Positions 1-64,000 of a stretch of 64,000 bases of DNA are shown here, one piece after another. The stretch's first letter is position 1, and each line of letters begins with the position of its first letter. A program made the position numbers and the translations under genes. The stretch comes from an uncultured Sphingomonadaceae bacterium (GTDB taxonomy: Bacteria; Pseudomonadota; Alphaproteobacteria; Sphingomonadales; Sphingomonadaceae). The notes under the pieces were generated by a model. That model was not told the origin of the DNA, did not search any database, and saw nothing but the letters and a program-made list of their open reading frames with translations. The stretch spans positions 62,001 to 126,000 of the forward strand of contig CANLSQ010000003.1 of NCBI GenBank assembly GCA_947493955.1, written 5' to 3'.

Positions 1-1
1 G

Positions 2-1291
2 ACACTGGGCGGCACCTGCCTCAATGTTGGCTGCATCCCGTCCAAGGCGATGCTGCACGCGTCGGAGCTTTATCATGAAGCCCATAGCGGTGCCCTTGAG
101 AAATTCGGCATCAAGCTGACAGGTGCGAAACTGGATCTCAAACAGATGCACGCGGAAAAATCTAAGGCGGTCGACGAACTGACCGGCGGGATCGAATTTC
201 TGTTCAAGAAGAACAAGGTCGACTGGCTAAAGGGGCGCGGCGCGTTTGAAAGCGCGAATAGCGTCAAGATCGGCAACAAGACGGTCACCGCGAAAAACAT
301 CATCATCGCAACCGGGTCTTCGGTCACCCCGCTGCCGGGCGTCGATATCGACAATAGCAAACATGTCGTCGTCGACAGCACCGGTGCACTCGAACTGCCG
401 AAAGTGCCCAATCATATGGTCGTCATTGGCGGCGGCGTAATTGGTCTGGAACTGGGTAGCGTTTGGCTGCGTCTGGGTGCGAAAGTGACCGTCGTAGAAT
501 ATCTCGACAAGATCCTGCCCGGCATGGATGGCGATATTCGCAAAGATGCCGCCCGCATCTTCAAGAAACAGGGCTTTGACATCAAGACCGGAACCAAAGT
601 GACCGGGTGCACCGTTAAAGGCAAAAAAGCGACTCTGACCGTGGAACCAGCGAAGGGTGGCGATGCAGAAACCATCGAAGCGGATGCGATGCTGGTGGCG
701 ATTGGTCGTCGGCCCAATACCGATGGCCTTGCGCTCGATAAGGCAGGGGTGGAAATCAACAAACATGGTCAGATTGAAGTCGGCCATGATTTCCAGACTG
801 CGGTTAAAGGCGTATACGCCATTGGCGATGTCACCCCCGGTCCTATGCTTGCCCACAAAGCCGAAGACGAAGGCATCGCTGCCGCTGAATTCATAGCGGG
901 TCAGCAGGGTATCGTGAATCACGACCTGATTCCCGGCGTGGTCTACACCTATCCGGAAATTGCCAGCATCGGTAAGACTGAAGAAGAGGTCAAGGAAAGC
1001 GGTGTCGCCTACAAGGTCGGCAAATTCCCCTTTGCAGGCAACAGCCGCGCGAAGACCAATCGCGATACTGACGGCTATGTAAAAGTGATTGCCGACGCGG
1101 AAACGGATCGTGTGCTGGGTGCGCATATCATCTCTTCGCTCGCGGGAACTCTTGTCGCACAAGTCACGCAGGCGATGGAATTTGGCACAACTAGTGAAGA
1201 TATTGCCTACACCTGTCATGCCCATCCGACGCACAGCGAAGCGGTCAAGGAAGCAGCGATGGCGGTACAGGGCAAACCCATCCACATGTGA
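2..1291 (+). CDS. lpdA: Dihydrolipoyl dehydrogenase (E3), 5' end missing
   Basis: FAD-dependent E3 component of 2-oxoacid dehydrogenase complexes; it reoxidises dihydrolipoamide with NAD+. The reading frame is already open at base 2, so the FAD-binding N-terminus lies outside the window. The first visible residues hold the redox-active disulfide (GGTCLNVGCIPSK). A GGGVIGLELG Rossmann motif for NAD follows mid-protein, and the C-terminal dimerisation domain carries the catalytic His-Glu pair (HPTHSE). About 429 of the usual 465 residues are present. The next gene follows after 52 bp on the same strand but is functionally unrelated. E3 identity rather than glutathione reductase or MerA rests on the CLNVGC spacing and the C-terminal HPTHSE motif. 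Confidence 0.95.
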   Translation, partial: TLGGTCLNVGCIPSKAMLHASELYHEAHSGALEKFGIKLTGAKLDLKQMHAEKSKAVDELTGGIEFLFKKNKVDWLKGRGAFESANSVKIGNKTVTAKNIIIATGSSVTPLPGVDIDNSKHVVVDSTGALELPKVPNHMVVIGGGVIGLELGSVWLRLGAKVTVVEYLDKILPGMDGDIRKDAARIFKKQGFDIKTGTKVTGCTVKGKKATLTVEPAKGGDAETIEADAMLVAIGRRPNTDGLALDKAGVEINKHGQIEVGHDFQTAVKGVYAIGDVTPGPMLAHKAEDEGIAAAEFIAGQQGIVNHDLIPGVVYTYPEIASIGKTEEEVKESGVAYKVGKFPFAGNSRAKTNRDTDGYVKVIADAETDRVLGAHIISSLAGTLVAQVTQAMEFGTTSEDIAYTCHAHPTHSEAVKEAAMAVQGKPIHM

Positions 1292-1343
1292 TTTGACGGT
1301 ACCATTATTATCGGCGCATAATCTGTAGCGGAGAGAGAAAAAT

Positions 1344-2678
1344 ATGACGATCCCTTCCCTTACAGATCAGCCCGGCGCCATAGCTGTGGCAGCCGATATC
1401 GCGGCAGGAAAATTAACGGTAGTCGAAGCGGTAGAGGCTGCGATCAAGCGTATTGAAAAGCTGGACGGCCCAATAAATGCAGTTGTCGTGCGCGATTTTG
1501 AGCGTGCCCGGCAAGCCGCACGCGATGCCGATGCGCGGCTTGCAAAAGGCGACGAAAGCCCCTTGCTGGGCGTGCCGATGACGGTCAAGGAAAGTTTCAA
1601 CATTGCCGGACTGCCGACCAGCTGGGGAATTGAGGCGGCCGCCGGTAATATTGCCGACACAGATGCCATGGTGGTCCAGCGCCTCAAAGCCGCAGGCGCG
1701 ATCATCCTGGGGAAAACCAACGTACCACCCATGCTGGCCGACATGTTTTCCGAAAATGCGATCTATGGACGGACCAGCAACCCTCACGATTTGGGACGAT
1801 CGCCCGGCGGGTCATCCGGAGGCGGTGCCGCTGCTGTGGCCAGCGGGATGGTGGCACTGGAATATGGTTCGGACATTGGCGGTTCGATCCGCGTCCCGGC
1901 CCATTATTGCGGCATCTGGGGGCACAAGCCAACCTATGGTGTGGTGAGTGGTGACGGCCATTTCATGCCCGGTTTCGAAGAGGGCGCCTTCCGGCCGCTT
2001 TCGGTCGTCGGACCTTTAGCCCGCAACGCCGACGACCTGGAGTTGCTATTCGAATTGACCTTGGATCGACCTCTGCCCAAACAGTCAAAATCCTTAGGCA
2101 ATATGCGCATATTGCTGCTGACGGACCATCCTTGTGTAACCATGGGAGAAGGCATGCGACAGTGCATGGAAGCTGTGGTTGACCGGTTGGAGGATAGCGG
2201 AGCAGAGGTAGCGCGTTCCACGACATTGTTACCAGATCTGGAACAGCAGCATCGCGATTATCTGCATATGCTCAACATCATCATGATGGCGGGAGCGCCG
2301 CGACCTGACGGCACGGTGGTGACGGCGGCCGATTGGTTTGCTTTGCTGGATGCGCAGGCTCGCAACCAGCGGCGTTGGCGCGACTTGTTTGAAGAATATG
2401 ACCTCGTGATCGCTCCGCCATCCAGCATGCCGGCATTTCCGCACGACACCCGGCCGATGAAAGATCGGACGCTGTCGATTGACGGTGTAGATCATCCCGC
2501 TGCCGAACAGCTGGCCTGGTCCGGCCTAGTAACATTTCCGGGTCTGCCAGCGACAGTCCTGCCGATCGGGCAAGTTGATGGGCTGCCGGTCGGGATGCAG
2601 GTCATTGCTGATCGCTATCAGGATCATAAAGCCATAGCCGGCGCGCGTGAGATCGGCGCGCTGCTGGCCAGCGAATAG
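1344..2678 (+). CDS. Amidase signature family hydrolase
   Basis: Hydrolyses a C-N amide bond of unknown substrate, probably in the cytoplasm, since no signal peptide is visible. The amidase-signature Ser-cisSer-Lys triad is visible: Lys82 in GVPMTVKESF, the glycine/serine loop GRSPGGSSGG (cis-Ser about residue 157) and nucleophile Ser181 in GSDIGGSIRVP. The length of 444 residues is normal for the family. The start has an AGAGAGAAA ribosome-binding site just upstream. It could act on small amides or nitrile-derived amides. GatA is unlikely because no gatB/gatC neighbours are present. The PepSY gene begins 3 bp after its stop, so the two are probably cotranscribed. Confidence 0.88.
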   Translation: MTIPSLTDQPGAIAVAADIAAGKLTVVEAVEAAIKRIEKLDGPINAVVVRDFERARQAARDADARLAKGDESPLLGVPMTVKESFNIAGLPTSWGIEAAAGNIADTDAMVVQRLKAAGAIILGKTNVPPMLADMFSENAIYGRTSNPHDLGRSPGGSSGGGAAAVASGMVALEYGSDIGGSIRVPAHYCGIWGHKPTYGVVSGDGHFMPGFEEGAFRPLSVVGPLARNADDLELLFELTLDRPLPKQSKSLGNMRILLLTDHPCVTMGEGMRQCMEAVVDRLEDSGAEVARSTTLLPDLEQQHRDYLHMLNIIMMAGAPRPDGTVVTAADWFALLDAQARNQRRWRDLFEEYDLVIAPPSSMPAFPHDTRPMKDRTLSIDGVDHPAAEQLAWSGLVTFPGLPATVLPIGQVDGLPVGMQVIADRYQDHKAIAGAREIGALLASE

Positions 2679-2681
2679 CTG

Positions 2682-3359
2682 ATGCACGGAAGATTTTATC
2701 ACTGGCATGTCTGGCTTGGCTGGTTGATCGGTGTACCGATCATATTGTGGACTGCTTCTGGCCTGTTGATGGTGTCGCAGCCGATTGAAACCGTGCGCGG
2801 CAATCATTTGCGCAGCGAGCAGCCTGCGCTCGATCCGATCATCCCGGTGGCACCCGTTTTGGAAGGCCGAAAGGCCAAGGACCTGACCCTGCAGCAAAAT
2901 GTGCAGGGGCCGTTTTGGGTCATCAGCTATGCCGATGGCGGTAAAAGGCGGGCCGATGCCGTGACCGGAAAATTGCTGCCACCGATTGCTGCTGCTGAAG
3001 CCAGTGCGCTGGCTATCGCGGCCAGGTCGGATGTTACTGCAATACAGTCCGTTGCAAAATTTGCGGCAGACAAAGCGCCATTGGATTTGCGCCGGGATCG
3101 CCCGTCTTGGCAGGTTGTTTTCGAGGATGACGCCCGTTTCTATATCGATGCGGATACCGGGGAACTGCTCGCCGTCCGTACCAAATTCTGGCATGTATTC
3201 GATTTCATGTGGGGCCTGCATATCATGGATTTGCAAACCCGTGAGGATACCAGCCATCCGATCCTGATCGGGTCGGCTTTGCTGGCTCTGTTCAGTTCAA
3301 TACTAGGCTTCGTGCTGCTGTTCACGCGTGGTGCCCGCAAAAGACGGAAAAGCGTTTGA
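2682..3359 (+). CDS. PepSY domain membrane protein
   Basis: A 225-residue inner-membrane protein with one transmembrane helix near the N-terminus (about residues 8-30, WHVWLGWLIGVPIILWTASG) and one near the C-terminus (about 190-215), followed by a basic tail (RGARKRRKSV). The segment between them carries PepSY-like repeats (ITADTGELL-type motif at about 155-165, seen as YIDADTGELLAV). PepSY proteins often accompany iron or respiratory functions, but no partner is seen here. The gene begins 3 bp after the amidase stop and overlaps the following TRIC-family gene by 4 bp, indicating translational coupling. Confidence 0.75.
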   Translation: MHGRFYHWHVWLGWLIGVPIILWTASGLLMVSQPIETVRGNHLRSEQPALDPIIPVAPVLEGRKAKDLTLQQNVQGPFWVISYADGGKRRADAVTGKLLPPIAAAEASALAIAARSDVTAIQSVAKFAADKAPLDLRRDRPSWQVVFEDDARFYIDADTGELLAVRTKFWHVFDFMWGLHIMDLQTREDTSHPILIGSALLALFSSILGFVLLFTRGARKRRKSV

Positions 3360-3988
3360 ATAGCACGGTCCTTTACAACGCGCTGGGCTGGCTTGACCTG
3401 TTCGGCATTGCGGTCTTCGCGATATCAGGCGCTCTGGTTGCCGCGCGCAACGGGCAGACCTTGATCACCTTTGCGTTTTTCGCGCTTGTTACCGGGGTCG
3501 GCGGCGGTACCGTGCGCGACTTGCTCATCGGGGCTCCGGTTTTCTGGGTCCAGGACAGCCGTGTGCCGATCCTGTGTCTGGGTATTGCGCTGATTGTCTG
3601 GATCACGCCGGTTCGGATCTGGCGTCCGGCAGCCGTAGACTGGTTCGACGCCATCGGGCTGGCGGCTTACTCCGTCTTCGGTGCGGCCAAGGCGCTACAG
3701 CTCGGTATTGATCCGGTACCTGCGGCGATCATGGGGATTATCACCGCAGGTGTCGGCGGGGTCATCCGCGATCTGATTGCTGGGGAACCGTCTATCATCA
3801 TCCGGCCAGAACTTTATGTTACGGCGGGGGCCTTGTCAGCCTTTGCGTTTGTTGGCCTTGCGCAGACTGGCATACCCGGGATCATCGCTGCCTTGATCGC
3901 TTTTGCTGCAGGTTTTGCCTTGCGCGCTTTGGCTATCGTGAAGGGATTGTCCCTGCCGTCCTATCGCGGAGCCGAGGACAGCGAATAG
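3356..3988 (+). CDS. Trimeric intracellular cation channel family (UPF0126/YadS-like)
   Basis: A 210-residue polytopic membrane protein with about seven hydrophobic helices and the internally duplicated glycine-rich signature of the family: GVGGGTVRDLLIG at about residue 50 and GVGGVIRDLIAGEP at about 135. Prokaryotic homologues form K+-selective channels; others in the family have been linked to glycine transport. The start codon is TTG, overlapping the upstream TGA by 4 bp. Its last 28 bp overlap convergently with the 3' end of sppA on the other strand. Confidence 0.85.
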   Translation: MNSTVLYNALGWLDLFGIAVFAISGALVAARNGQTLITFAFFALVTGVGGGTVRDLLIGAPVFWVQDSRVPILCLGIALIVWITPVRIWRPAAVDWFDAIGLAAYSVFGAAKALQLGIDPVPAAIMGIITAGVGGVIRDLIAGEPSIIIRPELYVTAGALSAFAFVGLAQTGIPGIIAALIAFAAGFALRALAIVKGLSLPSYRGAEDSE

Positions 3989-5847
3989 CTTTTCAGCAAA
4001 TCGAAAAAGGCAGGTGTCTGATGATGCACTCTGGGGCTGACTCCGCTACATTCCAGACATAACGCCATCACATCTTCACGTGCCATCAAACCGCGAGCGG
4101 TCTGTAATGCTTGGGCAAAACTCGCCTTTTGTTGCCGCGCAACCCAACCGACCATGCCAGTGACCGGTTTGGCTCTGGCTTCCCCAAAGGGTGTTCCTCC
4201 AAGCGGAAGCCATTTGAACACGGGTGCCTCCTCAAGATATTTCGCGTGATAGTCGCCTTCCTCAAGCCCGGCGCGTTTCGCTGCTTCGGCGAGCGCTTCT
4301 TTCATCCCGCCAAAACTGTCTACCAGTCCCAGTTGCCGAGCTGTGCCGCCGTCCCAGACGCGGCCCTGACCAATAGTATCAACCTCTGCGTTGGTCTTGC
4401 CGCGCGCCTTTCCTACGAGGCTGAGGAAATCCTCATAGCTATGCTCTACTCCGGATTGCAGGACAGTGTTGAGATCTTCGCTGAAACCGCCAACAAAATC
4501 CGGTTCCCCGGACAGTGGAGTCGTTTGCACGCCATCTGTGGTCACTCCCCATCTGCCCAGCGCCTTCTCAAAACTCGGCAGCACGGCAAAAACACCAATG
4601 GACCCGGTGATCGTGTCCGGTTCGGCCATGATGTGATCGCCTGCCGCGGCAATCCAATAGCCACCGCTGGCCGCGACGTCGCCCATGGAGATAATAATGG
4701 GAATTTCGGCTTTCTTGATATCGGTAAGCGCCAGGCGGATTTCTTCGCTGGCGAAAGCGGAGCCTCCAGGGGAGTTCACCCGCACCACCAATGCTTTTAT
4801 CTGTTTCTCTTCGAGTGCTTTGTAAATCTGTTCGGCAATCCGGCCGCTGGCGGCAATGCCGGGTCCAGCGTTTCCGCTGACAATTTCTCCGGCGACGGTG
4901 ATGACACCAATTGCGTCACCGCTGCTGCCTTCGGGATTGGCGGCGACGAAATCGTCATAGTCAATGCTTTTGAAACTGTCCGGAGACGGCTTTGTGTCTT
5001 CCCCAACTTTTTCAGCAACGTAGCGGCCAAAGGCAACCCGGTCGCCGATTTTGTCGACCAGCTTTTGCTCGACTGCGATCTTAGTATAGTCGCCTCCGGC
5101 GGTCTTGATAAGCGTTGCCGGATCATTGGCATAGGGCTCAATCATGGCTTGTGGGCGCGCCTTTTTTACTTCCGCCAACCAACTGTCCCACAGGACGGAA
5201 TAAAGCGCTGCGGATGCCTCTTTCGCTTCAGGGGACTGGTTGTCGCGCATATAGGGTTCCACCGCGCTCTTATACGTGCCGACACGGTAGATATTGGCGG
5301 TGATGCCCAGCTGATCGATCAGATTTTTGTAGTAAAGCCTGTTACCACCGGGGCCGGCAAAGACAATACCGCCCATCGGGTCCATCCAGATTTCATCAGC
5401 ATGGGCCGCCAGTTGATAACTGTCATCACTGTAGAAATTGGCATAGGCATAAATTGGTTTTTCGGCCAATTTGACCTGCTCAAGTGCCTCGCTTACGGCG
5501 TTGAGGCTGGTTTGTCCGGCGCCCATGAAAGTGCTGAGGTCAAGAACCACGGCTTTCACCCGGTCATCTTCGGCCGCGGCATCAATCGCTCGAACCACAT
5601 CCCGCAACCGATATTCGCGCACGGTATTCTCATTATTCGTGAACATGGCTGTAAAATCCTGCTGTGCAGGTTGTTCGACAATGACACCATTGAAATCGAG
5701 GAGTAGTGCGCCGTCATTAATTGCTGCCACATTGGGCCGTACCGAAAGAGCCGCATAAAGGACAGCGAAGAACAGCAACATTGCGATCAGGACCAAAGCG
5801 TCTTTGATCGCTACCAGAAATTTCCAAGCTGCACGGGCAAACTGCAT
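3961..5847 (-). CDS. sppA: Signal peptide peptidase SppA, long (67K) type
   Basis: Membrane-anchored serine protease of the inner membrane that degrades cleaved signal peptides. An N-terminal transmembrane anchor (about residues 12-35) is followed by two tandem SppA/ClpP-like domains. The catalytic lysine lies in the first domain (RVGTYKSAVEPY) and the catalytic serine in the second (GDVAASGGYW), preceded by the oxyanion-region motif NSPGGS. The length of about 628 residues matches the double-domain enzymes. I place the start at ATG 5847 because a GGAG lies about 10 bases upstream; the frame also allows ATG 5856 and TTG 5865. The 3' end overlaps the TRIC gene tail to tail by 28 bp. Confidence 0.92.
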   Translation of the reverse strand: MQFARAAWKFLVAIKDALVLIAMLLFFAVLYAALSVRPNVAAINDGALLLDFNGVIVEQPAQQDFTAMFTNNENTVREYRLRDVVRAIDAAAEDDRVKAVVLDLSTFMGAGQTSLNAVSEALEQVKLAEKPIYAYANFYSDDSYQLAAHADEIWMDPMGGIVFAGPGGNRLYYKNLIDQLGITANIYRVGTYKSAVEPYMRDNQSPEAKEASAALYSVLWDSWLAEVKKARPQAMIEPYANDPATLIKTAGGDYTKIAVEQKLVDKIGDRVAFGRYVAEKVGEDTKPSPDSFKSIDYDDFVAANPEGSSGDAIGVITVAGEIVSGNAGPGIAASGRIAEQIYKALEEKQIKALVVRVNSPGGSAFASEEIRLALTDIKKAEIPIIISMGDVAASGGYWIAAAGDHIMAEPDTITGSIGVFAVLPSFEKALGRWGVTTDGVQTTPLSGEPDFVGGFSEDLNTVLQSGVEHSYEDFLSLVGKARGKTNAEVDTIGQGRVWDGGTARQLGLVDSFGGMKEALAEAAKRAGLEEGDYHAKYLEEAPVFKWLPLGGTPFGEARAKPVTGMVGWVARQQKASFAQALQTARGLMAREDVMALCLECSGVSPRVHHQTPAFFDLLKSYSLSSAPR

Positions 5848-5866
5848 TGTCGTCATTCTCCACAAG

Positions 5867-5900
5867 AAAGGCGGCTGATCATCGCTGACCGCCGCCTTTT
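5867..5900 (-). terminator. Hairpin terminator at the end of the bufferin/sigF-nrsF operon
   Basis: Inverted repeat AAAGGCGGC (5867-5875) against GCCGCCTTT (5891-5899). Read on the minus strand, a nine-pair GC-rich stem closes with TTTCTT. It lies 23 bp past the nrsF stop and immediately upstream of the sppA start region, so it probably isolates sppA from the upstream operon. Confidence 0.65.
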
Positions 5901-5922
5901 ATATGGTTATGCCTGCCGGAAA

Positions 5923-6573
5923 TTACCAGCGGATAAGATGCGGTACAATAAATCTTCCGATCAGAGCACTGACCAGTACCGGCAGGGTGAACCATAATCC
6001 GATATAGTAAATGTCGTTAAACGGGCAGAAAATATTATAAGCAGCCGCTCCCAGAGCGCCGGATGCGATGCCGACCAGCCAGCCAGCGCGTTCCGGAGAG
6101 GTCGGCGCGCCTTGGCGTAACCAGGTGGTCAAACCGCCGCCAATGACCAATGCTGACATCATGCTGACCGTCAGGCAGCGCAGACCTTCAGTGGGTCGCA
6201 ACGCTTCTACTGGCGGCATGTTGATCGCGCTCATGATAGCCGCTGTCAGCGGGAATAGAGCTGCCGTAACCAGTGCCCAAATCCAACCGCGATTAAGATT
6301 GCCAACACCGGGTCGAGCCATATTGGCCGCTGCAAAAGCCGTTGCAATACCAAGCATCAAGAGCACGCCGCTGCGCAGGAAGAACATCTGATGAGCCATG
6401 CCCATCGCCAGATCACCGCGTACGCCTAAAAAGAAGGCGACACTGGAAGAGACGGCCAACATCAGGATCGCTGTCACCGCCATACCGCCTGAGGGTTTCA
6501 GAGTACGGACCGGTGCAAGATCATCGACCAGGTCATCGATCAGGCTATTTGCTACTTCACTCATTTCATTCAC
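5923..6573 (-). CDS. nrsF: NrsF family anti-sigma factor (DUF1109)
   Basis: A 216-residue inner-membrane protein with about six transmembrane helices that, by family knowledge, holds its cognate ECF sigma factor inactive until heavy metal is sensed. Two cysteines in periplasm-facing positions are visible, Cys133 (GLRCL) and Cys183 (NIFCPFND). They match the two conserved cysteines reported as important for Caulobacter NrsF. The start codon overlaps the end of the sigma-factor gene by 8 bp, the normal arrangement for a sigma/anti-sigma pair. The short N-terminal cytoplasmic segment (about residues 1-28) would be the sigma-binding part; that is inference. Confidence 0.9.
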   Translation of the reverse strand: MNEMSEVANSLIDDLVDDLAPVRTLKPSGGMAVTAILMLAVSSSVAFFLGVRGDLAMGMAHQMFFLRSGVLLMLGIATAFAAANMARPGVGNLNRGWIWALVTAALFPLTAAIMSAINMPPVEALRPTEGLRCLTVSMMSALVIGGGLTTWLRQGAPTSPERAGWLVGIASGALGAAAYNIFCPFNDIYYIGLWFTLPVLVSALIGRFIVPHLIRW

Positions 6574-7090
6574 TCTCGATAAGGGCGCTCATTTTTTTGA
6601 GCCCCCGATGGATGTTTACTTTCACCAGTGATTCCGACTGGCCGGTTTTTGCCGCGGCTTCGGCAATGCTTAGTCCCTCAATTTTTACCATGGCGATAAC
6701 ATCGGCCTGTTTATCAGGGATCATTCCCAATAAACGTTCCAAGCTCACCTTGGCGGTTACGTCCTCATCCTGTGGATCGGCAACCAGTTCTTCATTCAGT
6801 TCGCCATGCTCGTGGCGATAGATTTTGCGCAGGCCGTCAATCCAGCGATAACGTCCGATGGCGGCGAGCCAAGGCAAGAACGCTTTGGTAGGATCATAGC
6901 TGGCCCGCTTTTTGTGCAGCGAGATTAGCGTTTCCTGCACCAGGTCATCGACTTCCGCCGGATTGATCTTGCGCGCATAATAGCGCCGCAGCCATTTTTC
7001 GCACTCGGTCAGCAGACTGGCATAGCATTGCTTGTCGCCGCCCTGCGCCTTGACCATTAAATGGCGCAATGTTTCTTCATTGGCGATCAT
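6566..7090 (-). CDS. sigF: ECF RNA polymerase sigma factor, SigF/ECF16-like
   Basis: A 174-residue sigma-70 family factor with region 2 (DDLVQETLISLHKK through PWLAAIGRYRWIDGLRK, about residues 48-95) and region 4 (about 115-168, ending VKVNIHRGLKKM), and nothing else, as in ECF factors. Assignment to the Caulobacter SigF type rests on the overlapping DUF1109/NrsF partner and on the upstream DUF2282-DUF692-DUF2063-DoxX genes, the known SigF targets. It sits 24 bp after doxX on the same strand, so transcription from the operon promoter would give positive autoregulation. Confidence 0.9.
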   Translation of the reverse strand: MIANEETLRHLMVKAQGGDKQCYASLLTECEKWLRRYYARKINPAEVDDLVQETLISLHKKRASYDPTKAFLPWLAAIGRYRWIDGLRKIYRHEHGELNEELVADPQDEDVTAKVSLERLLGMIPDKQADVIAMVKIEGLSIAEAAAKTGQSESLVKVNIHRGLKKMSALIESE

Positions 7091-7114
7091 GACTACTCTC
7101 CCCGGCTTCCCAGC

Positions 7115-7555
7115 TTAGCCCAGTTTCCCGCCGACCAGCTTGTCGAGAGAGAATAGGCCGCCGCCACGCGTAATCAGGACCAGCGCCAAGGCTACCCAGA
7201 TAATATGCACGGACCACCAGGCTTCAGGATAGACGAAAAACTGGATGACCAAGGTCATGACTAGCAGCCCGGCCGCGCCAAAGCGGGTTGCAAGGCCCAA
7301 TACGAGTAGAATCGGGAAGAAATGCTCGGCATAGGTAGCGATCAAACCGGTGATCTCGGGAAAAGGCATGCCATATTCATCACGGAACAGATCGACGGTC
7401 AGTTCTTTCATCGTCAGAAAGCTGCCATCTTCGACCTTTGTGCGGGCAGAGCGCCAGAATATGCCAGCCAGTGCCACGCGGGCAAAGAGGAGCGCGATCG
7501 CTTCTGGAAAAGCGCCGCTTACTAGACCAATTGCTTTTTTAATCAGGTTCATCAT
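7115..7555 (-). CDS. DoxX family membrane protein of the bufferin operon
   Basis: A 146-residue protein with four predicted transmembrane helices, typical of the DoxX superfamily (motifs AIALLFARVALAGIFWRSARTK and ATYAEHFFPILLVLGLATR). DoxX proteins commonly sit beside DUF692/DUF2063/DUF2282 genes, and their role there is not established; quinone-linked redox support or membrane retention of a metal-peptide complex are possibilities. It lies between the bufC-like gene (25 bp upstream) and the sigma factor (24 bp downstream) and must be part of the same transcript. Confidence 0.85.
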   Translation of the reverse strand: MMNLIKKAIGLVSGAFPEAIALLFARVALAGIFWRSARTKVEDGSFLTMKELTVDLFRDEYGMPFPEITGLIATYAEHFFPILLVLGLATRFGAAGLLVMTLVIQFFVYPEAWWSVHIIWVALALVLITRGGGLFSLDKLVGGKLG

Positions 7556-7580
7556 TTCGGTTACCCCGTTAAATCATTCA

Positions 7581-8303
7581 TTATATTCTTATTATCACGC
7601 CGCTTTGGATCAGCTTTATGATCCTCTCCATTGCAGTGTCTTCACCATCCAGTTCGATGGCTGCTGCCAAAAGGTTACCCATTGTTGAAATATTTGCAAT
7701 TTTTTCCGCAATATCGTGTTCTAACTGGGTGAGCGGGTGAAATAGGACTTCAGCTTCTGGGCGCGCGACCATCAGTGCATCAGGCGTGCCATCTCCTAAT
7801 TCTGCCAGCTCCGGCGAAAGTACTCCGGTCAGGTTGACCAACCTCATTGCGGGATGCGAGCCGATCTCAAGGCCGAGAAGGCTTTCTTCATCCAGTGTCG
7901 CAATGTCATTAAGCGCAAGCGGCGCAGCCTCGGCGCTATGGTAGCTTTTGATCCACGCCCATTCTATCCGGGCCAGATCCACTTCGGTTTCGCTGAACCC
8001 CTGTTTTGCGAGAAAATCCCCAAAATCTGCGGCGATACTGTTCATGTCACAGGTCAGGATGTGGTCCTGCTCGATATAGTCTCGAGAAATGGCGTGAAAA
8101 GGCTCATGTCCCATATGCTCGTGCAATTTGGGATAGGCGTTTTCAAGCGCGACGAGCCGTGCATGGGAAACAGTATTGGCATGAGCCTTCAGGCCCAGAA
8201 GCGCGCGATCCGCACTTTCACTGAACAGGTCATCAGGAAAATGGGCCGGGCCTTTTTGCAGGCAGGCGATGAAGCGGGACTGGCCGTCAGCTAGCGAGGG
8301 CAT
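7581..8303 (-). CDS. bufC: BufC-like DUF2063 partner of the MNIO enzyme
   Basis: A DUF2063-family protein of about 240 residues. The N-terminal helical DNA-binding-like domain (about residues 1-95, with the FHAISRDYI stretch) is followed by a second domain carrying the VNLTGVLSPELAEL segment. In MNIO systems such a partner binds the precursor peptide and presents it to the DUF692 oxidase. I choose ATG 8303 (MPSLADGQ), which overlaps the end of bufB by 17 bp; the frame extends to an ATG at 8324. The tight overlap supports translational coupling and a complex with BufB. Confidence 0.88.
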   Translation of the reverse strand: MPSLADGQSRFIACLQKGPAHFPDDLFSESADRALLGLKAHANTVSHARLVALENAYPKLHEHMGHEPFHAISRDYIEQDHILTCDMNSIAADFGDFLAKQGFSETEVDLARIEWAWIKSYHSAEAAPLALNDIATLDEESLLGLEIGSHPAMRLVNLTGVLSPELAELGDGTPDALMVARPEAEVLFHPLTQLEHDIAEKIANISTMGNLLAAAIELDGEDTAMERIIKLIQSGVIIRI

Positions 8304-9216
8304 GCTGTTTATCGTCCAAGACATGGCTGTTCAGCACCGTTTCAACTTTTGAAACTTCTGCCATTAACACGCTATATTCGGGAATATCCGTGTCCCATTC
8401 AATCAATGTGGGCTTGGGCCCAGCGCGTTTGATGAAGCGTTCATACAGCCGCCAGGTGATATTGCTGACAATCGAGCCATGATCGTCGATCAGCAATGGA
8501 CCATCGTCATGCTCTTCGCGTGCATGGCCAGCAAGATGCATTTCCCCGACAATATCCGGATCAATGGCATCTATATAGGCCTCCATATCCAGCCCGACAT
8601 TAGTAGCGGTGACTTCGACATTATTGACATCAAATAGTAGGCCGCAGCCAGACTTTTTGCAAAGGGCCGAGATGAAGTCAGTCTCGCTCATCGCGTCATC
8701 ACGGTAGCTGAGATAGCGCGACGGGTTTTCGACCAATATGGGCCGTTTTAGCCGGTCCTGCACCTTGCTAATCTCTGCGGCGAAATGATTGAGTGCTTCT
8801 TCTGTATAGGGAAGGGGGAGCAGATCGGGATAGCGATCATGGGCGTTACCGCTCCAGCTCAGATGATCGGAAACCATGGCTGGTTGGTAGCGATTACAAA
8901 GATCGGCAATTTTATCGAGATCATATTGGTTCAGACCATCAGCTGAGCCAAGCGAAAGTCCGACACTGTGAAAGCTCAAAGGATAGTCTTCGGCGATGGC
9001 GGTCAGCCAACGATGTAGCGGGCCGCCATCACCGAAGTAATTCTGCGGATGTACCTCGACCCATCCGGGTTTTTTTGATCCGACTTCTTCGGACAATACA
9101 TCATTATAATGTACTGACTTCAAACCTATGCCACCTGATGGAGGGAGGGAGTGAGGCACAGGCGTCTTCATAACGGACAGACCAAAATTTGAGGTTTGAG
9201 TAAAGGTGGCATCCAC
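8287..9216 (-). CDS. bufB: BufB-like MNIO (DUF692) peptide-modifying oxidase
   Basis: Member of the multinuclear non-heme iron-dependent oxidative enzymes, the MbnB superfamily, with a TIM-barrel fold. Candidate iron ligands are all visible: His83 (LSFHSVGLS), His118 (VSDHLSW), Glu163 (LVENPS), Asp196/Asn198 (LFDVNN), Glu225, His227 and His231 (GEMHLAGH), and Glu273 (LIEWDT), numbering from the GTG at 9216. It would convert cysteines of the BufA precursor to thiooxazole-type heterocycles; that chemistry is known for bufferins and inferred here. The frame opens with GTG 9216, but ATG 9171 (MKTPVP) is an equally plausible start and gives a length nearer the family norm. Confidence 0.93.
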   Translation of the reverse strand: MDATFTQTSNFGLSVMKTPVPHSLPPSGGIGLKSVHYNDVLSEEVGSKKPGWVEVHPQNYFGDGGPLHRWLTAIAEDYPLSFHSVGLSLGSADGLNQYDLDKIADLCNRYQPAMVSDHLSWSGNAHDRYPDLLPLPYTEEALNHFAAEISKVQDRLKRPILVENPSRYLSYRDDAMSETDFISALCKKSGCGLLFDVNNVEVTATNVGLDMEAYIDAIDPDIVGEMHLAGHAREEHDDGPLLIDDHGSIVSNITWRLYERFIKRAGPKPTLIEWDTDIPEYSVLMAEVSKVETVLNSHVLDDKQHALAS

Positions 9217-9273
9217 AAAACTTAGCGTAGAATCACGTTTTGCGCCAGAGGCTTGAACGTGATTGAAGGTGGT

Positions 9274-9570
9274 TTAACCTCTCTGCGGTACTGGCTTCTT
9301 GTTGCCTTTTTTCGCGGTCAGCGAACCACCGGCTTTAACACAAGCGCCCTTGGCGGTGTATTTCCAGGCATTGCCCTGATAGTCGGCGGTTGAAGTACCG
9401 GCACAGCTTGTGCCTGGTCCTGCGGCACAATCATTCTTGCCCTTCAGCGCGATGCCGAAACATTTCTCTTTGGCACCAGCCGCAACGGCAGTGGTTGGCG
9501 AAATAGCAATAGTCGCAGCAGCAGCGAGGGCAGCAGCAGCGGCAGTGGCTTTGATCATGGAGTTGGACAT
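9274..9570 (-). CDS. bufA: BufA1-like bufferin precursor (DUF2282), copper-binding RiPP
   Basis: A 98-residue exported peptide precursor. A long Ala-rich Sec signal peptide (residues 1-30, cleavage predicted after TTAVA) precedes a mature part with four cysteines, Cys37 (EKCFG), Cys48 (KNDCA), Cys56 (TSCAG) and Cys77 (KGACVK), and a Lys-rich tail. This four-Cys pattern and the EKC(Y/F)G motif are the DUF2282/bufferin signature; in Caulobacter such peptides are modified by an MNIO enzyme and sequester copper in the periplasm. The start is ATG 9570, preceded by AGAGAGGA. The frame stays open far upstream, but that part would run through the promoter and has no such character. Confidence 0.93.
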
Positions 9571-9634
9571 TTGGTTTTCCTCTCTTGGAGATTGGGTAAT
9601 AGGGGCGAACCTGTCGTGCAGGCTCATCATGTGT

Positions 9635-9660
9635 TTCGGTGGAAGGACCCGGCTGGTTAC
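9635..9660 (-). promoter_or_regulatory. SigF-type ECF promoter of the bufferin operon
   Basis: On the minus strand the motif reads GTAACC (9660-9655), 16 bases, then CGAA (9638-9635). This is an exact fit to the consensus described for Caulobacter SigF-dependent promoters (GTAACC-N16-CGAA). It lies about 65 bp upstream of the bufA start. Since the operon appears to run through sigF and nrsF, this would be an autoregulatory promoter released when NrsF senses metal. Confidence 0.85.
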
Positions 9661-9768
9661 ATCTCTTTTTCCAAAGCCCGGAAAAACTGGTGCGGGATTT
9701 TCCGAAAATGGCTTTTTTCTAAAGGATACAGCTTGCAAAAAGATTCCGAATTTTTTTGCGGGAAAGCC

Positions 9769-9796
9769 TTGACGATTGCTCAGAATAGCCCATATG
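9769..9796 (+). promoter_or_regulatory. Putative sigma-70-like promoter of groES-groL
   Basis: TTGACG (9769-9774) and CATATG (9791-9796) are separated by 16 bases and lie directly upstream of the CIRCE element. A -35/-10 pair at this position would place the transcription start within CIRCE, the usual arrangement for HrcA repression. The -10 is only a partial match to TATAAT, so this is a moderate call. Confidence 0.5.
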
Positions 9797-9803
9797 GGCG
9801 TCG

Positions 9804-9830
9804 TTAGCACTCGACTCAAGGGAGTGCTAA
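9804..9830 (+). promoter_or_regulatory. CIRCE operator (HrcA-binding site) of groESL
   Basis: Perfect inverted repeat TTAGCACTC (9804-9812), nine-base spacer, GAGTGCTAA (9822-9830). This is the canonical CIRCE sequence bound by the heat-shock repressor HrcA. It lies 83 bp before groES, so groESL expression should rise when HrcA is titrated by misfolded proteins. Confidence 0.97.
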
Positions 9831-9913
9831 TCCTCCATTTGAATATATCTTGATGGCCCGGGCTAAAGGAGCGGGGCCGCAGGAAAGTAAATTTGGACAA
9901 GAAAGGCAAACTT

Positions 9914-10201
9914 ATGAAATTTCGTCCACTACATGATCGTGTGCTGGTTAGCCGCGTAGACGCGGACACGAAAACCGCTGGCGGCATCATCATTCCTGAC
10001 AGCGCTCAGGAAAAACCATCCGAAGGTAAAGTTGTTGCTGTTGGCAATGGTTTGAAAGACGACAATGGCAAGTCAACACCGCTCGACGTCAAAAAAGGCG
10101 ACAAGATCCTGTTCGGCAAATGGTCCGGCACGGAAGTCACCGTTGAAGGCAAAGACCTGATCATCATGAAAGAAAGCGATATTCTCGGTATCATCGAGTA
10201 G
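9914..10201 (+). CDS. groES: Co-chaperonin GroES
   Basis: A 95-residue lid of the GroEL chamber. The start is ATG 9914 ([12 protein letters not shown]), preceded by AGAAAGG; an in-frame TTG at 9893 would add seven residues that no GroES has. The mobile-loop region ([18 protein letters not shown]) and the C-terminal [10 protein letters not shown] are typical. It is followed by groL after 50 bp in one operon under CIRCE/HrcA control. Confidence 0.98.
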
Positions 10202-10236
10202 TCGCATTCCATTTCACTAAACATTCATTCTCATAA

Positions 10237-11910
<1,674 letters not shown>

Positions 11911-11943
11911 ACCCAACCACCCGGCTAACGCTGAAAAACATGA

Positions 11944-11975
11944 GGGGCTGGAAGGAAACTTCCGGCCCCTTTTTT
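11944..11975 (+). terminator. Rho-independent terminator of groESL
   Basis: An eleven-base-pair stem, GGGGCTGGAAG (11944-11954) against CTTCCGGCCCC (11959-11969) with one G-U pair, a GAAA tetraloop and a run of six T. It begins 34 bp after the groL stop. Confidence 0.93.
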
Positions 11976-12072
11976 ATTTATGGATTCTATCAACCCATTC
12001 GCGATGTTTGCAAAATCGCTAGACTGTGCCATGTCGTTTCCAACGTAACTTCTTGCACGGGGATTAAGCGGC

Positions 12073-13929
12073 ATGACCAAGTTTTTTAAGTTAATATTGG
12101 CTTCCACCACTTTGGCAGGACTCGCGGTCGCTGCTCCAGCAGTTCAAGCTCAAACAGCTGCACCGGCAGTCGCGGATGCGATGGAGACAGAGACGGATCG
12201 TCTCAACATCTGGTTTGACAAAAAATTTGAAGAACAGCTGGCTTTCAGTCCGATCCGTCAGACTTTGCTGGGCCGCAGGACCGCTTATGACCAGATTGAC
12301 GATTATTCGATTGAAGCTGCGGACCGCCAGCTTGCATGGATGCGAGAGGCGACGGCCGAGCTGAAGCGTGACTTTGACTATGAGAAGTTAACGCAGGATG
12401 CACAGATATCCTGGGACATGTGGTTGTTCCGGCTGGAACAGGCGGAGGCCGGCGTGCCGTTTCGTCAAAATGGCTATGTCCTGCATCAGTTTAACGGTCA
12501 GCAATCATTCTTCCCGACCTTTCTGATCAATCAGCACCGCGTGGCAAGCGAGACTGATATGGTCGCCTTTATCGAACGGCTCAAAGGTAGTGCGCGGGCG
12601 CTGGATCAGCTGCTTTCGCGCGCGCAGGCCAATGCGGAATCCGGAACGCGGCCGCCACGCTTCGCCTATGAAGGGGTGATCGGGCAGTCCGAGAAAATCA
12701 CCACTGGCGCGCCTTTTGATGATGGCAAGTCGTCGGCCCTTTGGGAGGCGACCGAGGGTAAATTGGCTGCGCTTGTGGAAGCTTGCACGATTACGCAAGG
12801 CCGCTCGAACGAATTGAAAGAGCAAGCACGGACAGCGCTCACCGGTTCGCTGAAGCCTGCCTATGAGCGGATCATCGCCTGGTTCAAGCAGGACTTGCCC
12901 AATACGAAAGCAGAACCTTTCGGTGTGTCCGAACTTCCCAATGGTGAAGCCTTTTATAATTACCGCCTAGCCAATCAGACGACGACCAGCCTGACTGCGG
13001 AGGAAATTCACACCATCGGCCTATCCGAAGTCTCGCGCATCCGAAGCGAGATGGAAGCGATCAAGGACAAGGTAGAATTCAAGGGTAACCTGCAGGCCTT
13101 CTTCACCTTCTTGCGCGAAGATGATCAGTTCTATTTCTCTGAAGATGACAAAGGCGCGCAGGATTATATCGACACGGCCGAAAAGCATCTGGCATTTATC
13201 AAAACCCGCTTGCCGGATTTTTTCGGTACCCTGCCAAAGGCCGATCTGGTGGTGAAACGGGTCGAGCCCTTTCGGGAGCAGGATGGTGCGGCCCAGCATT
13301 ACCGACCGGGGACACCGGACGGTACCCGCCCCGGCACCTATTATGCGCATTTGTCCGACATGCGCGCCATGCCGATCCACAGTCTGGAAGTGATTGCCTA
13401 TCATGAAGGCAACCCGGGCCATCATATGCAAAGCTCGATTGCGCAGGAACTGACAGGAATTCCGAAATTCCGTGCGCAAGGCGGCTATATTCCAGCCTTT
13501 GGCGAGGGATGGGCGCTCTATTCCGAGCTGTTGTCGAAAGAAATGGGGGCCTATGAAAATCCCTATTCGGACTTTGGCCGACTAACCACGGAAATATGGC
13601 GCGCGATCCGACTGGTGGTGGATACGGGGCTGCACACAAAAGGCTGGAGCGAGGAAAAGGCCGTGGCATATTTCCTCGCCAACTCGCCTATTCCAGAGAC
13701 AGCGGTCCGCAGTGAAGTACGGCGCTATCTAGTCATGCCGGGACAGGCGACCAGCTATAAAATCGGCATGCTAAAAATCCAGGAACTGCGCGCAAAGGCG
13801 GAAAAAGAGCTGGGCGAAAATTTCGATATCAGAGGTTTTCATGACACCGTATTGGGCGGCGGCTCGGTGCCGCTAAACATATTGGAAAAGCAGATCAATC
13901 AATGGATCGCGAAAGAAAAAGCGTCCTAG
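12073..13929 (+). CDS. DUF885 family secreted putative metallohydrolase
   Basis: A 618-residue exported protein with a signal peptide (MTKFFKLILASTTLAG, cleavage around AVQAQ, residues 20-27). The C-terminal half holds the family's metal-binding motif YHEGNPGHHMQ and the downstream GEGWALYSE motif (second glutamate ligand), a gluzincin-like arrangement. DUF885 proteins are thought to be carboxypeptidase-like peptidases; the substrate is unknown. It stands alone, downstream of the groESL terminator, and is followed by a candidate weak terminator. Confidence 0.88.
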   Translation: MTKFFKLILASTTLAGLAVAAPAVQAQTAAPAVADAMETETDRLNIWFDKKFEEQLAFSPIRQTLLGRRTAYDQIDDYSIEAADRQLAWMREATAELKRDFDYEKLTQDAQISWDMWLFRLEQAEAGVPFRQNGYVLHQFNGQQSFFPTFLINQHRVASETDMVAFIERLKGSARALDQLLSRAQANAESGTRPPRFAYEGVIGQSEKITTGAPFDDGKSSALWEATEGKLAALVEACTITQGRSNELKEQARTALTGSLKPAYERIIAWFKQDLPNTKAEPFGVSELPNGEAFYNYRLANQTTTSLTAEEIHTIGLSEVSRIRSEMEAIKDKVEFKGNLQAFFTFLREDDQFYFSEDDKGAQDYIDTAEKHLAFIKTRLPDFFGTLPKADLVVKRVEPFREQDGAAQHYRPGTPDGTRPGTYYAHLSDMRAMPIHSLEVIAYHEGNPGHHMQSSIAQELTGIPKFRAQGGYIPAFGEGWALYSELLSKEMGAYENPYSDFGRLTTEIWRAIRLVVDTGLHTKGWSEEKAVAYFLANSPIPETAVRSEVRRYLVMPGQATSYKIGMLKIQELRAKAEKELGENFDIRGFHDTVLGGGSVPLNILEKQINQWIAKEKAS

Positions 13930-13964
13930 GGAAAGCACCCTAGGGAAAGCGCTGGGCCGCGTCA

Positions 13965-13994
13965 CAATTGCGGGATCGCCCGTTGCGATTTTTT
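13965..13994 (+). terminator. Weak candidate terminator after the DUF885 gene
   Basis: CGGG (13971-13974), ATCG loop, CCCG (13979-13982), with an outer CAA/TTG pairing interrupted by a bulge, followed three bases later by six T (13989-13994). The stem is short and bulged, so this is a tentative call. Confidence 0.35.
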
Positions 13995-14057
13995 CATTGG
14001 CCGCAACTTACGATCGTGCGGTAAAGCTTTCCCGGATGTAAGGAGGAAGAACAGACA

Positions 14058-15434
14058 ATGGTGTGCAGCACATTTGAGCTGTTCAAAATCGGCGTCGGAC
14101 CTTCGAGTTCCCATACCATGGGGCCGATGCTTGCGGCTGCTACCTTTGTTGCGCGGATTGCGGATCAGGGGATTCTGGATCAGGTCACACGGACAGAGAC
14201 CAAGCTTTTTGGCTCGCTTGCGCTTACTGGCAAGGGACACGCGACTGATCGTGCCATTCTGCTGGGCTTATCGGGCCAGGTCCCGGAAAACATACAACCG
14301 GATGCCGCCGATGCTCTGGTTGCACAGATCAGGAGCGAGAAACGGATCCAGCTCAATGGCACGCAGGCCATTGCTTTTGACGAAGATGCGGACGTTATAT
14401 TTGATCAACGCAAGCGACTTGATTTCCACTCCAACGCCATGCGGTTCACGGCCTTTAAAGGCGAGGAAGAGCTCGCCAGCCGGGTCTATTATTCCGTTGG
14501 CGGCGGCGCGATACTGGATGAGGATCAGATCGGTGCCAATGATCCGGAAAGCGGATTATGGGACGTGCCGCACCCCTTTTGCTCCGGTGCTGATCTGCTG
14601 AAAATTGCCGAGGAAAAAGGCCTGTGCATCGCCGATATCATGCGCAACAATGAACGCGCCGCCAAAACCGATGAAGAAATCAGCGTCGGCATCCGGCAGA
14701 TTGCCGATGCGATGTCAGCCTGCATTGATCGTGGAATAAAGTCCGAGGGTATCTTGCCGGGCGGTCTGAATGTGAAACGCCGGGCGCCCCTAATTCATGC
14801 GCGCTTGATGGAGCGGCAGGAGCGGGCATTGTCCGATCCGTTGACGGTGCTCGACTGGGTAAACCTGTGGGCGCTGGCCGTGAATGAGGAAAATGCAGCG
14901 GGCGGCAAAGTCGTGACCGCCCCGACCAATGGCGCAGCGGGAATTGTGCCCTCGGTTTTGCGGTTTTACGAACGCTTTTCGCCCCAGGCCGATGTGGAAG
15001 GCGTTGAAAAATTCATCCTGACTGCTGCGGCCATCGGATCATTGTTCAAGGAAAACGCCTCGATCTCTGGCGCAGAAGTCGGCTGTCAGGGCGAAGTTGG
15101 TGTCGCCTGTTCCATGGCGGCGGCGGGTTTGACCGCGGCCTGGGGCGGTACACCGCTGCAAGTCGAAAATGCCGCTGAGATTGGCATGGAACATAATCTC
15201 GGCCTGACTTGTGATCCAGTGGCCGGACTGGTGCAGGTGCCGTGTATCGAACGCAACGCTGTGGGATCGGTCAAAGCGATTGAAGCCGCGCGGCTGGCGA
15301 TCATGGGCGATGGCATCCACCGCGTCAGCCTGGATGAAGTCATTGAAACCATGCGCAAAACCGGTCTGGACATGAGCGAACGGTACAAGGAAACATCGCA
15401 AGGCGGCCTAGCGGTCAATCTGGTCGAATGTTAG
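14058..15434 (+). CDS. sdaA: L-serine ammonia-lyase, single-chain iron-sulfur type
   Basis: Deaminates L-serine to pyruvate using a [4Fe-4S] cluster. The 458-residue length and the fused beta (N-terminal, [12 protein letters not shown] at about 12-23) and alpha (C-terminal) domains match SdaA/SdaB. The conserved cysteines of the alpha domain are seen in [16 protein letters not shown] and [15 protein letters not shown] strong AGGAGG precedes the start. The flanking genes are not obviously related; it probably has its own promoter in the 128 bp upstream. Confidence 0.96.
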
Positions 15435-15460
15435 GGCTATAATAACGGCCGGAGGATTGC

Positions 15461-16555
15461 ATGGACAGATCGAAGATTTTCAGCAAGCGTTGGCTATGGG
15501 GCTTGGCCGTCGGAATCGGTGTTCTTGCCAGCGCCCTATGGCTTCTTCGCGCTGAAATAGGCTCCCGGCTTTTTGCCAATGCCGTGGAAAGCGCCGTTAG
15601 CCGAGACGTTATAGGTGATTTGCCCGAAGGCATGCATCTGGCCCTCTGCGGAACCGGCTCGCCCTTGCCGGACCCCAGTCGCGCTGGCCCCTGTTCAGCG
15701 GTGATGATCGACGGCAAGATGTTCATTGTCGACATAGGCGGCGGAGCGGTGCGCCGACTGGGTGAAATGGGACTGAGCCCGGGCCGGGTCGAAGCGTTGC
15801 TGCTTACCCATTTTCACAGCGACCATATTGACGGCATGGGTGAGCTGTTGTTGCAGCGCTGGGCTGGCGGCGGCCATGACGCGCCATTGCCGGTCATTGC
15901 GCCCGAGGGTGTGGCCGCGATTGTTGACGGGATAAATGCCGCCTATGCGGCCGACGCCGGCTACCGCGTGGCGCATCATGGCGAAGATATCATGTCGCCA
16001 TCGGGTATCGGCGGGATTGCGCAGCCCTTCGCCTTGCCCGCGGACGATGACGAGCAGATTGTCTATGATCAGGACGGCCTGAAAATCACGGCCTTTGCGG
16101 TCAATCACGAACCGGTTGTGCCGGCAGTTGGCTATCGGTTCGACTATAAAGGCCGGTCTATCGTGTTTAGCGGTGACACCACGCGAAGCGCCACAGTCGA
16201 AAAGGCCTGCAACGGTTGCGACATATTGGTGCATGAAGTGCTGAACGCCGAGATGGTTGCGATTGCCGAAGCGGCGATGAAAAAAGCGAAAAGACCACGG
16301 CTTGAAAAGATCATGGCGGATATTCCCGATTATCACGCGACGCCTGCTGAGGTGGCGGAATCGGCCAAGGCTGCCAAAGCGAAAATGCTGGTCTTCTCCC
16401 ACATCGTTCCGGCGGTGCCGATCGGCCTTTTGGAACCCTATTTTTTGAAAGACGTGACTGCAGACTTTCGCGGGAAAATAGTCATGGGCAAGGATGGTAT
16501 GCTGTTCATTCTCCCTGCCAATAAGGATAATATCGAGCGGCGGGATTTGCTCTAA
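15461..16555 (+). CDS. Membrane-anchored MBL-fold metallo-hydrolase
   Basis: A 364-residue metallo-beta-lactamase-fold enzyme with an N-terminal transmembrane anchor (about residues 10-28). The zinc motif THFHSDHIDG is intact, followed by the later ligands (SGDTTRS, and FSHIVP near the end). The overall layout resembles RNase Z/arylsulfatase-like members that hydrolyse phosphodiester or sulfate esters, but the anchor suggests an envelope role. A GGAGG ribosome-binding site lies before ATG 15461, 26 bp downstream of sdaA, so cotranscription is likely. Confidence 0.85.
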   Translation: MDRSKIFSKRWLWGLAVGIGVLASALWLLRAEIGSRLFANAVESAVSRDVIGDLPEGMHLALCGTGSPLPDPSRAGPCSAVMIDGKMFIVDIGGGAVRRLGEMGLSPGRVEALLLTHFHSDHIDGMGELLLQRWAGGGHDAPLPVIAPEGVAAIVDGINAAYAADAGYRVAHHGEDIMSPSGIGGIAQPFALPADDDEQIVYDQDGLKITAFAVNHEPVVPAVGYRFDYKGRSIVFSGDTTRSATVEKACNGCDILVHEVLNAEMVAIAEAAMKKAKRPRLEKIMADIPDYHATPAEVAESAKAAKAKMLVFSHIVPAVPIGLLEPYFLKDVTADFRGKIVMGKDGMLFILPANKDNIERRDLL

Positions 16556-16584
16556 ACTGCACCTCCGAAAAGGGGAGACAGGCA

Positions 16585-17589
16585 ATGACGACAAACCGTT
16601 TCTGGCAATTGAACAAGCGCCCTGAAGGCGATGATGTCGCCAGCGCGCTGTCGTTGGAGAGCGAGGTGATGCCGGAACTGGCCGAGGGGCAAGTGCTGGT
16701 CAAAGCAGCCTATCTTTCCATGGATGCCGGCACCCGCATGTGGATGACCGAGCGGGAGGACAGCTATCAGCCGCCGCTGGAATTGGGCACCAAGATGGTT
16801 GGCCTCGTGCTGGGCCATGTTGCTGCATCGCGCCATGATGGATTTTCTGAAGGTGATCTCGTGCGCGGTTTTGGCCAATGGGCCGAACATGCTGTGGTCG
16901 AGCCGGAGCTTGCCGGGCTGGTGAAGGTCGATGCCAATATTAGGGATATCAAACAGCATTTTGGTGTGCTTGGGTTCAACGGCTGGACCGCGCTTTGGGG
17001 CCTGCAGGAGACGGCCGGGGTGCAGGCCGGGCATAATGTGCTGGTTTCGGCAGCGGCTGGTGCGACAGGTGTGTTGGCTTGCCAGATTGCGAAAATTTTG
17101 GGTGCTAATGTCTATGGCCTGGCAGGCGGGCCGGACAAGTGTCGCTGGCTGGAGGAAGAACTCGGGATCACTAAGGCGATCGATTACAAGAAGGATGACA
17201 TCGCGGTAGAGCTGGCGAAAGTCGAGGGCGGGATCAATGCCTATTTCGACAATGTTGGCGGGCCGATATTGGACGAGGTGCTGCCCAATATGGCACTTTA
17301 CGGCCGCGTCGCACTATGCGGATTGCTGGCCCAATATAAAGGGGACGGACGCGGGCAGGGGCCGGAGCATTTCGACCAGATCCTGATGAAGCGGCTGCGC
17401 GTCGAGGGCTTTTTCTCGCCCGATTTCATGGATCAAGGAGAGCGACTGACGGCGCAGCTCAAGGACTGGCTGGAACAGGGATTAATTGACACGCCATTTG
17501 ATGTGACCGAGGGAATCGAGAATGTGCTGGTTGCTTATGACAAGCTTTTTACCGGCGGGAATATCGGCAAGGTATTGGTCAAGCTTTAG
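16585..17589 (+). CDS. MDR-family NADP-dependent oxidoreductase (CurA/leukotriene B4 dehydrogenase type)
   Basis: A 334-residue medium-chain dehydrogenase/reductase without structural zinc. The NADP-binding motif VSAAAGATGVLACQIAK and the FDNVGGPILDEVL signature are those of the double-bond reductase subgroup that reduces alpha,beta-unsaturated ketones. The start ATG has AGGGGAGA upstream. The gene ends in an 11-bp convergent overlap with the MFS transporter gene. Confidence 0.88.
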   Translation: MTTNRFWQLNKRPEGDDVASALSLESEVMPELAEGQVLVKAAYLSMDAGTRMWMTEREDSYQPPLELGTKMVGLVLGHVAASRHDGFSEGDLVRGFGQWAEHAVVEPELAGLVKVDANIRDIKQHFGVLGFNGWTALWGLQETAGVQAGHNVLVSAAAGATGVLACQIAKILGANVYGLAGGPDKCRWLEEELGITKAIDYKKDDIAVELAKVEGGINAYFDNVGGPILDEVLPNMALYGRVALCGLLAQYKGDGRGQGPEHFDQILMKRLRVEGFFSPDFMDQGERLTAQLKDWLEQGLIDTPFDVTEGIENVLVAYDKLFTGGNIGKVLVKL

Positions 17590-18724
17590 GTCGCAACCGC
17601 AGCCCCCAGAGTGAGAAGCCCATGATCAGGGTCGCAAAGACAAGTGATATCGCGACAATTGCGTCCCAACCGCCCCAGGCATAGGCGGCGGTACCCAGCC
17701 AGCTCGACAGGCCTCCGCCGGTAAACATGATAACGATGTAAATGGTCATCAATCGGGTGCGGATTTCCGGGTCTCGACCAAACAGGATCGTGCGATTGGC
17801 GACATCCATTGACGCACCGCCAAAGTTGCTGAACAGGATCGGCAGGATCAATATCCATAGGCTATTACCTGCAAATATAAGCAAAATCGCGCCGATCAAC
17901 TGGGCGATGGCAAATAGCATGCGGGCCTTTTCGGCACCGATCCGGTCTGCCAGTCGGCCGGACCAGGGGGCGATAAAGACATTCATCCCGGCCAGTAGCG
18001 CGAGATAGCCCACAACATCGACCCCATAACCCATTTGCGGGCTGGTGATATGCAATCCAATGCCCAGCCATAAGGCCAGAAAAAACCCGAACGACAAGGC
18101 CTGAAGCAATCCCGCAAGCAGCACATCCGGCATGGTTTTGACAATCGGCCAGAGCGAAGCGATCAGCGCGCCATAGCTTTCCTGAGGCTCGTTATCATCG
18201 CGCAGCTTTTCATCTTTTTCCATGATCATAGGCAAGATGATGAGCAGCGCCAAAGTCAGCGCAGTGCCCACCCAATAGGCCGATCGCCAGCCGAAATAAT
18301 GCCCCAGCACACCCGCACCGGCGCGGCTGCCGAGCAGGCCAACCGTTATGCCTGCCGTCAAGATGCCGGTAACATGACCGATACGATCCGGCCGCACCCG
18401 CTTCGTCACATAGGCGGGCAGCAAATAGGGCGTGATGGTCGCAAAACCGAGCAGCGAAGACGCGGCGACGAAGAGGCGAAAATCCTGTGCGGTGGCCATG
18501 GCGAGCAGCGCCAGAAACTGGCCCGCAACAAACGTGGTGACCAGCTTGCGATTATTGATCCGGTCGCCGAGCGGCAAGAGCAATAATATGCCAAGAGCCA
18601 GCGCAACCTGATTGAGGGCTGGCACCAGTCCGAGGAGGGTCCCACTCACGCCAAAATCGTCGCCGACGGGCGCTATGAGCGGATGGATATAATAGCCGTT
18701 CGCCACCGCTACGGCACAAGCCAT
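17579..18724 (-). CDS. MFS transporter, 5' end uncertain
   Basis: Major facilitator superfamily permease with about twelve transmembrane helices. The MFS motif-A region is seen as LLLLPLGDRINNRKL after TM2 and again as SGRLADRIGAEKARM in the second half. The first ATG in frame (18724) falls inside the first helix, which would be truncated. The frame stays open without ATG, GTG or TTG back to a stop near 18813, coding a typical leader (APRRISEAKLFLFS). An ATG at 18818 heads another frame (MIESR, then stop), so either a rare start codon is used or one base has shifted. The substrate is unknown; sugar-efflux or drug-efflux types are similar. Confidence 0.8.
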   Translation of the reverse strand: MACAVAVANGYYIHPLIAPVGDDFGVSGTLLGLVPALNQVALALGILLLLPLGDRINNRKLVTTFVAGQFLALLAMATAQDFRLFVAASSLLGFATITPYLLPAYVTKRVRPDRIGHVTGILTAGITVGLLGSRAGAGVLGHYFGWRSAYWVGTALTLALLIILPMIMEKDEKLRDDNEPQESYGALIASLWPIVKTMPDVLLAGLLQALSFGFFLALWLGIGLHITSPQMGYGVDVVGYLALLAGMNVFIAPWSGRLADRIGAEKARMLFAIAQLIGAILLIFAGNSLWILILPILFSNFGGASMDVANRTILFGRDPEIRTRLMTIYIVIMFTGGGLSSWLGTAAYAWGGWDAIVAISLVFATLIMGFSLWGLRLRPKA

Positions 18725-18877
18725 GGAAAAGAGAAACAGTTTCGCTTCGCTAATCCGGCGCGGCGCGGTTTTGGTAGAGGATGTGGCGGCGTCGGTCAGT
18801 TTATCGGCTTTCTATCATGGGCCACTAAGAGCTTGCGATGCCCATGACGAAAGCGGAGCCCCAAGTCCTCTATTTGT

Positions 18878-19561
18878 TTAGCTAGCGTCGATCACCTTTT
18901 GCAACTCTTTCAGCACATCGCCGTAGTTCCGATCGTTGAGCAACTGCACGAGCTTGGGATCGGCGACGCTGGGATTGCCGCTGTCAAATGGCGGATGGGG
19001 ATCATATTCCAGCCCCAGCTGCACCGCCTCGGCAAATTGCTGTCCGGCAATTTCGGCAATCACGGTCAAGGCAAAGTCGATGCCCGATGTTACCCCGCCA
19101 GCGGTAATGACATTGCCGTCTTTGACGACGCGGGCGGCTTCATAAGTCGCACCGAATTTTTCGAGCAAGGACGTATAGGCCCAATGGCTTGTCGCACGCT
19201 TGCCTTGAAGCAACCCTGCCGCACCCAGTGCCAGCGAACCGGTGCAAACCGAGGTGACATATTGCGCCTCCGCTGCCTGATCGCACAGAAATTGCAGTGT
19301 CTCTTTATCCTGTATCACATCGCGCGTGCCAAAGCCGCCCGGGACGCAGAGCAGGTCGGCCTGCGGGCAATCGGTCAGGTTCGTGCTGGGCAACATCGCA
19401 AAGCCGCTGTCGGTTTGGATAGGCTGTACGGCCTTGGCCGCCGTATGGACAATGGCTCCTGGCATGCGCGCCAGAAACTGGGCAGGTCCAGTAAAATCAA
19501 GCTGGGTTATACCGTCGAACAACAGAAAGACGATGTGGAAAGGTTTTTGCGTGTCGGTCAT
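18878..19561 (-). CDS. DJ-1/PfpI family protein, isonitrile hydratase-like
   Basis: A GATase1-like protein of about 227 residues. The nucleophilic-elbow cysteine is in VTSVCTGSLALGAAGLL, and the N-terminal DGITQLDFTGPAQFL motif is that of the isonitrile hydratase/AraC-associated subgroup, here without a DNA-binding domain. The start is ATG 19561 (MTDTQKPF), eight bases after AGGAG; an upstream ATG at 19567 is too close to that site. The function may be detoxification of isonitriles or reactive carbonyls; it could also be a chaperone-like deglycase. Confidence 0.85.
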   Translation of the reverse strand: MTDTQKPFHIVFLLFDGITQLDFTGPAQFLARMPGAIVHTAAKAVQPIQTDSGFAMLPSTNLTDCPQADLLCVPGGFGTRDVIQDKETLQFLCDQAAEAQYVTSVCTGSLALGAAGLLQGKRATSHWAYTSLLEKFGATYEAARVVKDGNVITAGGVTSGIDFALTVIAEIAGQQFAEAVQLGLEYDPHPPFDSGNPSVADPKLVQLLNDRNYGDVLKELQKVIDAS

Positions 19562-19715
19562 GAGCATGTCTCCTTCGTTTCAAGAAATGCCCAGGCGCCC
19601 GACTGAAAATTGCATCTTTGACAATGCACCCGCTCCCCGGTGGTGAACCACCCTATCGCGCCAGTTGCGAGTTGCACCTTGATATCATCGCTGTACCACT
19701 AAAGGCAATCCAGAA

Positions 19716-20969
19716 TTATTCGGTGCGCAATGCCTCGATCGGCGATAGACGCGATGCGCGCACGGCCGGGTAACCGCCGAATAGCAAACCGATAAACGCA
19801 GAGAATATGATCGCCCCAACGCCGACGCCAACACCGATAGGCACCGGGAAATCGGCATAGACAGTCAGCGCCGTGCCGCCTGCTATAGCGAGTATCAGCC
19901 CCATTGCGCCGCCAATCACGCAAAGCACCGCTGCCTCGACCAGAAACTGGTTGCGGATATCGCTGCGCTTGGCGCCGAGGGCCATGCGCAGCCCGATCTC
20001 ACGCGTCCGTTCGGTGACGCTGACCAGCATGATATTCATGATGCCAATGCCGCCAACCAGCAGCGAGATCGATGCGATGGCGACAAGTACAATCTGGAAA
20101 ATACCGGTGACCTGGGCGGATTCTTTCATGAATTCCTCCGTCGTGCGGATAGTGAAAGGGTTTATATCCTTGCCACGTACCCGATAGCGTTCGCGCAGCA
20201 ATTTTGTCATCTCGCGCTTCGCATCCGGCAACGATATTCCGTCCTGAAAGCCGACAAACAGCAGCTGCAAATCATCGGGCCCCGCGAGGGAGTCCCCGGA
20301 AAATCGTTGGCGCATTGTACTGATCGGCATCAGCGCGATATCATCATTATCATTGCCAAAGCTCGATCCTTTGGATTCGGTAATGCCAATGACAGTAAAC
20401 GGCGCGCGGTTGATGCGAATAGTCTCGCCAACCGGATCAAAATCACCGAATAATTTTCGTGCGACCGTGGGGCCGAGTACTACGACACGCGCAGCGGAGC
20501 GGACATCGGCTTCGCTAATGAAGCGGCCGTTCTCGGCGACAAGATTGGAGACTTTGCCATAGCCCGGAGTCGTGCCAACGGCATTGGTTGACGCATTGCG
20601 TCCGGCGACAATGAGTTGAATGTTTGAGCGCAGTTGTGGGGCGATGTCATCAATTCCGCTAATCTGCTTTTGGATCGCGCGCGCGTCACGCATCGTCAGC
20701 CGTCCGCGATCAAAGGAGCGCCGTCCACCTTCACCTGTATCTGGCTGCGGAAATATCAGCGCCATGTTGGAGCCCAGCGCGTTGATTGATTGCATCACCG
20801 ACACCTGCGCGCCGGAACCAACCGCCACCGCCAATGTTACAGCGAACACACCAATCATGACGCCCAGGGTCGTAAGTATCGAGCGCATCAAATTGGTGCG
20901 CAGCGCCGTCATTGCAATGGCAACATTGACCAGCCATCCGGATGCCTGTTGTCTGATATTGCCGATCAT
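19716..20969 (-). CDS. MacB-like ABC transporter permease
   Basis: A 417-residue permease with the MacB/FtsX topology: an N-terminal helix (about residues 28-50), a large periplasmic domain (MacB_PCD, about 55-250) and three C-terminal helices around 285-400 (VLVAIASISLLVGGIGIMNIMLVSV). It probably works with the ATPase (4-bp overlap upstream) and the MacA-like adaptor to pump a peptide, macrolide or lipophilic substrate out through an outer-membrane channel encoded elsewhere. Unlike E. coli MacB, the ATPase is a separate polypeptide. Confidence 0.92.
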   Translation of the reverse strand: MIGNIRQQASGWLVNVAIAMTALRTNLMRSILTTLGVMIGVFAVTLAVAVGSGAQVSVMQSINALGSNMALIFPQPDTGEGGRRSFDRGRLTMRDARAIQKQISGIDDIAPQLRSNIQLIVAGRNASTNAVGTTPGYGKVSNLVAENGRFISEADVRSAARVVVLGPTVARKLFGDFDPVGETIRINRAPFTVIGITESKGSSFGNDNDDIALMPISTMRQRFSGDSLAGPDDLQLLFVGFQDGISLPDAKREMTKLLRERYRVRGKDINPFTIRTTEEFMKESAQVTGIFQIVLVAIASISLLVGGIGIMNIMLVSVTERTREIGLRMALGAKRSDIRNQFLVEAAVLCVIGGAMGLILAIAGGTALTVYADFPVPIGVGVGVGAIIFSAFIGLLFGGYPAVRASRLSPIEALRTE

Positions 20970-21670
20970 GAACTGACCTTCTGGCGATTGTTCACAACCA
21001 CATCTTCAATCACCTTGCCATCGCGAAACTCTATGCGTCGTTTCGCATGACCGGCAATTTCCGCTTCATGGGTAACGACGATGATGGTGATGCCCTGTTC
21101 GTTCAGGCTTTCAAAAATCTGCATGATGTCTTCGGACGTCTTGCTATCGAGTGCGCCTGTTGGTTCGTCGGCCAGCAGAATCACTGGATCGGTGACCAGT
21201 GCACGGGCAATCGCTACACGCTGTTGCTGACCACCCGATAATTTGGCCGGACTATGATCCAGCCTGTCGCCAAGTCCCATTTCTTCCAGTTTCGCCTTCG
21301 CTTTGTCTCGCCGCGCCTCCGTACCAAGACCGGCATAGATGAGCGGTACTGCCACATTGTCGAGCGCGGTTGTGCGCGCGAGCAGATTAAACTGTTGAAA
21401 TACGAAGCCAATTTTCTGGTTGCGCAATTCGGCCAGTGCATCACTGTCGCGATCACTCGTCGCAATGCCATCGATGCGGACAATACCTGATGTTGGGATA
21501 TCCAGACAACCAATCATGTTCATGAAGGTTGATTTGCCGGAGCCACTTGCCCCCATAATGGCAACATATTCACCGCGTTCGATGGAGAGAGAAACCCCGT
21601 CAACTGCCCGCACCGTTTCGCCGCCGAGCTCATATTTTTTGACCAGATCCTGGGTTTCAACAAGGGCCAT
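20966..21670 (-). CDS. MacB/LolD-type ABC transporter ATPase
   Basis: A 234-residue nucleotide-binding subunit. Walker A is GASGSGKST, the signature is LSGGQQQRVAIARAL, and Walker B is VILLADEPTGALDSKT; the Q-loop and H-loop (VVTHEAEIA) are intact. It overlaps the permease gene by 4 bp and follows the adaptor gene by 3 bp, so the three genes form one translationally coupled operon. Confidence 0.94.
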   Translation of the reverse strand: MALVETQDLVKKYELGGETVRAVDGVSLSIERGEYVAIMGASGSGKSTFMNMIGCLDIPTSGIVRIDGIATSDRDSDALAELRNQKIGFVFQQFNLLARTTALDNVAVPLIYAGLGTEARRDKAKAKLEEMGLGDRLDHSPAKLSGGQQQRVAIARALVTDPVILLADEPTGALDSKTSEDIMQIFESLNEQGITIIVVTHEAEIAGHAKRRIEFRDGKVIEDVVVNNRQKVSS

Positions 21671-21673
21671 TAT

Positions 21674-22927
21674 CTAAGTGTTCCCGCGCGCAAATTCGTC
21701 CTCTTCCTCGTCCTCTTCATTTTCGAGATTCTTGGAGCGGACGAGGACTTTCTCTTTTTCCGTCACCCCTTTGATGATTTCGACAAAATCTTCTCCGGCA
21801 AGGCCGATGGTAACGGTGCGTGGGTCCGGCTTGTAAGGGTCATCGCTGGCCAACCATATATTGGCGGTACGGTTCTTGGATTTATCTTTGGAAGCCGGCT
21901 TCTGATCTTTTTCGTCTTCATCCGGCCGGTCATCTTTGCGCGGGCGAAAGCGGATGGCGGGTGCCGGAACGCGCAGCACATTGGCTCTTGTCCCGGTGAC
22001 TATTTCAACATTGGCCGTCATGCCGGTCAGCAACTTCCCTTCCTTGTTATCGACATCAAGGATCACGAGATAGCTGACCACATTCTGCTCTTCGGTAGCG
22101 GATTTCCGGATCTGTCCAACCTTGGCGACAAATGTGTCATCGGGATAGCTGTCCACGGTAAAGCGCACGAGCTGCTCCACCCGAACCTGCCCGATATCCG
22201 CTTCGTCGACTGAGGCCTCGACCTGCATGCGGCTGGTGTCGGCGGCGATTTCAAACAGGTTGGGCGTTTGGAAACTGGCAGCCACCGTAGTGCCGGGCTC
22301 GACCAGCTTGTTGATCACCACGCCGCTGGTTGGCGCAATGATCCGCGTGCGATTGAGATCGAGTTGCGCCGAGGACAGTTCGGCCTCGCTTTGGGCAATT
22401 TGCGCCCGCCCACTCTGCGCTTGAGCCTTTGCCGTACTCAGTGACGCCCGGGCATTGGCCAGCGCATTGCGCGCCTGATCAATTCCCGCTTTGGAGACAA
22501 AGCCTTTATCGGCCAATTGTTGCTGTCGTTCAAATTCGCGGCTTTGTACTTCATAGTCGGTTTGCGCTCGAATAATCGAGGCTTCGGCCTGTGCCAGCGT
22601 CGCACGAGCCGAGGCCACCTGTGCCCGTGCCTGGGTAACGCGCGCTTCAATGCGGGTAGGATCGATTCTGGCGAGCACCTGACCCGCTGTGACCGGTGAG
22701 TTGAAATCAACATAGACGTCGGTGACTTGTCCTGAAATTTCCGATCCTACATTGATGGTGTTGAGTGCCCGCAACTTCCCGCTGGCAGATACGATGCGCG
22801 CAACATCGCCCCGGGATACCGGTTCGGTGACATACTCATATGTCTGCGCGGACGGGACAATGATCTTGTACAGGATTGCCAGGACGACAATAGCGATAAG
22901 GCCTGAGGCGTAAGGATGGAGACGCAT
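21674..22927 (-). CDS. MacA-like periplasmic adaptor (membrane fusion protein)
   Basis: A 417-residue HlyD/RND-type adaptor with an N-terminal membrane anchor (about residues 8-26). The lipoyl halves (VGSEISGQVTDVYVDFNSPV and TRIIAPTSGVVINKLVEPG) flank a long alpha-hairpin coiled coil (about residues 95-185, rich in Ala, Gln and Arg). A beta-barrel domain and a membrane-proximal domain follow. The C-terminus has an unusual charged insertion of Lys/Asp/Glu (around residues 325-350) and an acidic tail (NEEDEEEDEFARG). It couples the MacB-like pump to a TolC-type channel not present here. Confidence 0.92.
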   Translation of the reverse strand: MRLHPYASGLIAIVVLAILYKIIVPSAQTYEYVTEPVSRGDVARIVSASGKLRALNTINVGSEISGQVTDVYVDFNSPVTAGQVLARIDPTRIEARVTQARAQVASARATLAQAEASIIRAQTDYEVQSREFERQQQLADKGFVSKAGIDQARNALANARASLSTAKAQAQSGRAQIAQSEAELSSAQLDLNRTRIIAPTSGVVINKLVEPGTTVAASFQTPNLFEIAADTSRMQVEASVDEADIGQVRVEQLVRFTVDSYPDDTFVAKVGQIRKSATEEQNVVSYLVILDVDNKEGKLLTGMTANVEIVTGTRANVLRVPAPAIRFRPRKDDRPDEDEKDQKPASKDKSKNRTANIWLASDDPYKPDPRTVTIGLAGEDFVEIIKGVTEKEKVLVRSKNLENEEDEEEDEFARGNT

Positions 22928-23029
22928 CCATGCAATTGCTTGTTTGATAATCGCTTCACCTCTGTATTAGCTAACTAAGTCACTATGGCAGGTTGTGTTT
23001 GGGTAAGCAATATGCCGCTCAATCAAATA

Positions 23030-23974
23030 TTAGCCAGCAAATGGTGCAACATTATGGCGCTCACCGATCATGAAGGCATCTGCGGTCAGTTTTAACGGCG
23101 CCAGATCAACGTCGGACTGACCATTTTGCATCAATTCGACAAACCTTGCGTAGATCGCCGAATATTCTTCATCGGCATGCTGTTCCAACACGGTTTCACC
23201 ATCGATTTTCAACAAGCTGCCACCCTGCTCCAGGCGGAGCAAATGGGTTTTGGTTTTGACTTTGATCGTCCAGATTTCATCACCGGTTGTCCGAAAGTCG
23301 AATTCGGCGCCGGCATTTTTGGCAAAGGCGCCTGAGAAACTGATATTCGCGGCGATAGGGGCTTGATGATTCTCTGCGACAAAAAGGCTGGCCTGATCGA
23401 CATGAAAGTCCACCGGGATAATTTTGGTGGCGATGGACAGGGCATTGATGCCTGGATCAAAAACACCAAAGCCGCCTGCTTGCCACAACCATGTCTGCCC
23501 GGGATGCCATTTACGGACATTTTCCCGCCAGTTTATCGCAAAAGACAATATCTCCTGGTCGGCCAAAAAAGCTGCTGCTTTGTCGACTGCCGCATTATAT
23601 TGCGCATGCCATGTTGCGAACAGTGTCAGGCCCGTTGCGGCAGCATGGTCGATGAGATTCTCTACTTCCCTTAATGTAGCGCCAGGCGGCTTTTCGAGAA
23701 GAACATGCCAGCCTTTGCTTAGTGCCTCGCGAGCAATCTTTGCCCTGCCCTTGGGCGGCGTGCACAGCGCAATAGCATTTACCTTAATATCACTTTCGGC
23801 CAACTCGTTCAGGGAGCCAAAGACCGGGATGCCATCGGGAGCATCTGTGCGACTGCTTACAATCGCGACCAGTTCGACGCCTTCCGTCTTGGTAATCGCT
23901 GGGATATGCTGGTCTTTTGCGATTTTGCCATAGCCCATGATTGCGATGCGCATCTTGCTCATAATGTCATTCAC
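23030..23974 (-). CDS. gal: D-galactose 1-dehydrogenase (Gfo/Idh/MocA family)
   Basis: NAD(P)-dependent oxidoreductase that oxidises D-galactose to galactonolactone, the first step of the De Ley-Doudoroff route. The N-terminal Rossmann motif is RIAIMGYGKIAKDQHIPAI, with the LLEKPPGATLREVE motif (catalytic Lys) at about 95-108. The assignment to galactose over another sugar rests on the neighbours: galactonate dehydratase, KDGal kinase, KDPGal aldolase and alpha-galactosidase. It is divergent from the dehydratase gene across a 121-bp region containing a palindrome. The start could be ATG 23974, 23962 or 23953; the AGGGTGA element fits 23962 best. Confidence 0.85.
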   Translation of the reverse strand: MNDIMSKMRIAIMGYGKIAKDQHIPAITKTEGVELVAIVSSRTDAPDGIPVFGSLNELAESDIKVNAIALCTPPKGRAKIAREALSKGWHVLLEKPPGATLREVENLIDHAAATGLTLFATWHAQYNAAVDKAAAFLADQEILSFAINWRENVRKWHPGQTWLWQAGGFGVFDPGINALSIATKIIPVDFHVDQASLFVAENHQAPIAANISFSGAFAKNAGAEFDFRTTGDEIWTIKVKTKTHLLRLEQGGSLLKIDGETVLEQHADEEYSAIYARFVELMQNGQSDVDLAPLKLTADAFMIGERHNVAPFAG

Positions 23975-24007
23975 CCTGCGCCTCTACCGGACATTCGGCT
24001 TGCATAA

Positions 24008-24023
24008 ATCATATCAATATGAT
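24008..24023. promoter_or_regulatory. Palindromic candidate operator in the gal/dehydratase divergent promoter
   Basis: ATCATATCAATATGAT, a 7-2-7 inverted repeat in the short region between the divergent galactose dehydrogenase and dehydratase genes. It is AT-rich, 16 bp, and resembles the palindromes before the symporter/alpha-galactosidase pair and the TonB receptor of the same cluster. It is a candidate binding site for the FadR-type regulator encoded in this cluster; that link is inference. Confidence 0.55.
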
Positions 24024-24095
24024 CATGTGAATGACCGTCTGAAACAGCTTTTGTCAAGCTTTGCAGGCGGCATAGCAACTGTGATGGGAAAATAG

Positions 24096-25823
24096 GTGAC
24101 CGATAAAAAGGCCCGCAGAAGCACCGCTGTTTATGGCAAGCGTGATAGAGATGGCTTCATCCATCGCAGCTGGATGAAAAGCCAGGGGCTTCCCGATGAC
24201 AGTTTTGATGGCCGTCCGATCATTGGCCTGTGCAACACCTGGTCAGAACTGACACCTTGTAATGCCCATCTGCGTATCTTGGCAGAACATGTGAAACGCG
24301 GCGTCTGGCAGGCGGGCGGGGTTCCGGTGGAGTTTCCGGTTTCCTCTTTGGGCGAGACCCAGATGCGGCCAACCGCCATGCTGTTCCGCAACTTGCTGGC
24401 CATGGATGTGGAAGAAGCGCTGCGCGGTTATGCGATGGACGGCGTCGTTCTTCTGGGCGGATGTGACAAGACAACGCCCGGTCAGCTCATGGGCGCAGCG
24501 TCGGTGGATTTGCCTGCTATTGTCGTGTCTTCCGGTCCGATGCTGAGCGGCAAGTTTCGGGGTGAAACCATTGGCTCCGGTACAGACGTCTGGCGCCTTA
24601 GCGAAGCGGCACGCGCCGGCGAGATTAGCGAAGAAACATTCTTCAGTGCGGAAGCCGCCATGTCGCGCAGCGCCGGTGTCTGCAACACGATGGGGACGGC
24701 ATCGACCATTGGCAGCCTGAGCGAGGCTCTGGGTGTGGCGCTGCCTGGCAATGCCTCCATTCCCGCCGTCGATGCGCGTCGCCGGACGATGGCACACGAA
24801 GCTGGACGGCGAATTGTCGCACTGGTCGAGGAAGATAAGCCGCTATCCACTTTTTTAAGCCGAGCGGCTTTTGAAAATGCGATATTGGTCCATGCCGCCG
24901 TTGGTGGCTCGACCAACGCGGTCGTCCACCTACTCGCGTTGGCCGGTCGCTGCGGTATTGATTTGCAGCTGGAGGATTTTGACGAGTTGTCTCGGGATAT
25001 CCCGCTGCTCGCCAATCTATTGCCGTCCGGCAAATATCTGATGGAAGATTTCGATTATGCTGGCGGGATGCCAGCGATCATGAACCGCATTGAAGGTCAT
25101 TTGCGCAGTCATGCGCCAACGGTCGGCGGTACCAGCATTGGAGAAATTGCGGCTTCGGGCGAATGTTTTAACGATGAAGTTATTCGCTCGCTGGACAATC
25201 CGGTGCAAAGCTCATCCGGCACATGGGTATTGCGGGGCAACCTGTGTCCCGGGGGAGCGATCATCAAACCGAATGCCGCTACGCCCGAATTGCTGACGCA
25301 TGAGGGGCCGGCCGTAGTCTTTGAATCGATTGAGGATTTTAAGGCACGGGTGGATGATCCCGATCTGGAAATCACAGAAGACTCGGTGATGGTGCTGAAG
25401 CAATGTGGTCCAAAAGGTTATCCCGGGATGCCGGAAGTCGGAAACATGCCGCTGCCCAAAAAGCTGCTCCAAGCCGGGGTGCGTGACATGGTACGGTTGT
25501 CGGATGCCCGGATGAGCGGAACCGCTTATGGTACGGTCGTCCTCCATATATCACCCGAATCCCATCTCGGCGGCCCATTGGCCCTGGTGCAAAATGGTGA
25601 CCGGATCAAACTCGACGGGCCGGCGCGGTCCCTGTCTCTTTTGGTGGACGATGCCGAACTGGAAAGGCGTCAAGCGGATCTGCCAGCACCGCCGACGCCG
25701 CCCAATAGTGAACGGGGCTATGTCCACTTGCACGTGAGCCATGTCGAGCAAGCGGACAAAGGCTGCGATCTCGATTTCCTGGTAGGCAAGAGCGGTTCGA
25801 CGGTTACCCGCGAATCTCACTAA
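24096..25823 (+). CDS. IlvD/Edd family sugar-acid dehydratase, probable D-galactonate dehydratase
   Basis: A 575-residue iron-sulfur dehydratase. Cysteines for the [2Fe-2S] cluster are visible in LCNTWSELTPCN, LLGGCDKTTPGQ and AGVCNTMGTAS, the catalytic-site serine in VRLSDARMSGTAYGT. It is closest in layout to L-arabonate/D-xylonate/D-galactonate dehydratases rather than to dihydroxyacid dehydratase. The cluster context points to galactonate, giving 2-dehydro-3-deoxygalactonate. The start codon is GTG. It is followed by dgoK after 4 bp in a kinase-lactonase-regulator operon. Confidence 0.88.
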   Translation: MTDKKARRSTAVYGKRDRDGFIHRSWMKSQGLPDDSFDGRPIIGLCNTWSELTPCNAHLRILAEHVKRGVWQAGGVPVEFPVSSLGETQMRPTAMLFRNLLAMDVEEALRGYAMDGVVLLGGCDKTTPGQLMGAASVDLPAIVVSSGPMLSGKFRGETIGSGTDVWRLSEAARAGEISEETFFSAEAAMSRSAGVCNTMGTASTIGSLSEALGVALPGNASIPAVDARRRTMAHEAGRRIVALVEEDKPLSTFLSRAAFENAILVHAAVGGSTNAVVHLLALAGRCGIDLQLEDFDELSRDIPLLANLLPSGKYLMEDFDYAGGMPAIMNRIEGHLRSHAPTVGGTSIGEIAASGECFNDEVIRSLDNPVQSSSGTWVLRGNLCPGGAIIKPNAATPELLTHEGPAVVFESIEDFKARVDDPDLEITEDSVMVLKQCGPKGYPGMPEVGNMPLPKKLLQAGVRDMVRLSDARMSGTAYGTVVLHISPESHLGGPLALVQNGDRIKLDGPARSLSLLVDDAELERRQADLPAPPTPPNSERGYVHLHVSHVEQADKGCDLDFLVGKSGSTVTRESH

Positions 25824-25827
25824 GGCC

Positions 25828-26730
25828 ATGACGAAACCGACCTTTATCGCAATTGACTGGGGTACCAGCAACGCACGGTTCGCGCTTGTTGATGAAAACG
25901 GCGCGATGCTGGAAGAGAAACAGGGGCAGGGCATAGCAAAGATTGATGGCGCGGATGCCATTGAATCCACTTGTTTTGAGGCGATTGCCGATTGGATCAC
26001 ATTGCACCCGGCGCTGCCGGTTTTGATGGCTGGAATGGTTGGGTCGAATATTGGCTGGCGTGAAGCCGCTTATGTTGAAACGCCCGCTTCGACCCGGAAA
26101 ATCATATCAGCCGCTAACCTGTTCGAAGCACGAGGTACAAGATTTGCAATCCTTCCAGGTGTGAAGACAGAGCGGCAAGCCGATGGCCTGCCAGATCTGA
26201 TGCGCGGCGAAGAATCGCAAATAATAGGCACCGCAAAAGATGGCCTGATATGCTTGCCGGGCACCCATTCGAAATGGGTGCGCCTGACGGGCGGAGAGAT
26301 CACGGCTTTTCATACTGCGCAAACCGGTGAGCTGCTGGAATTGCTCGGCAAACACAGTATTTTACTGAATCCACGTCGTGCGCCCACGGCCCAGATTGGG
26401 CCGTCATTCAAGGACGGCGTGGAAACCGCATGCAGAAACACGCTGGGACTGGAATCCTTGCTCTTCACCGTACGTAGCCGGCAAGTGACAGGCGGCCTGC
26501 CGGCGGAAGACGCCGACTCCTATCTGACCGGGTTGGTTATAGGGAGCGAAATTCGTTCTGCTCTTATCTCGCATGATGGTAGTGAAACAGTGCAGCTTAT
26601 CGGATCGCCCGGCTTGACGGCGCTTTACGCTGCAGCACTTGATGTTGCGGGAAAACGATCAACGCAGGTGGACGGACAAACCGCCAGCCTTGCTGGCCTA
26701 GCCAGAGCTTATCAGGATATATTTGGATGA
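25828..26730 (+). CDS. dgoK: 2-dehydro-3-deoxygalactonokinase
   Basis: A 300-residue ATP-dependent kinase that phosphorylates 2-dehydro-3-deoxygalactonate at C6. The N-terminal phosphate-binding motif AIDWGTSNARFALVDENG and the internal LPGTHSKWVRLTGGEI motif are characteristic of DgoK. It begins 4 bp after the dehydratase stop and overlaps the lactonase gene by 4 bp, so production of the substrate and its phosphorylation are coupled. Confidence 0.95.
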   Translation: MTKPTFIAIDWGTSNARFALVDENGAMLEEKQGQGIAKIDGADAIESTCFEAIADWITLHPALPVLMAGMVGSNIGWREAAYVETPASTRKIISAANLFEARGTRFAILPGVKTERQADGLPDLMRGEESQIIGTAKDGLICLPGTHSKWVRLTGGEITAFHTAQTGELLELLGKHSILLNPRRAPTAQIGPSFKDGVETACRNTLGLESLLFTVRSRQVTGGLPAEDADSYLTGLVIGSEIRSALISHDGSETVQLIGSPGLTALYAAALDVAGKRSTQVDGQTASLAGLARAYQDIFG

Positions 26731-27614
26731 CCATCAATGATCCAATGAAAGCGCTAGATATCAAAAACCGGCTTGGGGAATGTGTGATATGGGATGCTCG
26801 CGAAAATGCGGTGCTATGGACCGATATTGAATCATCCTTGTTCTGGAAATGGCGTTCCCCGGATGCTGAACCGCAAAGCTTCCCATTGCCGGAGAGACTA
26901 GGCAGTTTTGCCCTCACGGACACAATAGGGACTTATCTGGGTGCGTTTGAAAGCGGGTTTGCGATGTTCACGCCATCCGAAGGAAAGTTTCGGCTGACCG
27001 CTGCCGTGTCGGCCGGCCAAAAGCACTTGCGAATGAATGACGGGCGCGTGGATCGTCACGGCCGATTCTGGGCTGCGACCATGGCAGAGCGGGACCCGGT
27101 CGGCGATGAACCCTGGGGGACCCTGTGGTGCTATGATGATGGTGAGACGACGCCAAGTTTGTCGGGTTTCAAAATACCGAACAGCCTGTGCTGGAGCCAG
27201 AATGGCCAGGTCATGTACTTCGCCGATTCCCCTCAAAACACCATTTGGCGCTATGCCTTCGATCAGGAAAAGGGACCGATTGGCGATCCCGAGATATTTG
27301 CAAAGACCGAGAACGGCGTTCATCCTGATGGCAGCCTGATCGACAGTGAAAACCATTTGTGGAATGCTCAATGGGGCGCAGGTAAAGTGGTCAGATACCG
27401 GCCTGATGGAAGCATCGAGCGGCGAATAGAACTGCCAGTCAGCCAGCCCAGTTGTGTGGCCTTTGGCGGTCCGGATCTCGATATTTTATTCATCACAACA
27501 GCACGCGTTGATCTCAGCGAAGAACAGCTTGCGGATCAACCGCTTGCTGGTTCATTATTCGCCTATGAGACTGACATAAAAGGCCTTCCGGAGATGATTT
27601 GCCAATCCGTTTGA
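26727..27614 (+). CDS. SMP-30/gluconolactonase family sugar lactonase
   Basis: A 295-residue six-bladed propeller lactonase. Metal-ligand motifs are GECVIWD (Glu near residue 18), a central Asn in KIPNSLCWS and an Asp in GVHPDGSLIDSENHLW. In this cluster it would open D-galactono-lactone to galactonate, closing the gap between galactose dehydrogenase and the dehydratase. The ATG overlaps the dgoK stop by 4 bp. Confidence 0.9.
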   Translation: MTINDPMKALDIKNRLGECVIWDARENAVLWTDIESSLFWKWRSPDAEPQSFPLPERLGSFALTDTIGTYLGAFESGFAMFTPSEGKFRLTAAVSAGQKHLRMNDGRVDRHGRFWAATMAERDPVGDEPWGTLWCYDDGETTPSLSGFKIPNSLCWSQNGQVMYFADSPQNTIWRYAFDQEKGPIGDPEIFAKTENGVHPDGSLIDSENHLWNAQWGAGKVVRYRPDGSIERRIELPVSQPSCVAFGGPDLDILFITTARVDLSEEQLADQPLAGSLFAYETDIKGLPEMICQSV

Positions 27615-27706
27615 CAATACCCGCTATCGTCAACGGTGTAGATGACACTTGCAACAGATAGGCAGGACCCGCAAAGATAGTGTCTCAGGAGGAAGGAACC
27701 AGAACT

Positions 27707-28423
27707 GTGGCCCGAACGCCAAAAGGGAATCTGACCGATCATGTGGCGACATCGCTGGGCCAGTCTATCGTGTCCGGCGAATATGTCCCAGGTTCGGTTT
27801 TCCAGATCAATGACCTGTGCGAAACTTTTGACGCCAGCCGCACGGTCATGCGGGAAGCGGTAAAGGCACTGACTGCCAAAGGTCTGGTAACCTCCCGCGC
27901 CAGTGTCGGCAGCATTGTCCAGAAAGAAGAGAGCTGGAACCTGTCTGATCCGGATGTGCTGGACTGGTTTCTGCACGTAAAGGGCAATACCGTACCGCTG
28001 ATTCGGGAGTTTATGGAATTTCGCCTAGCGATTGAGCCCATGGCGGCCATGCTGGCGGCGGAACGTGGTGACAAGGCCGCTATCGATAAAATATATACAG
28101 CGCTCGACCGCATGAAAGCCGCCAAAAACGGCGAAGATGATGCGCTTGCTGCGGATATAGAATTTCACGTCGCCATTTTGCATGCGAGCGGTAATCGCTT
28201 TTATATCAACATGCGGCACACCGTTGATGTGGCCCTGAACATCTCGATCCGCGTTACCAACCGTTCAAAAGGCGTGCCCCGGGCCAGCGTGTCAGATCAT
28301 GCCAAAATAGCAGATGCAATTCAGGCCGGTGATGGCGAGACCGCGAAACTTGCAATGCAAAATCTCATCATGGAGGCGCAGCAGCTATTGCAGGGCAAGG
28401 TTCCCGCCTTGGAAAGCATTTAG
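27707..28423 (+). CDS. FadR-type GntR transcriptional regulator of the galactose cluster
   Basis: A regulator of about 238 residues with an N-terminal winged helix (about residues 10-75; DASRTVMREAVKALTAKGLV is the recognition region) and a C-terminal all-helical FCD domain (about 90-230). The FCD metal-ligand pattern is seen in EFHVAILHASGN and VSDHAKIADAI. I place the start at GTG 27707 because AGGAGGAAGG lies nine bases upstream; a GTG at 27680 precedes that site. It is the last gene of the dehydratase operon and convergent with dgoA. It likely responds to galactonate or KDGal and binds the cluster's palindromes (inference). Confidence 0.88.
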   Translation: MARTPKGNLTDHVATSLGQSIVSGEYVPGSVFQINDLCETFDASRTVMREAVKALTAKGLVTSRASVGSIVQKEESWNLSDPDVLDWFLHVKGNTVPLIREFMEFRLAIEPMAAMLAAERGDKAAIDKIYTALDRMKAAKNGEDDALAADIEFHVAILHASGNRFYINMRHTVDVALNISIRVTNRSKGVPRASVSDHAKIADAIQAGDGETAKLAMQNLIMEAQQLLQGKVPALESI

Positions 28424-29053
28424 TCAGCGCAGCATATCAGCAAAAGCTTTTGCGCTGGCTCCGACTTTGGCAGCGCTATCCCCAGCGCGGTATATCGATC
28501 CGCCAATGCCAAATCCTGTTGCGCCCGCATCTCGATAGGCTTGCAAGTTGTCAGTGGTGACACCGCCAACGACAAGCATTTTGGCCTTGGACGGAAGCAC
28601 GGCCCGCATCGCTTTGACCCCGGCAGGAGGTACAAGTTCTCCGGGGAACAATTTCACCGCATGAGCCCCGGCATCCAGTGCATCAAAGGCCTCGCTGGGT
28701 GTCAGGCAGCCCGGCGTGGAAATCATGCCACCAGCGACGGTCGCCTCGATAACATCTGGCCTTATATTGGGTGAGACGATCAACTGACTCCCAGCATCTT
28801 TGCAGCGCTGAACATCCACGGTGTTGAGAACGGTTCCGGCGCCAACTATGGCACGATTGGCAAAACAACGCGCCATTAACTCAATTGATGCAAACGGGTC
28901 AGGCGAATTGAGCGGTACTTCCAATATCGTGATGCCCGCAGCGACAATAGCCTCGCCGATGGCTTCAATCTCGTCCGGTCGGACACCGCGCAGGATAGCG
29001 ACCACCGGCATGGCGGAAAGCCTGCTTTCAAACACGTCGGTTAAATCTGTCAT
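28424..29053 (-). CDS. dgoA: 2-dehydro-3-deoxy-6-phosphogalactonate aldolase
   Basis: A 209-residue class I aldolase that splits KDPGal to pyruvate and glyceraldehyde-3-phosphate. The Schiff-base lysine is in AHAVKLFPGELVPP, and the catalytic Glu in the ILEVPLNSPDPF stretch at about residues 43-54; the LNSPDP form is typical of DgoA rather than Eda. It lies 29 bp downstream of the sodium/sugar symporter on the same strand and ends one base before the regulator's convergent stop. Confidence 0.93.
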   Translation of the reverse strand: MTDLTDVFESRLSAMPVVAILRGVRPDEIEAIGEAIVAAGITILEVPLNSPDPFASIELMARCFANRAIVGAGTVLNTVDVQRCKDAGSQLIVSPNIRPDVIEATVAGGMISTPGCLTPSEAFDALDAGAHAVKLFPGELVPPAGVKAMRAVLPSKAKMLVVGGVTTDNLQAYRDAGATGFGIGGSIYRAGDSAAKVGASAKAFADMLR

Positions 29054-29082
29054 CTCGCTGCCTCGCAGAGCAAATGGATAAT

Positions 29083-30606
29083 TTAGGCTGCCTCAGCCGC
29101 GCGCTGCGCTTTGCCCTCGCTGCTGAAGATAAAGACCGCGCGGTTACCGAAAAGCAACCGGTTTACTGCCAAAGCAAATATCACTGATGTCACCAGCACC
29201 ACGACCATGACATCAATATAATGCAGCCATGGAATACCGATATACTGGTAAACTGTCTCGCCTTCATAAATCAGACCGGGTTTGTACAGGACAAAATTAT
29301 GGAAGGCGTAGAGCGCGAAGCCCCACAAGAGTCCCGCGATAGCCGCACGCGCATCGACATGCCGGAACAGCAGGCCAACAATGAAGGTCGAAAGGATTGG
29401 CATGGAAAGCAGGCCGTTCAGCTCTTGCAGCAAATTGATGATGCTTTCGGCACTGGCAAATAGCGGCACCAGCGCAATGGCAACCAGTGATGCACCAACG
29501 CCGACGATCTGATTGATCCGCCCGGCATTGGCATTGGGGTTGATAAACTGACGGTGGAAATCAATCGTGTACAAGGTGGTGGTGGCGTTGAGCACGGCGG
29601 AAAAGGTCGTTAGCACAGCCGCCGCGATCATCGCCGCGAATAGTCCGCTGGTCCAGCTGGGCAGTACCTGAGCTACCAGCATGCCATAAGCGCGGTCGCC
29701 GACATCTCCGAACAGTTTGAATGCGACGACGCCGGGCACGACGACGATCGCGGGTATGATTAGAAAGCGGATCAAGGCCGCTGCCATCACGCCCTTTTGA
29801 GCCTCCTTGACGGTGGGCGCGGCTAATGCCTTTTGGGTGATATTCTGATTGGTGCTCCAATAGAAAATCTGGATGAAAATCATCCCGGTGAAAAGCGTAT
29901 GAAAGGGAATGGGCGAGTCATTCGACCCGATCATCGTAATTCGCTCTCGCGGCACGTCGGTGACAATGTCGAAATTGACGGCCTGAAGCGCGAGGAAGAC
30001 CACGACGAGCGCCAGCCCCAAAATACCCACGCCGCTATAGGTGTCGAGCACCGCTACGGCGCGCAGGCCGCCTAATATGGCATAAGCGGCCCCGACAGCC
30101 GCGAAAACGGCGGCGATCACTGTGAGAGGAATATTAACGCCAAATAGCGACTGCATGAATAATGCGCCGCTATAAATCACTGCGGGCAGATAGATCACGA
30201 CATTTCCGATCAGGAACAATGCGGAAATCGTCGTGCGGATGTTACGCTTGTTATAACGCTTTTCGAGCAGTTCGGTAACGGTCGTACAGTTATTGCGATA
30301 ATAGATGGGGACAAAGACAAAGGCCAAAATCGTCAAGCCGACAATGGCGGAAAGCTCCCACCATGCGAGCAGCAACATTTGATTGCCATTCATTCCGACA
30401 AGCTGGTCGGTTGACAGGTTTGTCAATGTGATCGCACCAGCAACGAAGAACCAGCTCAGGCCTCCACCGGCAAGAAAAACATCCTTGGCGGAGCCGTCCC
30501 GGCCGGCACCCTTGCCGCGCACTTTCAGATAGGTGAACAGGCCCAGCAAGACCATGATTCCCAAAAATACGCCGATCTGGACTGCCGACACTCCCCCACT
30601 ATTCAT
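29083..30606 (-). CDS. Sodium/sugar symporter of the SSS (SGLT) family
   Basis: A 507-residue inner-membrane symporter with about fourteen transmembrane helices. The SSS motifs are visible early (GGLSWFFVAGAITLTNLSTDQLVGMNG region, about residues 40-65) and in the helix containing TFSAVLNATTTLYTIDF. The VGMNG/WWELSA stretch is the vSGLT-type sugar-sodium region. I place the start at ATG 30606 (MNSGGVSAVQ) with GGGAG upstream. It is cotranscribed with dgoA and divergent from alpha-galactosidase, so D-galactose is the likely substrate. Confidence 0.88.
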   Translation of the reverse strand: MNSGGVSAVQIGVFLGIMVLLGLFTYLKVRGKGAGRDGSAKDVFLAGGGLSWFFVAGAITLTNLSTDQLVGMNGNQMLLLAWWELSAIVGLTILAFVFVPIYYRNNCTTVTELLEKRYNKRNIRTTISALFLIGNVVIYLPAVIYSGALFMQSLFGVNIPLTVIAAVFAAVGAAYAILGGLRAVAVLDTYSGVGILGLALVVVFLALQAVNFDIVTDVPRERITMIGSNDSPIPFHTLFTGMIFIQIFYWSTNQNITQKALAAPTVKEAQKGVMAAALIRFLIIPAIVVVPGVVAFKLFGDVGDRAYGMLVAQVLPSWTSGLFAAMIAAAVLTTFSAVLNATTTLYTIDFHRQFINPNANAGRINQIVGVGASLVAIALVPLFASAESIINLLQELNGLLSMPILSTFIVGLLFRHVDARAAIAGLLWGFALYAFHNFVLYKPGLIYEGETVYQYIGIPWLHYIDVMVVVLVTSVIFALAVNRLLFGNRAVFIFSSEGKAQRAAEAA

Positions 30607-30625
30607 CGTCAAACTCTCCCGGTTC

Positions 30626-30641
30626 ATACTATTAATAGTAT
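30626..30641. promoter_or_regulatory. Perfect palindrome in the symporter/alpha-galactosidase divergent promoter
   Basis: ATACTATTAATAGTAT is a perfect 16-bp palindrome lying in the 48 bp between the divergent symporter and alpha-galactosidase starts. It is centred on ATTAAT, like the palindrome before the TonB receptor. A regulator bound here would control both transcripts at once. Confidence 0.65.
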
Positions 30642-30654
30642 TTTTTGGCGACGC

Positions 30655-32871
30655 ATGCCAGAACGGTTTTCCTTTTTGCAAAAAAGAAAATTCGATTACG
30701 AACAGACCATGGCCGGAGAAATGCAAATCGACAATCGCGAAGACGTGGTCCGTTTTGACGCGGGCGACATGTCTTTCATTCTCTCCTGTACAACGGGCGA
30801 ACCGCCTTTTGTCATATATTGGGGACCTCGGCTTGCCTCTGACATGCCAGATAAGGAGGTCGCTCTTCTGCACATGCGGCAAAGCGCACACGGGATAGAA
30901 GATAGTATTTTACAGCCCTCTTTGGCGATGGAACCTGGTATCGGATATACCGGGTCAAGCGGTTTTTCCGCCCATCGCGAGGGTAGTGATTGGGGTAGCC
31001 GGTTTGTCGTTTCGCAAGTCGACCAGACATCGACCGGCTGCCGGGTGGGTTGCTTGGACGAGCGGACTGCTATCACACTGGACTATGATATCGCCTTTAG
31101 CAGCGACACCGGACTGCTAACCTTTTCGTCGGTGATCACCAATCGCGGAGATCAGTCGCTCAACCTGATAGACATGGCAACCATCTGTTTGCCGATACCT
31201 CAGCATATGACGGATATAATCGGCTTTACCGGTCGCTGGGCTCGCGAATTTCAGATGGAGCGGATCAACCGTTTTGCCGGTTCTTATGTGCGAGAGAACC
31301 GTCGGGGCAGAACTTCTCATGACTGTTTTCCTGCACTTATCCTGTGCGACGATAAGACAAGCGAACAAGCCGGTGAAGCCTATGGTTTGCATCTGGCTTG
31401 GAGCGGCAATAGCCGGATGCGCGTTGACAGCAATGGTGACGGGCGTGTTTTTGCCTCCATGGGCGCATTGTTGTTCCCGGGAGAAATCGTTCTGGAACCG
31501 GGTAGAAGTTTCAAAAGTCCGGACGTGATCGGCGCCTTTTCATCTTCCGGCCTCTCCGCATTAAGTCGCCAGTTTCATGATCATGTGCGCCATACCCTGC
31601 TGCGCCCCTCGACGCGGTCACGCGCGCGGCCGGTCCATTATAACAGTTGGGAAGCGGTCTATTTCGATCATGATCTGGAGCGGCTAAAGGCTTTGGCATC
31701 GCGCGCTGCCGATATTGGTGTCGAGCGTTTTGTCCTCGATGACGGCTGGTTTGGCGCTCGGCGCAATGATCGGGCAGGACTGGGTGACTGGTATGTTTCC
31801 GATGCAGTCTACCCCGATGGACTGAAACCGCTGATTGACCATGTCACAGATCTTGGCATGGAAATGGGCATCTGGTTCGAACCGGAAATGGTCAATCCCG
31901 ACAGCGATCTGTTTCGCGCTCACCCTGACTGGATACTGACGCTCGATGGTGTCGATCAGGTGTCGTTTCGCAATCAATATGTGCTGGATATATCGCGGCC
32001 GGAAGTATCTGATCATCTGTTCGAACGGGTCAGCGCGATATTGTCCGATCATGACATCGGTTATGTGAAGTGGGATATGAACCGCGATCTGAACCATCCG
32101 GGTAATGACCAGGGTTTTGCCAGAGCGCATACGCATGTGCTGGCACTTTGGGCCCTGATTGATCGCCTGCGTGATGCTCATCCGGACGTTGAGTTTGAAA
32201 GCTGTTCCTCTGGCGGTGCACGGGCGGATTTCGGGATGTTGGCCCGTACCGATCGCATCTGGACGTCTGACAGTAATGATGCGCTTGATCGCCAGATCAT
32301 CCAGCGCGGCGCGTCCCATTTTTTGCCGCTCAGCGTAATGGGTGCCCATGTTGGCCCCCGCCACTGCCATATTACGGGGCGGACCTTGTCGATGGCGATG
32401 CGTGCGGGCACTGCATTAATGGGACATATGGGGCTGGAGCTGAATTTGCTGGAAGAATCAGCCGACGAGTTGGATGAGCTCAAAACCGCTATTGCCCTTT
32501 ACAAAACCCACCGCGCGCTGTTGCACGCCGGTGATTTTTACAGGATCGACAGCGCGGAATATCTTAACATCATCGGTGTGGTTGCACAGGACAAGTCCGA
32601 AGCGCTTTATTCTGTCACCTATCTGACAGGACATATCCCTGCATTGCCTAGCTGGTTGCATCTGGTCGGACTTGATCTGAAAGCCTCTTATCGGATGCGC
32701 CAGGTTTGGCCGCAAAACTGGGTCAGCGAAAAATCGCCGTCCATTGTTGAGGCCATGGATTTGGCAGGCGAAGGAACGGTGGTTTCGGGAGAGGCTTTGA
32801 TGAAAGCAGGAATGCAGCTTCCGGTTGCACCGCCAGAGACGACGCTGCTGTTTTACCTGTGCACCGATTAA
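30655..32871 (+). CDS. GH36 alpha-galactosidase
   Basis: A 738-residue glycoside hydrolase that removes terminal alpha-galactosyl residues (melibiose, raffinose or galactomannan side chains). The N-terminal beta-supersandwich (about 1-320) precedes a TIM barrel with DDGWFGARR, the nucleophile Asp in YVKWDMNRDLNHP and the acid/base Asp in WTSDSNDALDRQ. There is no signal peptide, so it should act in the cytoplasm. The first ATG is 30655; in-frame ATGs at 30709 and 30721 are alternatives with little to separate them. It is divergent from the symporter across the palindrome at 30626. Confidence 0.93.
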   Translation: MPERFSFLQKRKFDYEQTMAGEMQIDNREDVVRFDAGDMSFILSCTTGEPPFVIYWGPRLASDMPDKEVALLHMRQSAHGIEDSILQPSLAMEPGIGYTGSSGFSAHREGSDWGSRFVVSQVDQTSTGCRVGCLDERTAITLDYDIAFSSDTGLLTFSSVITNRGDQSLNLIDMATICLPIPQHMTDIIGFTGRWAREFQMERINRFAGSYVRENRRGRTSHDCFPALILCDDKTSEQAGEAYGLHLAWSGNSRMRVDSNGDGRVFASMGALLFPGEIVLEPGRSFKSPDVIGAFSSSGLSALSRQFHDHVRHTLLRPSTRSRARPVHYNSWEAVYFDHDLERLKALASRAADIGVERFVLDDGWFGARRNDRAGLGDWYVSDAVYPDGLKPLIDHVTDLGMEMGIWFEPEMVNPDSDLFRAHPDWILTLDGVDQVSFRNQYVLDISRPEVSDHLFERVSAILSDHDIGYVKWDMNRDLNHPGNDQGFARAHTHVLALWALIDRLRDAHPDVEFESCSSGGARADFGMLARTDRIWTSDSNDALDRQIIQRGASHFLPLSVMGAHVGPRHCHITGRTLSMAMRAGTALMGHMGLELNLLEESADELDELKTAIALYKTHRALLHAGDFYRIDSAEYLNIIGVVAQDKSEALYSVTYLTGHIPALPSWLHLVGLDLKASYRMRQVWPQNWVSEKSPSIVEAMDLAGEGTVVSGEALMKAGMQLPVAPPETTLLFYLCTD

Positions 32872-32899
32872 GTCTGCGGGTTAGCTTGTCGCCGCAGCA

Positions 32900-32927
32900 A
32901 CAAAGGCCGCCAGATGACGGCCTTTGT
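32900..32927. terminator. Bidirectional hairpin between alpha-galactosidase and the TonB receptor
   Basis: Perfect ten-pair stem ACAAAGGCCG (32900-32909) / CGGCCTTTGT (32918-32927) with an eight-base loop. It lies in the 79 bp between two convergent genes and could stop transcription from either side; there is no long T run outside the stem. Confidence 0.65.
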
Positions 32928-32950
32928 CGTTCAAATATGATTGCTGTCGA

Positions 32951-35900
32951 CTATAAGTCCACTTCGATACCGGCATAGAAGAAACGCCCGGTATTGGTGA
33001 AAATACCACCACCTTGGCTGGTGCCGTCCAGATCCAGCGGCGGGAGACGGTCAAAGACATTGTCGATGCCGGCGTAAAAACGGAAGCGCTCATCCACGTC
33101 CATGCCCAATCGGATATCGTGATAGAACACGTCCGGATAGAATACTTGCGGAAAAGCGTCCGGATCCCGTGGCGGTTCTCCATTGAAGGAATTTTGGGTC
33201 TCATATTCGGTAGCGATGGTCTGTTTGCCAATATAGCGCAAATCATACGAGACATCGAAATCACCGAAATCAAGCGCGACGCGGAATGTGCTTGTCCATT
33301 CCGGATCGCCCAGTTCGCTCTTTAACCGATCAGCAAAATCTGGCTGGGTGATGTCGGTGAACTGGGTCCGGTCAATGAGATAGCTTGTCAACCACCGCGT
33401 GCTGAGCTGTACGCCGTCAAATATCTCTCCAGTGTAAGAAATGTCAAAATCGATACCCGACGTTTCGAGTCTGGCGAAGTTAAATGGCCCGGCGCGGAAG
33501 GAATCCCCTATAACAGGTAGACTGATGACATCGGCACCGATCCTGCGATCCGATTGTCCGGTAAATGTACCATCGGGCCGCCGTGAAATCGCATCACAGA
33601 ACGGATTGTCGATACCGCCTGGATTATCATAGCATTGATTGACGATTGTCTGCCCGAGCAGCGTAAAAATCACATCCTTCACGGTGATGTCATAATAGTC
33701 GACAGCAACGGTCAGGCCTGGCGCAAAGCTCGGTTGATAGACGGCTCCGATGGTGAGGCTTTCCCCGCGTTCCTCTGTCACATTAGGGTTGCCGGCATTC
33801 AGGCCCCGAACCCCGGAATTGGGTATGTTTGTAAATGGCGTGACGCCGTCGGGGTTAAATGCGGGCACATTCGGATCCGCCAGGCAATTGGCTCGGCGAT
33901 TGGGGTTGTTTTCAATATTCTGCGCGCTGCACGGGTCTTGAAAATTGTTGGCAAAAGTTTGTGACCCTGCATCAAACTGATCTGACAGGGTTGGCGCACG
34001 AACAGACTCGGCATAACCGACCCGCAGCCGAAGATCACTGATCGGCGCATAGGTACCGGAGAGGTTGTAAGCGAATACCGTACCGACCGCTCCTTTATAG
34101 TCGGAAACCCGGCCAGCGGCCTGGAGCGTCAGCTCTTCGGCGAATGGCACATCGGCAAGAATAGGAAAGTTTATCTCGCCATAGGCTTCCCAGACCTCTG
34201 CGGCTGGCGGATCGAACTCTGCGATGGCGTTCAGGAAGGTCGCTCCGCTTTCTGTTACATCATCAAATTTTGAAAATGCCGTATCACGGCGATATTCGCC
34301 GCCAATGACAAAACTGACCGGTCCGCCGGGCAGCTCAAACAAATCGGACGTGTCGCCTGCTACAAAGGCTGTTGCGCTATATTGTTCAGCCTTTTCATCG
34401 CGTGAAGACGTAAACAGAAAATAATCTTTCGATGCCTGCGAAACATTACCCACGCCGAACAGATTGGCTGGTGCACAGGCCGGATCGTCATTAGTGGGGT
34501 CAGCATCGGCATTGATGGCACAGACAATATCGCCACTTGCATTGCGCACTGCATCTCTCGCATTGAAAAATTCGTTTATGAGAATATTGCCTCTGGTTTC
34601 ATAGAAGGTGTCCAGGCGCCCATAGTTAAACGCGACCTCATACTTCCAGTCATCGTTAAAAGTGCCATCGACACCAACGACGATGCGATAGGTTTCGCGT
34701 CTGTGGTCCTCTCCGCGTCCGCCGAAATCAGTATCGAATCGAAAAGCGTTAAAGCTCGTTACTCCATCGGGTAAACTGGATACCAGAAGATCACGGCTTT
34801 CAGTGTCAAGGAAAGGGTTGTCGATGCTGAACGGATTGTTGAAAAAGGTTGCTTGCCCCTCCTGAACAGCGTCAATGCGGACATATTTTGCTTCGATAAA
34901 GGGACGAAATGCTTCCGATATTTCGTAACTTCCCAGGAAATTGACCGCATAGCGCTCCAGGCCGGCCTGCAATAATCCTGTGTTGTTCAAGGTAGAGCCG
35001 AGACCACCGACGGCATTGTTCGAACCAACTGGTCGCAGGTCCTGAACAAGTGGGTTGGCAATAAGGCGGCCATTTTCATTAAATACAAAAGTTCTGCCCA
35101 GTTCGTTATTTCCGCCTCCGGCGGCGAACAGGCCAGTACAGTTGACTGTCCTGCGCCTGTCTATTTCAGCAAAATTGGGAGCCGTAGGGTCGACCGCTTC
35201 TGGGCAACTGGATGTGTAAAGTCCGCCATCCGAGATATTGTTATTGCGGATACCCCGGATGAAGGCACGGTCTGGAACGCCGTTGCCGGTGCTCGGCTCG
35301 CCAATTCGATCTTCGACAATCTGGAATTGATTACGACCAGAAAACGCCCCGGTTAAATTGTCTCGTTGTCGGTTGAAGAGCGGGTCTGAATTGGCATATT
35401 CCAGTGCTATGGCAACATTGCCGCGATCATCTCCGAAATTCTCACCAATTGTCAGACTCGCAAATTGTGATGCTCGGTCTCCCTCGCTGGAAATGCCGGA
35501 CTGTCCACGAAAACGGATGCCTTCAAAGTCACGTTTCAAAACAAAGTTGACGACACCAGCAACAGCATCAGCACCATAAATGGCTGAATTGCCGCCAGTC
35601 ACAATGTCCACGCGCTCCACCAGATCCGTTGGGATCGTATTTACGTCGACCCTAAAATCGCCAGGCGACGCAGTGACATGACGGCGCCCGTTGACCAGTA
35701 CCAGAGTTCTGAGTGTTCCAAGGCCGCGAAGGTCGAGCAAGTTGAGCCCGGCTGTACCAATGAATCGTGTGGAATTGCCTTGGCTGAATGTTGAACGCAG
35801 TGCTGGCAGTTCATTGAGGGCATCGCCCAGAGAGACATTGCCAGTAGCCACCAAATCTTCAATTTCGACGCTGGTGATCGGTACCGGAGAAGAAACGTTC

Positions 35901-36088
35901 GGGTTCTGAATCCGGGTGCCAGTCACCACAATTACGGAGTCATTGGCATCCGATTCACTTTGTTCGGCCTGGGCTTCGTCGTCATTTGCACTTTGAGCTT
36001 CAGCAGTCGTTGCCGAAATTGCCATCGCCATAATCGCTGCTGAAGCAAAAAAATGACGCACGGTTTTCATTTTATAATTGGATTGCAT
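32951..36088 (-). CDS. TonB-dependent receptor, probable (alpha-)galactoside transporter
   Basis: A 1045-residue outer-membrane receptor. A signal peptide (residues about 8-31, ending TTAEAQS) is followed by the plug (VIVVTGTRIQNPN through IYGADAVAGVVNFVLKRDF) and a long beta-barrel ending FFYAGIEVDL with the terminal hydrophobic pattern for BAM insertion. It has the large size and the GTRI(Q/P) motif of the sphingomonad/Caulobacter receptor group that imports oligosaccharides. Its place beside alpha-galactosidase suggests an alpha-galactoside substrate (inference). GGGAG precedes ATG 36088. Confidence 0.88.
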   Translation of the reverse strand: MQSNYKMKTVRHFFASAAIMAMAISATTAEAQSANDDEAQAEQSESDANDSVIVVTGTRIQNPNVSSPVPITSVEIEDLVATGNVSLGDALNELPALRSTFSQGNSTRFIGTAGLNLLDLRGLGTLRTLVLVNGRRHVTASPGDFRVDVNTIPTDLVERVDIVTGGNSAIYGADAVAGVVNFVLKRDFEGIRFRGQSGISSEGDRASQFASLTIGENFGDDRGNVAIALEYANSDPLFNRQRDNLTGAFSGRNQFQIVEDRIGEPSTGNGVPDRAFIRGIRNNNISDGGLYTSSCPEAVDPTAPNFAEIDRRRTVNCTGLFAAGGGNNELGRTFVFNENGRLIANPLVQDLRPVGSNNAVGGLGSTLNNTGLLQAGLERYAVNFLGSYEISEAFRPFIEAKYVRIDAVQEGQATFFNNPFSIDNPFLDTESRDLLVSSLPDGVTSFNAFRFDTDFGGRGEDHRRETYRIVVGVDGTFNDDWKYEVAFNYGRLDTFYETRGNILINEFFNARDAVRNASGDIVCAINADADPTNDDPACAPANLFGVGNVSQASKDYFLFTSSRDEKAEQYSATAFVAGDTSDLFELPGGPVSFVIGGEYRRDTAFSKFDDVTESGATFLNAIAEFDPPAAEVWEAYGEINFPILADVPFAEELTLQAAGRVSDYKGAVGTVFAYNLSGTYAPISDLRLRVGYAESVRAPTLSDQFDAGSQTFANNFQDPCSAQNIENNPNRRANCLADPNVPAFNPDGVTPFTNIPNSGVRGLNAGNPNVTEERGESLTIGAVYQPSFAPGLTVAVDYYDITVKDVIFTLLGQTIVNQCYDNPGGIDNPFCDAISRRPDGTFTGQSDRRIGADVISLPVIGDSFRAGPFNFARLETSGIDFDISYTGEIFDGVQLSTRWLTSYLIDRTQFTDITQPDFADRLKSELGDPEWTSTFRVALDFGDFDVSYDLRYIGKQTIATEYETQNSFNGEPPRDPDAFPQVFYPDVFYHDIRLGMDVDERFRFYAGIDNVFDRLPPLDLDGTSQGGGIFTNTGRFFYAGIEVDL

Positions 36089-36573
36089 CTTGGGGGCTCC
36101 CTGCTTAGTTGCAAGGGTAACTATATAATATTAGGCGATTTCCATCAATAAAATAAAAAATATTACAAATATACAAGTTTACAGTATTGTATAATTTCAT
36201 CATTCATTTACATTAATGTAAATTATAATGCGTAATATGATAATTCTGTTATATATCTGGGTAAAAAGAGAAATATCCTCCATTTTCGGGAATTTTGTGG
36301 TCGAATATTTTTACATTTCCAGTCGAGAACCACAGACTCCGTCCGTTAGCGGAAAGCCGGTCTTTTCTGGTGCATATTGACGCAGGAGCCATTGCGGATG
36401 TTTGCAATCCGTAAAATAATGACAGCCATCGAGCCGGGCATACGGCGTCAAATTACAAGCCGTTAATGCAGGTCGTGAGGCAGGAGTAAATGGTCAGAAA
36501 ATGCCGAAAGATTACAGTATTATTGGTTCGGACTGACATCACCACACTTCGAAGAGTGGGCGAGGGCAGTGCT
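36089..36573. other. Long AT-rich intergenic region between the TonB receptor and mucR
   Basis: A 485-bp stretch without a credible gene. The 150 bp next to the receptor start are strongly AT-rich and carry the palindrome at 36206-36223. The half nearer mucR has a loose stem (GTCAG 36493-36497 / CTGAC 36533-36537, with inner CCGAA / TTCGG), possibly a terminator or a small RNA end. I see no further structure. Confidence 0.5.
36206..36223. promoter_or_regulatory. Perfect palindrome upstream of the TonB receptor
   Basis: ATTTACATTAATGTAAAT is a perfect 18-bp palindrome 118 bp upstream of the receptor start, centred on ATTAAT like the palindrome at 30626-30641. It is a candidate operator for the regulator of the galactose cluster; a MucR site is the alternative because MucR-type proteins also favour AT-rich DNA. 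Confidence 0.6.
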
Positions 36574-36999
36574 CTATTTTCGGCCCAAGCCTATTTTTGT
36601 AGCCAAACCACTGCGAACTTTTGAATAGTTGGAAGATACCATCGGATAGTCCGGCGGAAGTCCCCACTTGGCCCGATATTCTTCAGGTGTCATATTATAG
36701 CTGGTCATCAGGTGCCGTTTGAGCATTTTGAATTTTTTGCCATCTTCCAAACAAATAATATGATCCGGCTGGATGGAATCCTCAATTGGCACGGCCGGCT
36801 CTTGTTTCGTCTTGGTTGGCGCTGATTTGCCAGCAAGCTCTGACATTGCCCCATGCACACTATTGATCAGCAATGGTAGGTCAGAGACCGCAACGCTGTT
36901 GTTATTAACATGCGCCACGACAATTTGTGACGTTAAAGCGATGAGTGTTTCGTCCATCCTACTGTTAGTTTCTGTCATTTCCGCCCCACTTTCCCCCAT
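36574..36999 (-). CDS. MucR/Ros family transcriptional regulator lacking part of its zinc site
   Basis: A 141-residue regulator with an N-terminal oligomerisation region (about 15-55) and a C-terminal Ros/MucR domain (about 78-141, IICLEDGKKFKMLKRHL ... NMTPEEYRAKWGLPPDYPMV). In Ros the zinc is held by C-x2-C-x9-H-x4-H, with another histidine just before the last. Here Cys83 and His96 are present, but the second cysteine is Asp86 and the last positions are Ser100-Tyr101. It may therefore fold without zinc or use Asp, as some rhizobial Ml proteins do. The start is either ATG 36999 or ATG 36978 (MTETNS, with GGGG upstream). Confidence 0.9.
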   Translation of the reverse strand: MGESGAEMTETNSRMDETLIALTSQIVVAHVNNNSVAVSDLPLLINSVHGAMSELAGKSAPTKTKQEPAVPIEDSIQPDHIICLEDGKKFKMLKRHLMTSYNMTPEEYRAKWGLPPDYPMVSSNYSKVRSGLATKIGLGRK

Positions 37000-37091
37000 T
37001 TTTATAATTTATATCCATTTCGGATATAAAAATCTGATGTCCTTTACAGCAGCATAAATCAAGTGCTTATTCACTATTGAATTGGGTAAGG

Positions 37092-37126
37092 AACGGGCAA
37101 TGGGTTATTGTCCGTTTTCAGGACAA
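37092..37126 (-). other. Overlapping alternative hairpins between scoB and mucR
   Basis: Three arms compete: AACGGGCAAT (37092-37101) pairs with ATTGTCCGTT (37107-37116), while ATTGTCC (37107-37113) can instead pair with GGACAAT (37120-37126). On the minus strand this region lies 40 bp after the scoB stop and about 95 bp upstream of mucR, so it may be the sco terminator or a switchable leader of mucR. No long T run is seen. Confidence 0.4.
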
Positions 37127-37166
37127 TATTTCTTGACCCTATTGCAGAATAGTATGCGCTAAATTC

Positions 37167-37802
37167 TTATGTAATATAGTCTGCTGTTGTTTTCCCGGCG
37201 ACATCTTCTGCGGAGACACCTGGAGCCAGTTCGATGAGCTTGAAAGAGCTGTCATGATCAGCGCGGTGGAACACGGCAAGATCGGTAATGATCATATCAA
37301 CAACATTGGCGCCGGTTAACGGCAGTGTGCATTCCGGGATGAACTTGGGACTGCCATCCTTGGCGCAATGATCCATTACCACGATGATTTTCTTCACACC
37401 TGCGACAAGATCCATCGCACCGCCCATGCCCTTGATCATTTTTCCCGGGATCATCCAGTTGGCGATATCGCCATTTTGGGCAACTTCCATGGCACCCAAT
37501 ACGGTCAGGTCAATATGCCCTCCACGGATCATCGCAAAGCTGTCGGCGCTTCCGAAATAGCTGGAGGAGGGAAGCTCGCTAATGGTCTGTTTGCCAGCGT
37601 TGATCAAGTCGGCATCAACTTCATCCTCATAAGGAAACGGACCAATACCAAGCATCCCGTTCTCGGATTGCAGTGTGACCTCGACATCATCAGGAATATG
37701 ATTGGCTACCAGCGTGGGGATGCCGATACCCAAATTGACATAATAGCCGTCTTGCAGCTCTTGCGCCGCTCGCGCGGCCATTTGATTGCGGTCCCAGCTC
37801 AT
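37167..37802 (-). CDS. scoB: 3-oxoacid CoA-transferase subunit B
   Basis: A 211-residue beta subunit of succinyl-CoA:3-ketoacid CoA-transferase, which activates acetoacetate. The catalytic glutamate is in [14 protein letters not shown]. The ATG overlaps the subunit A stop by 4 bp, fixing a 1:1 operon. The enzyme allows use of ketone bodies or of acetoacetate released in amino-acid breakdown. Confidence 0.95.
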
Positions 37803-38509
37803 GATGCTGTCTCCCGTTCGCGGATCATGCGAAACTCGATTTTCTTGTCATATGGCGAGCCGTCTATCAAGCGTTTGACATAGATGCTCGGCAAATGGAT
37901 AGCATCAGGATCGAGCTCACCAACCTCGACAATTTCCTCGACCTCTGCGACGCAAATCTTTCCGGCAGTCGCCATTGGCGCGTTGAAATTGCGGGCGGTT
38001 TTGCGAAAGATCAGATTGCCTGCCTTGTCCGCTTTCCACCCCTTTATCAGGCACAAGTCGGCGTAAATGCCGCGCTCGAGGATATAGTCTTCGCCATCGA
38101 AGCTTTTCACTTCCTTGCCCTCAGCGACCTGCGTGCCGACGCCGGTTTTCGTATAGAATCCCGGTATTCCCGCCCCGCCAGCGCGGCAACGTTCGGCCAA
38201 GGTTCCTTGCGGGCAGAATTCCACCTCCAACTCGCCTGATAGAAATTGCCGCTCAAATTCCTTATTCTCCCCGACATAGGAAGAGATCATTTTTTTTACC
38301 TGTTTGGAGCGCAGAAGCTTGCCGAGGCCTTCATTGTCAATCCCGGCATTATTCGATGCAATGGTGAGATTCTTCACCCCGTCTTCTTGAAGCGCATCAA
38401 TCAGGCGCTCGGGAATTCCACATAGCCCAAACCCGCCAACGCACAAGTGCATGCCATCAAACAACAACCCGTCGAGTGCTGCGGCTGCATCGGAATAGAT
38501 TTTCTTCAT
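37799..38509 (-). CDS. scoA: 3-oxoacid CoA-transferase subunit A
   Basis: A 236-residue alpha subunit. The CoA-transferase family I motif [17 protein letters not shown] lies at about residues 25-42, and [18 protein letters not shown] at about 100-117. It precedes scoB with a 4-bp overlap. The region upstream is shared with the divergent phytase-like gene (90 bp). Confidence 0.95.
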
Positions 38510-38599
38510 AGAAGCGCCTTTGTCCTGTTCTTTCGGCCTAGTAGCCCAAGTTTCGATCTATCGTCCAGATTAGAATATATTTGCGTTCGCAGATCGGTT

Positions 38600-39712
38600 A
38601 TGGGCGCGATTGTGATCCGAATAGTCGCCTGTATCTCGTTGCTCTTTTTCCTTGTCCCAGTGACCTATGTTCACGGGCCGGTGCCGGACAAGAATGACAG
38701 TCAATTCATTGAGTTGGAGCCAATCAGCTTTGACTCGGAAGACGCGACGCGAACCAAGTCGGGCAGACTTGAGTTTTTGCGTGGTTGGAAGCTATCGAGT
38801 GACAATGCAGATTTCGGCGGTGTCTCATCAATGCTGGCACTAGCTGACAATCGCTTTTTCATGTTGAGTGACGCGGGAATCCTGATCGGCTTCACGCTTG
38901 ATGAGCAGAAGGGGCAGGTCAAGCGGCCGTTTATCGCGCCACTGCCTGATGGGCCGCCCGCGGAAAATGAATTTGCCAAAAAAAATTGGGACGCTGAGTC
39001 ACTGGTTTATGATCCGGAGACGGGTCAGTATTGGGTCGGCTATGAACGCTATCATGGCGTGTGGCGCTATGGCCCGTCCTTTGCGCGAAAAGAGGCGGAG
39101 CATCAGGTCAAGGCGATGCAAAAATGGCCCAAGAACGGAGGCGCAGAAGCTATGCTGCGCTTGCCGGGTAAGGATGACGATCCGGATCGCTTTCTGGTTT
39201 TTTCGGAATCCGCCGATTATAGCAAAGGCGGTTATCAGGCGCTGATTTTTGACGGCGACCCGGCTGAAGCGGATCTAAAACCCAAGCTGTTTGGATATCG
39301 GCCTCCAAGAGGATATGAGATTACGGATGCGGCGTTGTTGCCTGATGGCCGCGCGCTATTGCTGCATCGTCGTTTCACACCACTGGAGGGCGTGTCAGCG
39401 ATTCTGTCAATTGGCGATTTATCTGAGATCGCTGCTGGCGAAGTGTGGACATCGCAGCGGATTGCATCGCTCAAACCGCCAATGAAGGTGGACAACATGG
39501 AGGCGTTGGCGGTCACCGTAGAAGATGATGAAACAATTATATGGATCGCATCGGATGATAATTTCAATGCTTTTCAGGAAACCCTGTTGATGAAGTTTCG
39601 GTTGCTGCCGGGTAAGCGCAAAAGGACAAGGGGCAAGGCCAATACGCCTGCATCCGGAGCTCAAAACGAAAAAGCCGAGGCAAGCCCCGGCTTTTCATCA
39701 ATTACCAATTAA
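38600..39712 (+). CDS. Esterase-like activity of phytase family protein
   Basis: A 370-residue exported propeller-like protein (phytase-like domain). ATG 38600 (MGAIVIRIVACISLLFFLVP) gives a clear signal peptide; the frame is open further upstream into scoA, but that part has no such feature. The LRGWKLSSDNADFGGVSSMLAL and NWDAESLVYDPETGQYWVGYER stretches are typical of this family. The substrate is unknown; no phosphate-starvation site is evident. The 3' end contains the stem of the terminator at 39669-39695. Confidence 0.8.
   Translation: MGAIVIRIVACISLLFFLVPVTYVHGPVPDKNDSQFIELEPISFDSEDATRTKSGRLEFLRGWKLSSDNADFGGVSSMLALADNRFFMLSDAGILIGFTLDEQKGQVKRPFIAPLPDGPPAENEFAKKNWDAESLVYDPETGQYWVGYERYHGVWRYGPSFARKEAEHQVKAMQKWPKNGGAEAMLRLPGKDDDPDRFLVFSESADYSKGGYQALIFDGDPAEADLKPKLFGYRPPRGYEITDAALLPDGRALLLHRRFTPLEGVSAILSIGDLSEIAAGEVWTSQRIASLKPPMKVDNMEALAVTVEDDETIIWIASDDNFNAFQETLLMKFRLLPGKRKRTRGKANTPASGAQNEKAEASPGFSSITN
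39669..39695. terminator. Bidirectional terminator embedded in the phytase-like gene end
   Basis: AAAAGCCG (39670-39677) and CGGCTTTT (39688-39695) form an eight-pair stem with A and T runs on both flanks, so it can end both the plus-strand phytase-like transcript and the minus-strand rpmB transcript. It lies within the last 45 bases of the phytase-like coding sequence. Confidence 0.7.
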
Positions 39713-39730
39713 ATACGGTAGAACAGTATT

Positions 39731-40018
39731 TTAAGCAGCAGCTTGCTTCTTGGCGATCTCTTTTTTGAGGCGGCGTACGCGCAGGCTCAACTTATCGTCG
39801 GATGTTTTCAGTAGCCAGTTATCCAAACCGCCAACATGTTCCACCGAGCGGAGACCGTGCGTTGATACACGCAGTTTCACGCCTTTGCCGAGCGCATCGG
39901 ACAACAGGGTCACATTTTGCAGGTTCGGCAAAAAGGTTTTCTTGGTACGGTTTTTGGCGTGCGATACGTTATTGCCTACCAGCCGAGTCTTACCTGTCAG
40001 TTCGCAAATCCGCGACAT
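39731..40018 (-). CDS. rpmB: 50S ribosomal protein L28
   Basis: A 95-residue L28 in the zinc-free form ([20 protein letters not shown]). The start is ATG 40018; an upstream ATG in frame would add 18 residues that L28 does not have. The C-terminal [17 protein letters not shown] tail is typical of alphaproteobacterial L28. Monocistronic, ending into the bidirectional terminator. Confidence 0.97.
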
Positions 40019-40255
40019 CTTACTTGTCCAATTTCTTGTTAATGAGTGATTCCCGTAGGAAAGACAGCGCACCTAACCGCAAAAGCTCCGTCCGTCAAGC
40101 ATCAGCCAACTAGATTATTTACCTTTATCACAACCAATCAAGCTGTTCCTGCGGAATAGACAGAACGGTATTTTAGGGATCAGCGCGATTGTCTGAAGGC
40201 TTGCTTCGCCGGATTATATGGCTTTGGGTCGCGAACCGCGCTAACATCCTACGCT

Positions 40256-40714
40256 ATGGCGATAGATAAAGCCCGTACATATATGCGCCAAGCGCTCTCA
40301 CTGGCCCACGAAGCCGCTGCGGCCGGTGAGGTCCCGGTTGGCGCAGTTGTCGTTCATAATGGCCAGATTATAGCCGAAGCGCATAATCAGCCACGTGCAA
40401 CCGGCGATCCTACGGCCCATGCAGAAATAGTCGCTTTACGTGCTGCCACTGCGAAGCTGGGAACAGAAAAGTTGATGCAGTGCGACCTTTGGGTGACTCT
40501 GGAACCGTGCACCATGTGTGCGGGGGCCATTTCTCACGCGCGGATCAAACGGCTTTATTACGGGGCCACTGATCCAAAGGGTGGAGCGGTAGACAGCGGC
40601 GTGAATTTCTTCGCCGCTGCCACCTGTCATCACGCTCCGGAAGTCTATGCCGGTTTCGACGAGGTCGAATCGGCCAACTTGCTCAGGGATTTTTTCAAAA
40701 ACCGCCGTTATTGA
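40256..40714 (+). CDS. tadA: tRNA-specific adenosine deaminase TadA
   Basis: A 152-residue zinc deaminase that converts adenosine 34 of tRNA-Arg to inosine. The catalytic HAE motif is in PTAHAEIVAL and the zinc cysteines are in EPCTMCAGAISHARI. It is convergent with the LytTR response regulator gene (12 bp apart). No clear ribosome-binding site precedes ATG 40256, and no other start fits the domain better. Confidence 0.95.
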   Translation: MAIDKARTYMRQALSLAHEAAAAGEVPVGAVVVHNGQIIAEAHNQPRATGDPTAHAEIVALRAATAKLGTEKLMQCDLWVTLEPCTMCAGAISHARIKRLYYGATDPKGGAVDSGVNFFAAATCHHAPEVYAGFDEVESANLLRDFFKNRRY

Positions 40715-40726
40715 TGGGCCATGTGG

Positions 40727-41527
40727 TTAATGCACGAACCGCGCTACGACATCGCGATAGCTGCGGCTCACCTTGACCTGAGCGCCTGATCCCAGGATCA
40801 GGAAGCATTCGCCGTTGGTGTGCGGTTTGACCTCGCGAACCTGGCCCAGATTGACAATGGTAGACCGGTGCACCCGCTGAAAATTCCGCGGATCGAGACG
40901 CTTTTCCAGATCTTTCATCGTTTCGCGCAGGATCAGGGAATTGTCCGCAGTATAAATGCACATATAGTCGCCAGCAGCGTCAATCCGTTCAATTGTATCG
41001 ACATCAACCCGGAAAATCTGACCACGATCTTTCACATTGATGAGTTTTTCATAGCGACTGGCGGCTGCTGGTTCTTCGGCATTTTCCAGATCGGCCATAG
41101 CGTTAGGTGCGACTTCGCTGAGCACGTTTTTAAGCTTCTCAATCTCTTCCGCACCGCGTTTCTCGGTGAGGCGGTTGCGAACGCGTTCCAGGGCATCGGC
41201 AAGCCTGTCGGGTTCTACCGGCTTCACCAGATAATCGACAGCCTCCGCCTCAAAGGCACGGACCGCATGGTCAGCAAAGGCGGTTACAAAAATGAACAGA
41301 GGTGGTTCGATCTCCATGATACCCTGAACGACCGAAAAGCCATCGAAACCAGGCATCTGGATGTCGAGAAACACCAGATCGGGCTTCAGTGTCTTGATCT
41401 TGCGAATAGCTTCGCGTCCATTGCTGCAGGTATCGATAATTTCGATATCTTCAAATTTTTCGAGACGAATCTGAAGGCCCTGAATGGCCAGTTTTTCGTC
41501 ATCGACTAATATCGTTTTTATCGTCAT
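40727..41527 (-). CDS. LytTR-family response regulator
   Basis: A 266-residue regulator with an N-terminal receiver (phospho-Asp in DLVFLDIQMPG, about residue 55) and a C-terminal LytTR DNA-binding domain (about 165-266, FQRVHRSTIVNLGQVREVKP). It overlaps the sensor kinase gene by 4 bp, so the two form a LytS/LytR-type two-component system. Target genes and signal are not evident from the neighbours. Confidence 0.93.
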   Translation of the reverse strand: MTIKTILVDDEKLAIQGLQIRLEKFEDIEIIDTCSNGREAIRKIKTLKPDLVFLDIQMPGFDGFSVVQGIMEIEPPLFIFVTAFADHAVRAFEAEAVDYLVKPVEPDRLADALERVRNRLTEKRGAEEIEKLKNVLSEVAPNAMADLENAEEPAAASRYEKLINVKDRGQIFRVDVDTIERIDAAGDYMCIYTADNSLILRETMKDLEKRLDPRNFQRVHRSTIVNLGQVREVKPHTNGECFLILGSGAQVKVSRSYRDVVARFVH

Positions 41528-42753
41528 GGGTTTATATCCTTTTGGTGCGATGAAGCCACGGCGGGGGCGGTGACGAGACCCCCATGGCTTGTATCGGATG
41601 CATGCTCCCCAAATATGGCTTCGTTCCTGATTTGACCGCTCGTTATGTTATCCCGTGCGGCCTCTTTTTCAATCTGTTCCCTGGTCTCAAATGGCAGTGT
41701 GATGATCACAGAGAATCCGCCTCCTGCTGAAGATTTAATCTCGAACTGGTGTGCTTCTCCATAAGCTTGGTTTAATCGCTCCTGAATATTTCCTAAACCC
41801 ACCCCGGTGGAATCTGTATTTTTATCGATCGGGCCGTTTTTTCCTGGTCCGGTGTCCGACACGATTATCCGCACTTTGTCATTCTCAAGTCGGGCAGATA
41901 CAGCAATGTCCGCGCCTTCTTCCATTGGTGTTACGGCATATTTAATCGCATTTTCGACCAATGGTTGTAGCAATAGGGAGGGCAGCAAGGCATCGCGAAC
42001 CGCCGGATCAATGTCGAAGTTGGGGCGCAGTCGTTCCTCAAAGCGCATCTTTTCAATATCGAGATAGAGATGCAGCGTCTCGACTTCTTGTGCCAATGTT
42101 ACGCGGCTATGAACTTCATTCACCAGCGTATGGCGCAGAAACGAAGACAGGCGGGATAGCATAGCATTGGCAGGTTCGGTCTGCTTTAGCAGTACCAAGG
42201 TTGAAATGCTGTTCAATGTATTGAACAGAAAGTGCGGATTCAGTTGATACCGCAACATGGTCAGTTGAGCGCGGGTTGCCTGGGCTTCCAACCGCAAAAG
42301 CTGGTCATTTTGCTCTTCGACCCGCAAAAAGAAATTGATCGCAAAATAGAGCGCCGACCATGCACCGAGCAGTGTAAAGTCAACAAAGACATAGCCGACA
42401 AACAGGCTCGCAAAACCACTTTCGATCGTTGGATTCTGGATAAGAAACACCCAAGCGTCGACAAAAGCGAACAAAGCTGCTGCCACAGACAGAACAATGA
42501 TAGTTGTGACCCACGTAATGATCGGCTTTTGGTGAATCAGATTCTTGTAGATGACCGACAGAAGCAGTGAAATCGAATAGCCGGTAATCGTCGAAATGAT
42601 GATCGGCAACAAGAAGCTGAGCGGCTGTCCATTCGCGATACCGGAAATCCCGCGCAGCGCCAGTGCACCGGCCCATCCTGCGGATTGCAAGTTCCAGAAC
42701 GCTCGGTTTTTATTGCCAAAAAAGGGCTGGGGGCGGATTTCCATGACGGCCAT
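41524..42753 (-). CDS. LytS/YehU-like sensor histidine kinase
   Basis: A 409-residue membrane kinase with four or more N-terminal helices (about residues 25-160), a His_kinase domain with phospho-acceptor His in RYQLNPHFLFNTLNSIS, and a C-terminal ATPase domain (SDTGPGKNG and GVGLGNIQERL boxes). A Thr/Ser-rich tail of about 50 residues follows and is longer than usual. ATG 42753 or ATG 42744 (MEIRPQPF) may be the start. Confidence 0.92.
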   Translation of the reverse strand: MAVMEIRPQPFFGNKNRAFWNLQSAGWAGALALRGISGIANGQPLSFLLPIIISTITGYSISLLLSVIYKNLIHQKPIITWVTTIIVLSVAAALFAFVDAWVFLIQNPTIESGFASLFVGYVFVDFTLLGAWSALYFAINFFLRVEEQNDQLLRLEAQATRAQLTMLRYQLNPHFLFNTLNSISTLVLLKQTEPANAMLSRLSSFLRHTLVNEVHSRVTLAQEVETLHLYLDIEKMRFEERLRPNFDIDPAVRDALLPSLLLQPLVENAIKYAVTPMEEGADIAVSARLENDKVRIIVSDTGPGKNGPIDKNTDSTGVGLGNIQERLNQAYGEAHQFEIKSSAGGGFSVIITLPFETREQIEKEAARDNITSGQIRNEAIFGEHASDTSHGGLVTAPAVASSHQKDINP

Positions 42754-42861
42754 ATTACCTATCTATAGCGTGCCATTGCCGTTTGGGAAAGAATCGCATA
42801 ACATCTGGTCATTAAGCGCACAGACCAAATAGGTAGAAGACAGGCGCAAGAGGAGAGCGAT

Positions 42862-43443
42862 ATGGGCGGCCCCAATGAAGTCAGAGCAAAATTCCCTTCG
42901 ATGGAAGAGGGGACCAAGGAAGACTGGGACATTATTGGTGGTCATTACATGCCCTTTGCCAGCAAGGTTGCGGACCGGGTGCTTGACCATTTGCGGTTGC
43001 TGGATGGTGATTATGGTGGTTTTCCTGTCGATCGGCTGGAACACAGCCTTCAAACGGCAACCCGTGCGCATCGCGATGGGCGGCCCGATGATTATGTGGT
43101 GATGGCATTGCTGCATGATATTGGGGATACACTCGGCACTTTCAATCACCCCGATGTTGCTGCGGCGATACTGAAACCTTTTGTCAGCGAAAAACTGCAC
43201 TGGATCACCGAGAAACACGGCATTTTTCAGGGCTATTATTTTTTCCACCATCTAGGCCAGGACCGGGACATGCGCGAGGCATTTCGCGGGCATGAGCATT
43301 TTGAAGACTGCGCTGAATTTTGTGAAAAATATGATCAGTCGGCTTTTGATGCCAATTACGAAAGCGCGCCGCTGGAGTTTTTCGAGCCGATTGTGAAGCG
43401 CGTTATGGCGCGGCCGATTAACAGCATTTATGTGAACGAATAG
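42862..43443 (+). CDS. HD-domain protein, possibly diiron oxygenase-like
   Basis: A 193-residue HD superfamily protein with metal-binding residues in EHSLQTATRA, LLHDIGDTLG and the later HPDVAAAIL and EKHGIFQGYYFFHH stretches. The pattern with a histidine pair after HD and an EKHG motif is shared with phosphonate-cleaving PhnZ/MIOX-type diiron oxygenases, whereas plain phosphohydrolases are the commoner HD function. A GAGGAG ribosome-binding site fixes ATG 42862. No partner gene is nearby. Confidence 0.8.
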   Translation: MGGPNEVRAKFPSMEEGTKEDWDIIGGHYMPFASKVADRVLDHLRLLDGDYGGFPVDRLEHSLQTATRAHRDGRPDDYVVMALLHDIGDTLGTFNHPDVAAAILKPFVSEKLHWITEKHGIFQGYYFFHHLGQDRDMREAFRGHEHFEDCAEFCEKYDQSAFDANYESAPLEFFEPIVKRVMARPINSIYVNE

Positions 43444-43567
43444 GTCTTTGGTCGGCAGTTGTGCCCGATAAGGCGATTTGAGGTTTGATTGATTAACGAT
43501 TTTGTTGTCGTGGCGATGACATTGTCCGGAAAGCGGGAATTGGGATAAAAAACCCGTTTAGCTTGCC

Positions 43568-44272
43568 TCACCATTCTTCTCCAAATGGGCGGATAACTGT
43601 CTCGAAAGACCATGCGGAACGCTTTTGTGAGGCAATACGAAAAACCTCATCGGCAATATCAGCCGGACGGCAAAAATACTCGTCCGGTTTTTCAGGCGCC
43701 ATTTTGCGTGTCCATTCCAGATCAATCACCGCATCTATTGCGACATAGGCACAATGGACCCCTTGTGGGCCAACGGTACGAGCGATGCTTTCCAACAATA
43801 CACGCTGGGCAGCCTTGGTCGGGGCAAAACCTGCAAAATTTGGCTTTCCGCGATAGGCAGAGGTGTTTCCAGTAGCCAGAAAGACCCCGCCACCCCGATC
43901 GATCATATGCGGAATGATTCCTCGCGCTAGGGCCAGCATTGCCTCGACATTGATAGAAAAATTTCTTGCAAGATCGTTGGGATCAATTTCAAGATATGTG
44001 CCGAACGTCCCCCCTACGGCATTATTAACTACAACCTTCGGTACGTCATATTGCAGCAACTTCTCAAGCATGGCTTGCCGGGCCTTTGGATGAGAGATAT
44101 CCGCGGCAAGCACGATGCTGTCATCAAATTCCCGTGCCAATTTGATCAATCGCCCTTCATCACGTGCATTAAGGGCCAACCGATATCCAGCCTCAGCGAA
44201 CCGGCGGGCGATTGCCGTTCCTGTACCCGGTCCAACACCAGTGATGAAACAGATGGGTTTGTTAACGCTCAT
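43568..44272 (-). CDS. Short-chain dehydrogenase/reductase of the tautomerase operon
   Basis: A 234-residue classical-SDR-like protein. The glycine motif is unusual (FITGVGPGTGTAIARRF), and the usual YxxxK catalytic pair is changed: in the expected position the sequence reads NFAGFAPTKAAQRVLLES, where Phe or Ala replaces tyrosine. The first catalytic serine region is FLATGNTSAYRGK. It overlaps the isomerase gene by 4 bp and is the last gene of a three-gene operon. It may be an SDR with altered chemistry, or a non-catalytic one. Confidence 0.85.
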   Translation of the reverse strand: MSVNKPICFITGVGPGTGTAIARRFAEAGYRLALNARDEGRLIKLAREFDDSIVLAADISHPKARQAMLEKLLQYDVPKVVVNNAVGGTFGTYLEIDPNDLARNFSINVEAMLALARGIIPHMIDRGGGVFLATGNTSAYRGKPNFAGFAPTKAAQRVLLESIARTVGPQGVHCAYVAIDAVIDLEWTRKMAPEKPDEYFCRPADIADEVFRIASQKRSAWSFETVIRPFGEEW

Positions 44273-44862
44273 CGGCCAATCGCCTTGTATAAGAAATCAA
44301 GTCGATCATTGCCGAAGAAGTTGCCCGCGTCTGTATGGAAATACGGAACACCGAAGACACCATCGTCAACAGCTGAACTATTGCTCTGCTCCAGAGCATC
44401 TTCCATCTGAGTGTTCTCGGACCAATAGGTTGCAAAACGTTCCTCTTTCCTCGCAAAGTAATCATACATCGCGCTATTATCTGTCACCGGCGCTTGCTCC
44501 GCCCAAACCGCATGAAAGGCGGCTTCCGAAAAGGCTTCGATATCTTCTCCTGCACGGAGCGCCGCTCGAACCAACGGTGCGGTAGAAAATGTGCCAAATT
44601 GCGGATGGAGTGCAAAAGGTATCTGTAACTTTTCAACCCAGCGTATCACATCCTGCCCTTGATAAGCGCGTTTGGTTTTGCAGGTAATGGATGTCGGAAC
44701 ATTACCAACTATTTCCATGATCTTGCCGACCGTGACAGGACAAAGTCTCAGTTCACGGCCAGTTCGTTGGCGAATTTCATCGCGCTGAGAAAAGGCGAAA
44801 TAGGAATAAGGACTTACGAAATCATAGTAGAAGTTGATTGGCGTCTTCATTGCCCGTTCCAT
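44269..44862 (-). CDS. DsbA-like 2-hydroxychromene-2-carboxylate isomerase family protein
   Basis: A 197-residue member of the kappa-GST/HCCA isomerase family. The active-site serine lies in DFVSPYSYFAF near the N-terminus and the cis-proline in VFGVPYFHTD; no CxxC is present, so it is not a disulfide oxidoreductase. It would use glutathione to isomerise an aromatic-ring breakdown product or a related enone. The start ATG 44862 overlaps the tautomerase stop by one base. Confidence 0.88.
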   Translation of the reverse strand: MERAMKTPINFYYDFVSPYSYFAFSQRDEIRQRTGRELRLCPVTVGKIMEIVGNVPTSITCKTKRAYQGQDVIRWVEKLQIPFALHPQFGTFSTAPLVRAALRAGEDIEAFSEAAFHAVWAEQAPVTDNSAMYDYFARKEERFATYWSENTQMEDALEQSNSSAVDDGVFGVPYFHTDAGNFFGNDRLDFLYKAIGR

Positions 44863-45419
44863 CAGTATCGCACCAACGCGCGGCCAGCGGTTTTTTCGGG
44901 GAATTCTGCATTATCATACAGGCGATCTTTGGCATCAAAATATGCACGCGGAAATTCCAGCAAAGGATCGTCCGGCGCGATACCGGTAATTTGCGCGATA
45001 CCCAATAGACTGGACGTGCGACCGCTCGTAGCCAGATGACCTTCGGGCCATTCAACAATCTGTATCCAGATCGAACGTGCAGCGCCTTCAACGCCTTGCT
45101 TGTCTGTTATCTTCAAGATCGCATCGGTAATGGCTTTATGGCATCCTGACTTGCGTTCCTGATCCATGGAACCTTCTGGCACGTTCAGCTCAATCAACCA
45201 GCGTCCAGCGGCCGCTTCAAATGCGCTGTCATTTCGACCACCCAAATACCAGTCCCATTTTTCGATCGGCTGAAATCTGACCCAAGCTATCGAGCGCCCG
45301 GCTGGCGTATCGGCTCCGCCTTCAATCTCCAGGATCACCCGGGTTAAGTCCTCAGCGAGAACGTCTTTTTGTTCTTGGGTCAAAACCTCGGGCGGGTGCT
45401 GAACGGTAATCATCGGCAT
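44862..45419 (-). CDS. Tautomerase superfamily protein
   Basis: A 185-residue protein that starts MPMITVQHPPE; Pro2 becomes the catalytic N-terminal proline after Met removal, as in 4-oxalocrotonate tautomerase and cis-CaaD. The length fits two fused beta-alpha-beta units. GGAGAAA precedes ATG 45419. It is the first gene of the tautomerase-isomerase-SDR operon and divergent from an HxlR regulator. The substrate is unknown; an enol/keto intermediate or halogenated acid is possible. Confidence 0.85.
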   Translation of the reverse strand: MPMITVQHPPEVLTQEQKDVLAEDLTRVILEIEGGADTPAGRSIAWVRFQPIEKWDWYLGGRNDSAFEAAAGRWLIELNVPEGSMDQERKSGCHKAITDAILKITDKQGVEGAARSIWIQIVEWPEGHLATSGRTSSLLGIAQITGIAPDDPLLEFPRAYFDAKDRLYDNAEFPEKTAGRALVRY

Positions 45420-45428
45420 AGTATTTCT

Positions 45429-45487
45429 CCATATTTGGTATGTTTAAAATACTGATTCGTTTAGTATTGTCAACATACCAAATATGG
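45429..45487. promoter_or_regulatory. Duplicated operator between the tautomerase operon and hxlR
   Basis: Arms of 16 bp, CCATATTTGGTATGTT (45429-45444) and AACATACCAAATATGG (45472-45487), are exact inverted repeats. Within them lie two GTAT-N7-ATAC sites, 45438-45452 and 45464-45478, spaced 26 bp apart, about 2.5 helical turns. The arrangement is that of two dimer sites for the divergent HxlR regulator, covering both promoters. The right arm reaches the HxlR start codon. Confidence 0.8.
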
Positions 45488-45984
45488 ATTATATCCTTTC
45501 CATGAGCCGGACTTCGTTAGACCACCACAATTGCAGTTTCGCACGCACCGTTGATATTATCGGGGATCGATGGACCTTGATGATATTGAGAGATGCCTTT
45601 TACGGTGTCCGCCGTTTCTCGCAGTTCAAGGAACGACTTGGAATTACACAAGCCGTGCTGTCAGCGCGCCTTGCTCATCTTGTCGAACATGATTTACTGA
45701 CCAAAGAACCCGTTGAAGAGGGCGCAGCGCGGGAGGACTATCGACTAACCGACAAAGGAAGGAGCCTGTTTCCCGTTGTGATTGGCCTTATGCAATGGGG
45801 GGATGCTTGGATACATGAAAAGACGGGTGCTCCAATCCTGGTCTGCGACAAGCAAAGCGGTGCTCCTGTTGATCCGCTTAAAGTGTCGGTTGAAGGCGAA
45901 AGCCGCGAAGCTCGCAGCCTTGTATTCCGTCTAGGTTCAGGCGCAAATTCATCAACAAAAGAAGCGTTCGCACGTCTGAGGTGA
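45484..45984 (+). CDS. HxlR family transcriptional regulator
   Basis: A 166-residue winged-helix regulator (DIIGDRWTLMILRDAF through RLTDKGRSLFPV, about residues 24-100) with a C-terminal extension. It carries one N-terminal cysteine, Cys17 (HHNCSFARTV), in the position where thiol-sensing HxlR proteins such as YodB and HypR have their redox cysteine. Divergent from the tautomerase operon over the duplicated operator. The ATG at 45484 overlaps the inverted repeat and lacks a ribosome-binding site; ATG 45502 is possible. Confidence 0.9.
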   Translation: MDYILSMSRTSLDHHNCSFARTVDIIGDRWTLMILRDAFYGVRRFSQFKERLGITQAVLSARLAHLVEHDLLTKEPVEEGAAREDYRLTDKGRSLFPVVIGLMQWGDAWIHEKTGAPILVCDKQSGAPVDPLKVSVEGESREARSLVFRLGSGANSSTKEAFARLR

Positions 45985-46054
45985 TCGCTTTGGTGGTGCA
46001 TGGGCCGGCATCCATAGGGCTCAAACAAGCCCGATCAATCAAGAAATCCTACTT

Positions 46055-46606
46055 TCAAGCAGCAGAGGGCTCACCAATTTCCTTAAGATGGCGCACCACC
46101 ATATCGCCGCGATCTGATGCGCCTTTGCTATTGTCGCTAGCGTGGTTCTGTAACTCTGTTTCATCAATCCAGCAGAGATCTTCCAGACTGAGAATCCGGT
46201 CATCATGGGCGCGGATGGTGATTTGGCTGATCGGCTGACGGTCTTTGGCATCGGCCAGTACCGGATTGGATCGCACACCAGTTTCCCATTTTTCGCCCCA
46301 TTGGCGAATCGCTACAATGACAGACAATAGATCGGTGCCCTTGTCGGTCAGCCGATATTCAACCTTGCGCTTGTCATGATCACAGGGCCGCCGGGACATG
46401 ATGCCTGCATCAACCAGCCGGGTCAGACGGTTTGCCAATATATTCCGGGCAATACCAATCTCGCTGAGAAAATCCTCAAAATGGCGCACGCCGTTAAACG
46501 ATGCGCGCAAGATCATGAAGCACCAACGCTCGCCAATTACCTCCAGAGAAATGGGTAGCGAGCAGCCTGTTCCGAGTTCCGAGAGATTTTCCGTCAATTT
46601 ATCCAT
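46055..46606 (-). CDS. Second HxlR family transcriptional regulator
   Basis: A 183-residue HxlR protein (EVIGERWCFMILRASFNGVRHFEDF; wing around RLTDKGTDLLSVIV) with an N-terminal Cys15 (GTGCSLPIS) and a longer, polar C-terminus. It lies 70 bp from the first HxlR gene, in convergent orientation to it, and the two differ in sequence beyond the core, so this is not a recent tandem copy. A palindrome at 46654-46673 before its start suggests autoregulation. Confidence 0.9.
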   Translation of the reverse strand: MDKLTENLSELGTGCSLPISLEVIGERWCFMILRASFNGVRHFEDFLSEIGIARNILANRLTRLVDAGIMSRRPCDHDKRKVEYRLTDKGTDLLSVIVAIRQWGEKWETGVRSNPVLADAKDRQPISQITIRAHDDRILSLEDLCWIDETELQNHASDNSKGASDRGDMVVRHLKEIGEPSAA

Positions 46607-46653
46607 GTGCCAACCCTAGACCAGTTTCTGATAATCCCAAAAAAAAATATAAG

Positions 46654-46673
46654 TTTTTAGTTGCAACTTAAAA
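46654..46673. promoter_or_regulatory. Palindromic candidate operator of the second HxlR gene
   Basis: A perfect AGTTGCAACT core (46659-46668) within a near-palindrome extending over 46654-46673, located 53 bp upstream of the HxlR start and about 120 bp before the divergent small exported protein. TTGCAA-centred sites with flanking A/T runs are seen for several HxlR regulators. A looser GCAAC/ATTGC pair follows at about 46697-46710. Confidence 0.55.
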
Positions 46674-46789
46674 CCTAATAAACTAGGTACTGATTCGCAA
46701 CCTAAATTGCAAGCTGATTTTCCCTCACTTTTTCTCCCCGGGAATATCGGCGCAGATCAAGGGTTGAATTGATTTGAAAGGAAATAAAA

Positions 46790-47158
46790 ATGCTTCTCTC
46801 CCAAAGCCCATTGCGCAACATTTTCATGCTGTTCGTCGCCATGCTCGTGACCACAGTGATCTTTACCGCCAGCGCCGCAGATGCGCGCAGCAAGCCGGTA
46901 GCCTATACCGCAGAGCTGCAACAGCCGGTTGAGGCGTCGCGCCACATCATCAAAGGTACGGTGATGCACTGTGCAGGCACCGAATGCAAAGGAGCCAAAA
47001 GCGGTTCATCAGTAAAGACTGTCTGTGCCCGCTTGTCCCGCAAGGTCGGCCCCTTGGCCTCTTTCACCTATAAAGGGGAAGCTGTTGATGCCGAAGCCCT
47101 GGCCCAGTGCAACGGTGACAAAAAAGGTTCGAAGCAACGGATCGCGAACCGCAAGTAA
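46790..47158 (+). CDS. Small exported CC_3452-like protein
   Basis: A 122-residue protein with an N-terminal hydrophobic signal (about residues 9-32, ending ASAADA) and a mature domain with three cysteines (VMHCAGTEC, VCARLSRKVGPL and the final AQCNGDKK). The AEALA(K/Q)CN ending and the core VCxRLxxxVGxLxSFTxxGEAxDA are shared with the CC_3452 family of unknown function in Caulobacter and sphingomonads. A clear AAAGGAAAT site precedes ATG 46790. It is followed by a terminator, so it is monocistronic. Confidence 0.75.
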   Translation: MLLSQSPLRNIFMLFVAMLVTTVIFTASAADARSKPVAYTAELQQPVEASRHIIKGTVMHCAGTECKGAKSGSSVKTVCARLSRKVGPLASFTYKGEAVDAEALAQCNGDKKGSKQRIANRK

Positions 47159-47236
47159 AACAGCAAGTAATCATGTCTTCACGACCGGTCACTCAATCCC
47201 GTTATGGCCATGCAAATGGCTGGCCGGTCCAACTAA

Positions 47237-47291
47237 AGCGTTGAAGCGAATGCCTTTCACCCTCGAAGGCTTTGCTTCAACGCTATTTTTT
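47237..47291 (+). terminator. Long-stem terminator before rel
   Basis: AGCGTTGAAGC (47237-47247) pairs with GCTTCAACGCT (47274-47284), with an inner stem GCCTT (47252-47256) / AAGGC (47266-47270), followed by A and seven T. It ends the small exported gene's transcript and shows that rel is transcribed from further downstream. Confidence 0.88.
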
Positions 47292-47325
47292 TGTTGCTCC
47301 TGCGCGCAAAGACAGACAGTTTACG

Positions 47326-49419
47326 ATGGTGTTGAGGCAATATGAACTTGTAGAGCGGGTGCGCAGCTATGACCCGGAGGCGGATGAGGATCTGATCAAC
47401 CGCGCCTATGTGTTCTCCGTGCAAAAGCATGGCAGCCAAAAACGCGCAAGCGGCGACCCGTATTTCAGTCATCCGATCGAGGTGGCCGGTCTGATGACCG
47501 ACCTTAAGCTCGATCAGCAGACCATTGTTACCGCTCTGCTGCACGATACGGTTGAAGACACGCTAACCACGACCGAAGAAATTCAAAAACTTTTCGGGGT
47601 CGATATTGCCCGTTTGGTGGACGGCGTAACCAAACTTTCCAAGATAGAAGCGCAAACCGACAATGAACGCGCCGCTGAAAATCTGCGGAAATTCCTGCTC
47701 GCGATGTCAGACGATATCCGGGTGCTCCTGGTCAAACTGGCAGACCGGCTGCACAATATGCGCACCCTGCATTTCATCAAGAGTGAAGAGAAGCGTCGGC
47801 GTATTGCCCATGAGACCATGGATATATATGCGCCCTTGGCGGAACGCATCGGCATGTACGAATATATGCGTGAGATGCAGCTGCTTGCCTTCAGCCATCT
47901 GGAGCCAGAAGCCTATGAAACGATCACAGGGCGGCTCAATGCAATCAAGAAAGGTGATGAGGGGCAGGTCCACAAAATCGCCCGATCGCTGGAAAAGACG
48001 CTGGCAGCTGGCGGATTGGCGGCCGAGATTAGCGGACGGGAGAAGCATCCCTATTCCATCTGGCGCAAGATGCAGGAGCGCCATGTCAGCTTCGAACAGC
48101 TGACGGATATCATGGCCTTTCGCGTGATTACCGATAACAGCGCAGAATGTTATCGCGCGTTGGGTATCATGCACCAGAAATGGAAAATGGTTCCAGGGCG
48201 GTTCAAGGACTATATCTCGACACCGAAACGCAATGGCTATCAGTCGCTGCACACCACAATCATGCACGGCAACAACATGCGCGTGGAGATACAGATCCGC
48301 TCGGAACGGATGCACCGCGACAATGAATATGGGCTCGCGGCGCACTGGGCCTATAAACAGGGTGATGGGCCGGACGGCCAAGCGGGCTGGATTCGCGATC
48401 TTATCGAAATTCTCGACCATGCCGGTGATGCCGAAGAGCTGCTCGAAAATACCAAGCTCGCCATGTACCAGGACCGGATATTTGCCTTCACGCCCAAGGG
48501 CGCGTTGCTGCAAATGCCGCGCGGATCAACCACCGTTGATTTTGCTTATGCGGTGCATACCGACTTAGGCAATCAGGCAGTGGGCGCCAAGGTCAATGGC
48601 CGTCACGTTCCGTTGCGGACGCAGTTGACGAACGGCGATGTCGTCGAAATCCTGAAATCGGATGGTCAGGAACCGCAACCTGGCTGGTTGTCTTTTGTCA
48701 TTACCGGTAAGGCGCGCGCCGCCATTCGCCGGTTCGTCCGCCACAAGGAACGAGACGAGATTGTCGAGATTGGGACCAAACTCTATGACGAGATTGTCCA
48801 GCGCCTGCCCGGGAAAATTGGCAAGAAAGCAATGAAAGCCGCGCTAAAGCGGCTTGATCTCGATAGCGATGACGACTTGATGATCGCGATTGGCACACGG
48901 GAACTCAGCGACCGTGAAGTCATGGAAGCGTTGATGCCCGGCAGTGTCAATGACAATGACGATGATCGCGAATGGCCGGAGCAGGACCGCGCGATCTCGA
49001 TTAAAGGGCTTACGCCCGGTGTTGCCTTTGATTTGGCCGAATGCTGTCATCCTGTCCCCGGTGACCGGATTGTCGGCCTGCGCCGCAGCGGCGCCAATGT
49101 GGAGGTGCATACGATTGACTGCCTGAAGCTGGCGGATGGCGTCGATGCGGACTGGGTGGATCTCAGCTGGGGTATGGAAACCGATGGTGCGGCGGCGCGG
49201 TTGATGGTGGTGCTACACAACAAGCCAGGTACTTTGGCGGAGATGGCAGGCATTTTTGGTTTCCACAATGCCAATATCCTGAGACTGAGAATGACCAATC
49301 GTGACGCGCCGTTTCACACGTTCGAAGTCGATCTGGAAGTTCACAACGTCCATCATCTGATGCGGATATTATCCGCTCTCAGGGCCTCGGAAGCAGTGGC
49401 GCAGGCAGAACGGCTCTAG
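47326..49419 (+). CDS. rel: Bifunctional (p)ppGpp synthetase/hydrolase Rel
   Basis: The single long RSH enzyme of alphaproteobacteria. About 697 residues carry the HD hydrolase domain (YFSHPIEVAGL and LLHDTVEDT), the synthetase domain (FKDYISTPKRNGYQSLHT), TGS (ALLQMPRGSTTVDFAYAVHTDLGN) and a C-terminal ACT domain (HNKPGTLAEMAGIFG). ATG 47326 (MVLRQYELVERV) is chosen: an in-frame TTG at 47272 would start inside the terminator stem. It governs the stringent response to amino-acid and carbon stress. Confidence 0.95.
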   Translation: MVLRQYELVERVRSYDPEADEDLINRAYVFSVQKHGSQKRASGDPYFSHPIEVAGLMTDLKLDQQTIVTALLHDTVEDTLTTTEEIQKLFGVDIARLVDGVTKLSKIEAQTDNERAAENLRKFLLAMSDDIRVLLVKLADRLHNMRTLHFIKSEEKRRRIAHETMDIYAPLAERIGMYEYMREMQLLAFSHLEPEAYETITGRLNAIKKGDEGQVHKIARSLEKTLAAGGLAAEISGREKHPYSIWRKMQERHVSFEQLTDIMAFRVITDNSAECYRALGIMHQKWKMVPGRFKDYISTPKRNGYQSLHTTIMHGNNMRVEIQIRSERMHRDNEYGLAAHWAYKQGDGPDGQAGWIRDLIEILDHAGDAEELLENTKLAMYQDRIFAFTPKGALLQMPRGSTTVDFAYAVHTDLGNQAVGAKVNGRHVPLRTQLTNGDVVEILKSDGQEPQPGWLSFVITGKARAAIRRFVRHKERDEIVEIGTKLYDEIVQRLPGKIGKKAMKAALKRLDLDSDDDLMIAIGTRELSDREVMEALMPGSVNDNDDDREWPEQDRAISIKGLTPGVAFDLAECCHPVPGDRIVGLRRSGANVEVHTIDCLKLADGVDADWVDLSWGMETDGAAARLMVVLHNKPGTLAEMAGIFGFHNANILRLRMTNRDAPFHTFEVDLEVHNVHHLMRILSALRASEAVAQAERL

Positions 49420-49889
49420 TGCAGTCGGCGCTACCCCGCCCTGACTTTTCTGCGCGACCATTGCAGATGACTTGCGAGCATGCGTTAATCGCGAAGCCGG
49501 ATGAGGTTTACGCTGCCTGGACTGTCGGGCTAGACACCTGGTTTGCTCAGGCCGGCACGCTGTTTTTGGTGCCGGAGCCAGGGCGACCCTATTTCTTCTA
49601 CAACCGAGACGAATGGGGCAGGCATCCCCATTATGGCCGGTTCCTTGAACTGATAGAAAACCAGCTTATCGAGATGACATGGATGACGGGTAACGGGACA
49701 GCTGAGGGAACAGAAGGAGCCGAGACTATCCTTCGCATCGAACTCGTTCCCGAAAGAGCAGCCACGAAAATCCGCTTGACCCATTCCGGTTTTGTCAATG
49801 AAAAGTCCCTTGCCGGGCACCAGGAGAACTGGCCTCTGGCCTTAAAAATATTGGACGAAGCACTCGTCGGTGGCGTCAAAGCCAACTAG
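49419..49889 (+). CDS. SRPBCC/AHSA1-like protein
   Basis: A START-like fold protein of up to 156 residues with the AHSA1 signature (residues from MTCEHALIAKPDEVYAAW to LTHSGFVNEKSLAGHQENW). The frame begins at a GTG overlapping the rel stop by one base; ATG 49467 (MTCEHALI) gives the usual AHSA1 N-terminus and is the better start if length is the guide. The ligand is unknown. It is convergent with the FKBP gene. Confidence 0.78.
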   Translation: MQSALPRPDFSARPLQMTCEHALIAKPDEVYAAWTVGLDTWFAQAGTLFLVPEPGRPYFFYNRDEWGRHPHYGRFLELIENQLIEMTWMTGNGTAEGTEGAETILRIELVPERAATKIRLTHSGFVNEKSLAGHQENWPLALKILDEALVGGVKAN

Positions 49890-49896
49890 TGGCAGC

Positions 49897-50481
49897 TTAC
49901 TGGCCGGGTATGCCGGGAGGTGGGCCGCCGGGGATGCCTTGTTGCTGCATTTGTTGCTGCAGTGCCTGCATCTGTTCGGCCGAAATAAAGTCGAGCAGGG
50001 ACACATCGAAAATCAAGACCGAGTTGGCAGGAAGCTCAGGGCCGGGGGATTGTTCACCATAGCCGAGCTCTGACGGGATCCAGATGCGGTACTCGCCGCC
50101 TTTTTGCATGAGTTGAAGAGCTTCGGAGAAACCGGGAACCACGCCGCCAACGGGCATCGGAGTTTGCTCATTGGCATCAAAGACGCTGCCGTCGCGCAGC
50201 CGGCCTTCATATTTGACCAGCGCCGTGTCGGTCGCGGTTGGTGACGGACCTTCACCAGGCTTCAGCACTTTATACTGGAGGCCCGTATCGGTGGTTACAA
50301 CGCCGTCCTCTTCACCATTATTGGCGAGAAACTGTTCATTGGTAGCGCCGGTTTCCACCGCATTTTGCGTGCCGGCGTAAGCCAGTACCGCAGCCACCAC
50401 CAGAACCACTGCCAGTCCGATCCACAATTTGGTCAGCGAACCTTTTTTGATCGGCCGGATGGGAACTGTGGTCACGGACAT
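49897..50481 (-). CDS. FKBP-type peptidyl-prolyl isomerase, membrane-anchored
   Basis: A 194-residue protein with one N-terminal transmembrane anchor (about residues 18-39) and a periplasmic FKBP domain (about 65-165; DTALVKYEGRLRDGSVFDAN and VVPGFSEALQLMQKGGEYRIWIPSELGYG). A Gln/Met-rich and Gly/Pro-rich tail (QALQQQMQQQGIPGG) follows. It assists folding of exported proteins. The gene stands between the SRPBCC gene (convergent) and rpsU (upstream, same strand, 46 bp). Confidence 0.93.
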   Translation of the reverse strand: MSVTTVPIRPIKKGSLTKLWIGLAVVLVVAAVLAYAGTQNAVETGATNEQFLANNGEEDGVVTTDTGLQYKVLKPGEGPSPTATDTALVKYEGRLRDGSVFDANEQTPMPVGGVVPGFSEALQLMQKGGEYRIWIPSELGYGEQSPGPELPANSVLIFDVSLLDFISAEQMQALQQQMQQQGIPGGPPPGIPGQ

Positions 50482-50527
50482 AGTGGACTACCTGTTGTTT
50501 GAAAGTCTGTATCGAAAGGAAACGGCT

Positions 50528-50734
50528 TTAGATCGTGCCGTCACGTTCCATCCGCTTGCGCTCCATTTTGCGGGCGCGTCGAACAGCGGCTGCTTTTTCG
50601 CGTGCACGCTTTTCAGAAGGCTTCTCGTAATGCCGGCGCAGTTTCATTTCGCGATAGACGCCCTCACGCTGCAATTTCTTTTTGAGCGCCCGAAGGGCCT
50701 GATCAACATTATTGTCGCGAACCATGATTTGCAT
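50528..50734 (-). CDS. rpsU: 30S ribosomal protein S21
   Basis: A 68-residue basic protein ([21 protein letters not shown], then [15 protein letters not shown]) that helps mRNA binding at the 30S subunit. Starts at ATG 50734 or ATG 50725 (MVRDNN). It probably heads a small transcript that continues into the FKBP gene 46 bp later. Confidence 0.96.
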
Positions 50735-51029
50735 AAGACTGAGTAACTCCGTTCAATATCGTCTTTGGACCGGGTATATTCATAACCGGCCGAAAATTTA
50801 TTTAAGCCATAAAAAAGGGTTTGCAGATGATTCGTTCAGCTGCAGTTGGAGCGCGCCTAACAGGCTAATCCTCCGATTTCAAGCATTTCCGACTTTATAT
50901 TGTGGCATTTTTGCCCCGGTTAGCCCTTGATTATCCGCTGAATTTCGGTCCTGAAAGCCTTTTGATTATCAACTGGGCCTGTGTCATATCCGTTTCAAAG
51001 CGCAATTTAAGCGAATCAGGAGACGAAAA
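50735..51029. other. Intergenic region between rpsU and the aldolase gene
   Basis: 295 bp without a credible gene, AT-rich near rpsU. It must hold two divergent promoters, rpsU on the minus strand and the aldolase gene on the plus strand. I see no inverted repeat of note. Confidence 0.5.
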
Positions 51030-51794
51030 ATGGCCACCGCAATCAATGTCCAGTCAAGCTGCAGCGAAGAGGAATGGAAAGCGCGTCAGCGGCTGGCCGC
51101 CTGTTATCGGATATTTGCGCATCTCGGCTGGGATGAGCTGATTTTCAACCATGTCACGCTGAAAGTACCCGGCGAGGATGATGCATTTCTGATCAATCCC
51201 TATGGTTTGCATTTCAGTGAGGTGACAGCCTCGACATTGGTCAAGATCGATATTGACGGCAATACGCTGGATGGTTCCACTTATCCGGTCAACAAAGCCG
51301 GTTTCACGCAGCACAGCCTGTTTCACCGCGAGCTGCCGGATGTTCACGCGATTATCCATACCCACACGACTGCAACCATGGCGGTGGCGTCGCTGGAGGG
51401 CGGATTGCAACCTTTGAATTTCTATGCTGCAGCTATTGTTCCGCGCCTAGCTTACCACAAGTTTGAAGGTGTTACGGTGCATGCCGAGGAAGGGCCGCGT
51501 TTCCTGGCGAGCCTGGGCAACAAGCGCATGATGTTGCTGGAAAATCATGGCCCTGTGGTGATGGGCAAGACCTTGGAAGAGGCGTTCCTCAACCACTGGG
51601 TATTGCAGCGCGCCTGTGAGATTCAAATGCAAACGCTGGCCATGGGCAGGCCGGTGGTGATTGGTGAAGAGGTGATCAGAAAGCATCTCGCCAACCTGTC
51701 ACAGGCATCGATTGACCCTGCTATCCAAGGCGTCCCTGAATTTGATGCGATGGTGCGTTTGATCGACCGCGAAGACAAAAGCTGGCGGGAATAG
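51030..51794 (+). CDS. Class II aldolase/adducin family protein
   Basis: A 254-residue zinc-dependent fold of the L-fuculose-phosphate aldolase/adducin superfamily. Zinc-ligand histidines are in IIHTHTTATMA and MLLENHGPVVMG. Many bacterial members of this length with an NHVTLKVPGEDDAFLINPYG N-terminus are not sugar aldolases and have no assigned reaction. CAGGAGACG precedes ATG 51030. It is followed after 56 bp by the 2Fe-2S gene. Confidence 0.88.
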   Translation: MATAINVQSSCSEEEWKARQRLAACYRIFAHLGWDELIFNHVTLKVPGEDDAFLINPYGLHFSEVTASTLVKIDIDGNTLDGSTYPVNKAGFTQHSLFHRELPDVHAIIHTHTTATMAVASLEGGLQPLNFYAAAIVPRLAYHKFEGVTVHAEEGPRFLASLGNKRMMLLENHGPVVMGKTLEEAFLNHWVLQRACEIQMQTLAMGRPVVIGEEVIRKHLANLSQASIDPAIQGVPEFDAMVRLIDREDKSWRE

Positions 51795-51850
51795 AAAAAG
51801 CCGGTTAGTCAGGGAATGGTAGGAACATATCTCCCGATGGCTAATATCAA

Positions 51851-52390
51851 ATGACCAAATTTACCGTCAATAACCGGCCCGTCGAATATCGGATGGACGA
51901 GCAAACTCCCTTATTGTGGGCTTTGCGCGATGCATCTAACCTGACCGGCACCAAATATGGTTGCGGCACCGGCGATTGTGGCGCGTGCATGGTGGAGATT
52001 GATGGGGAAGCCATTCGCAGCTGCCTTGTCACCATCGGCGAGTTGGAAGGGCGGTTCATCACCACCATCGAGGCATTGTCGCGCGACCGCAGTCATCCGG
52101 TGCAACAGGCATGGGCTGCGGAAAACGTGCCCCAATGCGGGTTTTGCCAGTCCGGCATGATCATGTCCGCGGCGGTCTTGCTCAAGAAAAACGACAACCC
52201 GTCCAATGATGATATTGACGAGGCTATTACCAATATCTGTCGCTGCGGGACCTATCCGCGCATCCGCGAAGCGATCCAGCGTGCCGCCCGTGTGGCACGG
52301 GGGGAAGATGTGCTAAGCGCTGCACCGCCGCCCGGCATTGATCCGTCGGATGCGGCAAAGGCTGTTCCCGCACTAACCCCCAAGAAATAG
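51851..52390 (+). CDS. Orphan (2Fe-2S) subunit of a molybdenum hydroxylase
   Basis: A 179-residue protein with the two cluster domains of the xanthine oxidase/isoquinoline oxidoreductase small subunit: plant-type CGTGDCGACM (with GCGTG, about residues 35-47) and a helical domain with CGFCQSGM and ICRCGTYPR. The length is longer than the usual 150-160 because of a Pro-rich C-terminal tail. The large molybdopterin-binding subunit that normally follows is absent; the next gene, 11 bp later, is an SMR pump. The partner must be encoded elsewhere, or the subunit has another role. Confidence 0.9.
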   Translation: MTKFTVNNRPVEYRMDEQTPLLWALRDASNLTGTKYGCGTGDCGACMVEIDGEAIRSCLVTIGELEGRFITTIEALSRDRSHPVQQAWAAENVPQCGFCQSGMIMSAAVLLKKNDNPSNDDIDEAITNICRCGTYPRIREAIQRAARVARGEDVLSAAPPPGIDPSDAAKAVPALTPKK

Positions 52391-52401
52391 GAAGGCTGGC
52401 C

Positions 52402-52725
52402 ATGGGCGCCTGGGCCTATCTCATCGCGGCGATAGCTCTCGAAATACTCGCGACAACATTTCTGAAGCTTTCAGACGGTTTTGCCAAATGGCATTGGGGT
52501 ATCCTGTCGATCCTGCTTTATTCGGCCTGTTTCTGGGTACTGGCCCCGGCGCTCAAGACGCTGCCTGTGGGTGTGGTCTATGCGATATGGTCGGGTGCCG
52601 GCATTGTCGCCATCACTCTGATCGGTGTATTTTTCTTCGATGAGCGACTTGCTTTTCTGCAATTTCTTTTCATTGCGATGATATTGATCGGTGCAGTCGG
52701 ATTGCAGCTGACAACACAGGCCTGA
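52402..52725 (+). CDS. SMR family multidrug efflux protein (EmrE-like)
   Basis: A 107-residue protein with four transmembrane helices and the proton-coupling Glu14 (IAALE, in IALEILATTFLK), plus the conserved GVVYAIWSGAG helix. It exports quaternary ammonium or guanidinium compounds as a dimer. No guanidine riboswitch is visible in the short gap before it. AGGAAGG lies before the ATG. Confidence 0.93.
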   Translation: MGAWAYLIAAIALEILATTFLKLSDGFAKWHWGILSILLYSACFWVLAPALKTLPVGVVYAIWSGAGIVAITLIGVFFFDERLAFLQFLFIAMILIGAVGLQLTTQA

Positions 52726-52747
52726 ATAGGCCCTGGTTATCGCGGTT

Positions 52748-52800
52748 CATGCTGGGCCCATCGAAGGGGTTGGGGTGGGGGTTTCGACAGGCCCAACATG
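52748..52800. repeat. REP-like inverted repeat
   Basis: CATGCTGGGCCCATCGAA (52748-52765) and TTCGACAGGCCCAACATG (52783-52800) are imperfect inverted copies (15 of 18 positions match) around a 17-base G-rich loop. The arm containing TCGACAGGCCCAAC resembles dispersed intergenic repeats of many sphingomonads. It lies after the SMR gene in an otherwise gene-free 255-bp space. Confidence 0.6.
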
Positions 52801-52932
52801 ATCGTCTTTGCGTCATTTTCGGAAACTGAATATCGTAACTAGGCAGCTAAAATAGGTGAAGCCATCATCATAACATGGATATTCTGTACGGACCGGAAAC
52901 AGGATTCGTCAAACAGATTTTCTGTACTTGAA

Positions 52933-52962
52933 CGGGAACCTGAGTCACCAGTCAGGTTCCCG
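52933..52962. terminator. Hairpin between SMR and siderophore receptor genes
   Basis: CGGGAACCTGA (52933-52943) and TCAGGTTCCCG (52952-52962), a perfect eleven-pair stem with an eight-base loop, 19 bp past the stop of the minus-strand siderophore receptor. There is no T run on the minus-strand side, so it may pause rather than terminate transcription on its own. Confidence 0.55.
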
Positions 52963-52980
52963 TCCGGGGGGTCCGCCAGT

Positions 52981-55101
52981 TCAGAATCGACCAGTGATCG
53001 AGAAACGCGCGTTCAGAGGCGCGCCCACGGTCGCCTGATGCGTGCTATGTGAGCTCGGGAAATAGACGGTATCTGTCAGATTCTCGATATTGACCTGCAG
53101 GCGCAGATTGTCGGTGACATCGAAATGTGCCGCCGCATCAATGCGGGTATAGGCCGGCAGAACGGCATTATTGCCGTTGTTGATAAAGCTCTCGTCCTGA
53201 TGGGTCAGTCCAAGTCCGAAACCAATCCGGTCTGATATCTGAATAGAATTCCAGATTGAGAACATATTTTCGGGAAGTTCACGTAGACGTAAGCCCGTGG
53301 TTGATCCGGTAGCATCGACTTGCTCACCATCAAGAAAACTATAGCCGGCCGAAACAAACCAATTATCGGTTACCTGACCCCGAAGCTGCAGTTCGAAGCC
53401 GCGAATTTTCGAGTCGATAATATCCAGTGTCGATGGATCATTGTCGTTTGGCTGCGGAGAGCTTTGCTCAATCTCGAAAACAGCAGCAGTGAAGCTCAGG
53501 CCCTGTTCGAAGTCCCATTTGATCCCTGCTTCAAGATTGGTGAAGGTATTAGGATCAAGAGCATTGTTGTCGCCATTGATATTGGCAAACTGTTCTCCGC
53601 TGCGCGGCAGGAAACTCTCGCTATAGCTGGCGTAGAAAGAGACATTTTCCCGAGGCTTGATGATCAGGCCGGCACGCGGTGAAAATTCCTCATCCTTGCG
53701 GGTTCGGATATCGGCATTGGGAACATTGTTTACGGTGATGTCGAAGCTGTCAAAACGGCCGCCAAGGACAACGTTCAACCAGTCGGTTACCTTGATCTCG
53801 TCCTGAATATAAAGCGAGAAAACATCGATATCCACGCGTGTGTCATCGTTGAGATCGGCAGTGAAGTCATTGGTTGTGGCGATACCAGCAGCGTTCACGC
53901 CAACGCCTCCACGCAAGTTCAGCGGGCGCTCGATCGCGAAGACTTCGTTGTCGTCCATTGTTGTGTTCCAGAACGCATTGAAGCGGTTCTGATCGGATGA
54001 CGTATTGATATATTCACCGCCAAAGATCAGTGTATGACTGAGGCTGCCGGTTTCAAACTCCCCGACCAAATTACCGGACAGGATCAGATTCTGACGCTCG
54101 GTTGTGTCGATATAACCATCGAGGGTAACGACATTGGGCGTGTTTGCCTGATCATAGCCAGAGGCATAGAAGTTTGAATAAACTTTGTCATAGTCGCCAT
54201 AAAATGCGCTGACATTGGCTTTGAAATTGTCGGAGAATGCATGTTGCAAGTTGGCACGCAGCAGATGTGCCTCCAATTCGGTAAAGTTAAGCTCGGGATC
54301 TCCGAAAACAACGTTTCTGAGGGCAGAAACGGGACGGCCGTCAGTGCCAGTTGGAATGCCGCGGTCGATGAAGCGTTCGTGGTCGGCATATTCATAGGAC
54401 AGATCAAGTGTCGTGTCCGGGCTGACTTGGAACCGCACGGTGGGATTGAAGCCAATGCGATCGCCATCGTAAAAATCGCGATGATTGTTCAGGCTCTCAT
54501 AGGCCGCATTGACGCGAACGCCGATATTTTCACCTGCTGCTATGTTAATATCGCCCTGGACGCTGAATTCGCCGAAAGTGTCGATAGCAATCTGACCGCC
54601 GCCAAAGGTTTCACCGATCGTGCCCTTCTTGGTAACACGGTTCAATATGCCACCGGTGCCGCCACGACCAAAGAGAAGCGCGTTCGGGCCGCGCAGGATT
54701 TCCACCTGCTCCAGATTGTACAGGCCGCGATAATATTGCACATCATCGCGAACGCCATCGATATAGAAATCTGCGGTCGAGCGGACCCCGCGGAACACAA
54801 CGGCGTCACGATGGCCTTCGCCCTGCGTATTGTTCACACCGGGTGTGTAGTCTACTATCTGACCAATGCTGGTGAAGCCGCGCTGTTTGATCTCGTCAGC
54901 GGTTACAATAGAAAGGCTTTGCGGAACGTCAATGATCGGTGTCGGTGTCTTAACCGCATTTATCTGGTTTGAGTAAAGCACGTCACCGACAACTACGATA
55001 TCATCTCCGGCATTGTCTGATTCCGCGTCCGCGGCATGGGCAACGGCAGGGACCATCATGGTTGTGGCCAAAAAGACGGATACGGTTTTGTTCTTTAGCA
55101 T
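52981..55101 (-). CDS. TonB-dependent siderophore receptor, Fiu-like
   Basis: A 706-residue outer-membrane receptor with a signal peptide (cleavage at about VAHAADAES), a plug with the siderophore-receptor motif (IDVPQSLSIVTADEIKQRGF to ILRGPNALLFGRGGTGGILNRVTKK) and a barrel ending NARFSITGRF. The sequence type is that of catecholate/hydroxamate siderophore receptors; the chelator is not predictable. The two Fur-like palindromes upstream support iron-regulated expression. It is divergent from the ArsC-like gene. Confidence 0.92.
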   Translation of the reverse strand: MLKNKTVSVFLATTMMVPAVAHAADAESDNAGDDIVVVGDVLYSNQINAVKTPTPIIDVPQSLSIVTADEIKQRGFTSIGQIVDYTPGVNNTQGEGHRDAVVFRGVRSTADFYIDGVRDDVQYYRGLYNLEQVEILRGPNALLFGRGGTGGILNRVTKKGTIGETFGGGQIAIDTFGEFSVQGDINIAAGENIGVRVNAAYESLNNHRDFYDGDRIGFNPTVRFQVSPDTTLDLSYEYADHERFIDRGIPTGTDGRPVSALRNVVFGDPELNFTELEAHLLRANLQHAFSDNFKANVSAFYGDYDKVYSNFYASGYDQANTPNVVTLDGYIDTTERQNLILSGNLVGEFETGSLSHTLIFGGEYINTSSDQNRFNAFWNTTMDDNEVFAIERPLNLRGGVGVNAAGIATTNDFTADLNDDTRVDIDVFSLYIQDEIKVTDWLNVVLGGRFDSFDITVNNVPNADIRTRKDEEFSPRAGLIIKPRENVSFYASYSESFLPRSGEQFANINGDNNALDPNTFTNLEAGIKWDFEQGLSFTAAVFEIEQSSPQPNDNDPSTLDIIDSKIRGFELQLRGQVTDNWFVSAGYSFLDGEQVDATGSTTGLRLRELPENMFSIWNSIQISDRIGFGLGLTHQDESFINNGNNAVLPAYTRIDAAAHFDVTDNLRLQVNIENLTDTVYFPSSHSTHQATVGAPLNARFSITGRF

Positions 55102-55127
55102 TCTGAGTTTTCCTGGATCATTACGTT

Positions 55128-55144
55128 TTGAGACTCATTCTCAA
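55128..55144. promoter_or_regulatory. Second Fur-like inverted repeat
   Basis: TTGAGACTCATTCTCAA, a 6-5-6 inverted repeat lying 26 bp upstream of the siderophore receptor start and about 17 bp from the stronger Fur box. Two adjoining sites in one promoter are common for iron-repressed receptors. Confidence 0.5.
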
Positions 55145-55161
55145 TATCGTCGAGCGTGGTA

Positions 55162-55178
55162 GTGATAATGATTATCAC
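55162..55178. promoter_or_regulatory. Fur box of the siderophore receptor
   Basis: GTGATAATGATTATCAC, a perfect 17-bp 8-1-8 palindrome matching the Fur-box form GATAATGATTATC. It lies 60 bp upstream of the minus-strand receptor start and 90 bp upstream of the ArsC-like start, so iron-loaded Fur could cover the receptor promoter and perhaps both. Confidence 0.85.
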
Positions 55179-55269
55179 AAGCAATGGAAAATCTGAAAAA
55201 TGAAGATTTTTCTTGCAGATGGAAAATGATGATGTTTTTTGGCAACAATGGATATTTATGGAGAATGCA

Positions 55270-55620
55270 ATGAAAGCGACAATCTGGCACAACCCCAAAT
55301 GCGGAACGTCCCGCAAAACCCTTGCCCTGTTGGAAGAGGCCCCGGGCGTTGACGTTACGGTTGTTGAATATCTGAAAAACCCGCCAAGCCGTGCCAAGCT
55401 GGAACAGCTCTACAGCGATGCTGGCATCACGCCGCGAGAGGGCTTAAGGACCCGGGGTTCGCCCGCCGAAGAGATGGGGCTGACAGATGACAAGGCCACG
55501 GCTGACGAGATACTGGATGCCATGGCGACTGAGCCGATTCTTATCGAGCGACCGCTGGTAGAGACCGACAAGGGTGTCCGGCTGTGCCGACCGCAGGAAC
55601 GGGTGCAGGAGATTATCTGA
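55270..55620 (+). CDS. ArsC-family glutaredoxin-dependent arsenate reductase-like protein
   Basis: A 116-residue ArsC/YfgD-type protein. The catalytic cysteine lies in HNPKCGTSRKTL, and conserved arginines in EGLRTRGS and IERPLVETDKGVRLCRP. ATG 55270 is chosen because GGAG lies seven bases upstream. It has no ars operon neighbours, so a role outside arsenic detoxification is possible. Confidence 0.88.
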   Translation: MKATIWHNPKCGTSRKTLALLEEAPGVDVTVVEYLKNPPSRAKLEQLYSDAGITPREGLRTRGSPAEEMGLTDDKATADEILDAMATEPILIERPLVETDKGVRLCRPQERVQEII

Positions 55621-55672
55621 AGGCTTCGACTGTTCGGCGATACCGTCATGTTATCAAATCCGGATCACATTT

Positions 55673-56404
55673 ATGGCCGTTATCGCAATCTACAGCATGA
55701 AAGGCGGTGTCGGTAAAAGCTGTGCTGCCGTTAGTCTTGCGTGGAACAGCGCCGTGAACTCGTCCCGCAAGACCTTGGTCTGGGATCTTGATCCGCAAGC
55801 AGCGGCTTCGTTCATTCTAAATGGAGACCGGCACAAAAAGGATCTTGCACAGGCGATGATCGCCGGAGATATCAAGCCATCCAAGCTAATCAAGCCGACC
55901 AGGATAGAAAATATCGACCTGCTGGCTGCGGATGTGTCGCTTCGCGGCCTCGACCGGTTCTTTTTCGATTTGAACAAGAAAAAGCATATGGGCAAAATCC
56001 TGCGAGAGCTGAAGAAAGACTATGACCGGATCATCCTGGATTGCCCGCCGGGCCTCACCGAAACCAGCGAGCAGATATTGCGCAACGCCGATTTGGTAAT
56101 CGTGCCAGTCATTCCGTCACCTTTGTCGGAACGCGCGCTGAAGGATGTTCAGACGTTCCTTGATTCCCGGCGGCGTAAACATGCGCCCTTGCTGCCCGTG
56201 TTCAACATGGTTGACCGGCGCCGAACGATTCACAAAGAAACGTTGGCCAAAAAGCCCAAATGGCCAGTTATTCCGATGTCCAGTGATGTTGAACGGATGA
56301 CAAGGCTGAAAAAACCGCTGGGAGAATTTGCTCCGCGCAGTCCCGCTGCGCTGGCTTATGCCAAAATCTGGCGCGGTATTGAAAAAAAGCTGACCAAGTT
56401 ATGA
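55673..56404 (+). CDS. ParA/MinD-type ATPase, orphan
   Basis: A 243-residue P-loop ATPase with the deviant Walker A (SMKGGVGKSCAAV), Walker B region (DRIILDCPPGLTE) and the IVPVIPSPLSERAL switch. No ParB or parS-like repeat is nearby, so it is not the chromosomal partition pair; VirC1-like or other positioning ATPases are alternatives. The start is ATG 55673, 52 bp after the ArsC-like gene; the open frame extends upstream into that gene in another frame but without ATPase homology. Confidence 0.88.
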   Translation: MAVIAIYSMKGGVGKSCAAVSLAWNSAVNSSRKTLVWDLDPQAAASFILNGDRHKKDLAQAMIAGDIKPSKLIKPTRIENIDLLAADVSLRGLDRFFFDLNKKKHMGKILRELKKDYDRIILDCPPGLTETSEQILRNADLVIVPVIPSPLSERALKDVQTFLDSRRRKHAPLLPVFNMVDRRRTIHKETLAKKPKWPVIPMSSDVERMTRLKKPLGEFAPRSPAALAYAKIWRGIEKKLTKL

Positions 56405-56431
56405 CGGACCGATATCAGGTCCATCGTTTTA

Positions 56432-58804
56432 CTAGGCGGCGCGGCCACCCAATTGCGCACTGTCCGCGTTAAAGTCAGTGAACAGATCCATCGCATCATG
56501 CGGCGCCATGGGCCGACCGAAATAATAGCCCTGAATTTTACTGCAACCGAGCTTCTGGATCATCTTGACCTCTTCTTCGGTTTCCGCGCCTTCGGCTGTC
56601 GTTGCCATGCCAAGGCTGTCAGCCATTGCCACCACCGCGCGGATAATTGCCAGGCTTTCAGGTACGTTCTTCGCAGCCCCCTGAACAAAACTGCGATCAA
56701 CCTTGATGGTTGAGAAACGGGTTTTGCGCAAATAGCCAAGCGAAGAATAGCCGGTGCCAAAATCGTCCAGCGAAAGATTGATACCCAAACCGATAATCTG
56801 GTCGAGGACTTGCGTAGCGCCTGTGCCTTCGCGCATGAAGATGCTTTCGGTGACTTCTATTTCCAGCCTCTGGGCTGGCAGATCGCTGTCACTTAGTGCC
56901 GAAACCACCATATCTAGGAAATTGGGATCCGTCAGCTGATCAGCCGATACGTTCACGGCCACCTTGACGGCGGCAGGCCATTTCATTGCTTCTTTACAGG
57001 CCGTGCGCATCACCCATTCGCCAATCGGCACAATGAGCCGCGCATCTTCGGCCAACGGAACAAATTTGGCTGGTGACACGACGCCAAATTCCGGATTGGT
57101 CCAGCGCAACAATGCTTCAAAGCCGAGTACGCCTCCGGTATCTGCGCTCACTACCGGCTGATAGTTGAGAGAGAATTCGTTATTGTCCAACGCCTTGCGC
57201 AAGGCAATTTCCATCACCCGGCGTTCTTCGGCATGGACGTGCAGTTTCGGCTCATATTGATTATGTGCGCCGCCGCCCTGGTCCTTGGACCGATAGAGTG
57301 CGAGGTCGGCACTGCGCATCAGCATTTCGACAGTACGGCCATCGCGCGGTCCTATCGCGGTCCCGACACTGGCGCCAATATAGAGCGTGTGTTGATCGAC
57401 TTCATAAGGGCGCGACAATGTATCAATGATCTTTTTGCCCAGCGTATCCATATATTGGGAATCACTGGCGTCCTTGATAACAATCGCGAATTCGTCGCCA
57501 CCCAGGCGTCCGCATAACTCATTGTCGGTCATGATCGAGCGCAGTCGCTCCGACACGCGGGCAAGCAAGCGGTCACCAACCGGATGACCCAATGTATCGT
57601 TGACCGCCTTGAACCGGTCGAGATCGATCATCATGAAGCCGCAACGGCCGTTCCACTTGTCGGAATCCTGTTGGGCCTTGCCAAGCGCTTCGGTCAGTTG
57701 CAACCGGTTGGGCAGGCCGGTGAGTGTATCAAAGCGCGCCATGTGAGATATTTTGTCAGCGGACTCGCGTTGCTCCGTTACGTCAGATCCAACGCCGCGG
57801 AAGCCGTGAAAAATCCCATTTTCATCGAGCTTAGGCGAGGCAGAGATTTCCCACCAGCGGGTCACATCGTTGATCAGCACCGGAACCAGCATATTGCTGA
57901 AACTGTCGCGGCGTTTCAGCTTTTCGGCCAGTTCGTGCAGGGCGGGCGAAAATTTTCCTGAATCCCAGGCTTGACCGGCAACCAGTTGCAGGAAAGGGCG
58001 CCCTTCAATATCTTCCGGCGTTCGCCCCACGGCATGGGCAAAGCGGGGAGATACGTGAGTCAGGCGGCGCGAAGTGTCGGTCTGCCATAGCCAGTCGGCT
58101 CCGGTATCTTCAAATTCACGCAGAAGCAGGCTGACCACCTCCTTTTTCTCATTCAGATTCGCTTCCGCGATTTTCCGGTTTATGAATGATCTTCCATTCA
58201 TCAGGCACGACGCAATCAAAAGCATGGCAATAGCGGCCGATGCCGTTGCCATTTGATACCCGTTTATCAAATACCAGCCGACAGCCGATGACAGGCCGCA
58301 AAGCCCGATAAAAACAATGCTGGCCAATGGAACGGCGGACATCAGCATGGCCGATCCGACCATCAGGCATAGAACAAGAGCCCATATCCCGACCATAGTG
58401 CTCAGGTCGCTTGAGGGACCAAACAGGATCATGGCTGTGGACCACAACAGGCCGCCAGCTGCTGATACCAAAAGCGTGTTCATGTTTTCACGCCGGGAAA
58501 TGCTCTTGCGTTCCCAGACGGCATCCTTACGCGCCTTTATGTAGGTGTAAATGTACAAACCGAACAGGGCGAGGGTCCATGCGCCCAACAGCCATCCGTT
58601 GACCTGGCCGATACTGAATTGAACAGCCAAGATGCCGCACGTAATCGACCCGATCATCTTCAGGAAACCATTCTGATGCATGCCTTCATACTGGAGTACG
58701 CGAATGCGTCCCCAATCTATGCCTTCAGGGTCAGCAATCCCTAGCAATACGCTCAGTGGGATTTCCTGCGGCAGGCCGGATGATGATGCTAGCTTCTTTT
58801 CCAC
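56432..58804 (-). CDS. Membrane GGDEF-EAL protein with PAS domain
   Basis: A 790-residue cyclic-di-GMP enzyme with about five or six N-terminal helices (about residues 55-200), a PAS domain (about 235-365) and then GGDEF (RLGGDEFAIVI) and EAL (FEALLRWT, EVTESIF, DDFGTGYSSLGYL) domains. All active-site motifs look intact, so both synthesis and hydrolysis are possible. The start is GTG 58804 with AAGGGGAAAG upstream. It lies in opposition to parA with 27 bp between stops. Confidence 0.93.
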   Translation of the reverse strand: MEKKLASSSGLPQEIPLSVLLGIADPEGIDWGRIRVLQYEGMHQNGFLKMIGSITCGILAVQFSIGQVNGWLLGAWTLALFGLYIYTYIKARKDAVWERKSISRRENMNTLLVSAAGGLLWSTAMILFGPSSDLSTMVGIWALVLCLMVGSAMLMSAVPLASIVFIGLCGLSSAVGWYLINGYQMATASAAIAMLLIASCLMNGRSFINRKIAEANLNEKKEVVSLLLREFEDTGADWLWQTDTSRRLTHVSPRFAHAVGRTPEDIEGRPFLQLVAGQAWDSGKFSPALHELAEKLKRRDSFSNMLVPVLINDVTRWWEISASPKLDENGIFHGFRGVGSDVTEQRESADKISHMARFDTLTGLPNRLQLTEALGKAQQDSDKWNGRCGFMMIDLDRFKAVNDTLGHPVGDRLLARVSERLRSIMTDNELCGRLGGDEFAIVIKDASDSQYMDTLGKKIIDTLSRPYEVDQHTLYIGASVGTAIGPRDGRTVEMLMRSADLALYRSKDQGGGAHNQYEPKLHVHAEERRVMEIALRKALDNNEFSLNYQPVVSADTGGVLGFEALLRWTNPEFGVVSPAKFVPLAEDARLIVPIGEWVMRTACKEAMKWPAAVKVAVNVSADQLTDPNFLDMVVSALSDSDLPAQRLEIEVTESIFMREGTGATQVLDQIIGLGINLSLDDFGTGYSSLGYLRKTRFSTIKVDRSFVQGAAKNVPESLAIIRAVVAMADSLGMATTAEGAETEEEVKMIQKLGCSKIQGYYFGRPMAPHDAMDLFTDFNADSAQLGGRAA

Positions 58805-58900
58805 GCTTTCCCCTTAAGAGGAAAACCTTATCGAATGGTAAGCATCCGCCTTTTTTTTCGGTTTATGGTTAACCGATTTTAACGCTTTAACCCGTTGGTT

Positions 58901-60631
58901 TCAGGCTGCGATATCATAAGGCTGAATATCACCCGAGAGATAAAGGTTGCGCGCCTTTGCCCGGCTGAGTTTACCAGAACTGGTGCGCGGCAAAGTGCGC
59001 GGCGGAACCAGTTCGATAACACAGTTCATACCCGTGATCGCACGGACCTTTTCACGTATTTCGTCGCGCAGGCGCAGCCGTTCGATCTCATCAGACGTTC
59101 TGCATTGGACGAGAACTGCCGGCGTTTCATCACCGCCCGGCGTCGTGATCGCAAAGGCAGCAATATCGCCTGCCTTGAATCCGGGCAATTGTTCTACTGC
59201 CCATTCAATATCCTGCGGCCAGTGGTTCTTACCATTGATGATGATCATGTCTTTGGCACGGCCAACAATATAGAGATAGCCATCCGACAAATAGCCCATA
59301 TCGCCGGTATCAAGCCAGCCATCTACCAGACAGGCATCGGTCGCTTCCTGATCTCGATAATAGCAGTCCATGACTGACGGGCTTTGCATCCAGACCTTGC
59401 CGACAGCCTTTTCCGGGAGCAGGCTGCCATCTTCCTCACGGATTTGCAGAAGTGTATCGCGCACCGGTTTGCCGCAATTGACGATCGCACGATAGCGTTT
59501 GGGGCGGCTGCCATCGGCCTGTTTCTCGCCGGCCAATTCAGTTTCTTCAACCAACTCTACTTCCATGCCTTCGCCTGGCGGCATGATCGTTACAGCCAAA
59601 GTTGCCTCGGCAAGACCATAGCTTGGCAAAAAGGCCTTGGCATCAAATTTTGCCGGTGCAAAGGCGTCGGTAAAGCGTTGCATAACATCGGGCCGGATCA
59701 TATCGGCACCATTGCCTGCCAAACGCCAGCGCGACAGGTCAAATCGCTCGGCTACGTTTGACTGGCTACCGATACGGCGCGCGCAGATTTCGTATCCGAA
59801 TGTCGGGGAGAAACTGCATGATGTGCCTTTGTTGCGGGAAATCAGGTCCAGCCATGACAGCGGCCTGCGCGCAAAATCCGATGTTTTCAGATAATCGGTG
59901 GATACCTGATTGCAGACCATCGAAATGAAACAGCCAACCAGACCCATATCATGGTAAAAAGGTAGCCAGGATACACAGCGGTCATCTTCGCCCACGTTCA
60001 TGCCATAAGAATGGGATCCGACATTGTGGAGCAGTGCTTTGTGTGACACGGCAACGCCATGCGGGAAACGGGTCGATCCACTCGAATATTGCAAATAGGC
60101 AATATCGCTACTTTGGGCTTGTGGCAGTTCACAGTCCGGTACATTGTTCTCGGCAAACTTGTCCCAGCCAAAGACAGGGATTTCCCGAGATTGGCCAGCA
60201 GCAGCAGCCAGTTCTTCAATTTCATCGGGATAAAGCAATATCGCCGGATCGCAGCTATCCAGCTGCACACCTATTTGATCAATATAACTGTCCTTGCCAC
60301 CAAAAGAGGTCGGCAGCGGCAGCGGCACCGGCCAGGCGCCGGCATAGATCGCACCAAAGAATAACGCACAAAATTGCGGTTCGGTGTCGGCGATGAGAGC
60401 GATCCGGTCGCCAGGCTTTACGCCAAATCCGATCAGGCGGCGCGCAGCGGCAATGGCGTCATCCCGCAATTCCGTGAAGGGATAGACGCGTACCAGCGAA
60501 GCGCGTGCATCGTGAAAATTAAAACCTCTTTGACCCTGCGCTGCATAGTCAAGCGCTTCGCCTACCGTTTCGAAATCGGCGAAACGGCGTGGAAGATCAT
60601 CAGCGGTTGGGGTTGGTGTCAGCTCAGTCAT
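58901..60631 (-). CDS. Fatty acyl-AMP ligase (FAAL)
   Basis: A 576-residue adenylate-forming enzyme that activates a fatty acid as acyl-AMP, generally for transfer to an acyl carrier protein in lipid or polyketide synthesis. The FAAL-type features are YLQYSSGSTRFPHGVAVSH, SWLPFYHDMGLVG and the C-terminal TSSGKLSR, where Lys is catalytic. The phosphate loop lacks the usual TGxPKG lysine (here RFPHG). No carrier protein or ketosynthase is in the window; in sphingomonads such enzymes accompany sphingolipid synthesis genes. Confidence 0.93.
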   Translation of the reverse strand: MTELTPTPTADDLPRRFADFETVGEALDYAAQGQRGFNFHDARASLVRVYPFTELRDDAIAAARRLIGFGVKPGDRIALIADTEPQFCALFFGAIYAGAWPVPLPLPTSFGGKDSYIDQIGVQLDSCDPAILLYPDEIEELAAAAGQSREIPVFGWDKFAENNVPDCELPQAQSSDIAYLQYSSGSTRFPHGVAVSHKALLHNVGSHSYGMNVGEDDRCVSWLPFYHDMGLVGCFISMVCNQVSTDYLKTSDFARRPLSWLDLISRNKGTSCSFSPTFGYEICARRIGSQSNVAERFDLSRWRLAGNGADMIRPDVMQRFTDAFAPAKFDAKAFLPSYGLAEATLAVTIMPPGEGMEVELVEETELAGEKQADGSRPKRYRAIVNCGKPVRDTLLQIREEDGSLLPEKAVGKVWMQSPSVMDCYYRDQEATDACLVDGWLDTGDMGYLSDGYLYIVGRAKDMIIINGKNHWPQDIEWAVEQLPGFKAGDIAAFAITTPGGDETPAVLVQCRTSDEIERLRLRDEIREKVRAITGMNCVIELVPPRTLPRTSSGKLSRAKARNLYLSGDIQPYDIAA

Positions 60632-60803
60632 ACAAAATCCATTTTCCAGAAGGTCCAGCCTTCTTACAAATCGTCATTTTCTTTGGGTATTCAGCCAAAT
60701 TTTGAAAATTATTCAGCTGTTCGAACCCTTAACAAGCCTTAGTGATTGCAACTGGCGTTTAAATTTCGGCTCTACTGTGGCACAAAAAGGGCAGTGGTTC
60801 CGA

Positions 60804-61349
60804 ATGAGAGACGAAGCGTTGAAAAATAGCGGTAAAGCGTTGGATGAAAATAGCTTGCAAGAGCTGGCCCTGCGCTATGTCAGCCGATACGCAACCACGC
60901 GCCACAAGCTAAAATCCTATCTTTTCCGTAAATTACGCGAACGGGACTGGTCGGGTGACCGGTCAGGATCACTTGAGGAAATAGTCGAAACAATGGTCGA
61001 GCGCTTTTCGGAGCTTGGTTACATTGATGACGCGTTGTTTGCCAAGAACCGGGCGGCCGCGTTGACCAATAGGGGCTATGGGAAAAGACGGGTTACGCAG
61101 GCCCTCTATCAGGCGGGTATAGAAGAAGGAGACGACCGGCAGGCGCTTGATCTCAGCGATGCCAGGCAATGGGACGCCGCCAGGACTTATGCGCGCAAGA
61201 AGTCCATTGGTCCTTTTGCACAAGAACCGGCCGATCAAGACAGATGCCGGAAACAATTACAGGCGTTTTTAAGAGCCGGTCATAGTTTTGATATTGCCTC
61301 TCGGTTTGTCTTTGCGAAGCCTGGCGAAGAAATTGACGCAGAGGTTTAG
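60804..61349 (+). CDS. recX: Regulatory protein RecX
   Basis: A RecX-family protein of about 181 residues with helical repeats (LQELALRYVSRYATTRHKLKSYL, then VETMVERFSELGYIDDALFAKNRA and ALYQAGIEEG). It inhibits RecA filament extension. ATG 60804 (MRDEALKNSG) is chosen; the frame begins at ATG 60702, but the upstream 34 residues show no domain and include CNWRLNFGS. recA is not nearby. Confidence 0.87.
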   Translation: MRDEALKNSGKALDENSLQELALRYVSRYATTRHKLKSYLFRKLRERDWSGDRSGSLEEIVETMVERFSELGYIDDALFAKNRAAALTNRGYGKRRVTQALYQAGIEEGDDRQALDLSDARQWDAARTYARKKSIGPFAQEPADQDRCRKQLQAFLRAGHSFDIASRFVFAKPGEEIDAEV

Positions 61350-61484
61350 ACGGACTCTTTTGTTGTTCTAAAACACCTTATGACAAGAAGAATCGCCAGT
61401 TTACAATATATATGCTATGCTGTTCGCATCCGATTCTTTTGGTTAAATTACCTCCATTTCGGATGATGTGTTCGGAGATTTGTT

Positions 61485-62165
61485 GTGGCAAGTTTATATG
61501 CGGAACCTGCGAGAAGCGAAGAGGGTACGGCTAGCGATCATTCGATCAGCGACCGACCAAATACTCAAGGAACCGATAGGTCTGCAAATGACGGGATATT
61601 GGGAAAAGAAGACGAACAGTCCGCGAAGGTTTTAAAAACGACGGGCTATGTCAAATGGTTCGACTCTCATCGCGGTTTCGGATTTATCATTCCTGACAAG
61701 GAAGCAAACGGCAATGATGTGCTGGAGCGTGGTCAGGACATTCTGGTTCACTGGACAGTATTGGAACCGCTGAACCGCAGGGATTTGCCCGAAATGGCGC
61801 TGGTTACATGTGAATATGTTGACGCTGCCAAAGGTTTGCAGGCGACAAAAATTCTCGATATTGATGAGTCCAATTGTGAACAGATGGTTCACCAGCCCAC
61901 CCCTGAAGTAAAACGCAAGGCCATCCATGTCGTGGAAGATGAATCGGCTTTTATCGAAGCGGAAGTCAAATGGTTCAACCGTGCCAAGGGCTACGGTTTT
62001 CTGATCGTTAATGGCTTTGAAGGCGACATTTTTATCCACATGGAAACGCTGCGCAATGCAGGCATCGGTGAAATTATGCCGGGCCAGCATGTTCTGGCAC
62101 GCATAGATACCGGTGATCGCGGATATATGGCGGTACAGGTCAGTGTCTCGCCGGTTTCCCAGTAA
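61485..62165 (+). CDS. Tandem cold-shock domain protein
   Basis: A 226-residue protein with an acidic N-terminal linker (about residues 1-50) and two cold-shock domains. In the first, [14 protein letters not shown] and ILVHW stand for RNP1/RNP2; in the second, [13 protein letters not shown] and IFIHM. The RNP1 motifs are intact except that the second has Tyr-Gly-Phe-Leu. It starts at GTG 61485 after CGGAG. Two-domain members of this type are typical of alphaproteobacteria and act in stationary phase or cold adaptation. Confidence 0.93.
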
Positions 62166-62178
62166 CGGGTTTTCTAAC

Positions 62179-62700
62179 ATGAACGGATTTATCAAGCAGG
62201 CGATCCTGCCCGCCGTGCTGTTGTCGTGCACTGGCATGGTCGGAGGATGTTCCGCTCAGGCGGGGCAAGCCGAGAGCAAGCAAAGTCAACTAGAGCCACA
62301 GCAAAATGATAGACTTTCCGAAGCCGGCCTACGTTTGATCCCGCTGACTATCTCGGCTGATGGCGAGCGCCATGATTTTACGGTCGAGCTTGCTGGTACC
62401 GCGGCGGAACAGGCGCGCGGTCTGATGTTCCGCACGGAACTGGGGCCAGACAAGGGGATGCTCTTCCCCTTCGACCGGGTGCGCATGGCCAGTTTCTGGA
62501 TGAAAAACACGGTGATCCCCCTCGACATTATTTTTGTCCGCAGTGATGGAACGATCGAATCCATTGCCGCCAACACAATTCCCTATTCCCTTGATCCGGT
62601 AGAATCTGGTGAACCGGTTGCAGCCGTGCTGGAATTGGCCGGCGGACGGGCAGCGGAATTGAAAATCGGTCCCGGTGATAAGGTAGAATGGCAGCAATAA
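62179..62700 (+). CDS. DUF192 family exported protein
   Basis: A 173-residue protein with a signal and possible lipobox (VGGC at about residues 22-25) and a DUF192 domain (ARGLMFRTEL, MASFWMKNTVIPLDIIFV). DUF192 proteins have no settled function. ATG 62179 is chosen; the open frame begins 66 bp earlier inside the cold-shock gene. It forms a run with NDUFA12 and DUF2155 genes downstream. Confidence 0.9.
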   Translation: MNGFIKQAILPAVLLSCTGMVGGCSAQAGQAESKQSQLEPQQNDRLSEAGLRLIPLTISADGERHDFTVELAGTAAEQARGLMFRTELGPDKGMLFPFDRVRMASFWMKNTVIPLDIIFVRSDGTIESIAANTIPYSLDPVESGEPVAAVLELAGGRAAELKIGPGDKVEWQQ

Positions 62701-62781
62701 ACGCACGTTCAGGCCGAAAGCTGTGCTTTCCACGCATTTTTTAATTGCGAACCCCCACCTCGTGGCGCTAAGCGGACGGGC

Positions 62782-63183
62782 ATGGGAATATTAGGCAAAA
62801 TCTTTACCTGGTGGGACGGTGCAACCATTGGCACTGCATTGTTCAGCGCGCGCAAAGGCAAAGCCGTTGGCGAGGATATTTTCGGTAACAAATATTATCA
62901 GTCCAGGAATATCGCCAAAGACGGCGATCAACGCTGGGTTATCTATTCCGGAGCCAATGACGCTAGCCGGGTACCGCCGGAATGGCATGGCTGGTTGCAT
63001 AAAAGTTATGATGAAGTCCCTGAAAGCCATTTGCCGCAGCCGCGTATCTGGGAAAAAGAGCCGACCGGTAACCTGACAGGTACAGCCAATGCCTATCGCC
63101 CGGCCGGTGCGCTGGAATCCGGCGGCGTGAGAGCCGCAGCCACCGGGGACTATGAACCATGGAATCCGGCCGAAGCCGAATGA
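62782..63183 (+). CDS. NDUFA12-family complex I accessory protein
   Basis: A 133-residue homologue of the mitochondrial NDUFA12 subunit (B17.2) of NADH:quinone oxidoreductase. The family motif is seen in FTWWDGATIGTALFSARKGKAVGEDIFGNKYY and RRWVIYSG-like RWVIYSGANDASRVPPEWHGWLH. It is an alphaproteobacterial supernumerary complex I protein encoded away from the nuo operon. It overlaps the DUF2155 gene by 4 bp (ATGA). Confidence 0.95.
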   Translation: MGILGKIFTWWDGATIGTALFSARKGKAVGEDIFGNKYYQSRNIAKDGDQRWVIYSGANDASRVPPEWHGWLHKSYDEVPESHLPQPRIWEKEPTGNLTGTANAYRPAGALESGGVRAAATGDYEPWNPAEAE

Positions 63184-63968
63184 TTTCTGTCTGCGGTATC
63201 TCTGCATCTAATAGAAATCGGCTGTTAACTCTATTTGCTGGTGCATTGCTGTTGTCAGGCTGCGGTCTGTTCGGTGATGACATCGGCGACGAGAATACGG
63301 GTCAACCTGCAGAAAAGGCGGAATTGGAAGCGACCGATGATGACGAGTTGGTCCAGCCTGTTAGCGAGCAAATTGGCACGCCGATGGCGGAGCGGGTCGC
63401 AACCCTGGGGTTCCTGAACAAACGCAATGGTTTAACTCGTGATTTGGAGCTGAAGCCAGGGCAGTCGATCCGTATTGGCCGCGCGATGGTTCGTCTACGT
63501 GCTTGCGAACGCACCGCACCGTGGGAATTGACCCCGGAACAGGGCGCTTTTGTGCAGCTGTTCGTTAATGACCGGCCGGCCACGCGTCAGGGCGACGACC
63601 AGTGGCAAAAGGTTTTTTCCGGTTGGTTGTTTCGCGAATCACCGTCACTGAATGTCGTGGAGCACCCCATTTACGATGTCTGGGTCAAAAGCTGTGCGAT
63701 GAACTTTCCCGGCGAAGAAAGTCCGCCAGAGGATTCGGCGAACCCGACCGCGCCGCGCTCATCCTCATCCAATCTTGCCAACAGCCCATCGAGCGCCGCA
63801 AATGACGGCACCGAAACCGAAGCCGATGCTGTCGCGCCTGTGCCAACAACGCCGTCAGTGCCTGTGCCTGAGCCAGTGGAACCTGTTCCTGAGAGTGTGC
63901 CACAGCCCGTACCCGAGTCAGCTGACCCCATTGGCGATTTAATTGCCGAAAATGCTGGTGAGCAATAG
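63180..63968 (+). CDS. DUF2155 lipoprotein with Pro-rich tail
   Basis: A 262-residue protein starting at ATG 63180 (MISVCGIS) with a signal peptide and lipobox (LLLSGCGLFGDD, Cys at about residue 28). The central DUF2155 domain (GLTRDLELKPGQSIRIGRAMVRLRACERTAPWEL ... VYDVWVKSCAMNFPGEESPP) is followed by a disordered Pro/Val/Glu repeat (VPVPEPVEPVPESVPQPVPES). It may be an alphaproteobacterial envelope factor; function unknown. The last 32 bases of the window hold no feature. Confidence 0.9.
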   Translation: MISVCGISASNRNRLLTLFAGALLLSGCGLFGDDIGDENTGQPAEKAELEATDDDELVQPVSEQIGTPMAERVATLGFLNKRNGLTRDLELKPGQSIRIGRAMVRLRACERTAPWELTPEQGAFVQLFVNDRPATRQGDDQWQKVFSGWLFRESPSLNVVEHPIYDVWVKSCAMNFPGEESPPEDSANPTAPRSSSSNLANSPSSAANDGTETEADAVAPVPTTPSVPVPEPVEPVPESVPQPVPESADPIGDLIAENAGEQ

Positions 63969-64000
63969 TCCTGCGCCGCGCGCAGCTGCTCAAGATACTC

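Follow-up and report, generated by a model that had tools for sequence, protein, structure and literature searches.

A bufferin operon ending in a sigma/anti-sigma switch

The window (the whole stretch of 64,000 nucleotides analyzed here, from an uncultured Sphingomonadaceae bacterium) carries six closely spaced open reading frames (ORFs) on the minus strand. They run in the order bufA, bufB (MNIO), bufC (DUF2063), doxX, sigF, and nrsF, as the original prediction had it, and this order is borne out by the ORFs and by Pfam matches above the cutoffs. The genes and the sites discussed below are as follows:

9635 to 9660, minus strand: P1, SigF/ECF16-type site (GTAACC-N16-CGAA) upstream of bufA, exact match
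9274 to 9570, minus strand: bufA, DUF2282 bufferin, Buf1 precursor of 98 amino acids (Pfam PF10048, 77.6 bits)
8287 to 9216, minus strand: bufB, MNIO maturase (NCBIfam MNIO_BufB, 345.5 bits; cutoff, 310)
7581 to 8303, minus strand: bufC, DUF2063/PME1 partner (Pfam PF09836, 39.9 bits)
7653 to 7678, minus strand: P2, second SigF-type site, within coding sequence of bufC and 97 nt ahead of doxX, exact match
7115 to 7555, minus strand: doxX, DoxX-family membrane protein (Pfam PF07681, 60.6 bits)
6566 to 7090, minus strand: sigF, ECF sigma factor (Pfam Sigma70_r2 and r4_2)
5923 to 6564, minus strand: nrsF, NrsF-family membrane anti-sigma factor (Pfam PF06532, 147 bits)
5867 to 5899, minus strand: terminator-like hairpin 3′ of nrsF, before sppA (−29.5 kcal/mol; z = −4.55)

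The bufC start is taken as the ATG at 8303 (the longest ORF begins at 8324), and the bufB start is ambiguous between a GTG at 9216 and an ATG at 9171. The choice of bufB start sets the bufA-bufB gap at 57 or 102 nt; bufB and bufC overlap, and the gaps from bufC through nrsF are 25, 24, and 1 nt. None of 200 shuffled sequences was as stable as the hairpin beyond nrsF, the T tract of which is weak.

BufA has a leader that we judge by eye to be of the Sec type and, as predicted, four cysteines (positions 37, 48, 56, and 77) and an EKC(Y/F)G motif, here EKCFG. BufB also scores above the cutoff for Pfam MbnB_TglH_ChrH (319 bits) and is related to 3bww. Twenty His, Asp, Glu, Asn, or Cys positions are conserved in at least 106 of 108 BufB proteins, and all of them are present in the window BufB; going by work on MbnB, the iron ligands are presumably among them. 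NrsF, the sole match to its family in the genome, has exactly the two expected cysteines (Cys130 and Cys180, numbered from the ATG at 6564), which are conserved in 197 and 179 of 198 NrsF proteins, respectively. Several products score below NCBIfam cutoffs: BufA for BufA2 (28.7 versus 60 bits), BufC for HvfC, DoxX for HvfX (56.9 versus 80 bits), and NrsF for the equivalog NF042994 (79.4 versus 300 bits), so that NrsF is a member of the Pfam family and not of the equivalog.

The bufABC order with an MNIO and a DUF2063/PME1 partner, together with a DUF2282 precursor bearing a leader and four conserved cysteines, identifies the module as a bufferin cluster of the Buf1 type, which is already known. 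A sigma gene beside a PF06532 anti-sigma gene with two conserved cysteines is the ECF16/NrsF arrangement, and from this partner and the promoter motif we take the sigF product as ECF16-like.

Between positions 5700 and 10000, a scan for sigma70-type promoters gave three promoter-like sites, each of them plus-stranded, against a shuffle mean of 3.8. Six terminator-like sites with short loops were also found (shuffle mean, 4.4), the three minus-strand ones of which lie within sigF or nrsF. A hairpin between bufA and bufB (AATCACGTT/AACGTGATT) was rejected as an attenuator (z = −1.56; 13 of 200 shuffles equally stable); its scan over 52 fused operons used a rough, flawed measure.

P1 is conserved across fused operons

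P1 ends 64 nt upstream of the bufA ATG at 9570. The original prediction had noted its exact match to the SigF motif; the match holds, but taken alone it is weak evidence, and we rejected a lone exact match as a criterion. The 3.4-Mb genome (G000) contains 20 exact sites, compared with 17 for the reversed pattern and 16 altogether for three control spacings (N12 to N14). In two relatives from the genus, the corresponding exact and reversed counts are 12 and 6 (G089) and 18 and 21 (G153). A genome-wide positional test was likewise weak (12 of 20 sites versus 5 of 16 control sites), with a crude ORF rule that misses the gene starts of bufA, msrA, and a VTT-domain gene. Because known starts are missed, we relied on conservation among orthologues instead.

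The layout in which sigF-nrsF is fused to the buf genes is common among sampled loci (61 of 201 annotated loci, counting duplicates, in a sample biased toward kin). P1 is exact in 42 of the 45 distinct fused operons tested and has at most one mismatch in all 45. Those 45 remain of the 61 fused loci after removal of 7 repeats and of 9 further loci (3 had no called bufA, 5 were missed by a short motif search, and 1 lay at a contig edge). It is this conservation, together with its position, that makes P1 credible. Both P1 and P2 match the ECF16 target consensus tGTAACc-N16-CGAA (PMC3420878) at its ten fixed bases.

A second SigF-type site lies within bufC

P2 was absent from the original prediction. 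Among the 54 distinct bufC genes from fused operons (61 loci before identical bufC tails were collapsed), 53 have an exact sense site, always in one reading frame; none of 47 bufC genes from other layouts has one. The 54th gene (L274) has a single mismatch at the homologous place, and in one row (L113) the site lies elsewhere within bufC. Other spacers from 10 to 22 nt occur in none of the 54 genes. In the 1.9 kb that precede nrsF, all 54 fused loci have a site in the sense orientation with at most one mismatch, versus 3 with an antisense site. The BufC proteins have a median identity of 40% (minimum, 28%), and synonymous shuffling of 15 bufC genes recreates the site in 0.9 to 5.0% of trials per gene. 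The fused layout forms a single clade by BufB comparison (23 fused rows), which argues for one origin of P2 that has been maintained rather than for many.

Could P1 alone drive the operon, with the bufC site being a conserved protein motif (x-N-L...E) that spells the consensus by chance? The N, L, and E are nearly invariant across fused-operon BufC proteins, which favors that reading, yet the codons are constrained beyond the amino acids. At the homologous place, residue 1 varies among G, C, R, and S, but its codon is xGT in 52 of 52 genes; just ahead of E, the residue can be I, L, T, G, S, V, A, or C, but its codon ends in C in all 52. The Asn codon is AAC in 52 of 52, though AAT is used for 46% of the Asn residues encoded by these genes, and Gly is encoded by GGT, though GGC accounts for 46% of Gly codons. 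The two motif columns rank first and second in third-base conservation both among 184 columns with variable amino acids and, again with two motif columns, among 49 conserved columns (Met and Trp columns excluded). The ranking was restricted to the 53 site-bearing rows, a choice that favors the motif; the excluded L274 retains all four third bases. When only 13 representatives below 50% identity are used, the motif columns share their rank with one conserved column outside the motif. Among bufC genes from other layouts, the first 24 also lack the peptide motif at the aligned place. A single-promoter operon is thus very improbable.

P2 shows the nucleotide conservation beyond the need of the protein, at the consensus positions and spacing, that would mark a promoter embedded in coding sequence, and we read it as a putative SigF promoter within bufC that would give doxX-sigF-nrsF its own feedback start. 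In view of this conserved second site, the original prediction of a self-amplifying module on a single transcript is incomplete.

Candidate SigF sites elsewhere in the genome

Matching sites lie upstream of msrA, msrB, the glutathione reductase gene (gor), and genes for a redoxin, a DUF1223 protein, and an orphan lipoprotein bufferin. Those before gor, DUF1223, and msrA are exact in all three genus genomes examined. The orphan lipoprotein bufA has the exact site 59 to 61 nt upstream of its ATG in 14 of 19 loci (of 23; 4 were missed by a lipobox search). For gor, the exact site is present in 5 of 15 NrsF-bearing and 0 of 15 NrsF-free genomes, and with up to one mismatch in 6 versus 1 (P = 0.08 by Fisher's test), in a hand-picked set of 30 whose NrsF-bearing members are mostly of the fused layout; in that set, DUF1223 upstream regions were examined at 4 of 7 loci. 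Five of the 20 genomic sites (L005, L006, L007, L012, and L013) lack a convincing nearby downstream gene start.

Comparison with known systems

Caulobacter crescentus SigF-NrsF with CC3254-CC3257 and CC2907-CC2905 shares the gene families and promoter consensus of the window, as well as the two conserved NrsF cysteines and SigF promoters (putative in the window) for both the buf operon and sigF (PMC3511200, PMC8224329). As had been predicted, the arrangement differs: sigF-nrsF and CC3254-CC3257 are reported as separate operons, each with a SigF promoter, the one for sigF lying upstream of it (PMC3511200), whereas in the window sigF-nrsF comes last in the buf operon, with its presumed promoter inside bufC. 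The Caulobacter sigF gene is described as "not strongly auto-regulated" under dichromate (PMC3511200) and rises along with its regulon under copper; the regulon is copper induced, and a sigF mutant is copper sensitive (PMC3511200, PMC8224329). The Caulobacter regulon has few members, an MsrPQ-like pair among them, in contrast to the msrA, msrB, gor, redoxin, DUF1223, and lipoprotein bufferin genes predicted here.

The copper- and gold-induced gigPABT genes of Cupriavidus metallidurans (precursor, MNIO, DUF2063, and DoxX-like) likewise stand beside an ECF sigma and a predicted anti-sigma gene, rpoQ-rsqA, but as a divergon; rpoQ-rsqA is RpoD dependent as reported, with no evidence in that system for RpoQ-driven gig initiation (PMC10304878). 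Sinorhizobium meliloti RpoE7/EcfR7 also combines an ECF16 pair with a DUF692-DUF2063 cluster and has a GTAAC-type promoter per unit, but in separate transcription units; peroxide, cadmium, and chromate were tried there and gave no induction (PMC6180224). Bradyrhizobium EcfF-OsrA is an ECF16 sigma with an anti-sigma factor that has two required cysteines; EcfF is autoregulated and has methionine sulfoxide reductases in its regulon, but the spacer is N14 to N15, and the available text of the source mentions no attached bufferin operon (PMC3420878). Buf1 clusters that contain sigma and NrsF genes are already described, along with a strict bufABC order, in a survey of bufferin/MNIO clusters (PMC12452194), the main text of which does not contain the word "promoter." The survey assigns lipoprotein leaders to Buf2, but the orphan lipoprotein of the present genome belongs to DUF2282 and is Buf1-like.

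Alternative readings of P2

The genome contains 16 varied sigma region-4 matches of all kinds, and ECF sigmas are generally known to share motifs. Sigmas besides SigF could recognize a similar motif, and P2 might then be a real promoter of another ECF sigma that ties SigF-NrsF to a different signal. However, GTAACC-N16-CGAA is the published ECF16 consensus (PMC3420878), the Caulobacter sigF promoter is of the same type with activity raised by SigF (PMC3511200), the genome encodes one NrsF, and P1 and P2 have a common motif; we regard such a sigma as improbable. Another possibility, unlikely but deserving more weight, is an ordinary bufferin cluster whose fused layout arose by a trivial change of gene order that left both promoters in place. 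Here the same facts are simply taken at face value: every part comes from known families, Buf1 clusters were already known from the survey to contain sigma and NrsF genes (PMC12452194), and the sigma operons of Caulobacter (PMC3511200) and S. meliloti (PMC6180224) have their own promoters. However, the retained putative promoter lies inside coding sequence and constrains bufC codons over the whole sampled clade, and we found no description of a promoter within the bufC coding sequence in the literature searched.

Proposed regulation of the operon

We consider it likely, from the gene content, the two sites with their nucleotide-level conservation, and the spread of the sites, that this Buf1 operon is under its own ECF16 sigma/anti-sigma pair through two nested SigF promoters. 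That a bufferin operon carries such a switch, as originally proposed, is backed by the families, the gene order, and the conserved promoter site. P1 would drive the entire operon and P2 a separate expression of doxX-sigF-nrsF, because of which the switch would keep its autoregulated promoter even though the buf genes now precede it. Metal or thiol stress in the periplasm would act on the two cysteines of NrsF and free SigF, which would fire P1, P2, and the distant single genes (msrA, msrB, gor, redoxin, DUF1223, and the orphan lipoprotein bufferin). BufB and BufC would convert BufA cysteines to thiooxazoles, yielding a periplasmic copper chelator. We infer promoter activity, its SigF dependence, the inducing metal, and the peptide chemistry; a copper response would follow by analogy with Caulobacter.

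We lean slightly toward a fuller reading for the Sphingomonadales, in which the bufferin operon acquired the sigF switch as its tail, and the autoregulatory promoter of the switch came to lie within bufC. BufC would be doubly loaded, as maturase partner and as carrier of an ECF16 promoter, and the nested two-promoter feedback loop would also control a wider regulon for thiol and methionine sulfoxide repair in the periplasm, together with a bufferin that is anchored in the membrane and matured in trans.

Bufferins are a widespread class of copper-handling peptides that was named recently; few species have been used to study how they are regulated, and the predicted regulon would join them to methionine sulfoxide and glutathione repair. 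In these related bacteria, the stress switch appears to have a second start signal written in the coding letters of a neighboring gene. If P2 is a true promoter, sigma and anti-sigma could be made independently of the buf genes, altering the expected feedback behavior. A promoter kept within coding sequence over a deep clade would be a clear test case of regulation constraining protein sequence.

Predicted operon structure in the window

Open reading frames bear out the original prediction of six genes on the minus strand, in the order precursor, oxidase, partner, DoxX, sigma factor and anti-sigma factor, and all six products passed their Pfam cut-offs:

9570-9274, minus, bufA (DUF2282 precursor)
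9216/9171-8287 (two possible starts), minus, bufB (MNIO)
8303-7581, minus, bufC (DUF2063)
7555-7115, minus, doxX
7090-6566, minus, sigF (ECF sigma)
6564-5923, minus, nrsF (anti-sigma)

The four cysteines and EKCFG motif predicted for BufA are present, as are the two cysteines of NrsF (positions 130 and 180). The MNIO protein also passed the NCBIfam BufB cut-off (score of 345.5 versus 310). The window proteins scored below the NCBIfam thresholds for NrsF, BufA2, HvfC and HvfX, so some parts of the operon are divergent family members.

Measured from longest-ORF starts, gaps of ≤60 nt separate bufB and bufC in all 54 distinct loci with this gene order (here called fused), bufC and doxX in 52, doxX and sigF in 51, sigF and nrsF in 51, and bufA and bufB in 40 of 52. 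Such tight packing fits a single predicted operon. A strong hairpin 3′ of nrsF (fold z, −4.55) plausibly ends the transcription unit ahead of sppA. The bufA-bufB interval carries a nine-pair inverted repeat (9172-9280), present too in several of the closest relatives, whose fold stability is not significant. As groES-groEL is divergent from bufA, a single intergenic region is common to the heat-shock and bufferin promoters; before groES-groEL, at 9804-9830, lies a perfect CIRCE element (TTAGCACTC-N9-GAGTGCTAA).

Layouts of sigF-nrsF loci

Genomes carrying NrsF numbered 95 of 199 in the family and 80 of 385 in the class. We annotated 201 loci: the window, 80 family regions, 40 extra-family regions and, of the 357 loci that a scan with the sigma factor turned up, the 80 best. 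This last set is biased toward close kin, and some places are represented by two loci.

Layouts among the 201 annotated loci
A, fused, as in the window: 61
B, sigF-nrsF with doxX, divergent from bufABC: 22
C, sigF-nrsF, then bufABC: 16
sigF-nrsF divergent from bufABC-doxX, taken to be the Caulobacter order: 11
Partial: 7
sigF-nrsF without called buf genes: 84

None of the 40 extra-family regions had the fused layout. Besides the window, fused loci were family regions or scan loci titled Sphingomonadales or below, with the exception of L278, titled only Alphaproteobacteria. In a BufB tree of 71 rows, the 23 fused rows formed a single clade (support, 100/99), lying on one side with the Caulobacter-like rows and separated from B rows and the majority of C rows. 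An 81-row NrsF tree placed the B rows inside a group that included some of the A rows as well; support was mixed. In the scan, the window sigma matched its counterparts in several uncultured Sphingomonadaceae and one Sphingorhabdus at 98 to 100% identity and the Parasphingorhabdus marina sigma at 90%, which makes the source a sphingomonad of this group.

A second SigF-type site inside bufC

The window contains two exact GTAACC-N16-CGAA sites, the second of which lies within bufC, 97 nt before doxX:

9635-9660, P1, before bufA
7653-7678, P2, inside bufC

An exact site was found in bufC in all of the first 15 fused operons and, in the full set, in 53 of 54 distinct fused-operon genes, compared with 0/20 in layout B, 0/16 in C and 0/11 in Caulobacter-like loci. 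The sole miss, L274, has GTAACA at the homologous place; 52 sites occupy that place, and the site of L113 sits elsewhere in bufC. All 53 share a single reading frame, and no spacer of 10 to 22 nt other than 16 occurred in any of the 54 genes. Sites lie 8 to 198 nt from doxX (fused loci, longest-ORF starts).

Could the site be a mere protein motif? We rejected this reading because third codon bases are conserved where residues vary. The site is read as xGT AAC CTn ... nnC GAA. Its first codon is xGT in 52/52 genes with the site at the homologous place, even though it specifies Gly, Cys, Arg or Ser in different genes; the codon preceding Glu encodes any of eight residues but ends in C in 52/52. 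Within fused-operon bufC genes, GGC accounts for 46% of Gly codons and AAT for 46% of Asn codons. With Met- and Trp-dominated columns set aside, the two motif columns of variable amino acid had the best third-base conservation among 184 such columns, as did the two conserved motif columns among 49 conserved ones. The ranking was unchanged with 17 representatives, and with 13 one conserved non-motif column ties. Recent kinship does not explain the conserved site, as BufC proteins have a median identity of 40% and form 13 clusters at <50%. Synonymous shuffling of 15 genes produced the site in 0.9 to 5.0% of trials per gene, figures that are not to be multiplied because the genes share descent.

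Predicted wider regulon

The window's 3.4-Mb genome holds 20 exact sites, versus 16 summed over three control spacings and 17 for the reversed pattern. Genes 20 to 60 nt downstream include those for glutathione reductase, an AhpC/TSA redoxin, DUF1223, MsrB, a PNPOx-type protein, DUF2147, a VTT/pyridine-nucleotide oxidoreductase, a methyltransferase and an orphan BufA; the MsrA gene lies 212 nt downstream of its site, and for 5 of the 20 sites no downstream gene was convincing. Exact sites precede gor, DUF1223 and msrA orthologues in both of two other genus genomes, and msrB, redoxin, lipoprotein bufA, PNPOx, VTT and outer-membrane-type protein orthologues in one of the two. An exact site upstream of gor was found in 5/15 NrsF-bearing versus 0/15 NrsF-free genomes (6 versus 1 at ≤1 mismatch; P = 0.08). 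The DUF1223 gene occurred in 7/15 versus 0/15 (P = 0.006), with an exact upstream site in three of the four loci that allowed examination. Support for this predicted regulon is real but moderate.

The methyltransferase gene (L023:419-1471) starts 29 nt after its site; its product is, by likeness, presumably an arsenite methyltransferase, and the two genus genomes contain no site-linked relative. In two genus relatives (L133 and L138), exact sites precede genes whose products look by eye like lipoproteins and weakly resemble redoxins, with 22 and 26% identity to the L009 redoxin.

The orphan is the genome's second DUF2282 gene:

L003:1357-1704, Buf1-like bufA with lipobox LSAC and EKCFG motif

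Its SigF-type site lies 60 nt upstream, and by eye no MNIO gene was seen beside it in the 3.1 kb examined; this lipoprotein bufferin would need BufB in trans. The lipobox form was readable in 19 of 23 genus loci, of which 14 had an exact site 59 to 61 nt before the ATG (15 at ≤1 mismatch). Some fused operons also carry a lipoprotein-like bufA (7 of 64 type A genes with the motif, duplicates included).

How two promoters may work

As far as the portions of the literature consulted go, the operon parts, the module and the promoter motif are already known. The literature searched, which did not extend to the original bufferin report (said to be that of Leprevost and colleagues), nowhere mentioned a SigF promoter of this internal kind, although this does not prove its absence.

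The 1.9 kb preceding nrsF contained a sense site (≤1 mismatch) in all 54 fused loci (antisense, 3) and in 64 of the 83 loci lacking buf genes (antisense, 17). The corresponding sense and antisense counts were 20 and 19 of 20 B loci, 11 and 13 of 16 C loci, and 6 and 9 of 11 Caulobacter-like loci, three layouts in which antisense is no clean control because divergent promoters fall within the stretch. In the portions of the reports consulted, sigF of Caulobacter is served by a promoter of its own, of the same type, with activity that rises on SigF overexpression (PMC3511200), and Bradyrhizobium EcfF is autoregulated (PMC3420878). From these upstream sites and the two precedents, we conclude that the sigF-nrsF switch usually retains a promoter of its own, and that this putative promoter sits within bufC where the layout is fused.

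A third exact site, 17 to 78 nt before nrsF, sits at the sigF/nrsF junction of three Blastomonas loci and could allow separate production of the anti-sigma factor alone:

L241:6522, third SigF-type site
L246:3285, third SigF-type site
L249:6522, third SigF-type site

In the proposed two-promoter arrangement, P1 would drive the whole operon and P2 only doxX-sigF-nrsF. P2 would free the supply of sigma and anti-sigma factors from dependence on read-through beyond the buf genes.
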